Part shown: positions 1 through 25,369 of the stretch, one piece after another | How positions within the stretch are numbered: the stretch's first letter is position 1 | Layout of the letters: each line of letters begins with the position of its first letter | Virus record (IMG/VR): IMGVR_UViG_3300034118_001588 | Coordinates: 1 to 25,369 of that record | Direction: 5' to 3' (one strand) | DNA: 25,369 nucleotides | DNA from: a virus | The notes under the pieces: model-generated | The model's input: only the letters and a program-made list of their open reading frames with translations | Told to the model about the DNA's origin: nothing | Databases searched by the model: none | Program-made: the position numbers and the translations under genes

Positions 1-7
1 ACGGTTA

Positions 8-163
8 CTAGCTATCAGCAAGTCTCTTCATACCATTACCGTTTTCTTTATAGAGGCGATCCAAAGCAGCCAACGCAGCAGTTTCTTTTTTAATAGCTTC
101 TGTTTCTTCTTGCACCTGTTTGATTCGACGATCAAGCGGTTCAAGCCAGTCGTGTTCAGACAT
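8..163 (-). CDS. Small hypothetical protein, 51 aa
   Basis: This short ORF starts at ATG (161-163) and stops at TAG (8-10), just downstream of the large fibre gene on the same strand. The protein is charged and probably helical: it begins MSEHDWLEPLDRRI, continues with a Gln/Glu/Lys-rich stretch that could form a short coiled coil, and ends KRLADS. I see no strong Shine-Dalgarno sequence. The family is not recognised. It is called a gene because of its position in the gene-dense minus strand and its coherent amphipathic composition; it could still be a chance frame. Confidence 0.5.
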   Translation of the reverse strand: MSEHDWLEPLDRRIKQVQEETEAIKKETAALAALDRLYKENGNGMKRLADS

Positions 164-177
164 AGAAAAGACGTGGA

Positions 178-222
178 TTAAGGGAACTGGCGGCGATAGT
201 CTTCAAGCCACTCTTCTCCCAT
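178..222 (-). CDS. Possible micro-ORF, 14 aa (19 aa from a TTG)
   Basis: This tiny minus-strand frame lies in the 120-base gap between the fibre gene and the 51-aa ORF. From ATG at 220-222 it reads MGEEWLEDYRRQFP; a TTG at 235-237 would add five residues, and a stop lies just beyond. Its W-L-E...R-R pattern resembles the start of the downstream 51-aa protein (DWLEPLDRR). Such a short frame is weak evidence on its own. It is listed mainly to say what the gap holds. Confidence 0.2.
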   Translation of the reverse strand: MGEEWLEDYRRQFP

Positions 223-283
223 CAGCTCTACAATCAATGATGTTTTCTTTTATTTTACCAGGTGTGATTAGTGAGTAGGACTA

Positions 284-3007
284 CTAGCTCAGGCGATAGG
301 TCACAAACGTGTTGGCAGCCGTGCGTCGTGAAGCAAAGCGACCAGAGGTGCCAGTAACAACAGAGCCAGAGCCGACGATGGTGTGAGCAGTGCCAGCAAG
401 TACGCGTACCAGGCTAAGACCTGTGTTGATGACGCTCCACTCAAATGTGAAGTTGTCATAGGTGCCATTAAAACCAGCTTGAGTGTCGGTGCCAGTGGGC
501 AGCGTCATGTCGGTTGCTAGTGCCGACGTGCTAGTGATAATGCCGGTTTTGAGGTTGGCAACAGTTAATGTTGCAGTGGCGTTGACAGCAGCGGGGGCAG
601 GTTGGTCGTAAGCTTTAACGCCGTCGTTGGTAATACGAAAACGCTCCGTCGGGCTGCTCGCTCCGTCGGCGGTAGTGAAGAACACTAAACGACCCGGCAT
701 ATCATTAGCGCCGGGGGTGCCGTCTACTTCGGCTTTTATTGATGCAGCAATTGTATTAAGGTCTATGCCATCATCTGCAACAAAAAGAATATTAGAAAGT
801 ACATCATTATTCTGCGCTATCGTCCTAGACGCAATAGAACCTCTTGTCTGGCCTAAGACTAAGTTTGAACCTGCTGTAGTTGCGTTTGTGCGAATAATTG
901 ACTGCCAGGCTACTCCTGCATCTCCGACTAGCTGAACATGAGGAGTTGATCCGCCTGCAGCAAGCGCACTAGACGTGCCAACTAAGAGCCTGCCGGAGCT
1001 GTCGATGCGGGCGCGTTCTGAACCGCCGCTCTTGAAAGCAATATTGCCGTTAGCATCCGACCCCGTGTACTCAAACTCTGCTGTCTTGGTGGAATCGGTA
1101 AGATTTACGCGAAGAATAGGGATATTTGTTCCACCTGCTCTCTGAAGTCGGAATATCTCGCCATCAGCGCTTTGTTGCACATGCAATAGCGACTGAGGCC
1201 CAGTAGTGCCAATCCCTACGTTGCCTGCCGATGTAATTCTCATCCGCTCCGTCGGACTTGATGCACCATCAAGAGTGGTAGAAAAGACCAGCCTGCCCGG
1301 CATGTCGTTAGCGCCGGGGGTGCCGTCTACTTCACAAGTAATCAGCCCAGCCTCGACAAATTCGGAGCCATCATTTCCTTGATATGAAACGCCGCCCAAT
1401 ATGTCATTAGCGGCAACAACAACATTCGTACCAAGGGCTCCACGGCTCCTGGCTAAAAATAAATTTGGATAGGGATTAGCGCTTGAGGCACTACCATTAG
1501 CAATGAGCGCAGCAGAGCTAAGAGAAGTAGTTGTACTTTCGACCTGTAACTGAGCGCTAATTGTGGAATTTCTAAAGTTTGTACGCGCATTAGACGTGCC
1601 AACTAAGAGCCTGCCGGAGCTGTCGATGCGGGCGTGCTCACTAGGGCCATTTCTAAACACATGAGCGCCCAGAGCAGAGCTAAAGTTCTGATTTTTGTAA
1701 ATTAAATCAAACGTAGTCGTATCTTTTATGATTGAACCAGTCCGGGCATTTGCGCTATTTGTACCGCCTATCGTAATACCAACAAATTCGCCAGAAGCCG
1801 AGTCGTTTCCGTTGCTTACGTGCAACGCATGGCCAGGGCTCGTAGTGCCAATCCCTACGTTGCCTCCTGAGGGGTTTAATGCGATTGGCCGAAACGCGGT
1901 CCCTGCTGTAATTGATTGAATCCAGGCGTAATTATTTGTTGTTTCAAAACCAAAATTCAAACGATTGGCAGTGTTTGTGCTGCCGCGAATTGCAAACTGA
2001 CCTCCGGCGTTTTGTTCAAACGTTGCGTCGCCTTGGACATGTAAAAGATTTACAGGACTCGTAGTGCCAATCCCTACTTTCCCTGTGTTATCAATAACGA
2101 CTCGCGTGTCCGTCCCGGTCTGTAGATACAGGGCACGGGCAGTGCCACCAAGACTTTGAGAGCGTACATAACCATATCTAGCCGTGGCGCCTGTAGATGC
2201 TGTTGTAGAATTACCTCCTATATAAACACCTGGTTGAGATGTACCGGGACCCCTGAATAAGGCGTAATTCTCTTCAGTGTCTGTCGTACTTGCTCCGACA
2301 ACTTCAATTGGAGTTGCAGGGCTACTAGTCCCCAGACCTAAGCGGCCATCAGAAGTAAACCGAGCACGCTCGGAACCATCAACACGAATGTCAATATATG
2401 ATGCGCTAGCAACATTGCCTTCATCAGCTCGAAGGGAAAGCGCTCCGTTGTTGTTAAGTATTTCGGCGTAAGAGTTGTCTGTTGTGTCGCGCAACCTTGC
2501 GGTAGGCAAAGCAGAAGTTATTTCAAAATTAGAGCTTGGCGAACCTCCAATGCCTACTTGTCCAGTTGCATTAATAAACAACCTCCCAGTGCCACTAGTC
2601 GAGATGGCTACTTGATCTGCACCGGGGGAGTATAGTCCAGAATTTGGGTCAGAAACAAAACTAATCGATGGATTTGCTGCCGTACCTGACGCAAATACAC
2701 CCGATGTAATGGTGTGAGTACCACCGCTGATGTTAGTGAAGTTACCGCTAGTAAAGTTTGCAGTAGTGCCCGTAACAGTAACCCCTGTTAATGAAGCAAA
2801 AGTTCCACTGGTAAACTGAGCGGTTGTTCCAGTAACGGTAACACCTGAAATTGTTTGACCCCGTACGGTATTACCAGAGATAGTTCCGGTTACTGTTACG
2901 TTTCCTGTAAAGGTAGGATTCTGAACTAAACCAGAAATTGCAACGCTTTTATCAACACCATCGCTAGTAAAGGTAATAGTGTCACACTTTAAAATTCCGT
3001 AAGCCAT
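284..3007 (-). CDS. Large repetitive tail-fibre-like protein, 907 aa
   Basis: Probable receptor-binding or side fibre. Residues 1 to about 110 carry short Thr/Gly/Val repeats such as SGVTVTGTTAQFTSG, also found in the neighbouring 596-aa protein. The middle is built of the fibre signature NVGIGTTSP-x-LLHV, alternating with ERARIDSSGRLLVGTS and DGTPGANDMPGRLVF blocks. In other phage fibres these blocks form beta-rich trimeric shafts. The C-terminal ~100 residues (from ATLTVANLKTG to TFVTYRLS) lack the blocks and probably form the tip domain. I see no Peptidase_S74 chaperone motif at the end. Start is ATG with a weak purine-rich leader; the gene ends in tandem TAG TAG. It lies 36 bases after the 596-aa fibre gene, so they are probably co-transcribed. 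The block pattern supports a fibre role; the receptor is unknown. Confidence 0.8.
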   Translation of the reverse strand: MAYGILKCDTITFTSDGVDKSVAISGLVQNPTFTGNVTVTGTISGNTVRGQTISGVTVTGTTAQFTSGTFASLTGVTVTGTTANFTSGNFTNISGGTHTITSGVFASGTAANPSISFVSDPNSGLYSPGADQVAISTSGTGRLFINATGQVGIGGSPSSNFEITSALPTARLRDTTDNSYAEILNNNGALSLRADEGNVASASYIDIRVDGSERARFTSDGRLGLGTSSPATPIEVVGASTTDTEENYALFRGPGTSQPGVYIGGNSTTASTGATARYGYVRSQSLGGTARALYLQTGTDTRVVIDNTGKVGIGTTSPVNLLHVQGDATFEQNAGGQFAIRGSTNTANRLNFGFETTNNYAWIQSITAGTAFRPIALNPSGGNVGIGTTSPGHALHVSNGNDSASGEFVGITIGGTNSANARTGSIIKDTTTFDLIYKNQNFSSALGAHVFRNGPSEHARIDSSGRLLVGTSNARTNFRNSTISAQLQVESTTTSLSSAALIANGSASSANPYPNLFLARSRGALGTNVVVAANDILGGVSYQGNDGSEFVEAGLITCEVDGTPGANDMPGRLVFSTTLDGASSPTERMRITSAGNVGIGTTGPQSLLHVQQSADGEIFRLQRAGGTNIPILRVNLTDSTKTAEFEYTGSDANGNIAFKSGGSERARIDSSGRLLVGTSSALAAGGSTPHVQLVGDAGVAWQSIIRTNATTAGSNLVLGQTRGSIASRTIAQNNDVLSNILFVADDGIDLNTIAASIKAEVDGTPGANDMPGRLVFFTTADGASSPTERFRITNDGVKAYDQPAPAAVNATATLTVANLKTGIITSTSALATDMTLPTGTDTQAGFNGTYDNFTFEWSVINTGLSLVRVLAGTAHTIVGSGSVVTGTSGRFASRRTAANTFVTYRLS
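642..730. repeat. Intragenic repeat A, copy 1 (partner 1245-1333)
   Basis: This 89-base segment of the 907-aa fibre gene matches 1245-1333 in length and partly in sequence; the last 26 bases (ttagcgccgg...tctacttc) are identical. It encodes the block DGTPGANDMPGRLVF followed by DGASSPTER. The near-identity suggests recent duplication or gene conversion inside the fibre. Confidence 0.7.
970..1013. repeat. 44-bp perfect direct repeat, copy 1 (partner 1591-1634)
   Basis: These 44 bases are identical to 1591-1634. They encode the ARIDSSGRLLVGTS block of the fibre on the minus strand. A perfect 44-base match within one gene points to recent duplication or ongoing homogenisation. Confidence 0.85.
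1245..1333. repeat. Intragenic repeat A, copy 2 (partner 642-730)
   Basis: Second copy of the fibre block described at 642-730, encoding DGTPGANDMPGRLVF plus DGASSPTERM. The divergence is concentrated in its first half. Confidence 0.7.
1591..1634. repeat. 44-bp perfect direct repeat, copy 2 (partner 970-1013)
   Basis: Second copy of the 44-base identical block in the 907-aa fibre gene. The flanking sequences differ, so only the ARIDSSGRLLVGTS block is duplicated. Confidence 0.85.
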
Positions 3008-3043
3008 TTTGTTGTCTCTTTTTGTTTATTTTAGCCGAGAAAA

Positions 3044-4834
3044 TTACGGAAGAATGATTAGTGGACCTTGGATTACAAACCCACTTGCGCTACCGGAAAC
3101 AACGCCAGAACACACAATGGCAGGCGTTGCGCCAGATGGCGTGGTTATCCTAAGCGTGCTCCCAGTGATGTTTGTAAACGTACCGGTTGCACCAGTAACT
3201 GTTACACCAGAAACAGTTGTAAATGTTGCAGTAACACCTGTGGTTGTTGTTCCTGTTAATGAAATAAATGTCCCAGTTGTTGCGGAGGTTGTGACTGCTT
3301 GAACCGTAGTACCTGTAATTGTTGTGCCACTAAGGGTACCGGTAATCTGAACACCAGAAGCAAAAAAACCAGAACCAAGGACATTAAGGTCACCTGATAC
3401 TGTCGTGTTAGTAAAAGCAAGGTTAATTGCCGCAAGTGTTTGGAAAATACCTGTCGTTGCATTGACTGTTGTTCCTGTGTACGTCGTACCACTAAGATTG
3501 GTAAAGACGCCAGACGTACCTTGGATCGTATTACCAGTGATTGTGGCCCCAGAAACACTGGTGGTGAAAACGCCTGCGATACCGGTCAGATTCGTGAAAC
3601 TGCCAGTGTCTCCTGTGACAAGCAGACCGGAAACATGTGTGGTAAATGTACCGGTTGCTCCCGTCAGGGAAGTAAAAGTACCAATGTTACCGGTAACGGT
3701 TGCGCCTGAAACTTGAGTGGTAAATGTCCCGGACGTACTCGTCAGGTTTGTAAAAACACCTGAGGCACCGGTAATTGTGGTGGCCGATAACTGACTAGTA
3801 AAGACACCGGATACACCAGAAACAATCGTTGCGGCAACTGTGTTACCAGTGACTGTTGCACCAGAAACTCTGGTGAATGTACCGGATACACCAGTCAGTG
3901 TTGTGTATTGTCCGGTGTCACCAGTAATGACTGCACCCGAAAGGAACTGTGTAAAAACACCAGAGATACCAGAGACGTTACCAAAGGCACCCGTATTGCC
4001 TGTTACGGTTGCACCAGAAACCCTGGTTGTGAAAGTACCGGAAACACCTGTGAGATTAGCAGTTTGTACCGTATTTCCGGTAATGGTTGCGCCAGATAAC
4101 TGTGTTGTGAAAACACCCGATACACCAGTGACACTTGTGAATTGTGCCGTAGATCCAGTTACTGTTGTTCCAGATAATGTTCCTGTGACCTGAACACCGT
4201 TACTAAATTGAGCAGTGCCAGTAACCGTCAGTCCGCTAGCAACGGAAAGATTACCGTTTACATCCAGTACAGGCGTACCAAGGACCTGGAACGTACCTGT
4301 GGTTGCTGCGACGGTAGTACCAGTGATTGTGACACCGCTCAGATTTGTGAATACACCAGATGGCGAGCGGACAATACCACCTGTAATCGTGGCACCTGAT
4401 AGGTTTTGATAAACGCCAGACGTAAAAGCACTTGTCGTACCTGTTGCGGTCGTAACCGTGGCAGTGACTGCGTTGACATTGGTGCCTTGTACGTTGGTTC
4501 CGGTAATGGTCAGACCACTGACGGTACCACTAATAACCGCATTATTTTGAACTACAATGCCACTGAATGTACTAGATCCAGAAGCTGTAATTGAATTGAA
4601 TGAGCTAGTGCCAGAAACCGTTAGGTTCCCTGAGATTGTGACGTTACCACTGAAGGTTGCGCCACTGGCAGGTGCGTAATACTCATTAAGATATTCTTTG
4701 AATTGAGTAAAGGTAATTTTTTTGTTGCGTAAAGTGGGGTCAACCTCGAAGACATGGACGAGCGTTAGCAGGTCCTGTTCATCGATCTCGCCCCCACTGA
4801 TGGCAGGGAATTCACTGATCCTACGGTTTGACAC
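3044..4834 (-). CDS. Tandem-repeat tail-fibre-like protein, 596 aa
   Basis: Probable virion fibre. The first ~60 residues are a non-repetitive head (RISEFPAISGGEIDEQDLL, then NKKITFTQFKEYL). In cyanophage fibre proteins such a head is likely to attach the fibre to the virion (family knowledge plus inference). Nearly all the rest is a tandem array of about 26 residues with the consensus VSGATVTGNTGxFxNLTG and SGTFTT, giving a DNA period near 78 bases. It is almost purely Thr/Ser/Gly/Val, as in beta-helical shafts. The C-terminus (SGSASGFVIQGPLIILP) is short, with no obvious globular tip. The start is GTG at 4832-4834, chosen because the head begins MSNRRISEF. It lies just upstream of the 907-aa fibre, which shares the repeat style; the two may assemble end to end. 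Confidence 0.75.
   Translation of the reverse strand: MSNRRISEFPAISGGEIDEQDLLTLVHVFEVDPTLRNKKITFTQFKEYLNEYYAPASGATFSGNVTISGNLTVSGTSSFNSITASGSSTFSGIVVQNNAVISGTVSGLTITGTNVQGTNVNAVTATVTTATGTTSAFTSGVYQNLSGATITGGIVRSPSGVFTNLSGVTITGTTVAATTGTFQVLGTPVLDVNGNLSVASGLTVTGTAQFSNGVQVTGTLSGTTVTGSTAQFTSVTGVSGVFTTQLSGATITGNTVQTANLTGVSGTFTTRVSGATVTGNTGAFGNVSGISGVFTQFLSGAVITGDTGQYTTLTGVSGTFTRVSGATVTGNTVAATIVSGVSGVFTSQLSATTITGASGVFTNLTSTSGTFTTQVSGATVTGNIGTFTSLTGATGTFTTHVSGLLVTGDTGSFTNLTGIAGVFTTSVSGATITGNTIQGTSGVFTNLSGTTYTGTTVNATTGIFQTLAAINLAFTNTTVSGDLNVLGSGFFASGVQITGTLSGTTITGTTVQAVTTSATTGTFISLTGTTTTGVTATFTTVSGVTVTGATGTFTNITGSTLRITTPSGATPAIVCSGVVSGSASGFVIQGPLIILP
3480..4420. repeat. Tandem coding repeats of about 78 bp in the fibre gene
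   Basis: Within the 596-aa fibre gene the unit VSGATVTGNT...SGVFTT recurs about ten times with a period near 26 residues. Units are diverged at DNA level but keep the same Gly/Thr positions. The boundaries given are approximate. Such arrays commonly change copy number by slippage or recombination. Confidence 0.6.
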
Positions 4835-4877
4835 CTACTTATTTCTCAAGCTTTCTCTTCATTATAAATGGGCTTAT

Positions 4878-5177
4878 TTAGCGCACCTTAATCTCAACAC
4901 GTGGCAAAACATTCGTTACAATGTTCCAGGACCATTGGATTCCTGTGACAATCCCGCAGGAAAGCAGGATAACCAACAGAATTTCAGCGACTGTTAAATT
5001 GCGTCGCACATAAACAACCTGAGGTTGCTGTTGTGGAATTACTGCTTGCTGTGCAATGGTTTGTTGAATGGCAAGCTCACGTGCCCTAGTCTTCATCTGC
5101 GCAAGCATCTCAGGTGTGATCTGCCCTTCTAGTGTTTGGGGCATTGGTGGCTGACTAGGGGGAATCTGCTCTTCCAT
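4878..5177 (-). CDS. Small single-pass membrane protein, 99 aa
   Basis: The N-terminal half is polar and rich in Pro and Gln (EEQIPPSQPPMPQ, then a helix with QQTIAQQ and IPQQQPQ). It is followed by one hydrophobic segment, LTVAEILLVILLSCGIVTGI, and a short basic tail VEIKVR. This predicts a single membrane helix near the C-terminus. I chose ATG 5175-5177; an in-frame TTG at 5198 would add seven residues. The gene precedes the fibre genes on the same strand and diverges from the plus-strand cluster at 5229. The family is not recognised. A lysis-accessory role (holin or spanin-like) is possible from the topology, but nothing in the sequence proves it. Confidence 0.7.
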   Translation of the reverse strand: MEEQIPPSQPPMPQTLEGQITPEMLAQMKTRARELAIQQTIAQQAVIPQQQPQVVYVRRNLTVAEILLVILLSCGIVTGIQWSWNIVTNVLPRVEIKVR

Positions 5178-5214
5178 GGTCGCAAATTGTTTTCCCAAAG
5201 ACTAACATATAAAC

Positions 5215-5220
5215 AAAGGA
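5215..5220 (+). promoter_or_regulatory. Shine-Dalgarno that fixes the HTH gene start
   Basis: AAAGGA at 5215-5220 lies 8 bases before ATG 5229. It favours 5229 over the nearby in-frame ATG 5220, which begins inside the motif, and over the much earlier codon at 5136. Confidence 0.7.
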
Positions 5221-5228
5221 TGTGCAGT

Positions 5229-5639
5229 ATGCAGTACGGACTACGCAAAAGCTTAGAGGATATTGCGTACGAGCTAAAAGGCATTAAGAATATCCTTGGT
5301 TCGATGTGGCACAGCCGTTATTCAACTGGGGAAACGGACGCATTAAATCCAGAGGCTTTTGCCGATGAGTACATCTCGACAGAAGAATGTGGTAAACGCC
5401 TGGGCGTCTCAGACCAAACCATCCGTAACTGGATTTCTATCGGAAGAAAAACCCCAGATAAAGGCTGGGTAGAGGGCATCCATTATGTCAATGTTTCTCC
5501 TGATGTACACCGCAAAGCAGTCCTCCGGATCCCTTGGAATCGACTGATCCAATCCTTTGCCAAGAACGAAAACCTGGATTTAAAAAATCTACGGGCACAT
5601 TATGACCAATACAAAAACAATCGGGGCTTCCTTGAATAA
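5229..5639 (+). CDS. Helix-turn-helix DNA-binding protein, 136 aa
   Basis: Probable transcription regulator or excisionase-like DNA-binding protein. Residues 1-28 form an amphipathic helix (LRKSLEDIAYELKGIKNIL). Residues about 49-70 carry a MerR/excisionase-type helix-turn-helix (YISTEECGKRLGVSDQTIRN), followed by a wing and GIHY. That layout is shared with the 72-aa HTH protein at 12855 (GPHY). The C-terminus is charged and helical. It opens a plus-strand cluster of five genes and its TAA overlaps the next ATG (TAATG), so translation is probably coupled. Its target is unknown. Standing first in a divergent unit, it could control the shared intergenic region at 5178-5228. Confidence 0.75.
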   Translation: MQYGLRKSLEDIAYELKGIKNILGSMWHSRYSTGETDALNPEAFADEYISTEECGKRLGVSDQTIRNWISIGRKTPDKGWVEGIHYVNVSPDVHRKAVLRIPWNRLIQSFAKNENLDLKNLRAHYDQYKNNRGFLE

Positions 5640-6106
5640 TGGCTCATCGTTTCCAGGGAATTGATCTTGGTTCTGTAACGGTTGAGAACCATGAGGAAAT
5701 GCTGCCCGAATCGTTGATCAGACAAGTGGAGATGTTCTTGCCACCCATTGGATCATTTGATGATGGCTGCCTGCGCAGGTACCTAGAAAACCTAAAAAAC
5801 TACGAAGAAGAGGACGCCAATTCTGGTATGACTCTTGCCAATCGATTACGTCTTGCATTCCATGATCTGAACGCAGATACAATCTGCGGCAAATTCCCCC
5901 AAGCAGAACTGCCTTTGAAACGAAGGTTACGTTGCGTGGCTGAATACCTTATCCGGTCTGGAGAATTTGATAAGGTAAGGGATGAAAACGGAAAACTTGT
6001 TAAAAAACGTGGAGTACTAGGCAAATTGGTTGTACTGTACCAACCAACGCCTAAGCTCCTGGAATCATTACACCGACAAGGATTGTTAAAAGATGGATCG
6101 ACGTGA
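5639..6106 (+). CDS. Hypothetical protein, 155 aa, possible winged helix
   Basis: The family is not recognised. The N-terminal half is acidic (NYEEEDANSG). The C-terminal half alternates helices with a basic hairpin (KLVKKRGVLGKLVVLYQPTP) and a last helix LLESLHRQGLL, which could be a winged-helix DNA-binding fold; this is inference from the pattern only. It is translationally coupled to the HTH gene (TAATG at 5637-5641), and its 3' end overlaps the next gene by 14 bases, indicating one operon with the 127-aa, Dam-like and perhaps dcd genes. Confidence 0.75.
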   Translation: MAHRFQGIDLGSVTVENHEEMLPESLIRQVEMFLPPIGSFDDGCLRRYLENLKNYEEEDANSGMTLANRLRLAFHDLNADTICGKFPQAELPLKRRLRCVAEYLIRSGEFDKVRDENGKLVKKRGVLGKLVVLYQPTPKLLESLHRQGLLKDGST

Positions 6107-6476
6107 AAAACTAATTGCTTCTGTGATTGGACCAGAGCTTGATGAAAAAAAAGCCAAGATGCTTGATGCAACAATCAAGTTAATTCTTGGTGATATGGGC
6201 GAGCAATACTGCAAGATGTGGGAGATTGAAGGCCCAGGTGTCATGGTGTTCCAGCCACGCAACAAAAAACGCTCTATGTTCTTTTGGACTTTAAAAGAGC
6301 TCCATGCGGCGCAAGAAGATTGTGAGCGGAATAACGACGGTGATCTAGCTGAAACTTTTAGGCGCATCCTTGGAGCAGCACAAAAGATCGATCCAACGGA
6401 AAAAGCAGGTTATATCATCAATGATGATGAAGGTATGCGTTATTTCGAGATTGATTACAACAAGACTGCAGAGTAA
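6093..6476 (+). CDS. Hypothetical protein, 127 aa
   Basis: The family is not recognised. It is a soluble, charged protein: an N-terminal helical part (EKLIASVIGPELDEKKAKML), a central beta-like stretch (GPGVMVFQPRNKKRSMFFW), then helical and acidic (LHAAQEDCERNNDGDLAETF). The start ATG lies inside the end of the 155-aa gene and is preceded by AAGGA at a usable distance. Its TAA overlaps the next ATG (TAATG at 6474-6478). The tight coupling on both sides supports a real gene. Confidence 0.75.
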   Translation: MDRREKLIASVIGPELDEKKAKMLDATIKLILGDMGEQYCKMWEIEGPGVMVFQPRNKKRSMFFWTLKELHAAQEDCERNNDGDLAETFRRILGAAQKIDPTEKAGYIINDDEGMRYFEIDYNKTAE

Positions 6477-7072
6477 TGGCTGAAAAAGGCGTACGTGGCG
6501 TTGCAGCTCGCAATGAAGGTGTCGAGTTAATCACCAATAAAGACTTGGTACTTGCTGCCAACGAGCTGTTGGGTGGCATCACTCTTGATGTGGCTAGTTC
6601 CAAAGTTGCCAATGAGTATATCGAAGCAGAGAACTATTACACACCAACGGATGATGGCTTGAATGCACAACAATGGCACGGAAGTTGTTACCTGTTTCCA
6701 CCAGCGGGTGCCTACTTTTGGGATCAAAAGCATGAAAAATGGAAGATGACAAGGGCTTCTTCGTTGACCCTGACATCGTCCCATGCCGTTTGGTTCCGCA
6801 GAATGTACCATGCATGGCTTTCAAAAGAAATAAAGCAAGGTCTTTATTTCAGCAACTGCCCTGACATGATTCGTTACGAGCCCAAGATCTTTAAGTTTCC
6901 GATGTGCATTTTACGAAGTGCACCTTATGTCATGTGCCACAAAGACGGAGAGGTAAACAGGAAACGCACATGCACCTCATTTCTTGTGTACCTGCCACCA
7001 CAGGATTCCTCTGGTGATGCCGTGGATTCTTTCGTAAAAATTTATGGGGAGCGCGGACACCTTCTTGTGTAA
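6476..7072 (+). CDS. Dam-like N6-adenine methyltransferase homologue with altered catalytic motif, 198 aa
   Basis: Resembles phage DNA N6-adenine methyltransferases of the Dam (PF05869-type) family. The conserved front half is visible: ELLGGITLDVASS, a YYTPTDDGL block and QQWHGSCYLFPP. The family's catalytic motif, normally NPPY or DPPY, here reads FPPA (in LFPPAGAYFW), so the Asn/Asp and the Tyr are both absent. The later part (IFKFPMCILRSAPYV, then TSFLVYLPP) fits the family's final strands. The methyl-transfer reaction is therefore doubtful. It may be a catalytically dead DNA-binding or decoy protein, or have a diverged active site. It is coupled to the upstream gene by TAATG and lies 33 bases before dCTP deaminase. 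Confidence 0.6.
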   Translation: MAEKGVRGVAARNEGVELITNKDLVLAANELLGGITLDVASSKVANEYIEAENYYTPTDDGLNAQQWHGSCYLFPPAGAYFWDQKHEKWKMTRASSLTLTSSHAVWFRRMYHAWLSKEIKQGLYFSNCPDMIRYEPKIFKFPMCILRSAPYVMCHKDGEVNRKRTCTSFLVYLPPQDSSGDAVDSFVKIYGERGHLLV

Positions 7073-7105
7073 TCTCTGTAGACTGAAGGACGATTACAGG
7101 GATTT

Positions 7106-7693
7106 ATGAGCGTCCTGGCCGACTGGGAGATCAAGCAACTGGCGGAAGACGACCAGATGATCGAACCCTTTGTGGATCATTTGGTCAACAAAGAAGATGG
7201 ACGCAAGCTTCTTAGCTATGGTCTTAGCTCTTACGGCTATGACATCCGTTTGTCTCCTGCACAATGCCTGATCTTTGGCAAGGTACAAGCTGGTGATTGT
7301 GATCCAAAGAACTTTGATCCTGACATCCTGAAACCTGCAGATCTTCTGGAGGATGAACGCGGTCAGTATTTCTTACTTCCTCCGTATGGCTATTGTCTTG
7401 GCGTTGCTCAAGAACGTCTGAAGCTTCCTCGTGATGTCACCGTCGTTGCCGTTGGTAAATCTACTTACGCACGTTCAGGTATCCTGGTCAACATTACGCC
7501 AGCCGAAAGTGGATGGGAAGGTTACTTGACGCTTGAAATCAGTAATTGCACTGGGCTCTTCAATCGCATCTATGCAAATGAAGGGATTACGCAACTGCTC
7601 TTCTATCGTGGTAATCCTTGTCATACCACGTACCAAGATCGGAAGGGTAAGTACCAAGACCAACCAAACAACGTGGTCTTTTCTCAGGTTTAA
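7106..7693 (+). CDS. dcd: dCTP deaminase, 195 aa
   Basis: Deaminates dCTP to dUTP, the step leading to dUMP and then dTTP, so it would support thymidylate supply for phage replication. The family motifs are clear: SYGYDIRLS near residue 42, GKSTYARSGI at 117-126 (Ser119 and Arg123 matching the catalytic Ser and Arg of E. coli Dcd), and GWEGYLTLEISN at 136-147 with Glu144 as catalytic base. Length matches the family (about 190 aa). An AGGG element just before the ATG may serve as ribosome binding site. It ends the plus-strand cluster, and its stop overlaps that of the opposing gene in the self-complementary TTAA at 7690-7693. A bifunctional dCTP deaminase/dUTPase cannot be excluded. Confidence 0.9.
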   Translation: MSVLADWEIKQLAEDDQMIEPFVDHLVNKEDGRKLLSYGLSSYGYDIRLSPAQCLIFGKVQAGDCDPKNFDPDILKPADLLEDERGQYFLLPPYGYCLGVAQERLKLPRDVTVVAVGKSTYARSGILVNITPAESGWEGYLTLEISNCTGLFNRIYANEGITQLLFYRGNPCHTTYQDRKGKYQDQPNNVVFSQV

Positions 7694-8016
7694 CCAAAGG
7701 CTTTACCAAACTGCTCTTTCGGTTTACGGGCGTAGCCAATAGATCCGGCACGCCCACCCGAATCACCTGCCGTTGCACTGGTTGGTTCACGCACTAAGTT
7801 GCGTTTTTGGTATTCACCAGCGGTTTTTGCGGCACGCATGAATTTAGCTACACGACCTTGCTGACGATTAACGGATGCAGTAGAGCCACGGGCATCTCCA
7901 TCAATACGTCGCAAGTCAGTGTCATATGCCTGTTCCGGATTAAGATCTGATACCTCAGCTCCAGAAGTACCAGAGTCGACGCCTGGATCGTAAGTAGGTC
8001 TAAATCGGTTAGCCAT
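7690..8016 (-). CDS. Hypothetical small soluble protein, 108 aa
   Basis: The family is not recognised. The protein is polar, Gly/Ser/Arg/Ala-rich and probably partly disordered. It begins MANRFRPTYDPGVDSG, has a basic helix GRVAKFMRAAKTAGEYQKR, and ends KPKEQFGKAFG. Such composition is common in small phage virion or nucleic-acid-binding proteins, but no function is assigned. It is convergent with dcd, sharing four bases at the stops, and divergent from the gene at 8055 across 38 bases. As an isolated minus-strand gene between plus-strand genes it must have its own promoter or rely on read-through. Confidence 0.65.
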   Translation of the reverse strand: MANRFRPTYDPGVDSGTSGAEVSDLNPEQAYDTDLRRIDGDARGSTASVNRQQGRVAKFMRAAKTAGEYQKRNLVREPTSATAGDSGGRAGSIGYARKPKEQFGKAFG

Positions 8017-8054
8017 CTTATCATTGTAAAAGGACTAAATCGATTAAAGCCGTG

Positions 8055-8396
8055 ATGAATTCCGCTGCAGGTTTCTTAGACGCCTTTGTACAAGACGAAG
8101 TTAAATGTCGTTGTCTTGATGAAGAAGATTTTGGCGCACCTCTCGATAACGAGCAAAATGATGTACCATTGTATGACATGTACAATCGCGGTCTAGTAGC
8201 ATGCGAGCAGGGGCTAGAAAGGAATCCGTTGAATCTCGAGGGACAACGGCCTGGAATGACGGGCTATATCCCCTCAATGGAGCAGGGTTTGGCGATGGGA
8301 GCATCTCCGAAACCAAGGACGCTGGTGTTGGAACTGGAGGAACCGGACGAGAAGGAACGGATGCTGTCAGCAAAACGTCGTGGTTTGCTCCGGTAG
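8055..8396 (+). CDS. Hypothetical protein, 113 aa, overlapping DUF3310 out of frame
   Basis: The family is not recognised. The first ~50 residues look coding and acidic (FLDAFVQDEVKCRCLDEEDF, then NEQNDVPLYDMYNRGL). The later part (PRTLVLELEEPDEKERML) overlaps the DUF3310 frame for 196 bases. ATG 8055 is preferred over the adjacent GTG 8052; no good Shine-Dalgarno sequence is seen. A candidate -1 slippery heptamer, G GGT TTG at 8285-8291, is in the correct phase to move ribosomes into the DUF3310 frame. The frame may therefore be the 5' part of a fused product rather than an independent gene. Confidence 0.55.
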   Translation: MNSAAGFLDAFVQDEVKCRCLDEEDFGAPLDNEQNDVPLYDMYNRGLVACEQGLERNPLNLEGQRPGMTGYIPSMEQGLAMGASPKPRTLVLELEEPDEKERMLSAKRRGLLR

Positions 8397-8692
8397 ATGA
8401 AGTAAGTGACTGCCCTGGAGGTGTTTGCCCAGTGCCCTGGGCCACCAAAGAAAAGCCTCCTGTGGCCCAAGAAGATGTGGTGAATCACCCCGCTCACTAC
8501 ACAGATGGCGGCATTGAATGCATTGAAGCCATTGAAGCAGCTTTAACCGCCGAAGAATTCCGTGGTTACTGTAAGGGAAACAATTTAAAGTACACCTGGC
8601 GTGAACGCCACAAAGGCGGAACAGAATCACTGAAGAAAGCTCAGTGGTATCTGGACCGCCTCATTCAACTTGACGAAGCTCAGAAGGGCTGA
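8201..8692 (+). CDS. DUF3310-family protein, 163 aa (start uncertain)
   Basis: The C-terminal ~65 residues are a clear DUF3310 domain, widespread in phages and of unproven function (sometimes labelled nucleotide kinase without support). VNHPAHYTDGGIECIEAIEA comes first, then GYCKGNNLKYTWRERHKGG and a final helix LKKAQWYLDRLI. The ~95 residues before it are low-complexity and Gly/Thr-rich. ATG 8201 is the only ATG before the domain in this frame and has no Shine-Dalgarno sequence. The alternatives are a GTG near 8432 or a -1 frameshift from the 113-aa frame at 8285-8291. The last 13 bases overlap the end of the opposing NblA-like gene. Confidence 0.75.
   Translation: MRAGARKESVESRGTTAWNDGLYPLNGAGFGDGSISETKDAGVGTGGTGREGTDAVSKTSWFAPVDEVSDCPGGVCPVPWATKEKPPVAQEDVVNHPAHYTDGGIECIEAIEAALTAEEFRGYCKGNNLKYTWRERHKGGTESLKKAQWYLDRLIQLDEAQKG
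8285..8291 (+). promoter_or_regulatory. Candidate -1 ribosomal frameshift heptamer
   Basis: GGGTTTG is read as (ca)G GGT TTG in the 113-aa frame, fitting the X XXY YYZ pattern. A -1 slip would give GGG TTT and continue as GDGSISE in the DUF3310 frame. Both frames are open from 8177 to 8396, so the site is usable. This heptamer is not among the best-known bacterial sites, and no strong downstream stem was verified. Confidence 0.3.
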
Positions 8693-8985
8693 AGTTCATC
8701 GTCATCATCCTCGTCGTCGTCGCGATATCCACAGGCAGCGGCGAGTTCTGCTAATTCGAGGTCGGTTGGATGATCCCAGTCGATCTCAATGTTTTCTGAC
8801 GCCATGATGTCTTTGATGGCATGCCACTCCATCAAACGTTGGTGGTAGAGACTCAACAAAGCAAAACGCAACTCTTCCCAAGTCATTTCCTCGGACTGGA
8901 GTTCAGCTTTGCGCATGGCAAATTGAAGCTCAAGAGGAAGTTCAAACTCCCGTGGCTCGACCGAACGCTCCATTCCACTCTGCAT
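8680..8985 (-). CDS. nblA: NblA-like phycobilisome degradation protein, 101 aa
   Basis: NblA (Ycf18, PF04485) proteins are short helical adaptors that bind phycobiliproteins and deliver them for proteolysis; some cyanophages carry the gene. Residues 14-61 align without gaps to the NblA helix-turn-helix pattern: FELPLELQFAMRKAE matches L-x-LE-x-QF-x-x-R, EEMTWEEL matches the MS-x-EQA turn, and LLSLYHQRLME matches L-x-x-LY-x-Q. The protein is longer than typical NblA (about 60 aa). Extra parts are a 13-residue N-terminal extension and a ~40-residue C-terminal tail ending in an acidic run (DDDEDDDDE). Start is ATG 8985; a second Met at residue 5 is possible. It lies 24 bases after the lysozyme gene. 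The call rests on motif recall, not a search. Confidence 0.75.
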   Translation of the reverse strand: MQSGMERSVEPREFELPLELQFAMRKAELQSEEMTWEELRFALLSLYHQRLMEWHAIKDIMASENIEIDWDHPTDLELAELAAACGYRDDDEDDDDELQPF

Positions 8986-9009
8986 TTGCTAGTTGCAATT
9001 ATTCTAATG

Positions 9010-9669
9010 CTAGCCGTTAAATATCAGATCGACGGACTCATCGGCAAAGTCCTGCCATCGGTCGTCATCAATACGAAAACTGTTGGCAAACTCAGACAGG
9101 ATGTAAGGATTGATACGTTCCTCCAGAGCACGGATTGCGCGTACTTCGTGGGGAGCAGCACTGTAATTACGGAAGGCGGTCAACAAGACTTCTGTTGATG
9201 CCCAAGGGCTGGTGTCTACGTCACGAAGGAAAAGACCCATCTCTTCTCTCCTGCGTTCCAGGAGACCACCAACAACCTTATGGTTTTGGTCAAAGATCCA
9301 GCGGCTCATTTCCGTGGTGGCACTAGCAAAATCCTCTGCTTCCACATGATCAATGATGTGGCTGTACAAGAAGGACTCCCAACCAACGGAATGAATGAAC
9401 GAGACTAGAGCCTGGCGCATGTTGTCGTCAAGACCAAGGTTCTGCCGCTGGAGCTGGGACTCAATGACGCTGACCTCATGGAAGAGGTACGCAAGAGCTT
9501 TCTCCTGGCTGCAACGCTGACCTTGCTTGACGGGGGAACCATCGGGATAGAACTGGGTTCCAAACCCGATGGTGTATGGCTCTGCGCCAGTGTGCGGATC
9601 TGCGTATGCCTTTTCGTTAAACCCTTCGTATTTACGAATTAGGTTAATAGCACGCGAAAAATCCGACAT
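9010..9669 (-). CDS. T4-type lysozyme (GH24 endolysin), 219 aa
   Basis: Hydrolyses the beta-1,4 bond between N-acetylmuramic acid and N-acetylglucosamine in peptidoglycan, probably for lysis. The N-terminal active-site region is clear: LIRKYEGFNEKAYADP then PYTIGFGT, giving the T4-lysozyme Glu-Asp-Thr triad as Glu15, Asp24 and Thr33. NMRQALVSFIHSVGW and the RRREEMGLFL stretch are also typical of GH24. About 65 extra C-terminal residues of unknown role follow the ~150-residue domain. I see no signal peptide, so export would need a holin or similar. ATG 9669 is chosen because it immediately precedes the domain; an in-frame TTG at 9693 would add eight residues. There is no Shine-Dalgarno sequence at normal spacing, and a hairpin directly abuts the ATG. 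Confidence 0.9.
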   Translation of the reverse strand: MSDFSRAINLIRKYEGFNEKAYADPHTGAEPYTIGFGTQFYPDGSPVKQGQRCSQEKALAYLFHEVSVIESQLQRQNLGLDDNMRQALVSFIHSVGWESFLYSHIIDHVEAEDFASATTEMSRWIFDQNHKVVGGLLERRREEMGLFLRDVDTSPWASTEVLLTAFRNYSAAPHEVRAIRALEERINPYILSEFANSFRIDDDRWQDFADESVDLIFNG

Positions 9670-9691
9670 GGAGATAACTATTGTTATCCCC
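9670..9691 (-). promoter_or_regulatory. Hairpin abutting the lysozyme start codon
   Basis: On the minus strand GGGGATAAC, loop AATA, then GTTATCTCC ends directly at the ATG. It pairs over 9 bp with one G-U wobble. It would hide the initiation region of the lysozyme message and could delay its translation, or act as an operator at DNA level. Confidence 0.5.
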
Positions 9692-9705
9692 AATATACAT
9701 AATTT

Positions 9706-9828
9706 TTATTTACCTTGGCCTCTCATCTTTTTACGGCCGTGGCTAGGCAAGGAGTTTCTGCCCTGCCCTTGTCTGGTGCGCTTCGGTTTGGACTCAAGTC
9801 GGACTGTGGTTGATTTGGGTTTTGCCAT
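9706..9828 (-). CDS. Small very basic protein, 40 aa
   Basis: The ORF runs from ATG 9826-9828 to TAA 9706-9708. It begins MAKPKSTTVRLESKPKRTRQ and ends GRKKMRGQGK. About a third of its residues are Lys or Arg and it has no acidic residue beyond one Glu, so nucleic-acid binding is plausible. Small proteins of similar style occur in cyanophage genomes (recalled, not searched). It lies between the lysozyme and the 90-aa basic protein on the same strand. No clear Shine-Dalgarno sequence is seen. Composition and position make chance unlikely. Confidence 0.65.
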   Translation of the reverse strand: MAKPKSTTVRLESKPKRTRQGQGRNSLPSHGRKKMRGQGK

Positions 9829-9864
9829 GGTGTTGTGGTAGCAACAGTAAGATTTTAACGCAAG

Positions 9865-10137
9865 CTACCAGGCTTTGCATGACCAGTAGCCAGCGGTTAA
9901 CTTGCTTTTCTTTTCATCACAATTGTGTCTTGCACGAAAATTTTTACGCCTCTCTGGATTATCGCGTTTAATTTCCATATTGGCATCGCCAAAACGCACA
10001 ATTTTTTCTTGTCCGTTTTCGCAAGCTTTTACAACGGATTTTTTACCTCCCTGTATATCACGTCTTGGTTTATTGCACTCCATTGAGTCCTTATGTATCT
10101 TTGCTGCAGAAGCAGCTTTCTTGCGTTTATCTGCCAT
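9865..10137 (-). CDS. Conserved-type basic hypothetical protein, 90 aa
   Basis: A small Lys/Arg-rich protein with a pattern I recall from other phage genomes, with unknown function: HKDSMECNKPRRDIQGGKKS, then VVKACENGQEKIVRFGDANM, then ERRKNFRARHNCD, ending YWSCKAW. Cys residues at about 21, 39, 73 and 87 could bind metal. High positive charge suggests DNA or RNA binding (inference). It starts five bases after the end of the 740-aa gene and precedes the 40-aa basic gene, so the three are probably co-transcribed. Confidence 0.75.
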   Translation of the reverse strand: MADKRKKAASAAKIHKDSMECNKPRRDIQGGKKSVVKACENGQEKIVRFGDANMEIKRDNPERRKNFRARHNCDEKKSKLTAGYWSCKAW

Positions 10138-10142
10138 ATGTA

Positions 10143-12365
10143 CTAACCAAAGAGAGATCCAAAGCCACCGCCTGATCCCATATTAAAATAGGAAGGCGCA
10201 CCTTCATCTTCTTCATCTGGGAAGTAATCAAAGAAACGTGAACGTGTGGGCGTATATGTTTCTTTTTTCTTTGTTGAATCATCTGCCATCATTTTATCAA
10301 GAGAGCCAATAGCAGCAAAAGGATCTGAAAAATCTGGCATGCTAAACCCCAGGAGGTTCTGCGCTCCTTTCGCAGTACTTGCTTTACCTACATCCGATGC
10401 CGAAAGATTTTTATCTTCTTCAGTTGCATCAGGGAAGAAATCTGTGTAAAACTCTGATTCACTTCCGCTATAACCTGCTTTCTGAAAGATATTAAACAGG
10501 GCACTGCCACCTGTAGGTGCTTCAACTTTCTCGTCTCCCTCTCTCTGGATATAACCAAAACCTAGTTTTTCTTGCGTGGGCTTGATCCGTTGTTCATTCA
10601 GTTCTTTAATACGTTCTCGAATATCAATAGCCTGGTTGGTGCGCAAGATACCCATCAAACCTTCTTTTACGTCTTCCGTTGGATCTGTATTTTCATCGAT
10701 ACCTAAATTATTGAGTTGTTTTTTTAAGTCCGCAGGTAGATCTGCAACATTTAAAGCATCAACAAATTCTTTTGCTTTTTGTTCTGCTGTAACAAAATCA
10801 AGAAATACAGGATTGCCAAACTCTGTTTTTTTATTTTGCAAAGCTTTAGCCAGATCCCCCTGGATAAAGTTGGCAAGATCTTGCCTGGTATAGGTATCGG
10901 CAACCGGATCATAGTATTTGTCCTTACCAATTACTGAGTAATGTAAACGGGCAAAGTCATTTTTATTCTCTAGATCAATGCCATATTCATAAGCAAGTTG
11001 TGACCATGGCTTACCATCTTTTACTGCGGCATCACTATTGCGTGCGTCCCACGCGCTCTGGACCGATTGTTTTTGCTGTTCGTAAAGTGGCTTCTTGTTT
11101 GTAACATCAGTACCACTCAGTAACTCTGGATTCCAATAAAAGTTAGGATCAAATTCTCTTTGAAGGGTTTGACCGCCTAACTGATTGATAAATGCTTGTG
11201 CTTGTTGCTTTGAAAAATCCTTAAGTGCACTAGATGCTAACTGCGTTTGCAAAACGTTTTGCTCATCTTCTTTGACGTCCATATAGCTGATGAATTCAGA
11301 AATGGACTTTGAGTTATCAAAACGAGGCTTTAAATAGTCCTGCACAAAAGACTGTGCAAATGCCTTGTCAACTTCATATGCTTCTTTTGCTTCTCCCGGT
11401 GTCGTGATCTGCGACATCTCTTCATATCGCTTGGAGAGAGTCTCGTCAAACCACTTTTGCCAATTGTATTGAACAGATAAGCCAATTCCAAGACTCTTGT
11501 CTAGGCTTTTTGAAAGGCCTTTATCAAGATCAGTCTTGGAACCAAACCCAAGAAATCCCCCGGCACCCATGTCACCAAGAATCGCATTCTTGATGTCCTG
11601 TTTCATGTTATTAATATTGGGCACACCCATGCCCTGAAAAAGATCAGACATCTGCTGATCTTTCAGTGCTTTTGCATATTCATCCATTGTCTGCTTCAAG
11701 GCGTCTGCTGACAAAGCGCCAAAGACTTGTTCCCCTTGCTTGTCAACAATGTCTTGTGTTGCAAGCTCAGCTAATGACTGAGGTTTATCTTTTGATGTGC
11801 CCAGAAGCGTCTCTCTGAGTACTTGACGTTCTTGATTTGTAGGAGCACGAAGGGTTTCTTGGTATTGCTCCAAGGTTCTTGGCTTGCCTAATTTACCGCT
11901 CGGTGCGCCAACAAAGGTGTAATCGGCGTGAAGGAAAGAATCAAGATCCGAATACTTTTTTGTTACATCAATGTCTGGAATTTTTGTGCCGGCAAAAGAA
12001 ACAGCTTTCGAGGCTTCATTCCACTTTGCAACTGAATCAGGTACCTGTCTCGAATAAAACTTTGCATCAAACTTATTTATATCAACCCCTTGTTTACTGG
12101 AATCCCAGGGCTTCAATCCTGTTGCCTTGACGTAAAAGTCTTCAATTTCTTTTACGGTTACGTCATCAATTGAATCTCTTGCGTTGCTGTTATTTTTTTG
12201 AAGCGCTTGATCAAGCGACTCCATCAAACTTTTGTAGTTTTCACCAGGGCCTTGGATAGCGTTTAAACGTTGCGCAATTGTATCTGCTGCTTCTACTACG
12301 TCAGCGGTTGCGTCACTTGGTAGTACAGGCCGCAAAGAACCATTAACAACATTAAAACGAATCAT
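10143..12365 (-). CDS. Large probable virion protein, 740 aa
   Basis: The family is not recognised. It is a long, mostly helical, charged protein without Cys clusters, signal peptide or membrane helix, rich in Asp, Lys, Gln and Ala. The C-terminal ~60 residues are acidic then Gly-rich (PDEEDEGAPSYFNMGSGGGF, ending GSLFG). Its size, position in the late minus-strand block and composition fit an internal or ejected virion protein, or a structural component of the tail or core; this is inference. Its ATG overlaps the TGA of the upstream HNH gene (ATGA at 12362-12365), so the two are translationally coupled. There is no enzyme motif I can name. Confidence 0.6.
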   Translation of the reverse strand: MIRFNVVNGSLRPVLPSDATADVVEAADTIAQRLNAIQGPGENYKSLMESLDQALQKNNSNARDSIDDVTVKEIEDFYVKATGLKPWDSSKQGVDINKFDAKFYSRQVPDSVAKWNEASKAVSFAGTKIPDIDVTKKYSDLDSFLHADYTFVGAPSGKLGKPRTLEQYQETLRAPTNQERQVLRETLLGTSKDKPQSLAELATQDIVDKQGEQVFGALSADALKQTMDEYAKALKDQQMSDLFQGMGVPNINNMKQDIKNAILGDMGAGGFLGFGSKTDLDKGLSKSLDKSLGIGLSVQYNWQKWFDETLSKRYEEMSQITTPGEAKEAYEVDKAFAQSFVQDYLKPRFDNSKSISEFISYMDVKEDEQNVLQTQLASSALKDFSKQQAQAFINQLGGQTLQREFDPNFYWNPELLSGTDVTNKKPLYEQQKQSVQSAWDARNSDAAVKDGKPWSQLAYEYGIDLENKNDFARLHYSVIGKDKYYDPVADTYTRQDLANFIQGDLAKALQNKKTEFGNPVFLDFVTAEQKAKEFVDALNVADLPADLKKQLNNLGIDENTDPTEDVKEGLMGILRTNQAIDIRERIKELNEQRIKPTQEKLGFGYIQREGDEKVEAPTGGSALFNIFQKAGYSGSESEFYTDFFPDATEEDKNLSASDVGKASTAKGAQNLLGFSMPDFSDPFAAIGSLDKMMADDSTKKKETYTPTRSRFFDYFPDEEDEGAPSYFNMGSGGGFGSLFG

Positions 12366-12718
12366 GACGCTTCTTTAAAATCTCTTAGGTCAATGACCTT
12401 GGGATAGGACAAATCCATCCAGGCTTTAATTCTATCCAGCTTATCTTCTGAAAAGTACTCTTGTTGTTTGTACCAAGTCTCCATATCGCTTGATGCTTTG
12501 TTTGCATTGCATTTTTTACAAGCTGGAACTAAGTTATGACGATTAGAACAACCAGATTTAAAACGTGGAATAATGTGATCAAGGCTCGTGGCAGCCTCGC
12601 CGCAATAACCACACTTATGATCCCAGGCTTGATATATACTTTCTCTAAAACGTTTCTTGGCAAGCTTTGGTGTTAATTCAACTAGCAGGGCGAGGGGCTC
12701 GTGCTGGCTGCAAAACAT
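12362..12718 (-). CDS. HNH endonuclease, 118 aa
   Basis: A small HNH-family nuclease that would cut double-stranded DNA. The metal-binding ββα region is complete: KCGYCG (first Cys pair), SLDHIIPRFKSG (the DH of the HNH core), RHNLVPACKKCNANKAS (Asn plus second Cys pair). A C-terminal helix with Trp-rich WYKQQEYFSE follows. Size fits a free-standing phage homing-type endonuclease; a role in packaging is another known use of HNH proteins, but no terminase is adjacent. The ATGA overlap with the 740-aa gene shows it is in the late operon. Start ATG 12718 is preceded by a GAAG-like element. Confidence 0.85.
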   Translation of the reverse strand: MFCSQHEPLALLVELTPKLAKKRFRESIYQAWDHKCGYCGEAATSLDHIIPRFKSGCSNRHNLVPACKKCNANKASSDMETWYKQQEYFSEDKLDRIKAWMDLSYPKVIDLRDFKEAS

Positions 12719-12854
12719 GCTCTTCGATTGCCGTTAATTCATTCTAATTTCCCCATACAGTTTCATGGTCACAGCAAAGAGATAAAACTTTTCTTAAGAC
12801 CGTTGACGACGGCTTGACTTGCGGTAAGTTGTATGAGTAACGACTGCCAAACCA
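12719..12854. promoter_or_regulatory. Divergent intergenic region with two TTGAC motifs
   Basis: These 136 bases separate the HNH gene (minus) from the HTH gene (plus) and must hold signals for the HTH gene. Two TTGAC motifs, at 12803 and 12814, are 11 bases apart, about one helical turn. They could be -35 elements or a repeated operator half-site. No good TATAAT-like box lies at 16-18 bases from either, so no promoter is claimed. Confidence 0.3.
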
Positions 12855-13073
12855 ATGGCTAAGCACCCTGGCTGGGTCTCTGCTCAGCAACTTGAAGAAC
12901 TCCTTGGAATCGACCGCAAGACACTCTTCAAGTACCGCGACGACGGCACCCTGAAGCTGGGTCCACACTACGCCGCATTCCCGGAGACCCGGTCCAGGGA
13001 TAGCTACCGTTGGAATGTATCTGCAGTCAGACGGCAACTTACAAAGAACGGCATGATGCCTGTTGCCGCATAA
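12855..13073 (+). CDS. Small helix-turn-helix protein, 72 aa
   Basis: Probable DNA-binding regulator of the MerR/excisionase type. WVSAQQLEELLGIDRKTLFK at residues 7-26 forms the helix-turn-helix. A short wing with GPHYAAF follows, then YRWNVSAVRRQL, a layout like the HTH protein at 5229. The gene is alone on the plus strand inside the minus-strand late block and is followed 22 bases later by a strong rho-independent terminator, so it is an independent unit resembling a moron (an autonomously expressed cassette). Start ATG 12855 fits the domain; no Shine-Dalgarno sequence is obvious. Confidence 0.8.
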   Translation: MAKHPGWVSAQQLEELLGIDRKTLFKYRDDGTLKLGPHYAAFPETRSRDSYRWNVSAVRRQLTKNGMMPVAA

Positions 13074-13095
13074 CCACATCAAACGATGTGTGAAG

Positions 13096-13120
13096 GCTCT
13101 GCATTTTGCAGAGCTTTTTT
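13096..13120 (+). terminator. Rho-independent terminator after the HTH gene
   Basis: GCTCTGCA (13096-13103), loop TTT, TGCAGAGC (13107-13114), then six T. The 8-bp stem is perfect. On the minus strand the hairpin is not followed by a T run, so it acts on the plus strand only. The T run overlaps the stop codon of the opposing 516-aa gene. Confidence 0.9.
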
Positions 13121-14669
13121 ATGGCGTGTAAGGTAGGCCATTTTTATCAAACATTGTGAAGTTTTGGATTTCAATGCGATCAGTTGCAAAATTAAACAAA
13201 CGTTGCAGCATAGGAAAGATCATTGGTGATTGACAGTTGTAAGGCGGTACATCCATCTTTGACAACGCTCTTTTTGTTTCATTGAATTCACGCAAGCTTT
13301 GTTGTTCTTTTTCTGATTTTGCTACAAGGGCTTGTTCCCAAGCTGCCATGCTTCCAATGCCAACAGGAAAATCAGAAGGCTCTGGTGGAAACAATCGATC
13401 TTTAAACTTAAGTGCGTAGATATGTTTGCAGTATCGCAATTCATCTAACAATGGCGTCCAACTATCATCCACTGCTGTAATTGTGATTTGTTCAATGGAA
13501 TCCGTATCGGTGAGCTGCGTTACAGACGAATAATCGTTAAAGCCTGGAATTCCTTCTGACCTAGAACCTGCGACGGCAATGTCACTTGTGCTCCTGGTGT
13601 AAGTGGAACCAAACTCTCTGTAGACTCCAGGGTTATCTCTTGCTGAGTTGAAGCTTCCTACTGAATCATTTGTGACTTGATAACCAAGTTCAAATCCTTC
13701 CGGCGAAATAACTTCAAGAGATCTGTTTTGATCGTTGCGTGTCATTGCGTTGTTATCAAGGATGCCATCTCGTTTGGTTAATTCAAAACGCCCAGGTTTA
13801 ATACTGGAAACACCAGTGCGCGGAAATTGTTTTTTGTTGCTTTCACCAGCGGTAGACAAAAAGGAATAATCTCTGCGCGTGAAGTCTTGACACGTACAGG
13901 AGTATCTTGATCCTGTGATAAGGAATCGCCCAGGTGTAAACCCTATTGGAGAAGGCGTAACAAATACACCATCCGGCGTTACTTGCACTGAACCTGCTTT
14001 TTTAAATGTCAGTATTCCAGTTTCTTGGTTAATTGCAATTACAACTGCTTGAACGTAGCCGTATCTAGTCTGTGTTGCAGGATTAATGGTGTCTTTGTTT
14101 ATGATGTCGCCATCAACCGTAATAATACGGTCTTCAAAGATCTCTGTGTTTGCAGGTTTTAAGCCGTCGGGTTCCCCTGGAACTGGAATATAAAAAGGCG
14201 AAGGAAGTGGGTTGGTTGAGCTCCAGGTACCCGCTAGCTTCACATACCAGTTATTAGCGTCTTCTGTTACTGATTCAATGAATAGTTTTTGGGTGCTGAC
14301 AGGATCAGTTAATTTATCGCACCGAACAGAGCCTGCGTAACGCCAGATGGCCCAGTGCATGCCAAGGTCTTTATTGGTCGTCGGGTAACCGACAAAAGCA
14401 CCTGAGACTACAGGCGATGGATTCCCACTTGTTGTGGCGTTAGGAATGTCGTAACGAAATTGGTATGTGTAGTCGTTATTGTGTGTCGTTGCAGTTGCAA
14501 GCTCGTAGCCTCTACGCCAACGAGCCCAAGCCGATTCTCTGTTAATCGTGTAGATGGAATCAGGTACTGAACCTTTAGAGAACTCAGTCGTGATCGGTTT
14601 AACCGGCCTCGGGTCAAAGACTTCAGACCGGTTGAAGTTACCAAAAGAGCTTCCACTCTTTTTGGCCAT
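13119..14669 (-). CDS. Probable virion structural protein, 516 aa
   Basis: The family is not named, but size, late-block position and mixed beta-rich composition suggest a structural protein. The N-terminus is disordered-like (MAKKSGSSFGNFNRSEVFDP). The centre is beta-rich with Trp/Tyr-containing strands (NNWYVKLAGTWSS). Residues about 265-285 include SRYSCTCQDFTRRDYSF, resembling the first half of a SWIM zinc motif (CxC), but a matching second CxH was not found. The C-terminal ~120 residues are helical and charged (KSEKEQQSLREFNETKRALS). Its ATG is two bases after the end of the 263-aa gene, so they are a coupled pair. It could be a tail, neck or fibre-base protein. Confidence 0.6.
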   Translation of the reverse strand: MAKKSGSSFGNFNRSEVFDPRPVKPITTEFSKGSVPDSIYTINRESAWARWRRGYELATATTHNNDYTYQFRYDIPNATTSGNPSPVVSGAFVGYPTTNKDLGMHWAIWRYAGSVRCDKLTDPVSTQKLFIESVTEDANNWYVKLAGTWSSTNPLPSPFYIPVPGEPDGLKPANTEIFEDRIITVDGDIINKDTINPATQTRYGYVQAVVIAINQETGILTFKKAGSVQVTPDGVFVTPSPIGFTPGRFLITGSRYSCTCQDFTRRDYSFLSTAGESNKKQFPRTGVSSIKPGRFELTKRDGILDNNAMTRNDQNRSLEVISPEGFELGYQVTNDSVGSFNSARDNPGVYREFGSTYTRSTSDIAVAGSRSEGIPGFNDYSSVTQLTDTDSIEQITITAVDDSWTPLLDELRYCKHIYALKFKDRLFPPEPSDFPVGIGSMAAWEQALVAKSEKEQQSLREFNETKRALSKMDVPPYNCQSPMIFPMLQRLFNFATDRIEIQNFTMFDKNGLPYTP

Positions 14670-14671
14670 GA

Positions 14672-15463
14672 TCAGAAGAATCCGCCTTGAGCAGTGACGT
14701 GAGCACCTGGGATGTAACCAGAGCTATTGGGTCCGTCAGGGAACACACCAACGTAAATACGGTCGCCTCGTTCCAGGTAGATGCCTTTGTTGCGTAGAGG
14801 AGCAGTGGAACCTAAGCCAGTGGTGTTACCAGCTTGCGCAACGGGAGCTGCAAGTTGCGGCATCAGGTCGGAGCAGTCGACAGTGCCACTGTTAGCTGGA
14901 AGAGTCTTGGCAAAGAGTACTTTGTAATCACCAGAAGCTGGGATAGGTACGGTCGTACCACGAGTCTGGTAGAACACGATAGTTACCGCTGGCTGATAAC
15001 CATAGGCAACACCGTTGTACGAAAAACCACTGGCGGTTCCGCCCGAATAAACTAATGCGGTATTAACGCCCGTAAGAGTTGTTGCTCCCGTGTAAGTGTA
15101 ATAACCGTAACCACTGCCGGGAGCAGTAGCTAAGACCCCAGTGGCAGCAACAAACACAAGCTGACCACTGACAAGAGATATAACAGTACCAGAAGTCGAC
15201 GCATTAACGGTGTAATCTGGGCCACGATAGAAGTCATTACGACTGATGGTAATGGAATCAACAACGCCGCCACTATTGTTATCTTCTTGCAGAGCAGCGT
15301 CCATATCCACCAAAATCGATGGAGCTTGTCCGCCCTGCACAAAGAGAGTATTGGCAGTAGAACTACCAACAGTCTGAGTCGTTACCCGAACCGAATCAAA
15401 TAACGGCCGGTCAATAAGCAGGGGTTGCTTGTTCGTGCTAGTACTAGATATTTGACTAAACAC
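14672..15463 (-). CDS. Probable virion structural protein, 263 aa
   Basis: The family is not recognised. The protein is Gly/Thr/Ser/Val-rich and beta-type throughout, with segments such as YTYTGATTLTGVNTALVYSG and YLERGDRIYVGVFPDGP. These features fit a head decoration, tail or fibre-associated protein. The GTG start at 15461-15463 is the only start in this region of the frame; the nearest Shine-Dalgarno (GGAGG, 15489-15493) is 25 bases away with a perfect hairpin in between. The downstream 516-aa gene follows after two bases. It diverges from the HNH gene at 15513. Confidence 0.6.
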   Translation of the reverse strand: MFSQISSTSTNKQPLLIDRPLFDSVRVTTQTVGSSTANTLFVQGGQAPSILVDMDAALQEDNNSGGVVDSITISRNDFYRGPDYTVNASTSGTVISLVSGQLVFVAATGVLATAPGSGYGYYTYTGATTLTGVNTALVYSGGTASGFSYNGVAYGYQPAVTIVFYQTRGTTVPIPASGDYKVLFAKTLPANSGTVDCSDLMPQLAAPVAQAGNTTGLGSTAPLRNKGIYLERGDRIYVGVFPDGPNSSGYIPGAHVTAQGGFF

Positions 15464-15493
15464 CCTGTCTACGCTAGTTTGACAGGGGCCTCC
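15463..15493 (-). promoter_or_regulatory. Structured ribosome binding site of the 263-aa gene
   Basis: GGAGG (15489-15493) is followed by CCCTGTC, an 11-base loop and GACAGGG, whose last G (15463) is the first base of the GTG start. Folding the 7-bp stem would bring the distant Shine-Dalgarno to usable spacing, as described for the T4 gene 38 ribosome binding site. Confidence 0.5.
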
Positions 15494-15512
15494 AAAAACT
15501 TCTCTTATTCTA

Positions 15513-16103
15513 ATGGCACAAACAACTTTTCAGTGTGCTTGTTGTGGTAAGTTTTACGAACGCCAAGGAAATACCGCAGCTTGGCATCGAAAGCGTTTGC
15601 GAGATAGGGGGTATGTCTATTGCTCAAAGAACTGCGCTTCTTTTAAACATGGTGGAAACAGAGATAAAACACCAGAATACGGTTCATGGTGTGCAATGAA
15701 AAGCCGCTGCAATTGTATTGGTACAACTCATTACGAACGCTATGGTGGACGTGGCATTAGCTATGATCCGGCTTGGGAAGACTTCACGGTATTTCTAGCG
15801 GACATGGGCGAGAAACCAGATCCCAAAACGGAATTAGAAAGAATCAACAATAACAAAAACTATTGCAAAGAAAACTGTCGTTGGGCTACAAGAAAAGAAC
15901 AAACGCGTAATCGAGGAGGGAAACGTGCAACACGGCTTTACACCTTCGAGGGTAAAACAATGTGTATTGCAGACTGGGCGAAAGAAGTTGGTATTACACC
16001 ACAGGCAATGCAAAAACGGCTTAGCAACGAATGGCCCCTTGATAAAGCGTTCTCAAAAGAACGTCATGACGGCAAGGGAGGAACTCACGTAAAACCTAAA
16101 TAA
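15513..16103 (+). CDS. HNH-type homing endonuclease, 196 aa
   Basis: Belongs to the phage HNH family with the signature SWCAMKSRCN, YGGRGISYDPAWEDFTVFL, LERINNNKNYCKENCRWATR and KEQTRNRG. The N-terminal ~55 residues hold a Cys-rich zinc-finger-like element (QCACCGKFY, then YVYCSKNC). The C-terminal ~40 residues form a DNA-binding helix module typical of these enzymes (YTFEGKTMCIADWAKEVGIT, then KRLSNEWPLDKAFS). It would make a site-specific double-strand cut and spread by homing. It is a lone plus-strand gene between minus-strand structural genes, with its own terminator, which fits an inserted mobile gene. No interrupted host gene is seen around it, so it is free-standing. No good Shine-Dalgarno sequence precedes the ATG. 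Confidence 0.85.
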   Translation: MAQTTFQCACCGKFYERQGNTAAWHRKRLRDRGYVYCSKNCASFKHGGNRDKTPEYGSWCAMKSRCNCIGTTHYERYGGRGISYDPAWEDFTVFLADMGEKPDPKTELERINNNKNYCKENCRWATRKEQTRNRGGKRATRLYTFEGKTMCIADWAKEVGITPQAMQKRLSNEWPLDKAFSKERHDGKGGTHVKPK

Positions 16104-16107
16104 AATA

Positions 16108-16144
16108 AAAAGCGCGGTCGAGCTCAATGTTCTACTGCGCTTTT
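16108..16144 (+). terminator. Rho-independent terminator after the HNH gene
   Basis: AAAAGCGC (16108-16115) pairs with GCGCTTTT (16137-16144) across a 21-base loop containing GAGCTC. The U tract is partly inside the stem. With A and T tracts on both sides it could stop transcription in both directions between the convergent genes at 16103 and 16170. Confidence 0.65.
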
Positions 16145-16169
16145 ACTGATTCGTCAATTCTAACGTGGT

Positions 16170-16874
16170 TTAACCATATGGATTCATGTTAAGCAACATT
16201 TGAAATGGATTCATGGCGAGAGGTTGTGCAGGCGTCAACAAAAGCTCCCCTACCAACTGTTCTTTAAACAATTCACCAAGAGATTTATCTGTTGGTTTAC
16301 TGCCCTCCATTGCCGATAAGAAGCCTTGGAGGAAACCGGCAGAAGATGTTTCCTGCCCAGTAGCTGCTCCTTGTGCTTGTTCGCCGGAGAGAGGTTGCCT
16401 TCCTTGTTGATAGGTTTTCTGTAATTCAGAATAACTTTTAACGGGTTGACCGTAATAACTCTTGCCTTCTTTCGTAGGAAGTGACGCCCACTCAGGTGCA
16501 AGAGCAGCAACAAACTCAGGTGTTAAACCTTGTTTCTGTAAATAAGAAAGGCCGCCAAGACCCATGGTACGTTGGCGTGCAAGATCAAGTGCAGCAATGT
16601 CTTGCTCAACCGGACCAAAAGAGCCTAAGCCAAGTTTCTTCTGTTGTTGTTGCCAGGTTGGTGTAAGGAATTGATAAGCACCGGCAGCGGTACTTCTTCC
16701 TTTCATTACTTTGTCTGGGTGTTGCTTGAGATCTGGCGCAAGCGATCCACCAAACATGACTCGATATGAGTCTTGACCACCACGTTCTGTTCCTTCCGCA
16801 AAACGCAACATGCGCAAAAGACCTTGCGCTTCCGGCGTTTGTCTAAACTTTTCGTAAAAGGAACGATCTGCCAT
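16170..16874 (-). CDS. Lambda R-like lytic transglycosylase (GH104), 234 aa
   Basis: Resembles lambda endolysin R (GH104), which cleaves peptidoglycan glycan strands. Residues about 10-165 align in order: LLRMLRFAEGT with Glu27 as the catalytic Glu, a YRVMFGG strand, HPDKV, STAAGAYQFLTPTWQQQQKK, LGLGSFGPVEQDIAALDLA and APEWASLPT with YYGQ. A Gln-rich linker follows, then a ~55-residue C-terminal module (FLQGFL ... KEQLVGELL ... PAQ ... NPFQMLL ... NPY). The same module ends the M23-like protein at 18433. Being in the late structural block with a special tail, it is more likely a virion-associated cell-wall enzyme than the lysis endolysin (inference). ATG 16874 has an AGGAG 9 bases upstream. 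Confidence 0.85.
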   Translation of the reverse strand: MADRSFYEKFRQTPEAQGLLRMLRFAEGTERGGQDSYRVMFGGSLAPDLKQHPDKVMKGRSTAAGAYQFLTPTWQQQQKKLGLGSFGPVEQDIAALDLARQRTMGLGGLSYLQKQGLTPEFVAALAPEWASLPTKEGKSYYGQPVKSYSELQKTYQQGRQPLSGEQAQGAATGQETSSAGFLQGFLSAMEGSKPTDKSLGELFKEQLVGELLLTPAQPLAMNPFQMLLNMNPYG

Positions 16875-16878
16875 GGTG

Positions 16879-16995
16879 TTATGCTCCTACCCAATTTGAA
16901 CTTGCTCTAAGACCAGGGATAAAAACAGCTTGTAATGCAACAACAAGACTGAGCTTGGTCGTGAGGCGTTTAACAAAATTAGGGCAGAGGATCAT
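16879..16995 (-). CDS. Possible small ORF, 38 aa
   Basis: ATG 16993-16995 to TAA 16879-16881 reads MILCPNFVKRLTTKLSLVVA and ends NWVGA, a weakly hydrophobic peptide. Its last codons contain the AGGAG used by the transglycosylase gene, so its translation would be coupled to that gene if real. It has no Shine-Dalgarno sequence of its own and no recognised family. It could be a leader peptide or chance. Confidence 0.25.
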   Translation of the reverse strand: MILCPNFVKRLTTKLSLVVALQAVFIPGLRASSNWVGA

Positions 16996-17080
16996 TGGTC
17001 TAAAGCAACAACACTGGCCCCCGTGAATCAAAGATTCGTGTCCAGTAGGCTGGGCTTACATGCTAAGCAATGCCAAAGTT
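16996..17080. other. Non-coding gap with an imperfect inverted repeat
   Basis: This is the rest of the 206-base gap between the transglycosylase and the 283-aa gene. ACTGG (17013-17017) pairs with CCAGT (17042-17046), enclosing CGTGAATC-AAA-GATTCGTG (17022-17040). The inner stem pairs fully only as plus-strand RNA, where it needs two G-U pairs; on the transcribed minus strand two pairs are lost. No gene, tRNA or clear terminator is seen. Confidence 0.35.
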
Positions 17081-17932
17081 TTATTTCTTAACTAACTTAA
17101 GAAGCTCTTCAAACTTAGCAGCATCCATCACGTTAGGCTGACCAAATACAGATGTTGTAGCTGTACCAAGGGGAGCTGCGCCTAAACCTGACAATTCAGA
17201 TGTTGGTTTAATCGTGGAGTAAGGAGGTGGCGTCTGTGCTCCAGGGGCAAGGTTAGAGGTTACACCAAAGCCTGTGGAGTAACCAGTGCCTGTCGGTAAA
17301 CCAGGAACTTGTGTCGGGAAGCCTTGCGGTGTTGGCACAAGTTGTTCGGTAATACCAAAGCCTTGTCCTGCACGCGCCATGTTACCGGCAAGAGTGCCTT
17401 GAATTGCTTCGTAGCCAGACTGTCCGGCTTTGACTTTGGCAGCAAGGGTGGGATTGGCTTTTGCCCACATCTGCATGCCGATATCTTCTGCCGACTGAAC
17501 CTGTTCAGGCGTAGCACCGGGGGCAACAGCTTTTAGACGTGCCGCTTCGTAACGCTGAAGCTCAGGATCTTGAGCAGTAAGCTGAGCAACACGAGATGCC
17601 TCGGATTGGTATGCACGTTCAGCCGCAGCTTGTTGGCCAGGAAAACCTGCACCTGAGCGAAAACTTTCTGCTGCAGCCCCTGCACGAAGCTCTTCTTCTT
17701 TGTAACCTGTGCCGTAATCACGCAAGCTTCCGGTAGGTTTAGTAGATGTAGCTCTACCGGAAGTACCGCGACGGCCTCCCATGCCCCCACCACCTGGATT
17801 GTAAGGAGCTGCAGGCTGATTAAAAAATTTACCGGCAGCATTTACTGCTCCCGGAATGTTAGGGAGTATACTCAATCCGCTAAGTGCCCATGGAGCAATG
17901 CGCCCAATATTAGAAACAACAGGTCCAATCAT
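17081..17932 (-). CDS. Gly/Ala/Pro-rich probable virion protein, 283 aa
   Basis: The family is not recognised. The N-terminal ~37 residues are hydrophobic and glycine-bearing (MIGPVVSNIGRIAPWALSGL), able to insert in or touch a membrane. A Gly/Arg-rich linker (GGGGMGGRRGTSGRA) and an Ala-rich helical centre (AAAESFRSGAGFPGQQAAAE) follow, then a Pro/Gly/Thr-rich region and a short C-terminal helix (KFEELLKLVKK). Such composition is common in internal or ejected virion proteins (inference). ATG 17932 overlaps the TGA of the upstream gene (TGATG), which decides this start over an in-frame TTG at 17941. It lies between the connector-like gene and the transglycosylase. Confidence 0.6.
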   Translation of the reverse strand: MIGPVVSNIGRIAPWALSGLSILPNIPGAVNAAGKFFNQPAAPYNPGGGGMGGRRGTSGRATSTKPTGSLRDYGTGYKEEELRAGAAAESFRSGAGFPGQQAAAERAYQSEASRVAQLTAQDPELQRYEAARLKAVAPGATPEQVQSAEDIGMQMWAKANPTLAAKVKAGQSGYEAIQGTLAGNMARAGQGFGITEQLVPTPQGFPTQVPGLPTGTGYSTGFGVTSNLAPGAQTPPPYSTIKPTSELSGLGAAPLGTATTSVFGQPNVMDAAKFEELLKLVKK

Positions 17933-18393
17933 CACCGCCAAACCTCATGTAAATAAATGCGTGATCCCACAGCCGTATCGGCAGGGCCAGGTAAAGCCTG
18001 GATGAATTCAGCACCAGAGCGTTCGTAACGATATCTGGCCTGGAACGGATCCTTATAGTTGGGAACGTAAAGGATACCGGCTAAACGGTTGGTTTCGTAG
18101 AGATAAATCTCATCCCAAACCTTAAGCGCCTCTTTGGCATTACTGGATCTGATCGTACGATCAACGTCACCAACAATGTTTTCGATGCGCGTAGAGGGTG
18201 AAGTAGCAACTTCAGTCCTCTTTTCAGCAGTGTCGCAACGTCCAATTTGGATAGCAATTTTGTCATAGAAGTATGAATCCGGAACGGTGTTCATAGTTTC
18301 TTCAAGTCGGGCATAGTCACCCGCCGGCACGGAAACCGTGAAGTAGCCTAGGTGATACCTGACTCTACTCTTGTCAAAATCGCTGAGCTGCAC
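17932..18393 (-). CDS. Probable head-tail connector or structural protein, 153 aa
   Basis: A compact soluble α/β protein beginning MQLSDFDKSRVRYHLGYFTV, with a helical middle (ARLEETMNTVPDSYFYDKIA), a second half with SNAKEALKVWDEIYLYETNR, and a GSRIYLHEVWR end. Its size, and its place after the capsid genes in late-gene order, suggest a head-completion or neck protein. The start resembles phage proteins annotated that way (recalled only). The GTG start at 18391-18393 has a GGAA element upstream. Its TGA overlaps the next ATG (TGATG). Confidence 0.5.
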   Translation of the reverse strand: MQLSDFDKSRVRYHLGYFTVSVPAGDYARLEETMNTVPDSYFYDKIAIQIGRCDTAEKRTEVATSPSTRIENIVGDVDRTIRSSNAKEALKVWDEIYLYETNRLAGILYVPNYKDPFQARYRYERSGAEFIQALPGPADTAVGSRIYLHEVWR

Positions 18394-18432
18394 AGCTTAT
18401 TTCCGTATGTTCTCAATTATAAATGCAGTGAA

Positions 18433-19098
18433 TTAAACGGCGTATGGATTAGGAAGGCTGGCTAGTAACTCCATGGGATTGATTGTTTGAGCGGGTTGTA
18501 ATAACTGCTGGACAAGTTGACGTTTCATTTTGGTCGCACCGCTTTCTTTCGGTTCACCTGCAAAACCAGTGCCAAGTAAGTAACCCATTAAAAACTCTTT
18601 AGGATCTGTGCCAGCACCGGAGGGATCTTGTACCTTTCCACCCGTAAGATCAGAAGCTTCTCCTAGCGTCTTCATGTGGCCGTAGCCAAGCTCATATTTT
18701 CCATCTCCTGTTGTCCAGGTGGCTAAATTACCGTAACCACCTTCATTGGGACGAGGTTTAAATTTAACATCTCCTTCTACAAAAATCTCAGTCCCTTCTG
18801 CACCAGCATAATCTCTACCCCTGTGGTATGTGCTAGCACCAGCAATGCCTGTATTTCTGGGGCCAAAACCAGAAGTCATTGTAAGGCCGGCTGCTGGATT
18901 TAGTTGCAACCCACCTTTTTCATCGGCAATATACTTAGGGACTCGATTTGGTCCGACCCTAACACCTAAAAATTTACTGCGATGGATGCCAGGGTCTTCG
19001 TATTGATTGGTCTGAAGGTTTAATACATAGCCATGCAAATGTGGACCGGAAGAAATTCCAGTAGATCCAAGCTGCCCTAGTCGCGTGATCTTTGCCAT
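18433..19098 (-). CDS. Circularly permuted M23-type peptidase, 221 aa
   Basis: Probable zinc peptidase that cuts peptidoglycan cross-bridges. All five active-site residues of the LytM/M23 family are present but in rotated order. The family's last motif, GPHLH (His20, His22), is at the N-terminus in GQLGSTGISSGPHLHGYV. The first motif HxxxD follows (His92, Asp96 in TYHRGRDYAG), preceded by the usual SGFGPRN. The middle motif comes last (His141 in ELGYGHMKTLG). An in-frame TAG nine bases upstream of the ATG rules out a longer canonical N-terminus. Residues 168-221 are a module shared with the transglycosylase at 16170 (FLMGYL ... KRQLVQQLL.PAQ ... NPMELL ... NPY). A terminator lies just upstream. 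The fold is inferred from motifs. Confidence 0.75.
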   Translation of the reverse strand: MAKITRLGQLGSTGISSGPHLHGYVLNLQTNQYEDPGIHRSKFLGVRVGPNRVPKYIADEKGGLQLNPAAGLTMTSGFGPRNTGIAGASTYHRGRDYAGAEGTEIFVEGDVKFKPRPNEGGYGNLATWTTGDGKYELGYGHMKTLGEASDLTGGKVQDPSGAGTDPKEFLMGYLLGTGFAGEPKESGATKMKRQLVQQLLQPAQTINPMELLASLPNPYAV

Positions 19099-19111
19099 AT
19101 CTACATTCTAA

Positions 19112-19138
19112 AAGTAAAAACCCCTGGTTTCCCAGGGG
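19112..19138 (-). terminator. Rho-independent terminator before the M23-like gene
   Basis: On the minus strand CCCCTGG-GAAA-CCAGGGG is followed by TTTTTACTTTT. The 7-bp GC-rich stem with a GNRA-type loop is strong. It follows the 142-aa gene and lies 13 bases before the M23-like ATG, so it should lower expression of the genes beyond it. Confidence 0.9.
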
Positions 19139-19158
19139 CATAGTTTGGAGATGAGTAA

Positions 19159-19587
19159 TCAAACCCTGATCAGGTCCGCAGCAATCACCGCATCCCAGTC
19201 AACTCGCTTGATTTGTTTTAACTGTTCGAGATTGTTGAACCTTTCACCCGATAAGGACATCTGAAGATCTTTAATCTCTCGGGCTGTTTTCAATCCAATA
19301 CCCTTAATATGATCAGCGATCATTTGAGCGGTAGCTGAATTGATATTTAAACGGTTGTCCGGGGGGAAAGTACGTGGCTCTTCCTGAGCAGCTTTATCTT
19401 TTACTTGAAGCGTCTTTACCGTTTTGGTAGCAGCCTCATCAGGTGTAAGTTCAGTTCTGTAAGCGGTATAAAGGCGACCGTCCTGATCTTCGACCATGTA
19501 CCAGTCGCCGTTATCCCATTCGCTTACAATCTTGACTCTTGCACCTGTTTTTTTGTGCTGATAAAGCATTGCTGCAGTGGTTGACAT
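19159..19587 (-). CDS. Helix-hairpin-helix (ComEA-like) protein with SH3-like N-terminus, 142 aa
   Basis: The C-terminal ~70 residues match ComEA-type tandem helix-hairpin-helix DNA-binding motifs: RLNINSATAQMIADHIKGIG, then LKTAREIKDLQ and FNNLEQLKQIKRV. The N-terminal ~55 residues (GARVKIVSEWDNGDWYMVED) look like a small SH3/KOW-like beta barrel. A basic linker joins them. HhH motifs bind double-stranded DNA without sequence specificity. Located among head genes it may contact packaged or entering DNA, or be a connector part (inference). A perfect 10-bp hairpin overlaps its ATG and a terminator follows its stop. Confidence 0.7.
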   Translation of the reverse strand: MSTTAAMLYQHKKTGARVKIVSEWDNGDWYMVEDQDGRLYTAYRTELTPDEAATKTVKTLQVKDKAAQEEPRTFPPDNRLNINSATAQMIADHIKGIGLKTAREIKDLQMSLSGERFNNLEQLKQIKRVDWDAVIAADLIRV

Positions 19588-19611
19588 AAGACCAGTTACT
19601 TACTGGTCTTA
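19587..19611 (-). promoter_or_regulatory. Perfect hairpin overlapping the 142-aa gene start
   Basis: TAAGACCAGT (19587-19596 on the plus strand) pairs perfectly with ACTGGTCTTA (19602-19611) across a 5-base loop. The first base of the minus-strand ATG is in the stem, and an AGG (19618-19620) lies on the far side of the hairpin. There is no T run, so it is not a terminator; a translation-control or RNA-processing site is likely. Confidence 0.55.
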
Positions 19612-19622
19612 GTTTAACCTAA

Positions 19623-20426
19623 TCAGCTAACAGTGCGGCCCAAGAGGTAGCCATCGATATCTTCGTAGCCAGGTGCTTCATCAGGTTGGATGTAGCAGCA
19701 CTCAACAACGAGGTAACCAACGCGACCACCGCTTGCATCACCGCTGGAGATGTAGAAGCCACCAGAAGTAGCAGTGCTATTCGCGGTTTCTTTTGCAAAC
19801 ACCTTCAGGGTGGTGGCAGCGGTAGCAGCATAGTTCACGTTACCGGCGGTCACACCGGCTGCGCCGGATGCAATCAGGAACGGATTGGTGCTGTAAGCAG
19901 CGGAACCAGCAGCGAAGTAGATCTCGCCAGCCTGGGTACCAGACACGGTGGAAGTTAGGTTGGCCTGGATCACACCTTCGCCAATACCGGAGGCAGCGGT
20001 GGGGCTACCACCATTGCTGCGACCGAAGGAGATCACGTTACCAGTGGCTGCATAAACACCAGAGGAAACACGACCATCACCCCAACCAGAAGCAACGGAG
20101 ATGGTGGAGCGGTACACATAAGCAGGCAGGGTGCTGCTACCAGAAATCACCATGCCGGTGATGTCGGGGCGAGTATCGTCCTGGCGGTAAGGCGAAGGAA
20201 CGATCACATCGGCTGCAGCCACAGGACCGCTACCGGAAGTTGCGGTAACAGGCACGTAACCGCGCTGCTGGAAGTAACGGTAGCCAGGGAGAGCCAGCAC
20301 GGAAGTGGGGCCGCCCTTAGAGCCTTCATTGGTACCATCGCCATTGTTGTCGATGTTTTTGTACCAGCCGTTCAGAGGTTCTGCCCAGTTACCTGGGAAG
20401 ATTTTTTTAGCGGACAAATAGGTCAT
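19623..20426 (-). CDS. Probable capsid decoration or head protein, 267 aa
   Basis: The family is not named. It directly follows the major capsid gene and is beta-rich with many Gly, Ala, Ser and Thr (TSSVSGTQ-like stretches, GEIYFAAGSAAYSTNPFLIA). It opens with a distinct head MTYLSAKKIFPGNWAEPLNG and closes with EAPGYEDIDGYLLGRTVS. Position and composition fit a decoration (head-stabilising) protein made in large amounts. Its GC-rich codon use resembles that of the capsid gene. AGGAAA upstream of the ATG serves as ribosome binding site. Confidence 0.5.
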   Translation of the reverse strand: MTYLSAKKIFPGNWAEPLNGWYKNIDNNGDGTNEGSKGGPTSVLALPGYRYFQQRGYVPVTATSGSGPVAAADVIVPSPYRQDDTRPDITGMVISGSSTLPAYVYRSTISVASGWGDGRVSSGVYAATGNVISFGRSNGGSPTAASGIGEGVIQANLTSTVSGTQAGEIYFAAGSAAYSTNPFLIASGAAGVTAGNVNYAATAATTLKVFAKETANSTATSGGFYISSGDASGGRVGYLVVECCYIQPDEAPGYEDIDGYLLGRTVS

Positions 20427-20462
20427 TTATCTTTTCCTATGTTGTGTTTTATACGTTAGTTA

Positions 20463-21626
20463 TCAAACAGTGCCGTCATCTTGCACAAAGCTGTAAGCAG
20501 TGGTCACGAAGTCCTTGTTGAGGATCTCGAAACCAGCGTACAGTTGCCAAATCAGGATGATGAAACGGCTGAAGTCATCGTTGTTGTTGATGAGCACTTG
20601 AGCGTTCGGGCCGCCGATACCAACACCAACAGACTGAGGACCGAAGAAGAAGCCTTGAGCAGCTTCCCTGGAGGCATAGGTGGAACCACCATCGAAGGAG
20701 GCACTCACACTCTTGGTCGGGAAGTTGGTCGACTCGAAGAACTTCACGCCTTCAAACTGAACGCCAGTAGGCATTACAGGTTCACCAGCCAGGAAGTAGC
20801 CTTGGCCGGCCTGAGGACCCATGTAGAAGCTGGCGTTGTTAGGCATCATGGGGTTACCCATGTACATGCCTTGGCCAGGGTTACCGGAGTAACGCGCAAT
20901 CTCACGGAAGTCAGGATCACGACGCAGGTGCATCATGAAGGTAGGATCGCAGATGCAACGATACAGACCATCAGCGAAGGTCGGAACGTTACGCTTGCGC
21001 AAATCCTTAACAATGGTCAGCAGGTCAGTACGCACCTGGAACTGCTGAACTTCATTACCGTATTCGGTGGTGGTGTAGCTGACACGACCAGAGGAATCTT
21101 TGATCTTGTTACCAGCGAAGTAGTAACCACCTTGGGTAGTAGAAGCAGCGCCATTGGCTTCTGCTTTCGACAGTTCGTCAATAAAGACGCGGTCACGCCA
21201 ACGGCGATAGTCGTCAAGCAGCGTCAGGCTACCGATCGACTGGTGGAACATATTCAGGTTGCCCGAATCCAGAAGCAGGCGCTGGGCCGTGATCAGGGTT
21301 TCACGAGCAATCTTGAAGGTCGAAGGCTGAGTCGGATCACCCGGGTCGGCAGGACCAGTGTATTCCTTAAGCACCACCAGGACTTTCTCCTTGGTGATGT
21401 TACGGCTGTTAGCGGTACCGATGGTTTGGTCGGCAATACGCTCACGGCTGTCCTTAGTACCAGGGGTACCCCAGAACTTATAGCGATCAAGCTGAACAGT
21501 TTGACCAGGCTGACGAGTGAAGTCGTGAACAACTACAGGCTCGACTGCCATTTCTGCGATATACGCAGGGTGGGGACGGTAAAGTTCCGCACCCAAAATC
21601 TTTGGAAAGTCGTTATCAATGAACAC
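20463..21626 (-). CDS. Major capsid protein, 387 aa
   Basis: Main shell protein of the head. It follows the scaffold-like gene, has a typical length, and opens FIDNDFPKILGAELYRPHPA. A long N-terminal beta/arm region is followed by GQTVQLDRYKFWG, a helical IARETLITAQRLLLDSGNL, and a large domain with YRCICDPTFMMHLRRDPDFR. The pattern is reminiscent of the HK97-fold N4 gp56-type family (recalled, not searched). The GTG start at 21624-21626 is supported by GGAGG ten bases upstream, the strongest class of ribosome binding site here. Codon use is more GC-rich than in neighbours, as expected for high expression. The long antisense frame over it has no support as a gene. Confidence 0.8.
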   Translation of the reverse strand: MFIDNDFPKILGAELYRPHPAYIAEMAVEPVVVHDFTRQPGQTVQLDRYKFWGTPGTKDSRERIADQTIGTANSRNITKEKVLVVLKEYTGPADPGDPTQPSTFKIARETLITAQRLLLDSGNLNMFHQSIGSLTLLDDYRRWRDRVFIDELSKAEANGAASTTQGGYYFAGNKIKDSSGRVSYTTTEYGNEVQQFQVRTDLLTIVKDLRKRNVPTFADGLYRCICDPTFMMHLRRDPDFREIARYSGNPGQGMYMGNPMMPNNASFYMGPQAGQGYFLAGEPVMPTGVQFEGVKFFESTNFPTKSVSASFDGGSTYASREAAQGFFFGPQSVGVGIGGPNAQVLINNNDDFSRFIILIWQLYAGFEILNKDFVTTAYSFVQDDGTV

Positions 21627-21729
21627 TTTGTTTTATCCTCCAGTGTCGCAGGAAGTGTTTTATCGGGTGAAAGATTCAGACATGAATATGTCTTATCTAA
21701 CACAAATTTTAGCAGTCCGTAATTTAATA
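21627..21729 (-). promoter_or_regulatory. Leader of the major capsid gene
   Basis: This 103-base gap holds GGAGG at 21637-21641, the inverted repeat AGACAT-GAAT-ATGTCT at 21678-21693, and, overlapping the end of the upstream gene, the perfect palindrome TTTAATATTAAA at 21723-21734. It is the roomiest gap in the head block and a natural place for an extra capsid promoter. No convincing -35/-10 pair was found. Confidence 0.4.
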
Positions 21730-22272
21730 TTAAACGTACTGCGTAGATGCATACGGACTCACGCTGTACATAGCCCCTGGTGTGTTGCTTGGAACGCGTG
21801 GGTCTTCTGGATCAATAGCCATGCCTTGCTGGAATCCTGGTACACCCATGGAACCAGGGATGGCGCCAAGAGCAACGCCGCCGAGACCAGCGGTAAGTGC
21901 TGCGGCAGGAACTGCGCCCGCTGCCATTGCTTTTCCGATGTTACGCGGTGTAATCCTGTCAGCAACATTTCCGGCAGCACCGGAAAGATTCAACAAGGCA
22001 TCAGAGACCAAGTCGTTCTTTGCGCCATAACTTGCACGAGACAAACGATCTTCCGCTCTACCGAGTAAACCTTGCGCTTGCTGTGAAAGTTGTCCGCCAT
22101 ACTTACCGGCTAAAGCAATATTATGAGTGCCTTTCAAACCTGCAGCGCCGCCAAGAAGACCTGCGCCTGCAGCAAGAGCAGCAGATCCGGGATCTTCACC
22201 TTGAGAAAGGGCGTACCCACCAACGCCTAAAGCAGCGGCAGCAGGTACACCGTATTTAAGAGCGCCACGCAT
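21730..22272 (-). CDS. Gly/Ala-rich hydrophobic virion-type protein, 180 aa
   Basis: The family is not recognised. Two glycine-zipper-like hydrophobic stretches (GVPAAAALGVGGYAL with LAAGAGLLGGAAGL, and AMAAGAVPAAALTAGLGGVA) flank a polar helical middle (QQAQGLLGRAEDRLSR). This resembles membrane-active or internal head proteins that help DNA entry; this is inference. It sits between scaffold and capsid genes with an ideal GGAG seven bases before its ATG, inside the end of the scaffold gene, so expression is coupled to head assembly. Confidence 0.6.
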   Translation of the reverse strand: MRGALKYGVPAAAALGVGGYALSQGEDPGSAALAAGAGLLGGAAGLKGTHNIALAGKYGGQLSQQAQGLLGRAEDRLSRASYGAKNDLVSDALLNLSGAAGNVADRITPRNIGKAMAAGAVPAAALTAGLGGVALGAIPGSMGVPGFQQGMAIDPEDPRVPSNTPGAMYSVSPYASTQYV

Positions 22273-22276
22273 GGCA

Positions 22277-23266
22277 TCACTCCATCACAAACAGTTTGTT
22301 TGCAACAACTTGAGGCTGAGCTTGGTTCAGAAGACGCCAGGCATTCTCCGGATTCACATCCATTTGTTGCTTGAAGCTGCCCCAGAAGTTCTCAGGTTGC
22401 TGAGGAGCGGAAGCAGCAGGGGGTGCAGGGAATTGGCCCATATAGTTCTGGATCGATTCCGTAGGATAACCACGGGTTTCCAGTTGGGACTCATCCTCAT
22501 ACACAGGGTACGGACCTTCAGGACCAAAGAACTTCAGCGTGTAATCGCTGAGTACATCAGGATTGGTCAGGATTTCGTTGTAAGCCAGGTTCTCTTGGTG
22601 CTCGGCAACAGAGAAATCGGCATAACGATGAAGGACCTCTTGTGCTTTGCTGCCCCAGGCAACAGCACTGTCAAGCATGGCTTCCAGTTGGAGGCCATAG
22701 TTATTGAGAACAGCAGGTGCGTCCCAACCGTAAGCATTAATTACGTTTCTGCTTTCCGGGCTTAGTTGCAGGTAATCCGCGATCGCGTTTTGCACCTCGC
22801 TCGTCGGGTTGAGGCCGTCGAGTGTTGAGTAAATTGTCGAGGAAATTTGGGAAGAGCTGGGCGAGTAAGCCTGGTTGGGTGACCAGGTCTGCGGAGCCGA
22901 TTGTTGCGTAGCTGGGTTGCTGTACTGCTGACCGTAGTTGGCCGGTGCGTACTGGGTCGGAATCTGTGATGGTTGACCCTGGAACGGGGATTGAACTGGA
23001 CTGCTCAGCAGATTCACCACCTTGTTGAACGCCGATTCCCACGGATTGCTGTTCGCTTCCGCTTGGTATTGGGGGGCGTACTGAGTAGGGGCTGATTGGT
23101 AATTGGGGGCCGCCTGAGGCACCGCTTGGGGGTAGCTGGTACCCACCTGATACGCCACTGGAGCTTGGGGTACTGGAGCCTGGGCTGGTACCACGTAGCT
23201 GCTTGGAGCCACCGCCACTGGTGCTTGGCTCGTCTGTGGGATCGATTGGACGGTAGCGTCCTGCAT
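22277..23266 (-). CDS. Probable capsid scaffolding protein, 329 aa
   Basis: Placed between portal and capsid genes, where tailed phages keep the scaffold. Residues 1 to about 145 are Pro/Gln/Ala/Ser/Tyr-rich and disordered (YVVPAQAPVPQAPVAYQ, YQSAPTQYAPQYQ). Residues about 150-260 are helical (SEVQNAIADYLQLSPESRNV, then WGSKAQEVLHRYADFSVAEH), and the C-terminus (NPENAWRLLNQAQPQVVANK) could contact the shell. A helical scaffold with a disordered arm fits. The start is firmly set by AAGGAG seven bases before ATG 23266. The first 530 bases overlap the portal gene in another frame on the same strand. Confidence 0.65.
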   Translation of the reverse strand: MQDATVQSIPQTSQAPVAVAPSSYVVPAQAPVPQAPVAYQVGTSYPQAVPQAAPNYQSAPTQYAPQYQAEANSNPWESAFNKVVNLLSSPVQSPFQGQPSQIPTQYAPANYGQQYSNPATQQSAPQTWSPNQAYSPSSSQISSTIYSTLDGLNPTSEVQNAIADYLQLSPESRNVINAYGWDAPAVLNNYGLQLEAMLDSAVAWGSKAQEVLHRYADFSVAEHQENLAYNEILTNPDVLSDYTLKFFGPEGPYPVYEDESQLETRGYPTESIQNYMGQFPAPPAASAPQQPENFWGSFKQQMDVNPENAWRLLNQAQPQVVANKLFVME

Positions 23267-25013
23267 AACTCATCTCCTTTTGTAGAGCTTCTAATGTTCG
23301 ATACAGATATGGAGTTAAATCCAATCTTGGATCCGCAGCCATCGGAAGATCCGGTGCTTGCGGGTGGGGAGTCTGCATCATTCCCCCCACTAAGCGAGCG
23401 AATTGAGAGTATGCACCCTGTAATTCGTTCACCATCCTGAAAGGGAACCCAGATAACATCTCGGCCCTTTCCTCATCCGTCTTAGACGGGAAGAGGTATT
23501 TCAGTGCTTCAATGCTATCAACACCTAACTCCTGGAGGTTTCGTACCACGATGGAGTTGTTGAGGATGTCTTGGGTGGAGTCCTCATAAACAGGACCCAT
23601 CCAACGCCACAAAATAGTTAAATCACCGTCCGGAATAAGACCAATAACCTTGGGTGGAATCTGTTGGGTCTCCACACAAGCCATCATAAGTTGTTTGAGT
23701 TGGTCATTGTATTGCTTCATTGCTTCTTCATATGCCATCTCTTCTTCTGGGGAAGCACCGTCAGGTAGATCCACGGGCTTTTCTAATCCTGCTGCCATCG
23801 CAAGCGTCGTCTTGAAGAGTTGTTCTTCCTGGTAAATAATCAACTCAAGACAACGACAGATGCCATGTGTGTAAATAGCATTTGCTTTCTTCTTGGATGT
23901 AGCAGCTACACGACCAAACAATGATTTGTACTCAGTTGCAGTCACGCCTGCAGAGATAGACAGTTCATCAACACCACCAAGTGCTGTACGGATCTCTTCT
24001 CGATACTGACGCGCAAATGCGTTTTGGTCACCTGTAATTGCATCGGGGACAATGTAACCAACACGGTCGTTTGGTTCCAGGTTTGCGATGACTCTTGGTA
24101 CACGGATCTGACCATCAGCACCACGGCTGACAGGATCTGCTTTGAACGTAGAGCGACTCAAGGCAGCAGGACTCGTGAAGCCAGAGTTTGCTGCAATAGA
24201 AGGTCGCTGAACGCTCATGTCCCCACCTGCTTCCATCAGGTCTGTCTTGGGACGTGACGAAAGCAGTGTTGGGTTACCAAAGAAAGTGATGTTCTTGCGC
24301 ATGGTGCGCATCAATTCATCATGCGTGCAAATGTGATTAGCGACTGCATCAAACTCACCAGAGCCTTCATTTGAAAAGCCTTGAGTGTTGTTGATGATCT
24401 CAACGCAAGGAATAAAGCCAAGACTATTTTTAAGCGTTTTGGTATTACCTGTTAACGCATAGGTTGGCATGTCAAAATTCAGCTCCGAATCGGAGTGCGT
24501 CTCTTCAATCTCTTTTGGTTTAATTGACAATCGGATATAACGCTTAGCACCGGGATTGTATGTGCTTTGCGATCCAGTGATATTGACTGTGTTGATTTGA
24601 TCGCCAAAGCCGTTGCCACGGCGCACCTTGTAGCTGTAGATGATTACGACTTCGTCAAGCTCACCGTCAACGTTGTAATAGGCACGATATTCATGTTCAC
24701 GAAAGTAATAAAGTCTATAGCTCTGCTTGGTAGGACGAATGTAAAAAAGTCCTTTACCATCACACAAAAAGTATTCCCAGATGGAATCCAAACGGGTATC
24801 CATCTTGTTGTACTTGAGTACCCTGTCGATAAAGTCTTTGCGCTGAGCGCCAAAGTTATCTTGCCCTGGAAAGAACTCAACTCCTTGGCGAATACCAAAG
24901 AGTTTCATCTGTGCAATATGGGACGCAACAATACCCGTATCTACAACAATGTCACTGTTTTTATCCAGGTAAGCATTGATGATTTCGTGGAGTCGGGCTT
25001 TAGCGTCAGCCAT
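22737..25013 (-). CDS. Portal protein, 758 aa, with C-terminus overprinting scaffold
   Basis: Forms the ring at the head vertex through which DNA is packaged. The first ~580 residues have portal-like features: a helical N-terminus (ARLHEIINAYLDKNSDIVVD), a wing-like beta region (YYFREHEYRAYYNVDGELDE), and a long helical stem/crown region (FARQYREEIRTALGGVDELS, VAATSKKKANAIYTHGICRC). Its place before the scaffold and capsid genes supports this. Residues ~583-758 are Ser/Gly/Pro/Gln-rich and disordered, ending in a basic tail (ERGAKRDRGLPATKPGKQKR); they lie in the region that also encodes the scaffold N-terminus. Portals of related size are usually nearer 550-600 aa, so the tail is an unusual extension. 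ATG 25013 has AAGG six bases upstream. Confidence 0.75.
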   Translation of the reverse strand: MADAKARLHEIINAYLDKNSDIVVDTGIVASHIAQMKLFGIRQGVEFFPGQDNFGAQRKDFIDRVLKYNKMDTRLDSIWEYFLCDGKGLFYIRPTKQSYRLYYFREHEYRAYYNVDGELDEVVIIYSYKVRRGNGFGDQINTVNITGSQSTYNPGAKRYIRLSIKPKEIEETHSDSELNFDMPTYALTGNTKTLKNSLGFIPCVEIINNTQGFSNEGSGEFDAVANHICTHDELMRTMRKNITFFGNPTLLSSRPKTDLMEAGGDMSVQRPSIAANSGFTSPAALSRSTFKADPVSRGADGQIRVPRVIANLEPNDRVGYIVPDAITGDQNAFARQYREEIRTALGGVDELSISAGVTATEYKSLFGRVAATSKKKANAIYTHGICRCLELIIYQEEQLFKTTLAMAAGLEKPVDLPDGASPEEEMAYEEAMKQYNDQLKQLMMACVETQQIPPKVIGLIPDGDLTILWRWMGPVYEDSTQDILNNSIVVRNLQELGVDSIEALKYLFPSKTDEERAEMLSGFPFRMVNELQGAYSQFARLVGGMMQTPHPQAPDLPMAADPRLDLTPYLYRTLEALQKEMSYAGRYRPIDPTDEPSTSGGGSKQLRGTSPGSSTPSSSGVSGGYQLPPSGASGGPQLPISPYSVRPPIPSGSEQQSVGIGVQQGGESAEQSSSIPVPGSTITDSDPVRTGQLRSAVQQPSYATIGSADLVTQPGLLAQLFPNFLDNLLNTRRPQPDERGAKRDRGLPATKPGKQKRN
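23274..23279 (-). promoter_or_regulatory. Strong Shine-Dalgarno inside the portal gene
   Basis: AAGGAG lies seven bases upstream of the scaffold ATG at 23266. It is good evidence that translation begins here, within the portal reading frame. Confidence 0.8.
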
Positions 25014-25082
25014 TATTCACCTTGTCTTTTATCTAAATACTAGCAGTTTTGTTGGCTAATGTTGCTCTCTGATCCGTTTATT

Positions 25083-25265
25083 CTACTCTTCTATAACCTC
25101 GTAGCCAGCCGCATCATTGACCTTGGAGATGATGATACCAGTGCCACGTACATCCCAATTAAGTACGTCGCCTTCTTGCCAGCACAACTCTTCCATCACC
25201 TCATCGGGAAGAACAATGTACTGATCTCCGTTCTCGTCCTCCTGGACCTCGAGGATGTAACTCAT
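25083..25265 (-). CDS. SpoVT-AbrB-like small DNA-binding protein, 60 aa
   Basis: Matches the swapped-hairpin AbrB/MazE-type DNA-binding domain over nearly its full length: YILEVQEDENGDQYIVLP, DEVMEELCWQEGDVLNWDV and a last strand GIIISKV. Such proteins are transition-state regulators or antitoxins; no toxin gene is visible beside it. Similar stand-alone domains occur in cyanobacteria and their phages. Its ATG overlaps the TGA of the preceding gene (ATGA) and it lies 69 bases before the portal gene, so it is at the head of the structural block and might regulate it (inference). Confidence 0.75.
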   Translation of the reverse strand: MSYILEVQEDENGDQYIVLPDEVMEELCWQEGDVLNWDVRGTGIIISKVNDAAGYEVIEE

Positions 25266-25369
25266 TTGGATTCAAGTAATTTCTCAACTAGCTTATCAAG
25301 TTTTGCATTGATTTGATTGAAGTTATCATGCATTTGTTGGATCTCTCTTAGGAAGTCAACCTTGAGAAC
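25262..25369 (-). CDS. Partial gene, C-terminal 35 aa of a coiled-coil protein
   Basis: An open frame enters from the window edge and ends in TGA at 25262-25264, overlapping the AbrB-like start. The visible part reads VDFLREIQQMHDNFNQINAK and continues LDKLVEKLLESK, with heptad-like spacing of Leu and Ile typical of a coiled coil. Its 5' end lies outside the window, so the function cannot be judged. Confidence 0.6.
   Translation of the reverse strand, partial: VLKVDFLREIQQMHDNFNQINAKLDKLVEKLLESK

Follow-up and report, generated by a model that had tools for sequence, protein, structure and literature searches.

NblA proteins of cyanobacteria and their phages are among the closest described counterparts of the gene analysed here. 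In passages of PMC4103541, NblA is reported to contact ClpC via an N-terminal-proximal motif and phycobiliproteins via a C-terminal-proximal motif. Passages of PMC9602691 describe cyanophage NblA in Ma-LMM01, PaV-LD, MaMV-DC, S-SCSM1 and S-TIM5, and report that several phage NblAs bleach cells; as such, phage NblA is already known, tested bleaching activity included, and it represents one of the few known viral ways to dismantle photosynthetic antennae. For the S-EIV1 group, the table of a 2017 survey gives no nblA (PMC5332604). Here we present a gene family of the S-EIV1 lineage for which profile comparisons support a relationship to NblA, and whose products carry an acidic tail that in most distinct members ends in Pro-Phe.

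An NblA-like gene behind a phage lysozyme

The sequence analysed, IMGVR_UViG_3300034118_001588, is a 25,369-base IMG/VR virus contig (hereafter the window). On its minus strand, an ORF running from ATG to TGA at 8985..8680 specifies a protein of 101 aa as called, confirming the gene that a first-pass annotation, made from the sequence alone, had placed at 8680–8985. A plus-strand reading of this interval was ruled out, as it contains stops. Met5 (8973) is present in all 109 distinct relatives collected (see below), whilst Met1 is found in 56; translation therefore probably begins at Met5, giving 97 aa. A crude test for a ribosome-binding site upstream of Met5 was positive in only 32 of the 109, and neither supports nor excludes this start.

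The lysozyme neighbour noted by the same annotation was also confirmed: a lysozyme/endolysin gene (9010–9693, minus; PHROG endolysin families) lies directly upstream on the same strand. Further ahead in the direction of transcription are genes for a portal or virion protein (22737–25013) and the major head protein (20463–21626), along with other late genes, and an HNH nuclease gene (12362–12718) is located between the head gene and the lysozyme. On the plus strand, a DUF3310 gene (8201–8692; PF11753) converges on the NblA-like gene, its last 13 bases (8680–8692) overlapping the codons of the C-terminal Gln-Pro-Phe. The overlap is near-palindromic, and encodes QPF-stop in the minus-strand gene and QKG-stop in the plus-strand one. 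Elsewhere in the window, we observed a small MazE/AbrB-type protein beside the portal gene (25083–25265, minus; PF04014, 28.1 bits against a cut-off of 24.7), whose C-terminus is similar to that of an S-EIV1 protein at 56940, and two long proteins (284–4834, minus) with Ser/Thr/Gly-rich repeats such as SGVFTNLSG that by eye are tail-fibre-like.

Distribution in the S-EIV1 lineage

A tblastn search of 50,697 phage records with the window protein returned Synechococcus phage S-EIV1 as the sole good match, plus one weak microvirus match (E ≤ 1). This phage, the closest isolate, has a Synechococcus as its host. Three scans of IMG/VR using members of three branches listed at least 80, 31 and 66 loci, respectively, with 181 reported by the first. 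Combining S-EIV1 with the 80, 31 and 66 loci, and removing L108 and L185 (the latter cut at a contig end), gave a set of 176; these, a lower bound on the number of loci, specify 109 distinct NblA-like proteins among those listed. In all 167 listed loci that had at least 600 nt of upstream sequence, the lysozyme gene immediately precedes the NblA-like gene in the same orientation.

In order to avoid selecting contigs by the NblA-like gene itself, we chose 16 contigs of ∼39 kb or longer by their major head protein, from among 80 listed, and found the gene in 12. Where checked, its expected site is roughly 11–18 kb downstream of the head gene, and the coordinates indicate that the four contigs without the gene stop before or near this site. 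Thus, the NblA-like gene behaves as a near-core gene of the S-EIV1 lineage, unlike a sporadic metabolic gene. Three NblA-like genes (L085, L087 and L088) are found in one genome labelled as a Euryarchaeota MAG, and most likely represent mis-binned cyanophage contigs. Passages of PMC9239245 describe a prophage of Synechococcus elongatus UTEX 3055 as closest in similarity to S-EIV1.

Relationship to NblA

The top Pfam match of the window protein is PF04485, with residues 15–61 aligning to positions 1–47 of the 50 in the model, at 18.6 bits (E 0.0025) against a curated cut-off of 25 bits. Of ten relatives scored singly, one passes this cut-off (L157, 26.8 bits), eight score 18–24.6 bits and one has no match at E ≤ 0.01; the S-EIV1 copy has no PF04485 match at E ≤ 0.01 in Pfam, and scores 17.4 bits in a one-record search. 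Across alignments, PF04485 matches all 44 members of alignment A1 (E ≤ 1) and 72 of the 76 members of the diverse alignment A3 (E ≤ 0.01), and the NCBIfam NblA model matches six of 76. Additionally, the family profile, when searched against the PDB, matched NblA itself best (1ojh; E 0.00047, and 0.00035 in a second run). We also compared the 109-protein alignment by hhalign with 15 NblA references (seven from cyanobacterial plasmids, five viral and three from the PDB), which are mostly from Nostocales plus one viral group and include no picocyanobacterial NblA. This gave a probability of 95.9 and an E-value of 6 × 10−9, gapless over 51 columns (residues 13–63). The score was 48.4, as against a best of 20.3 among 200 column-shuffled NblA profiles, and a reversed reference profile gave a probability of 0.2. 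Given how far the shuffled profiles fall short, and how many of the diverse members PF04485 recognizes, the match is not one of chance.

These comparisons make a strong case for an NblA-related family, with the window member alone being below the cut-off. The gapless alignment of residues 14–61 to NblA, as originally read from the sequence, is borne out by both the PF04485 match and the family comparison, and the proposed NblA homology is supported at the family level. For the window member alone, the PF04485 search, which had been suggested as a check, is borderline because of its sub-cut-off score.

Predicted structure and conservation of the two ends

AlphaFold monomer models of the window protein are essentially all-helical, with helices at residues ∼18–33, 36–63 and 75–86, and a second AF2 model has block-mean pLDDT values of ∼80–90 over residues 21–70. 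Based on PF04485, hhalign and AF2, residues 14–62 (8800..8946, minus) form the NblA-homologous core, comprising helix 1 (∼18–33) and helix 2 (∼36–63). The two-helix hairpin of about 50 residues that structure prediction had been proposed to look for is thus predicted (AF2 monomer), alongside the gapless alignment. With Foldseek, neither NblA nor any other solved or viral structure was matched significantly, and a VIA-align fold comparison, which covered six chains only, gave no usable match. The core is followed by a lineage-specific third segment (residues 63–87; 8725..8799, minus) with a predicted helix at ∼75–86, delimited using alignment A3, column counts and AF2. Within it, P73, T74 and E77 are invariant, and E64, D71, L78 and L81 are invariant or nearly so. 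Next comes the acidic run (residues 88–98; 8692..8724, minus), consisting of Arg, nine acidic residues and Leu, which is modelled with low confidence (pLDDT < 50 at residues 93–99 in the first model, block means of 57–64 in the second). The protein ends in a Gln-Pro-Phe tip (residues 99–101; 8683..8691, minus), delimited by the Pro-Phe ends among relatives, that resembles the C-terminal tip of single-stranded DNA-binding protein (SSB). A pN/pS estimate of 0.19 for the core, 0.37 for the third segment, 0.39 for the tail and 0.43 for the tip is crude: synonymous sites approach saturation, and the clades were pooled whether or not they have a Pro-Phe end.

The N-terminal L-x-L-E-x-Q-F block of NblA is retained across the family (L16 in 108, L18 in 109, E19 in 95, Q21 in 108 and F22 in 108 of 109 relatives). 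In the window it reads L-P-L-E-L-Q-F, with S8 changed to P17 and Q11 to L20 relative to the references; both positions are fixed or nearly fixed in the 15 references, yet differ here. Other family-wide changes at reference-conserved positions are F18 to A27, V22 to A31 and Y48 to I/V57. Towards the end of helix 2, K53 is replaced by A62 in 88 of 109 relatives and W56 by N65 in 92, whilst the position of Anabaena L51 is I or L in all 109. L51 and K53 of NblA reportedly matter, according to a 2006 study. As judged against references that lack picocyanobacterial NblA, which limits the comparison, the ClpC end looks largely kept and the phycobilisome-side end rebuilt. As the ClpC motif is N-terminal and the phycobiliprotein motif C-terminal in NblA (passages of PMC4103541), the C-terminal extension would be on the cargo side. 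The suggestion of the first-pass annotation that the tail alters the Clp side therefore looks inverted, and is poorly supported.

The acidic tail and its Pro-Phe tip

Beyond residue ∼61 the window protein extends for 40 residues, with nine consecutive acidic residues at positions 89–97, and its C-terminus is DDDDELQPF, i.e. an acidic run followed by Leu-Gln-Pro-Phe. The ∼40-residue extension and its nine acidic residues had been correctly described in the first-pass annotation, but the protein does not end with them; the Pro-Phe tip, which was missed, is what most sets the tail apart. In all 109 distinct relatives the last 17 residues carry a net charge of −6 to −11, and in 106 there is a Phe within the last eight. 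A C-terminal Pro-Phe follows the acidic run in 74, and is maintained whilst the length of the run varies; in 27, mainly oceanic, Pro-Phe is located three to four residues inside the C-terminus (e.g. DPFTPA and DPFEPV), and in eight it is missing (e.g. an ENCFL end). In some clades the terminal residues are small or hydrophobic (PA, PV, AV, FL and LA). The idea that the acidic run is a neutral GAY repeat was considered and not favoured, given that the run changes in length whilst Pro-Phe persists. As the three Pro-Phe states require three changes on the core tree, compared with at least 27 in shuffles, they mark clades. Among the NblA-like ORFs in these loci, 73 of 106 end in Pro-Phe, all 73 having six or more acidic residues, whilst among the 1,415 remaining ORFs of these loci seven end in Pro-Phe, none of them with as many as three acidic residues among the final 16.

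We also considered whether the tip arises purely from antisense overlap with the convergent gene. Of the Pro-Phe loci, 71 overlap by 7 bases or more, 54 overlap by fewer than 7 or have no overlap that was found, and six were too short; the 54 lead us to reject overlap as the sole cause. In these 54, only Pro-Phe is fixed, and the preceding residues vary (LAPF, LSPF, CVPF, LLPF and ALPF). In the window, the overlap of the LQPF codons with the convergent gene is a possible confounder for the likeness of the tip, and the Gln of LQPF, which falls within the overlap with the convergent AQKG-stop, may be set by the end of that gene.

Proposed function and alternative explanations

The homology, conservation, genomic place and tail anatomy documented above describe the protein itself; from them we infer an action on phycobilisomes. 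The account that we hold to be just on the probable side is that the phage encodes a Clp adaptor of the NblA type, the cargo end of which has been remodelled. The protein would belong to the NblA superfamily and act as a small proteolysis adaptor built on a helix hairpin; S-EIV1-lineage cyanophages would encode it at the lysis end of their structural operon and probably express it in late infection. It would probably retain an N-terminal face for docking on the host ClpC unfoldase, with a rebuilt cargo end composed of a lineage-specific third helix and then a flexible acidic arm with a Phe-containing tip. Its most likely job would be the delivery of phycobiliproteins to ClpC–ClpP, perhaps from the particular phycobilisome of picocyanobacterial hosts, and the arm may add a second contact to cargo or partner. 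In disagreement with this account are the consistent location behind lysozyme, which is odd for a gene of early benefit, and the fact that the changes at NblA-conserved positions include the C-terminal end reported to bind phycobiliproteins.

The tip itself raises another explanation, a rival to be taken seriously though we consider it unlikely: the hairpin docks ClpC, or merely dimerizes, whilst the tail captures proteins that read SSB tips, such that factors for replication, repair and recombination, whether of the host or of the phage, are inhibited, recruited or degraded. The acidic X-Pro-Phe-COOH end of 74 relatives resembles the conserved acidic DDDIPF tip described for SSB in passages of PMC8509808. 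The absence of such an end from the 1,415 other ORFs argues in the same direction, as does its retention in the 54 loci at which the antisense overlap leaves the tip codons free. Furthermore, among 128 S-EIV1 CDSs examined (of 129 annotated; one across the origin was left out), only the NblA-like protein and the annotated ssDNA-binding protein end in Pro-Phe. SSBs of the lineage bear near-identical tips (DEPF, DEVPF, DDQPF and DDNAPF, the last in record G034, and DDDNQPF in the relative SSB L204, compared with DDELQPF in the window protein), and in record G042 the SSB ends in DDQPF and the NblA-like protein in DDLQPF. In 20 record pairs, both proteins end in Pro-Phe in 18, neither does in one (third clade) and only the SSB does in one (oceanic), a co-variation that is suggestive at most. 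The third-clade pair agrees with tip mimicry, a relative SSB there (L203) ending in DDNEHF; however, the SSB genes of L202 and L203 (∼2250–2340) are distinguished by a single base within a stretch of T, giving DDNEHF or a longer CFQLF end, so the third-clade SSB tip is weakly established. The difference could be either a sequencing slip or a real change in length. Mimicry is further weakened by the 27 relatives, mainly oceanic, in which the Phe is not terminal, even though the SSB of one such record (L129/L199) ends in DPF, and by the eight relatives without Pro-Phe. Readers of SSB tips are known to recognize, among other features, the carboxylate of the terminal Phe. Moreover, a replication function would be unexpected in a late gene next to lysis functions. 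A specific form of this idea, in which the NblA body holds ClpC and the SSB-like tip lures host or phage genome-maintenance proteins, appears rather unlikely from the sequences; if true, an adaptor for the disposal of light-harvesting complexes would have been turned into a tool acting on DNA metabolism.

Less favoured than either the adaptor account or capture of SSB-tip readers are two further explanations. That the tail works on the unfoldase side, either tethering flexibly through a docking motif at its end or serving as a degron by which the adaptor is co-degraded, is improbable in our view. SspB has a ClpX-binding tail of the tethering kind, and the uniformly acidic tails with Phe near the end in 106 of 109 relatives have the layout of a flexible arm plus hydrophobic tip; small or hydrophobic terminal residues in some clades fit likewise, and co-degradation of NblA by Clp is reportedly documented, to go by the title of a 2014 paper by Baier. 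However, the N-terminal ClpC motif of NblA (passages of PMC4103541) is largely kept here, making a second unfoldase contact unneeded. Slightly more improbable still, we judge, is a former NblA that now serves in structure, lysis or morphogenesis with no Clp or phycobilisome role. The invariable position behind lysozyme at the end of a late operon, and presence in 12 of the 16 capsid-selected contigs, the pattern of a core gene and not of a metabolic gene carried sporadically, are consistent with such a role; the N-terminal block of NblA, kept despite great divergence, speaks against it.

Comparison with known systems

In common with cyanobacterial NblA (PF04485; PDB 1ojh, 2q8v, 2qdo and 3cs5), the family possesses a gapless two-helix core and the L-x-L-E-x-Q-F block; in contrast, NblA is ∼55–70 aa long, with neither the third segment nor the acidic Pro-Phe tail, and several of its conserved positions are changed here. 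The NblAs of Ma-LMM01, PaV-LD, MaMV-DC, S-SCSM1 and S-TIM5 are likewise phage-borne homologues, although none of these phages gave a tblastn match to the window protein in the phage collection (E ≤ 1). Searches of the same collection with a Nostoc-type NblA fragment, an IMG/VR viral NblA and a marine extended NblA also returned no match, and thus published phage NblAs were not recovered by tblastn. A marine viral NblA-like family (L223–L234; gene at ∼4001–4345) similarly joins an NblA core to a C-terminal extension with an acidic end, but its members are 113–115 aa long with a different extension that lacks Pro-Phe. The stretches compared have only an HNH nuclease in common with S-EIV1, and this family is apparently outside the S-EIV1 lineage.

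With the SSB C-terminal tip, the window protein shares an acidic run followed by Pro-Phe-COOH; it differs in having an NblA-like body without an OB fold, and oceanic members carry Pro-Phe internally. No SSB family was found among the Pfam matches of the window protein up to E 1, and its model is essentially all-helical. If the tip does bind SSB readers, it would show a way to give a Clp adaptor a new target.

Among the passages checked in papers naming both S-EIV1 and nblA, none ascribes nblA to S-EIV1; within this literature, which does not extend to S-EIV1's own description, neither NblA in the S-EIV1 lineage nor the Pro-Phe tip was found in print, and we consider both to be new to that extent. 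The S-EIV1 protein AHV82245.1 (KJ410740) is 62 % identical to the window protein over residues 5–86 (tblastn), is encoded at the same site directly behind lysozyme and has an acidic tail with a Pro-Phe end. Its tail is longer, ending in DDLRKELAPF, and its gene overlaps the convergent gene by 4 bp rather than the 13 bp seen in the window. In the GenBank record it is annotated as a hypothetical protein, not as NblA; our findings thus give the lineage a relative of NblA, near-core in its distribution, where GenBank has a hypothetical protein and, if the NblA-like protein bleaches cells, a whole freshwater-to-ocean lineage would gain that ability.

Follow-up and report, generated by a model that had tools for sequence, protein, structure and literature searches.

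A genome-matched C-terminal tail on two exchangeable wall hydrolases of S-EIV1-like cyanophages: a probable docking tag

Two proteins of an S-EIV1-like cyanophage, a lambda-R-like glycosidase (gene X) and a circularly permuted M23 peptidase (gene M), have different catalytic domains and end in a common C-terminal tail. Within this lineage the enzymes are the exchanged part and the tail is the fixed part, present in phage-clade-specific types. We propose, with a probability of roughly 0.6, that the tail is a docking tag matched to its genome, seating two exchangeable hydrolases, probably virion-loaded entry enzymes, on a common phage partner. Docking is argued from the pattern of evolution, because the tail has been kept, and matched within each genome, while the enzymes were replaced.

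Two wall enzymes and their common tail

The DNA analysed here (the window) is a 25.4-kb viral record (25,369 nt) of the S-EIV1-like lineage. Viruses of this kind are widespread and little studied, and infect cyanobacteria. Among cultured phages, Synechococcus phage S-EIV1 (KJ410740) is the closest relative found; it is recorded as a freshwater podovirus (PMC9382816), and its group is also present in the ocean (PMC5332604). Identity to the window is 71-87% for its portal, its coat and several proteins nearby, and its M23 gene matches 89% of the window M query. The gene order of both along transcription is portal, 329-aa, 180-aa, coat, 267-aa, 142-aa, M, 153-aa, 286-aa, X, 263-aa, 516-aa, HNH, 740-aa and endolysin. 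Here we infer the coat label from position as well as sequence; the portal label is a weak one, taken from weak profile matches. M and X are thus placed between coat/connector genes and large structural genes, and the endolysin gene lies apart. In S-EIV1 both M (AHV82231) and X (AHV82234) carry a tail; in contrast to the window, its X is of the Phage_lysozyme2 family instead of lambda-R-like, and its tails are of another type. The endolysin of S-EIV1 is AHV82244. The features of the M-X region are as follows.

16170..16874, minus strand: gene X, 234 aa, lambda-R-like (GH104-type) glycosidase with C-terminal tail (phrog_90, PDB and Foldseek matches)
16383..16874, minus strand: exchangeable catalytic part of X, codons 1-164 (DNA break points; Phage_lysozyme2 in its place in record L088)
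16173..16352, minus strand: X tail, residues 175-234 (profile match to M tails; structure model; dN/dS)
17081..17941, minus strand: variable 286-aa protein between M and X, without tail in profile search
17932..18393, minus strand: 153-aa protein between M and X (phrog_29158), 85-100% identical across the lineage
18433..19098, minus strand: gene M, 221 aa, circularly permuted M23 peptidase with C-terminal tail (PF01551 and permutation tests)
18655..19098, minus strand: exchangeable catalytic part of M, residues 1-148 (DNA break points; replaced in records L038 and L068; confident model)
18436..18609, minus strand: M tail, residues 164-221 (profile match from X tails, E 5e-8; structure model; dN/dS)

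That unrelated enzymes stand above one tail had been claimed in a preliminary description, and family searches agree. X matches the lambda endolysin family phrog_90 (profile E 2.6e-27) and the lambda lysozyme structures 1am7 and 3d3d (E 1.2e-21); its model retrieves 3d3d in Foldseek, and E27 is invariant in the alignment. By profile, fold and conserved acidic residue X is therefore a relative of lambda endolysin (GH104-type). M matches M23 peptidases in two blocks of permuted order: its HxH block is N-terminal, so that the M23 motifs do not follow the usual chain order (circular permutation). Re-ordering the sequence raises the PF01551 score from 27.9 to 35.5 bits and joins the match into a single block covering positions 2-87 of 96; a further match is to PDB 3slu (E 2.2e-14). 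In the putative metal site H20, H92, D96 and H141 are invariant and H22 nearly so among 27 sequences. Most blocks of the catalytic model of M exceed 90 pLDDT. A first Foldseek run with this model gave no significant match, and a second structure comparison gave weak matches to the M23 proteins ShyA and Csd3 (Z 5.3 and 4.6, rmsd 2.9 and 4.7, respectively, with 89 aligned in each), so the permutation is argued from sequence.

The common C-terminal pattern was confirmed: both reading frames and the quoted residues are as the preliminary description gave them, and the tail comes to about 58 residues. Compared directly, the two tails reach a Smith-Waterman score of 60, the maximum in 20,000 shuffles being 54, and BLASTP aligns them with E 2e-5 and 35% identity. 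When full-length X and M are compared, the observed score is reached in 6 of 5,000 shuffles. Pairwise evidence by itself is thus moderate and was judged insufficient, and profiles were used. M tails are retrieved by an HMM built from X tails with E 5e-8 to 3e-6, and X tails by an HMM of M tails with E 1e-4, so that the similarity lies far above chance; nothing else in the set of 7,647 six-frame ORFs scored better than about 0.07. The profile evidence is strong. In eight records bearing the NPY type of tail (25-81 kb) a combined model hits exactly two places each, M and X. In keeping with the suggestion that the tail lies outside described families, it matched none of the Pfam, PHROG, NCBIfam and PDB entries tested. 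A tail-only tblastn against 50,697 phage records returned chance-level matches only, tail-only scans of viral contigs found nothing beyond M and X genes, and no description of such a tail was met in the papers searched, which included few subscription journals.

In AlphaFold models the catalytic domains of X and M are mostly confident. Both tails, mostly below 60 pLDDT, are predicted with the same order of helix, linker, helix and short helix (179-190, 199-212 and 223-228 in X; 166-175, 187-200 and 208-214 in M). These low-pLDDT helices suggest a binding segment in place of a folded domain. The dN/dS ratio is 0.13-0.46 for the X tail in most comparisons and 0.04-0.48 for the M tail, and it falls between 0.04 and 0.48 in 16 of 17 computable tail comparisons. 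The tail is under purifying selection on its amino acids.

Exchange of enzymes and matching of tails

Pairs of M and X were collected with the conserved 153-aa gene as anchor together with M and X searches; 116 pairs were read and thinned to 48. At least five catalytic families occur at the X position (slot X) and about three at the M position (slot M). Family A of slot X is lambda-R-like, B is SLT-like by weak matches only, C is Phage_lysozyme2 (E 3e-36) and D matches Hydrolase_2 weakly; E is the fifth, and the function names of B, D and E are tentative. In slot M, family M-I is the permuted M23, M-II shows an H/D/HxH pattern and is of uncertain affiliation, and M-III matches no family, the last two again under tentative function names; since clustering at E<1e-5 joined M-I and M-II, their separation is made on motifs.

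Between like neighbourhoods, DNA similarity ends at the start codon and returns before the tail. X of the window and of L088 are joined by 91% DNA identity up to the start codon and 95.5% again from codon ~165, and between these joints L088 has Phage_lysozyme2 in place of the lambda-R-like catalytic domain. M of L068 has an unrelated catalytic domain, and its retained tail sets in at codon ~160. L038 has most structural genes 97-100% identical to those of the window, and the catalytic part of its M is replaced up to codon ~130. The converse case, a nearly unchanged catalytic domain with another tail, was met in M of L057 (78% for the catalytic part, 28% for the tail) and in X of L084 (83% and 29%), both of which belong to another clade. 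Homologues without the tail in like neighbourhoods, which would speak against the shared module, were looked for and none was seen among more than 200 genes (0 among the 53 genes of family A, 26 of C, 21 of B and 113 of M-I that were measured), the shortest C-terminal extension of these families being 67 residues.

Within genomes the two tails are matched. Distances between M tails and between X tails are correlated (Mantel r 0.89 in 27 genomes, 0.84 in 48), whereas the M tail is hardly correlated with its own catalytic domain (r 0.13 and 0.25) and the histories of the M and X catalytic domains are nearly unrelated (r -0.08 and 0.12). The X tail is moderately linked to X catalytic class (r 0.53 and 0.48), so that in X the tail is not wholly independent of the enzyme. 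The score between M and X tails of the same genome is 46.9, compared with a permuted mean of 35.6 and a maximum of 42.2 in 100,000 permutations. Both the Mantel and the permutation tests leave phylogeny in, and therefore they show matching and not its cause. The lineage contains about ten tail types; M and X tail clusters correspond almost one-to-one (AMI 0.89), and no genome mixing major tail types was seen. M and X tails of a genome are alike as proteins and, except in L084, not as DNA, so their resemblance is kept at the protein level. Recent gene conversion between them was rejected, except possibly in L084.

The same phage supplies an internal control, a T4-lysozyme-like enzyme whose orthologues make up a single family, present in 15 of 16 records; the tail profiles do not match it. 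This tail-less enzyme would be the natural endolysin. It is listed here with the two candidate partners.

9010..9693, minus strand: T4-lysozyme-like endolysin without tail, internal control (PF00959)
10143..12365, minus strand: 740-aa protein, second candidate partner and possibly a core protein of ejection type (AUC and r, see below)
22737..25013, minus strand: portal-like protein, candidate partner (phrog_20475 and weak phrog_64 portal match)

Of 11 neighbouring genes compared, the portal is the one whose relatedness best predicts tail type (AUC 0.989); the nearest neighbour by portal shares the tail type in 18 of 18 cases, and portal and tail are correlated with r 0.81-0.86. The 329-aa (AUC 0.93) and 740-aa proteins (AUC 0.913; r 0.78) follow, and genes directly beside M and X predict tail type less well (AUC 0.71-0.82). 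This tracking agrees with docking to the portal vertex or core; it rests on few deep clades and could come from common ancestry. The 740-aa protein as sole partner is weakened by L074 and L068, which combine the tail type of the window with another type of 740-aa protein. When the portal (best residues 141-210, r 0.90) and the 740-aa protein were scanned region by region, no docking site stood out in either.

Docking and competing explanations

The preliminary description had likened the tail to a swappable targeting or docking tag. Docking or targeting stands as the best reading, in view of purifying selection, a tail for which no independent folding is predicted, matching of M and X, and retention of the tail through catalytic swaps; the swapping has to be turned round, for it is the enzymes that are exchanged and the tail that is fixed. 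Each slot would thus comprise an N-terminal catalytic domain (endopeptidase-type in M, mostly glycosidase-type in X), a flexible linker and a tail whose two or three short helices probably fold upon binding. From sequence comparison we infer that both tails bind a common partner; it would be phage-encoded and probably belong to the portal vertex or internal core. In this way one strand-cutting and one peptide-cutting enzyme may be loaded into the particle and open peptidoglycan at entry, the hydrolases being separate proteins plugged by their tails onto a portal-stacked core. The entry function and portal-vertex location of M and X are conjecture. Catalytic domains would be freely replaced by recombination, and a tail no longer fitting the partner of its own genome would be lost by selection, which would explain why the tail is retained. 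A more specific version, for which we see even odds, is a plug-in mount with two slots, in which a clade-specific docking code on both tails is read by one vertex or core protein.

Matching would be direct, and a third partner superfluous, if M and X tails bound each other or themselves and so formed a two-enzyme complex. The likeness of same-genome tails and their covariation after portal relatedness is taken out (partial r 0.76-0.82) are in favour of such homotypic docking, but it does not predict that tail type tracks portal clade so closely, and the tails of M and of X retain forms peculiar to their slots; we consider it unlikely. Quite improbable, in our view, is a domain binding host peptidoglycan or envelope, carried by both enzymes because they attack the same wall. 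Modular endolysins, whose cell-wall-binding domain is the constant C-terminal module, typically exchange catalytic parts in this manner, and both enzymes of a phage face one host. However, the tail matches no known binding domain, is not predicted as a folded domain and is absent from the phage's own endolysin. In Gram-negative systems, moreover, binding domains are uncommon and usually N-terminal, and peptidoglycan is conserved (PMC6024856), yet about ten tail types exist.

Insertion of the tail helices into host membranes, or disturbance of these, would agree with their short and hydrophobic character, and positively charged segments of some endolysins do act on the outer membrane (PMC6024856). 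The tails are nevertheless near neutral (mean charge -0.8 in M, -0.5 in X), their hydrophobic moment lies 0 to 2.2 standard deviations above shuffles, and membrane action does not need M-X matching, so that this explanation has very little probability. Least probable of all is that the tail has no function as protein and is kept only as shared DNA guiding the exchange of catalytic domains. The joints do adjoin the tail, and an HNH-type ORF adjoins X in some genomes. But selection acts on the amino acids of the tail, and M and X tails of one genome, L084 excepted, are alike as proteins only. Such a hook would also often carry foreign tails along, because homologous DNA runs on into the downstream genes, yet major types are not mixed.

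Relation to known phage systems

Loading tags common to unrelated phage cargo are already known, as are modular wall enzymes (PMC6024856). The capsid targeting sequence of T4 (PMC7697877) and the capsid signal of P1 DarB (PMC9024508) are short tags which unrelated cargo proteins share or can receive, and which direct them into the head. The present tail resembles that of T4 in standing on unrelated catalytic families. The T4 tag, however, is N-terminal, about 10 residues long and cleaved off, whereas the tail is C-terminal and ~58 residues long; T4 and P1 bring unrelated proteins into the head, and here two wall enzymes only are concerned, with putative head loading. The natural swaps in L088, L038 and L068 are suggestive only as to whether the tag suffices to bring a foreign protein into the head.

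Short-tailed phages such as T7 (gp14/gp15/gp16) stack their ejection proteins on the portal; a peptidoglycan hydrolase domain is carried with this core and is able to pass from one ejection protein to another, a precedent for the docking proposed here (PMC8954989). That hydrolase is fused to a large ejection protein, unlike the two small, separate enzymes with proposed tail docking. The phi29 protein gp13 combines an M23 and a glycosidase domain in one protein; here, by contrast, glycosidase and peptidase are encoded apart, in genes whose catalytic parts can be exchanged, and the M23 fold is permuted. The M23 endopeptidase of gp13 serves entry and is located at the tail tip (PMC9662197). M and X resemble virion-associated lysins in having peptidoglycan hydrolase domains and sitting among structural genes. 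Two exchangeable slots with genome-specific tail matching were not found in the papers searched.

How entry enzymes are mounted in particles without fusion to large structural proteins is poorly known. If the two-slot mount is true, a lineage could change its wall-cutting enzymes like drill bits, with assembly undisturbed. The tag, if proven, would also be a way to put a chosen enzyme into a cyanophage particle. The lineage already presents sharply bounded domain swaps made by nature, some ten types of tail and a tail-less control enzyme, and docking and its specificity code are therefore directly testable.

Permutation and metal-site residues of the M23 domain

The M23 peptidase encoded by M (18433-19098, minus strand) is circularly permuted, as are the products of most M genes in relatives: its N-terminus is formed by the GSTG...GPHLH block, which normally stands at the end of the M23 domain. 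In the M proteins of S-EIV1 and the related record L084, GAHLD is found, with aspartate replacing the second histidine of the HxH motif. The M23 profile also matches two large proteins in the PDB, 9m7n_A and 9k2v_E, which go by the names Gp16 and Internal protein; this hints that internal virion proteins of other phages contain M23 domains.

Gene exchange and mosaicism among relatives

Just downstream of X, the gene for a lambda R-like glycosidase whose C-terminal tail is common to M, lies an ORF on the opposite strand:

15513-16103, plus strand: HNH-type ORF, 196 aa

Similar HNH-type ORFs occupy the same place beside X in L089 and L057; L003 has none there. This ORF may help to drive the exchange of X. 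Likeness of the M tail to the X tail at the DNA level is confined to L084 (7652-8284 and 10001-10696), where one tail was possibly copied recently onto the other.

The putative coat proteins of S-EIV1 and L057 are 95% identical, whereas their putative portals share 74% identity, which we take as a sign of strong mosaicism among the head genes.

Putative fibre genes and proteins of uneven conservation

284-4834, minus strand: long ORFs of 907 aa and 596 aa
10143-12365, minus strand: 740-aa protein
17932-18393, minus strand: 153-aa protein, phrog_29158

Both long ORFs, abundant in repeated G-x-T-x-T-G-like motifs, probably encode receptor-binding or fibre proteins. Across relatives, the 740-aa protein keeps its place, with length ranging from about 730 to 1,200 aa and sequence identity from 26 to 97%. 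The 153-aa protein is 85-100% identical across the lineage, despite its position between the two most exchanged genes, M and X.

Follow-up and report, generated by a model that had tools for sequence, protein, structure and literature searches.

Can a gene that carries the active-site motifs of an M23 peptidase in the wrong order still encode an enzyme, or is it simply broken? The question is raised by a gene in the stretch of viral DNA analysed here, the 25,369 nucleotides of IMG/VR record IMGVR_UViG_3300034118_001588, which we call the window. The gene occupies 18433..19098 (ATG at 19098, TAA ending at 18433) and encodes 221 amino acids. Like every other window feature given below, it is on the minus strand. 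Collinear M23 enzymes have the order HxxxD, YxH, HxH. Here the order along the chain is HxH, HxxxD, YGH, so the protein must be called a permuted variant of M23 and not a canonical member. A sequence-only reading had proposed a circularly permuted M23 domain with a whole catalytic set, and its five residues are all where it put them: H20 (codon 19041-19039), H22 (19035-19033), H92 (18825-18823), D96 (18813-18811) and H141 (18678-18676). It was also right about an in-frame TAG upstream, which lies four codons before the ATG (19110..19108).

The chain divides into four parts. Residues 1-45 (18964..19098) correspond to the C-terminal part of a canonical M23 domain (GQxGSTG..GPHLH ... DP), as placed by Pfam positions 67-87 and the un-rotated hhalign register. 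Residues 46-72 (18883..18963) are a linker from the canonical C-terminus to the canonical N-terminus. It is delimited by the alignment and an AlphaFold model, which has strands within it at 46-48, 56-58 and 64-66. Residues 73-150 (18649..18882) are the canonical N-terminal and central part with TSxFGxR, HxxxD and YGH, as judged from Pfam positions 2-55 and from invariance in 90 ORFs. Residues 151-221 (18436..18648) are a C-terminal tail of short helices and low predicted order, delimited by a tail profile search and low pLDDT. By sequence alignment, the new ends fall in the loop that canonically links the YxH strand to the GQxIG strand. A terminator-like hairpin of 8 pairs with a T-rich tail is found just upstream of the gene (19120..19139). 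Since it is directly 5' of the gene, expression may come from a separate promoter or from read-through; it must be noted that the number of terminator-like sites in the region is not above that in shuffles.

The rotation can be scored directly. The Pfam profile PF01551 matches the native protein in two stretches that are in the wrong order, with 27.9 bits, just below the curated cut-off of 28.7. The best native stretch pairs residues 91-145 with profile positions 2-55, and the N-terminal 45 residues alone match positions 67-87. When the protein is rejoined in canonical order there is a single stretch of 35.3 bits. One relative (L037) is above the cut-off in its native order (39.1 bits) and rises to 47.1 bits when un-rotated. 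Every rotation was also scored against a custom profile of 116 canonical M23 domains taken from cellular genomes. In native order the best single-domain score of the window peptidase is 47.3 bits. The best cut raises it to 70.4, and 37 rotations come within 2 bits of that value; a canonical M23 control scores best unrotated. Chance motif order is ruled out by shuffling the N-terminal 45 residues (n=500), which gives un-rotated scores with a mean of 47.5, a standard deviation of 0.64 and a maximum of 53.7 against about 70 bits for the real protein. The corresponding protein of cyanophage S-EIV1 gains little from un-rotation with this profile (33.0 to 35.0 bits), and its HxH is HxD. The profile-profile comparison (hhalign) gives 143.5 over 107 columns un-rotated versus 91.1 over 68 columns native, and all five active-site residues are in register in the former. 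Against phage Gp16 in the PDB (9m7n) the E-value improves from 2.3e-4 to 3.9e-9 upon un-rotation, in one continuous alignment that runs through GPHLH.

The sequence-only reading had suggested looking in phage proteins for HxH upstream of HxxxD, and such proteins exist. In the 997-aa S-TIM5 protein AEZ65701.1, GAHLH precedes HTGVD, which is the same rotated order. Acinetobacter phages (for example QZI85290.1) and Moraxella phages (for example AKI27967.1) also have this order, in the middle of the chain of a tape measure or tail protein. The other phage M23 proteins examined have the canonical order. So do 138 of the 139 cellular M23 ORFs sampled; in 25 sampled cellular sequences with HVH or a variant the order was assigned by reading the sequences. 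The one permuted ORF (L411) is from a cyanobacterial chromosome, and the permuted M23 of L411 and L431 is a 208-aa protein of that one chromosome. At L431:9458-10084 it stands alone, with a repeated gene family and what may be a GIY-YIG-like gene close by; the region is possibly a phage-derived island. A cellular origin was considered and rejected, given that cellular sample and a scan of GTDB genomes with the window peptidase that found no relative.

What does the virus do with this protein? The structural genes of the window match Synechococcus phage S-EIV1, and no other isolate has a portal protein related to that of the window; the record is a freshwater cyanobacterial virus related to that cyanophage. 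The portal-like virion structural protein (22737..25013; phrog_20475 and phrog_64) is 73% identical to that of S-EIV1, and a major head protein (20463..21626; phrog_1357) belongs to the same structural block. The peptidase gene is encoded among these virion structural genes. At the other end of the window, 284-4834 encodes two long fibre-like proteins (907 and 596 aa) with Ser/Thr/Gly repeats such as TVTGTTA and SGVFT. The block has a second wall hydrolase, a lysozyme-like gene at 16170..16874 (phrog_90/phrog_17230), that ends in the same kind of tail (about 16176-16361). A profile of the C-terminal 75 residues of the peptidase, run against 5,228 ORFs, matches outside the family almost only this second hydrolase gene, at its C-terminus, with modest E-values of 1e-5 to 1e-2. 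The second gene of S-EIV1 is a Phage_lysozyme2 protein whose C-terminal tail looks similar by eye.

We infer from the position in the structural block, the tail shared with the lysozyme-like gene and the separate lysozyme at 9010..9693 that the peptidase is a virion-associated wall hydrolase for DNA entry. One can imagine that it is no part of the virion but the endolysin for lysis, set free when the infection ends, and some of its PHROG matches are annotated as endolysins. However, the lysozyme at 9010..9693 is a PF00959 phage lysozyme and the likely endolysin, the peptidase gene sits in the head and tail block, its tail recurs on another hydrolase of that block, and it has relatives inside tape-measure proteins. 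We regard a lysis role as unlikely.

Further evidence on the tail comes from an exchange of what lies in front of it. In L037 a divergent permuted M23 domain replaces the stretch 18712..19115. The DNA of L037 and that of the window are 99.6% identical on the side that ends at 19116, and on the side that starts at 18711 most of the DNA is 91.7-96.6% identical. The conserved flanks of this cassette are a helix-hairpin-helix protein upstream (19159..19587) and a phrog_29158 protein downstream (17932..18393). In L067 the flanks are 84.7% and 86.4% identical, and between them is another domain, which we call type E. Between L171 and S-EIV1 the identity is 89-90% on either side of the slot, and L171 has a domain with M15-like motifs where S-EIV1 has the permuted M23. 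The catalytic domain of the second hydrolase also varies among relatives (lysozyme-like, SLT, Phage_lysozyme2 and others). As far as sequence comparison goes, the constant element is the tail common to the two wall hydrolases, and the enzymes that precede it can be exchanged. The shared tail probably docks these enzymes on or in the virion.

Type E (L067:9668-10405, about 90 related loci) has the same slot and the same tail as the permuted peptidase. Its invariant residues H24, D26, H88, D100 and H158 are in the same relative order as those of the permuted M23. The domain has no match in Pfam, PHROG or the PDB, and by fold it matches proteins of the Synechococcus phages S-WAM2 and S-T4. Type E may be a very divergent permuted M23, but the M23 profile comparison is weak (82%, over part of the domain), so we do not claim it as one. 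The domain with M15-like motifs, type F (L169:3427-4113 and L171:5233-5919), has the motifs HPVGMAIDV...HVHLAL, which we take to resemble those of M15 peptidases; searches of Pfam, PHROG, NCBIfam and the PDB gave no match that confirms M15. It too has the same slot and the same tail. This bears on the suggestion that the permutation frees the C-terminus for an extra module. That suggestion is not supported, since the same tail is on a non-M23 domain (L169) and the permuted M23 also occurs without the tail. Besides, lysostaphin and other canonical M23 enzymes have C-terminal modules although their domain is not permuted.

The next issue is whether the rotated segments close on each other within one chain. 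In an AlphaFold2 model made with 37 relatives, block-mean pLDDT values are 84-97 for residues 1-150 and do not exceed 61 in the tail; residues ~20-150 form one confident beta-rich domain. The best Foldseek matches among the BFVD viral predictions are A0A510E7V3, the S-TIM5 virion protein H6WFX6 (equated with AEZ65701.1 by protein length) and a tape measure protein. No M23 structure was among the Foldseek matches from the PDB, but the alignments listed are mostly full-length, a mode that would penalise a permuted query, and we read this outcome as uninformative and not as a negative. A domain-swapped dimer, in which the N-terminal HxH hairpin completes the site of a partner and the active enzyme is an intertwined oligomer, would give the same sequence signals and would explain the conservation equally well. 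Against it, the monomer is predicted confidently as a single domain, a linker of about 27 residues seems to be of sufficient length for the chain to close on itself, and the same order is found within long tape-measure chains. We think such a dimer is quite unlikely.

Conservation bears on whether the protein is a working enzyme or a relic. An IMG/VR scan found about 67 loci of close relatives, most of them full-length and 57-100% identical. Other IMG/VR scans found at least 117 loci with an alignment as query and 45 of the S-EIV1 type; when the alignment was broadened, at least 218 were found. The conservation set consists of 90 distinct complete viral ORFs in which the permuted domain is entire. 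None of the 90 lacks H20, H92, D96 or H141; at position 22, 60 of them have His and 30 have Asp. The dN/dS ratio is 0.04-0.06 across codons 1-150. The invariant catalytic residues and this ratio mean that the permuted arrangement is maintained and not decaying.

It might be argued that the domain is a non-catalytic structural or regulatory one, as in EnvC or NlpD, because Asp replaces the second His of HxH in a third of the relatives. Asp can itself act as a zinc ligand, however, and neither the remaining ligands nor the two catalytic histidines vary. Degenerate LytM domains lose zinc ligands and catalytic histidines. We consider the non-catalytic reading very unlikely. A sequencing frameshift, which the sequence-only reading had named among the things that would overturn it, is excluded, and so is an assembly fusion, since independent full-length homologues are numerous, with roughly 67 loci and 90 distinct permuted ORFs. 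There is hardly any chance that the gene is an inactive fusion of two M23 remnants joined by deletion, or a decayed tandem. Circular permutations usually arise when a gene is duplicated and both ends are then trimmed, so such an intermediate may have existed, but every catalytic residue is kept in the 90 ORFs, dN/dS is 0.04-0.06, and the rotated order must be old, as unrelated phages share it.

The permuted M23 is a real variant that has been overlooked, predicted to be an enzyme, and not a broken gene. The proposal of a permuted domain with a whole catalytic set is supported by the rotation test and its shuffle null, the profile-profile comparison, the 90-ORF invariance and the confident AlphaFold domain. 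Judged from these comparisons, what the relatives of S-EIV1 conserve is probably a working M23-type endopeptidase.

We argue that the explanation that best fits the whole is a predicted permuted zinc metalloendopeptidase of the M23/LytM type, virion-associated, with an exchangeable N-terminal cassette on a constant tail, and we hold this to be quite likely. In this scheme the HxH segment comes first and, after the linker, is followed by the segment with HxxxD and the second catalytic His. Both segments would fold jointly into one M23 beta-sheet domain. By analogy with the LytM site, H92, D96 and H22 (Asp22 in a third of the relatives) would bind one zinc, and H20 and H141 would be the catalytic histidines. 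The peptidase would cleave peptidoglycan at its peptide bonds, as ordinary M23 enzymes do. Gene position, the shared tail and the separate lysozyme suggest that it would act when DNA enters from the virion, with the constant tail probably mounting the exchangeable catalytic cassette on or in the particle.

How many times did the permutation arise? In a tree of the un-rotated domains the permuted rows are on one side of a single branch with support of 98/87. This is consistent with a single origin of the permuted sequences, within the limits set by 141 columns, few canonical sequences and the long branches of S-TIM5 and L411. We lean towards a phage-specific M23 branch that goes back to one ancient permutation. 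From there it would have reached tail and virion proteins of phages that are not related to each other, namely the S-EIV1-like phages, S-TIM5 and phages of Acinetobacter and Moraxella. Among the S-EIV1-like phages it would be one of several interchangeable wall-cutting cassettes on a constant C-terminal virion-docking tail.

It is worth comparing the window peptidase with what is known. With the M23 family (PF01551; LytM, lysostaphin, ShyA, phage Gp16 9m7n) it shares the five active-site residues, the local motifs and, after un-rotation, sequence homology over the whole domain. It differs in the rotated order of the segments, in its new termini and in a native Pfam score just under the cut-off. 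The S-EIV1 'peptidase M23 family' protein AHV82231.1 has the same gene position, permuted order and kind of tail, but is only 27% identical and has HxD instead of HxH. Its record is annotated as plain M23 and does not mention a permutation. QZI85290.1, AKI27967.1 and AEZ65701.1 share the permuted order, but there the domain is within long virion proteins, whereas the window peptidase is short and stands alone with its tail. Permuted NlpC/P60 hydrolases (YaeF/LRAT-like) are a natural circular permutation in which the active site is kept (PMC6403190). They are also a peptidoglycan-hydrolase fold, but these cysteine peptidases are unrelated to M23 and serve only as a precedent. Searches of open-access literature, which take in neither preprints nor most subscription papers, turned up no previous account of a permuted M23, and such an absence is weak evidence.

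Natural circular permutation of catalytic folds is uncommon, and M23 is among the best-studied families of wall hydrolases. Judging from this finding, the M23 site seems to tolerate a change in the position of the termini, a point of interest for the engineering of lysins. The permutation also explains why automatic annotation splits or underscores such proteins. Finally, the cassette on a tail is a testable idea of how phages could retune the wall-cutting tool of their particle while its mounting is left unchanged.
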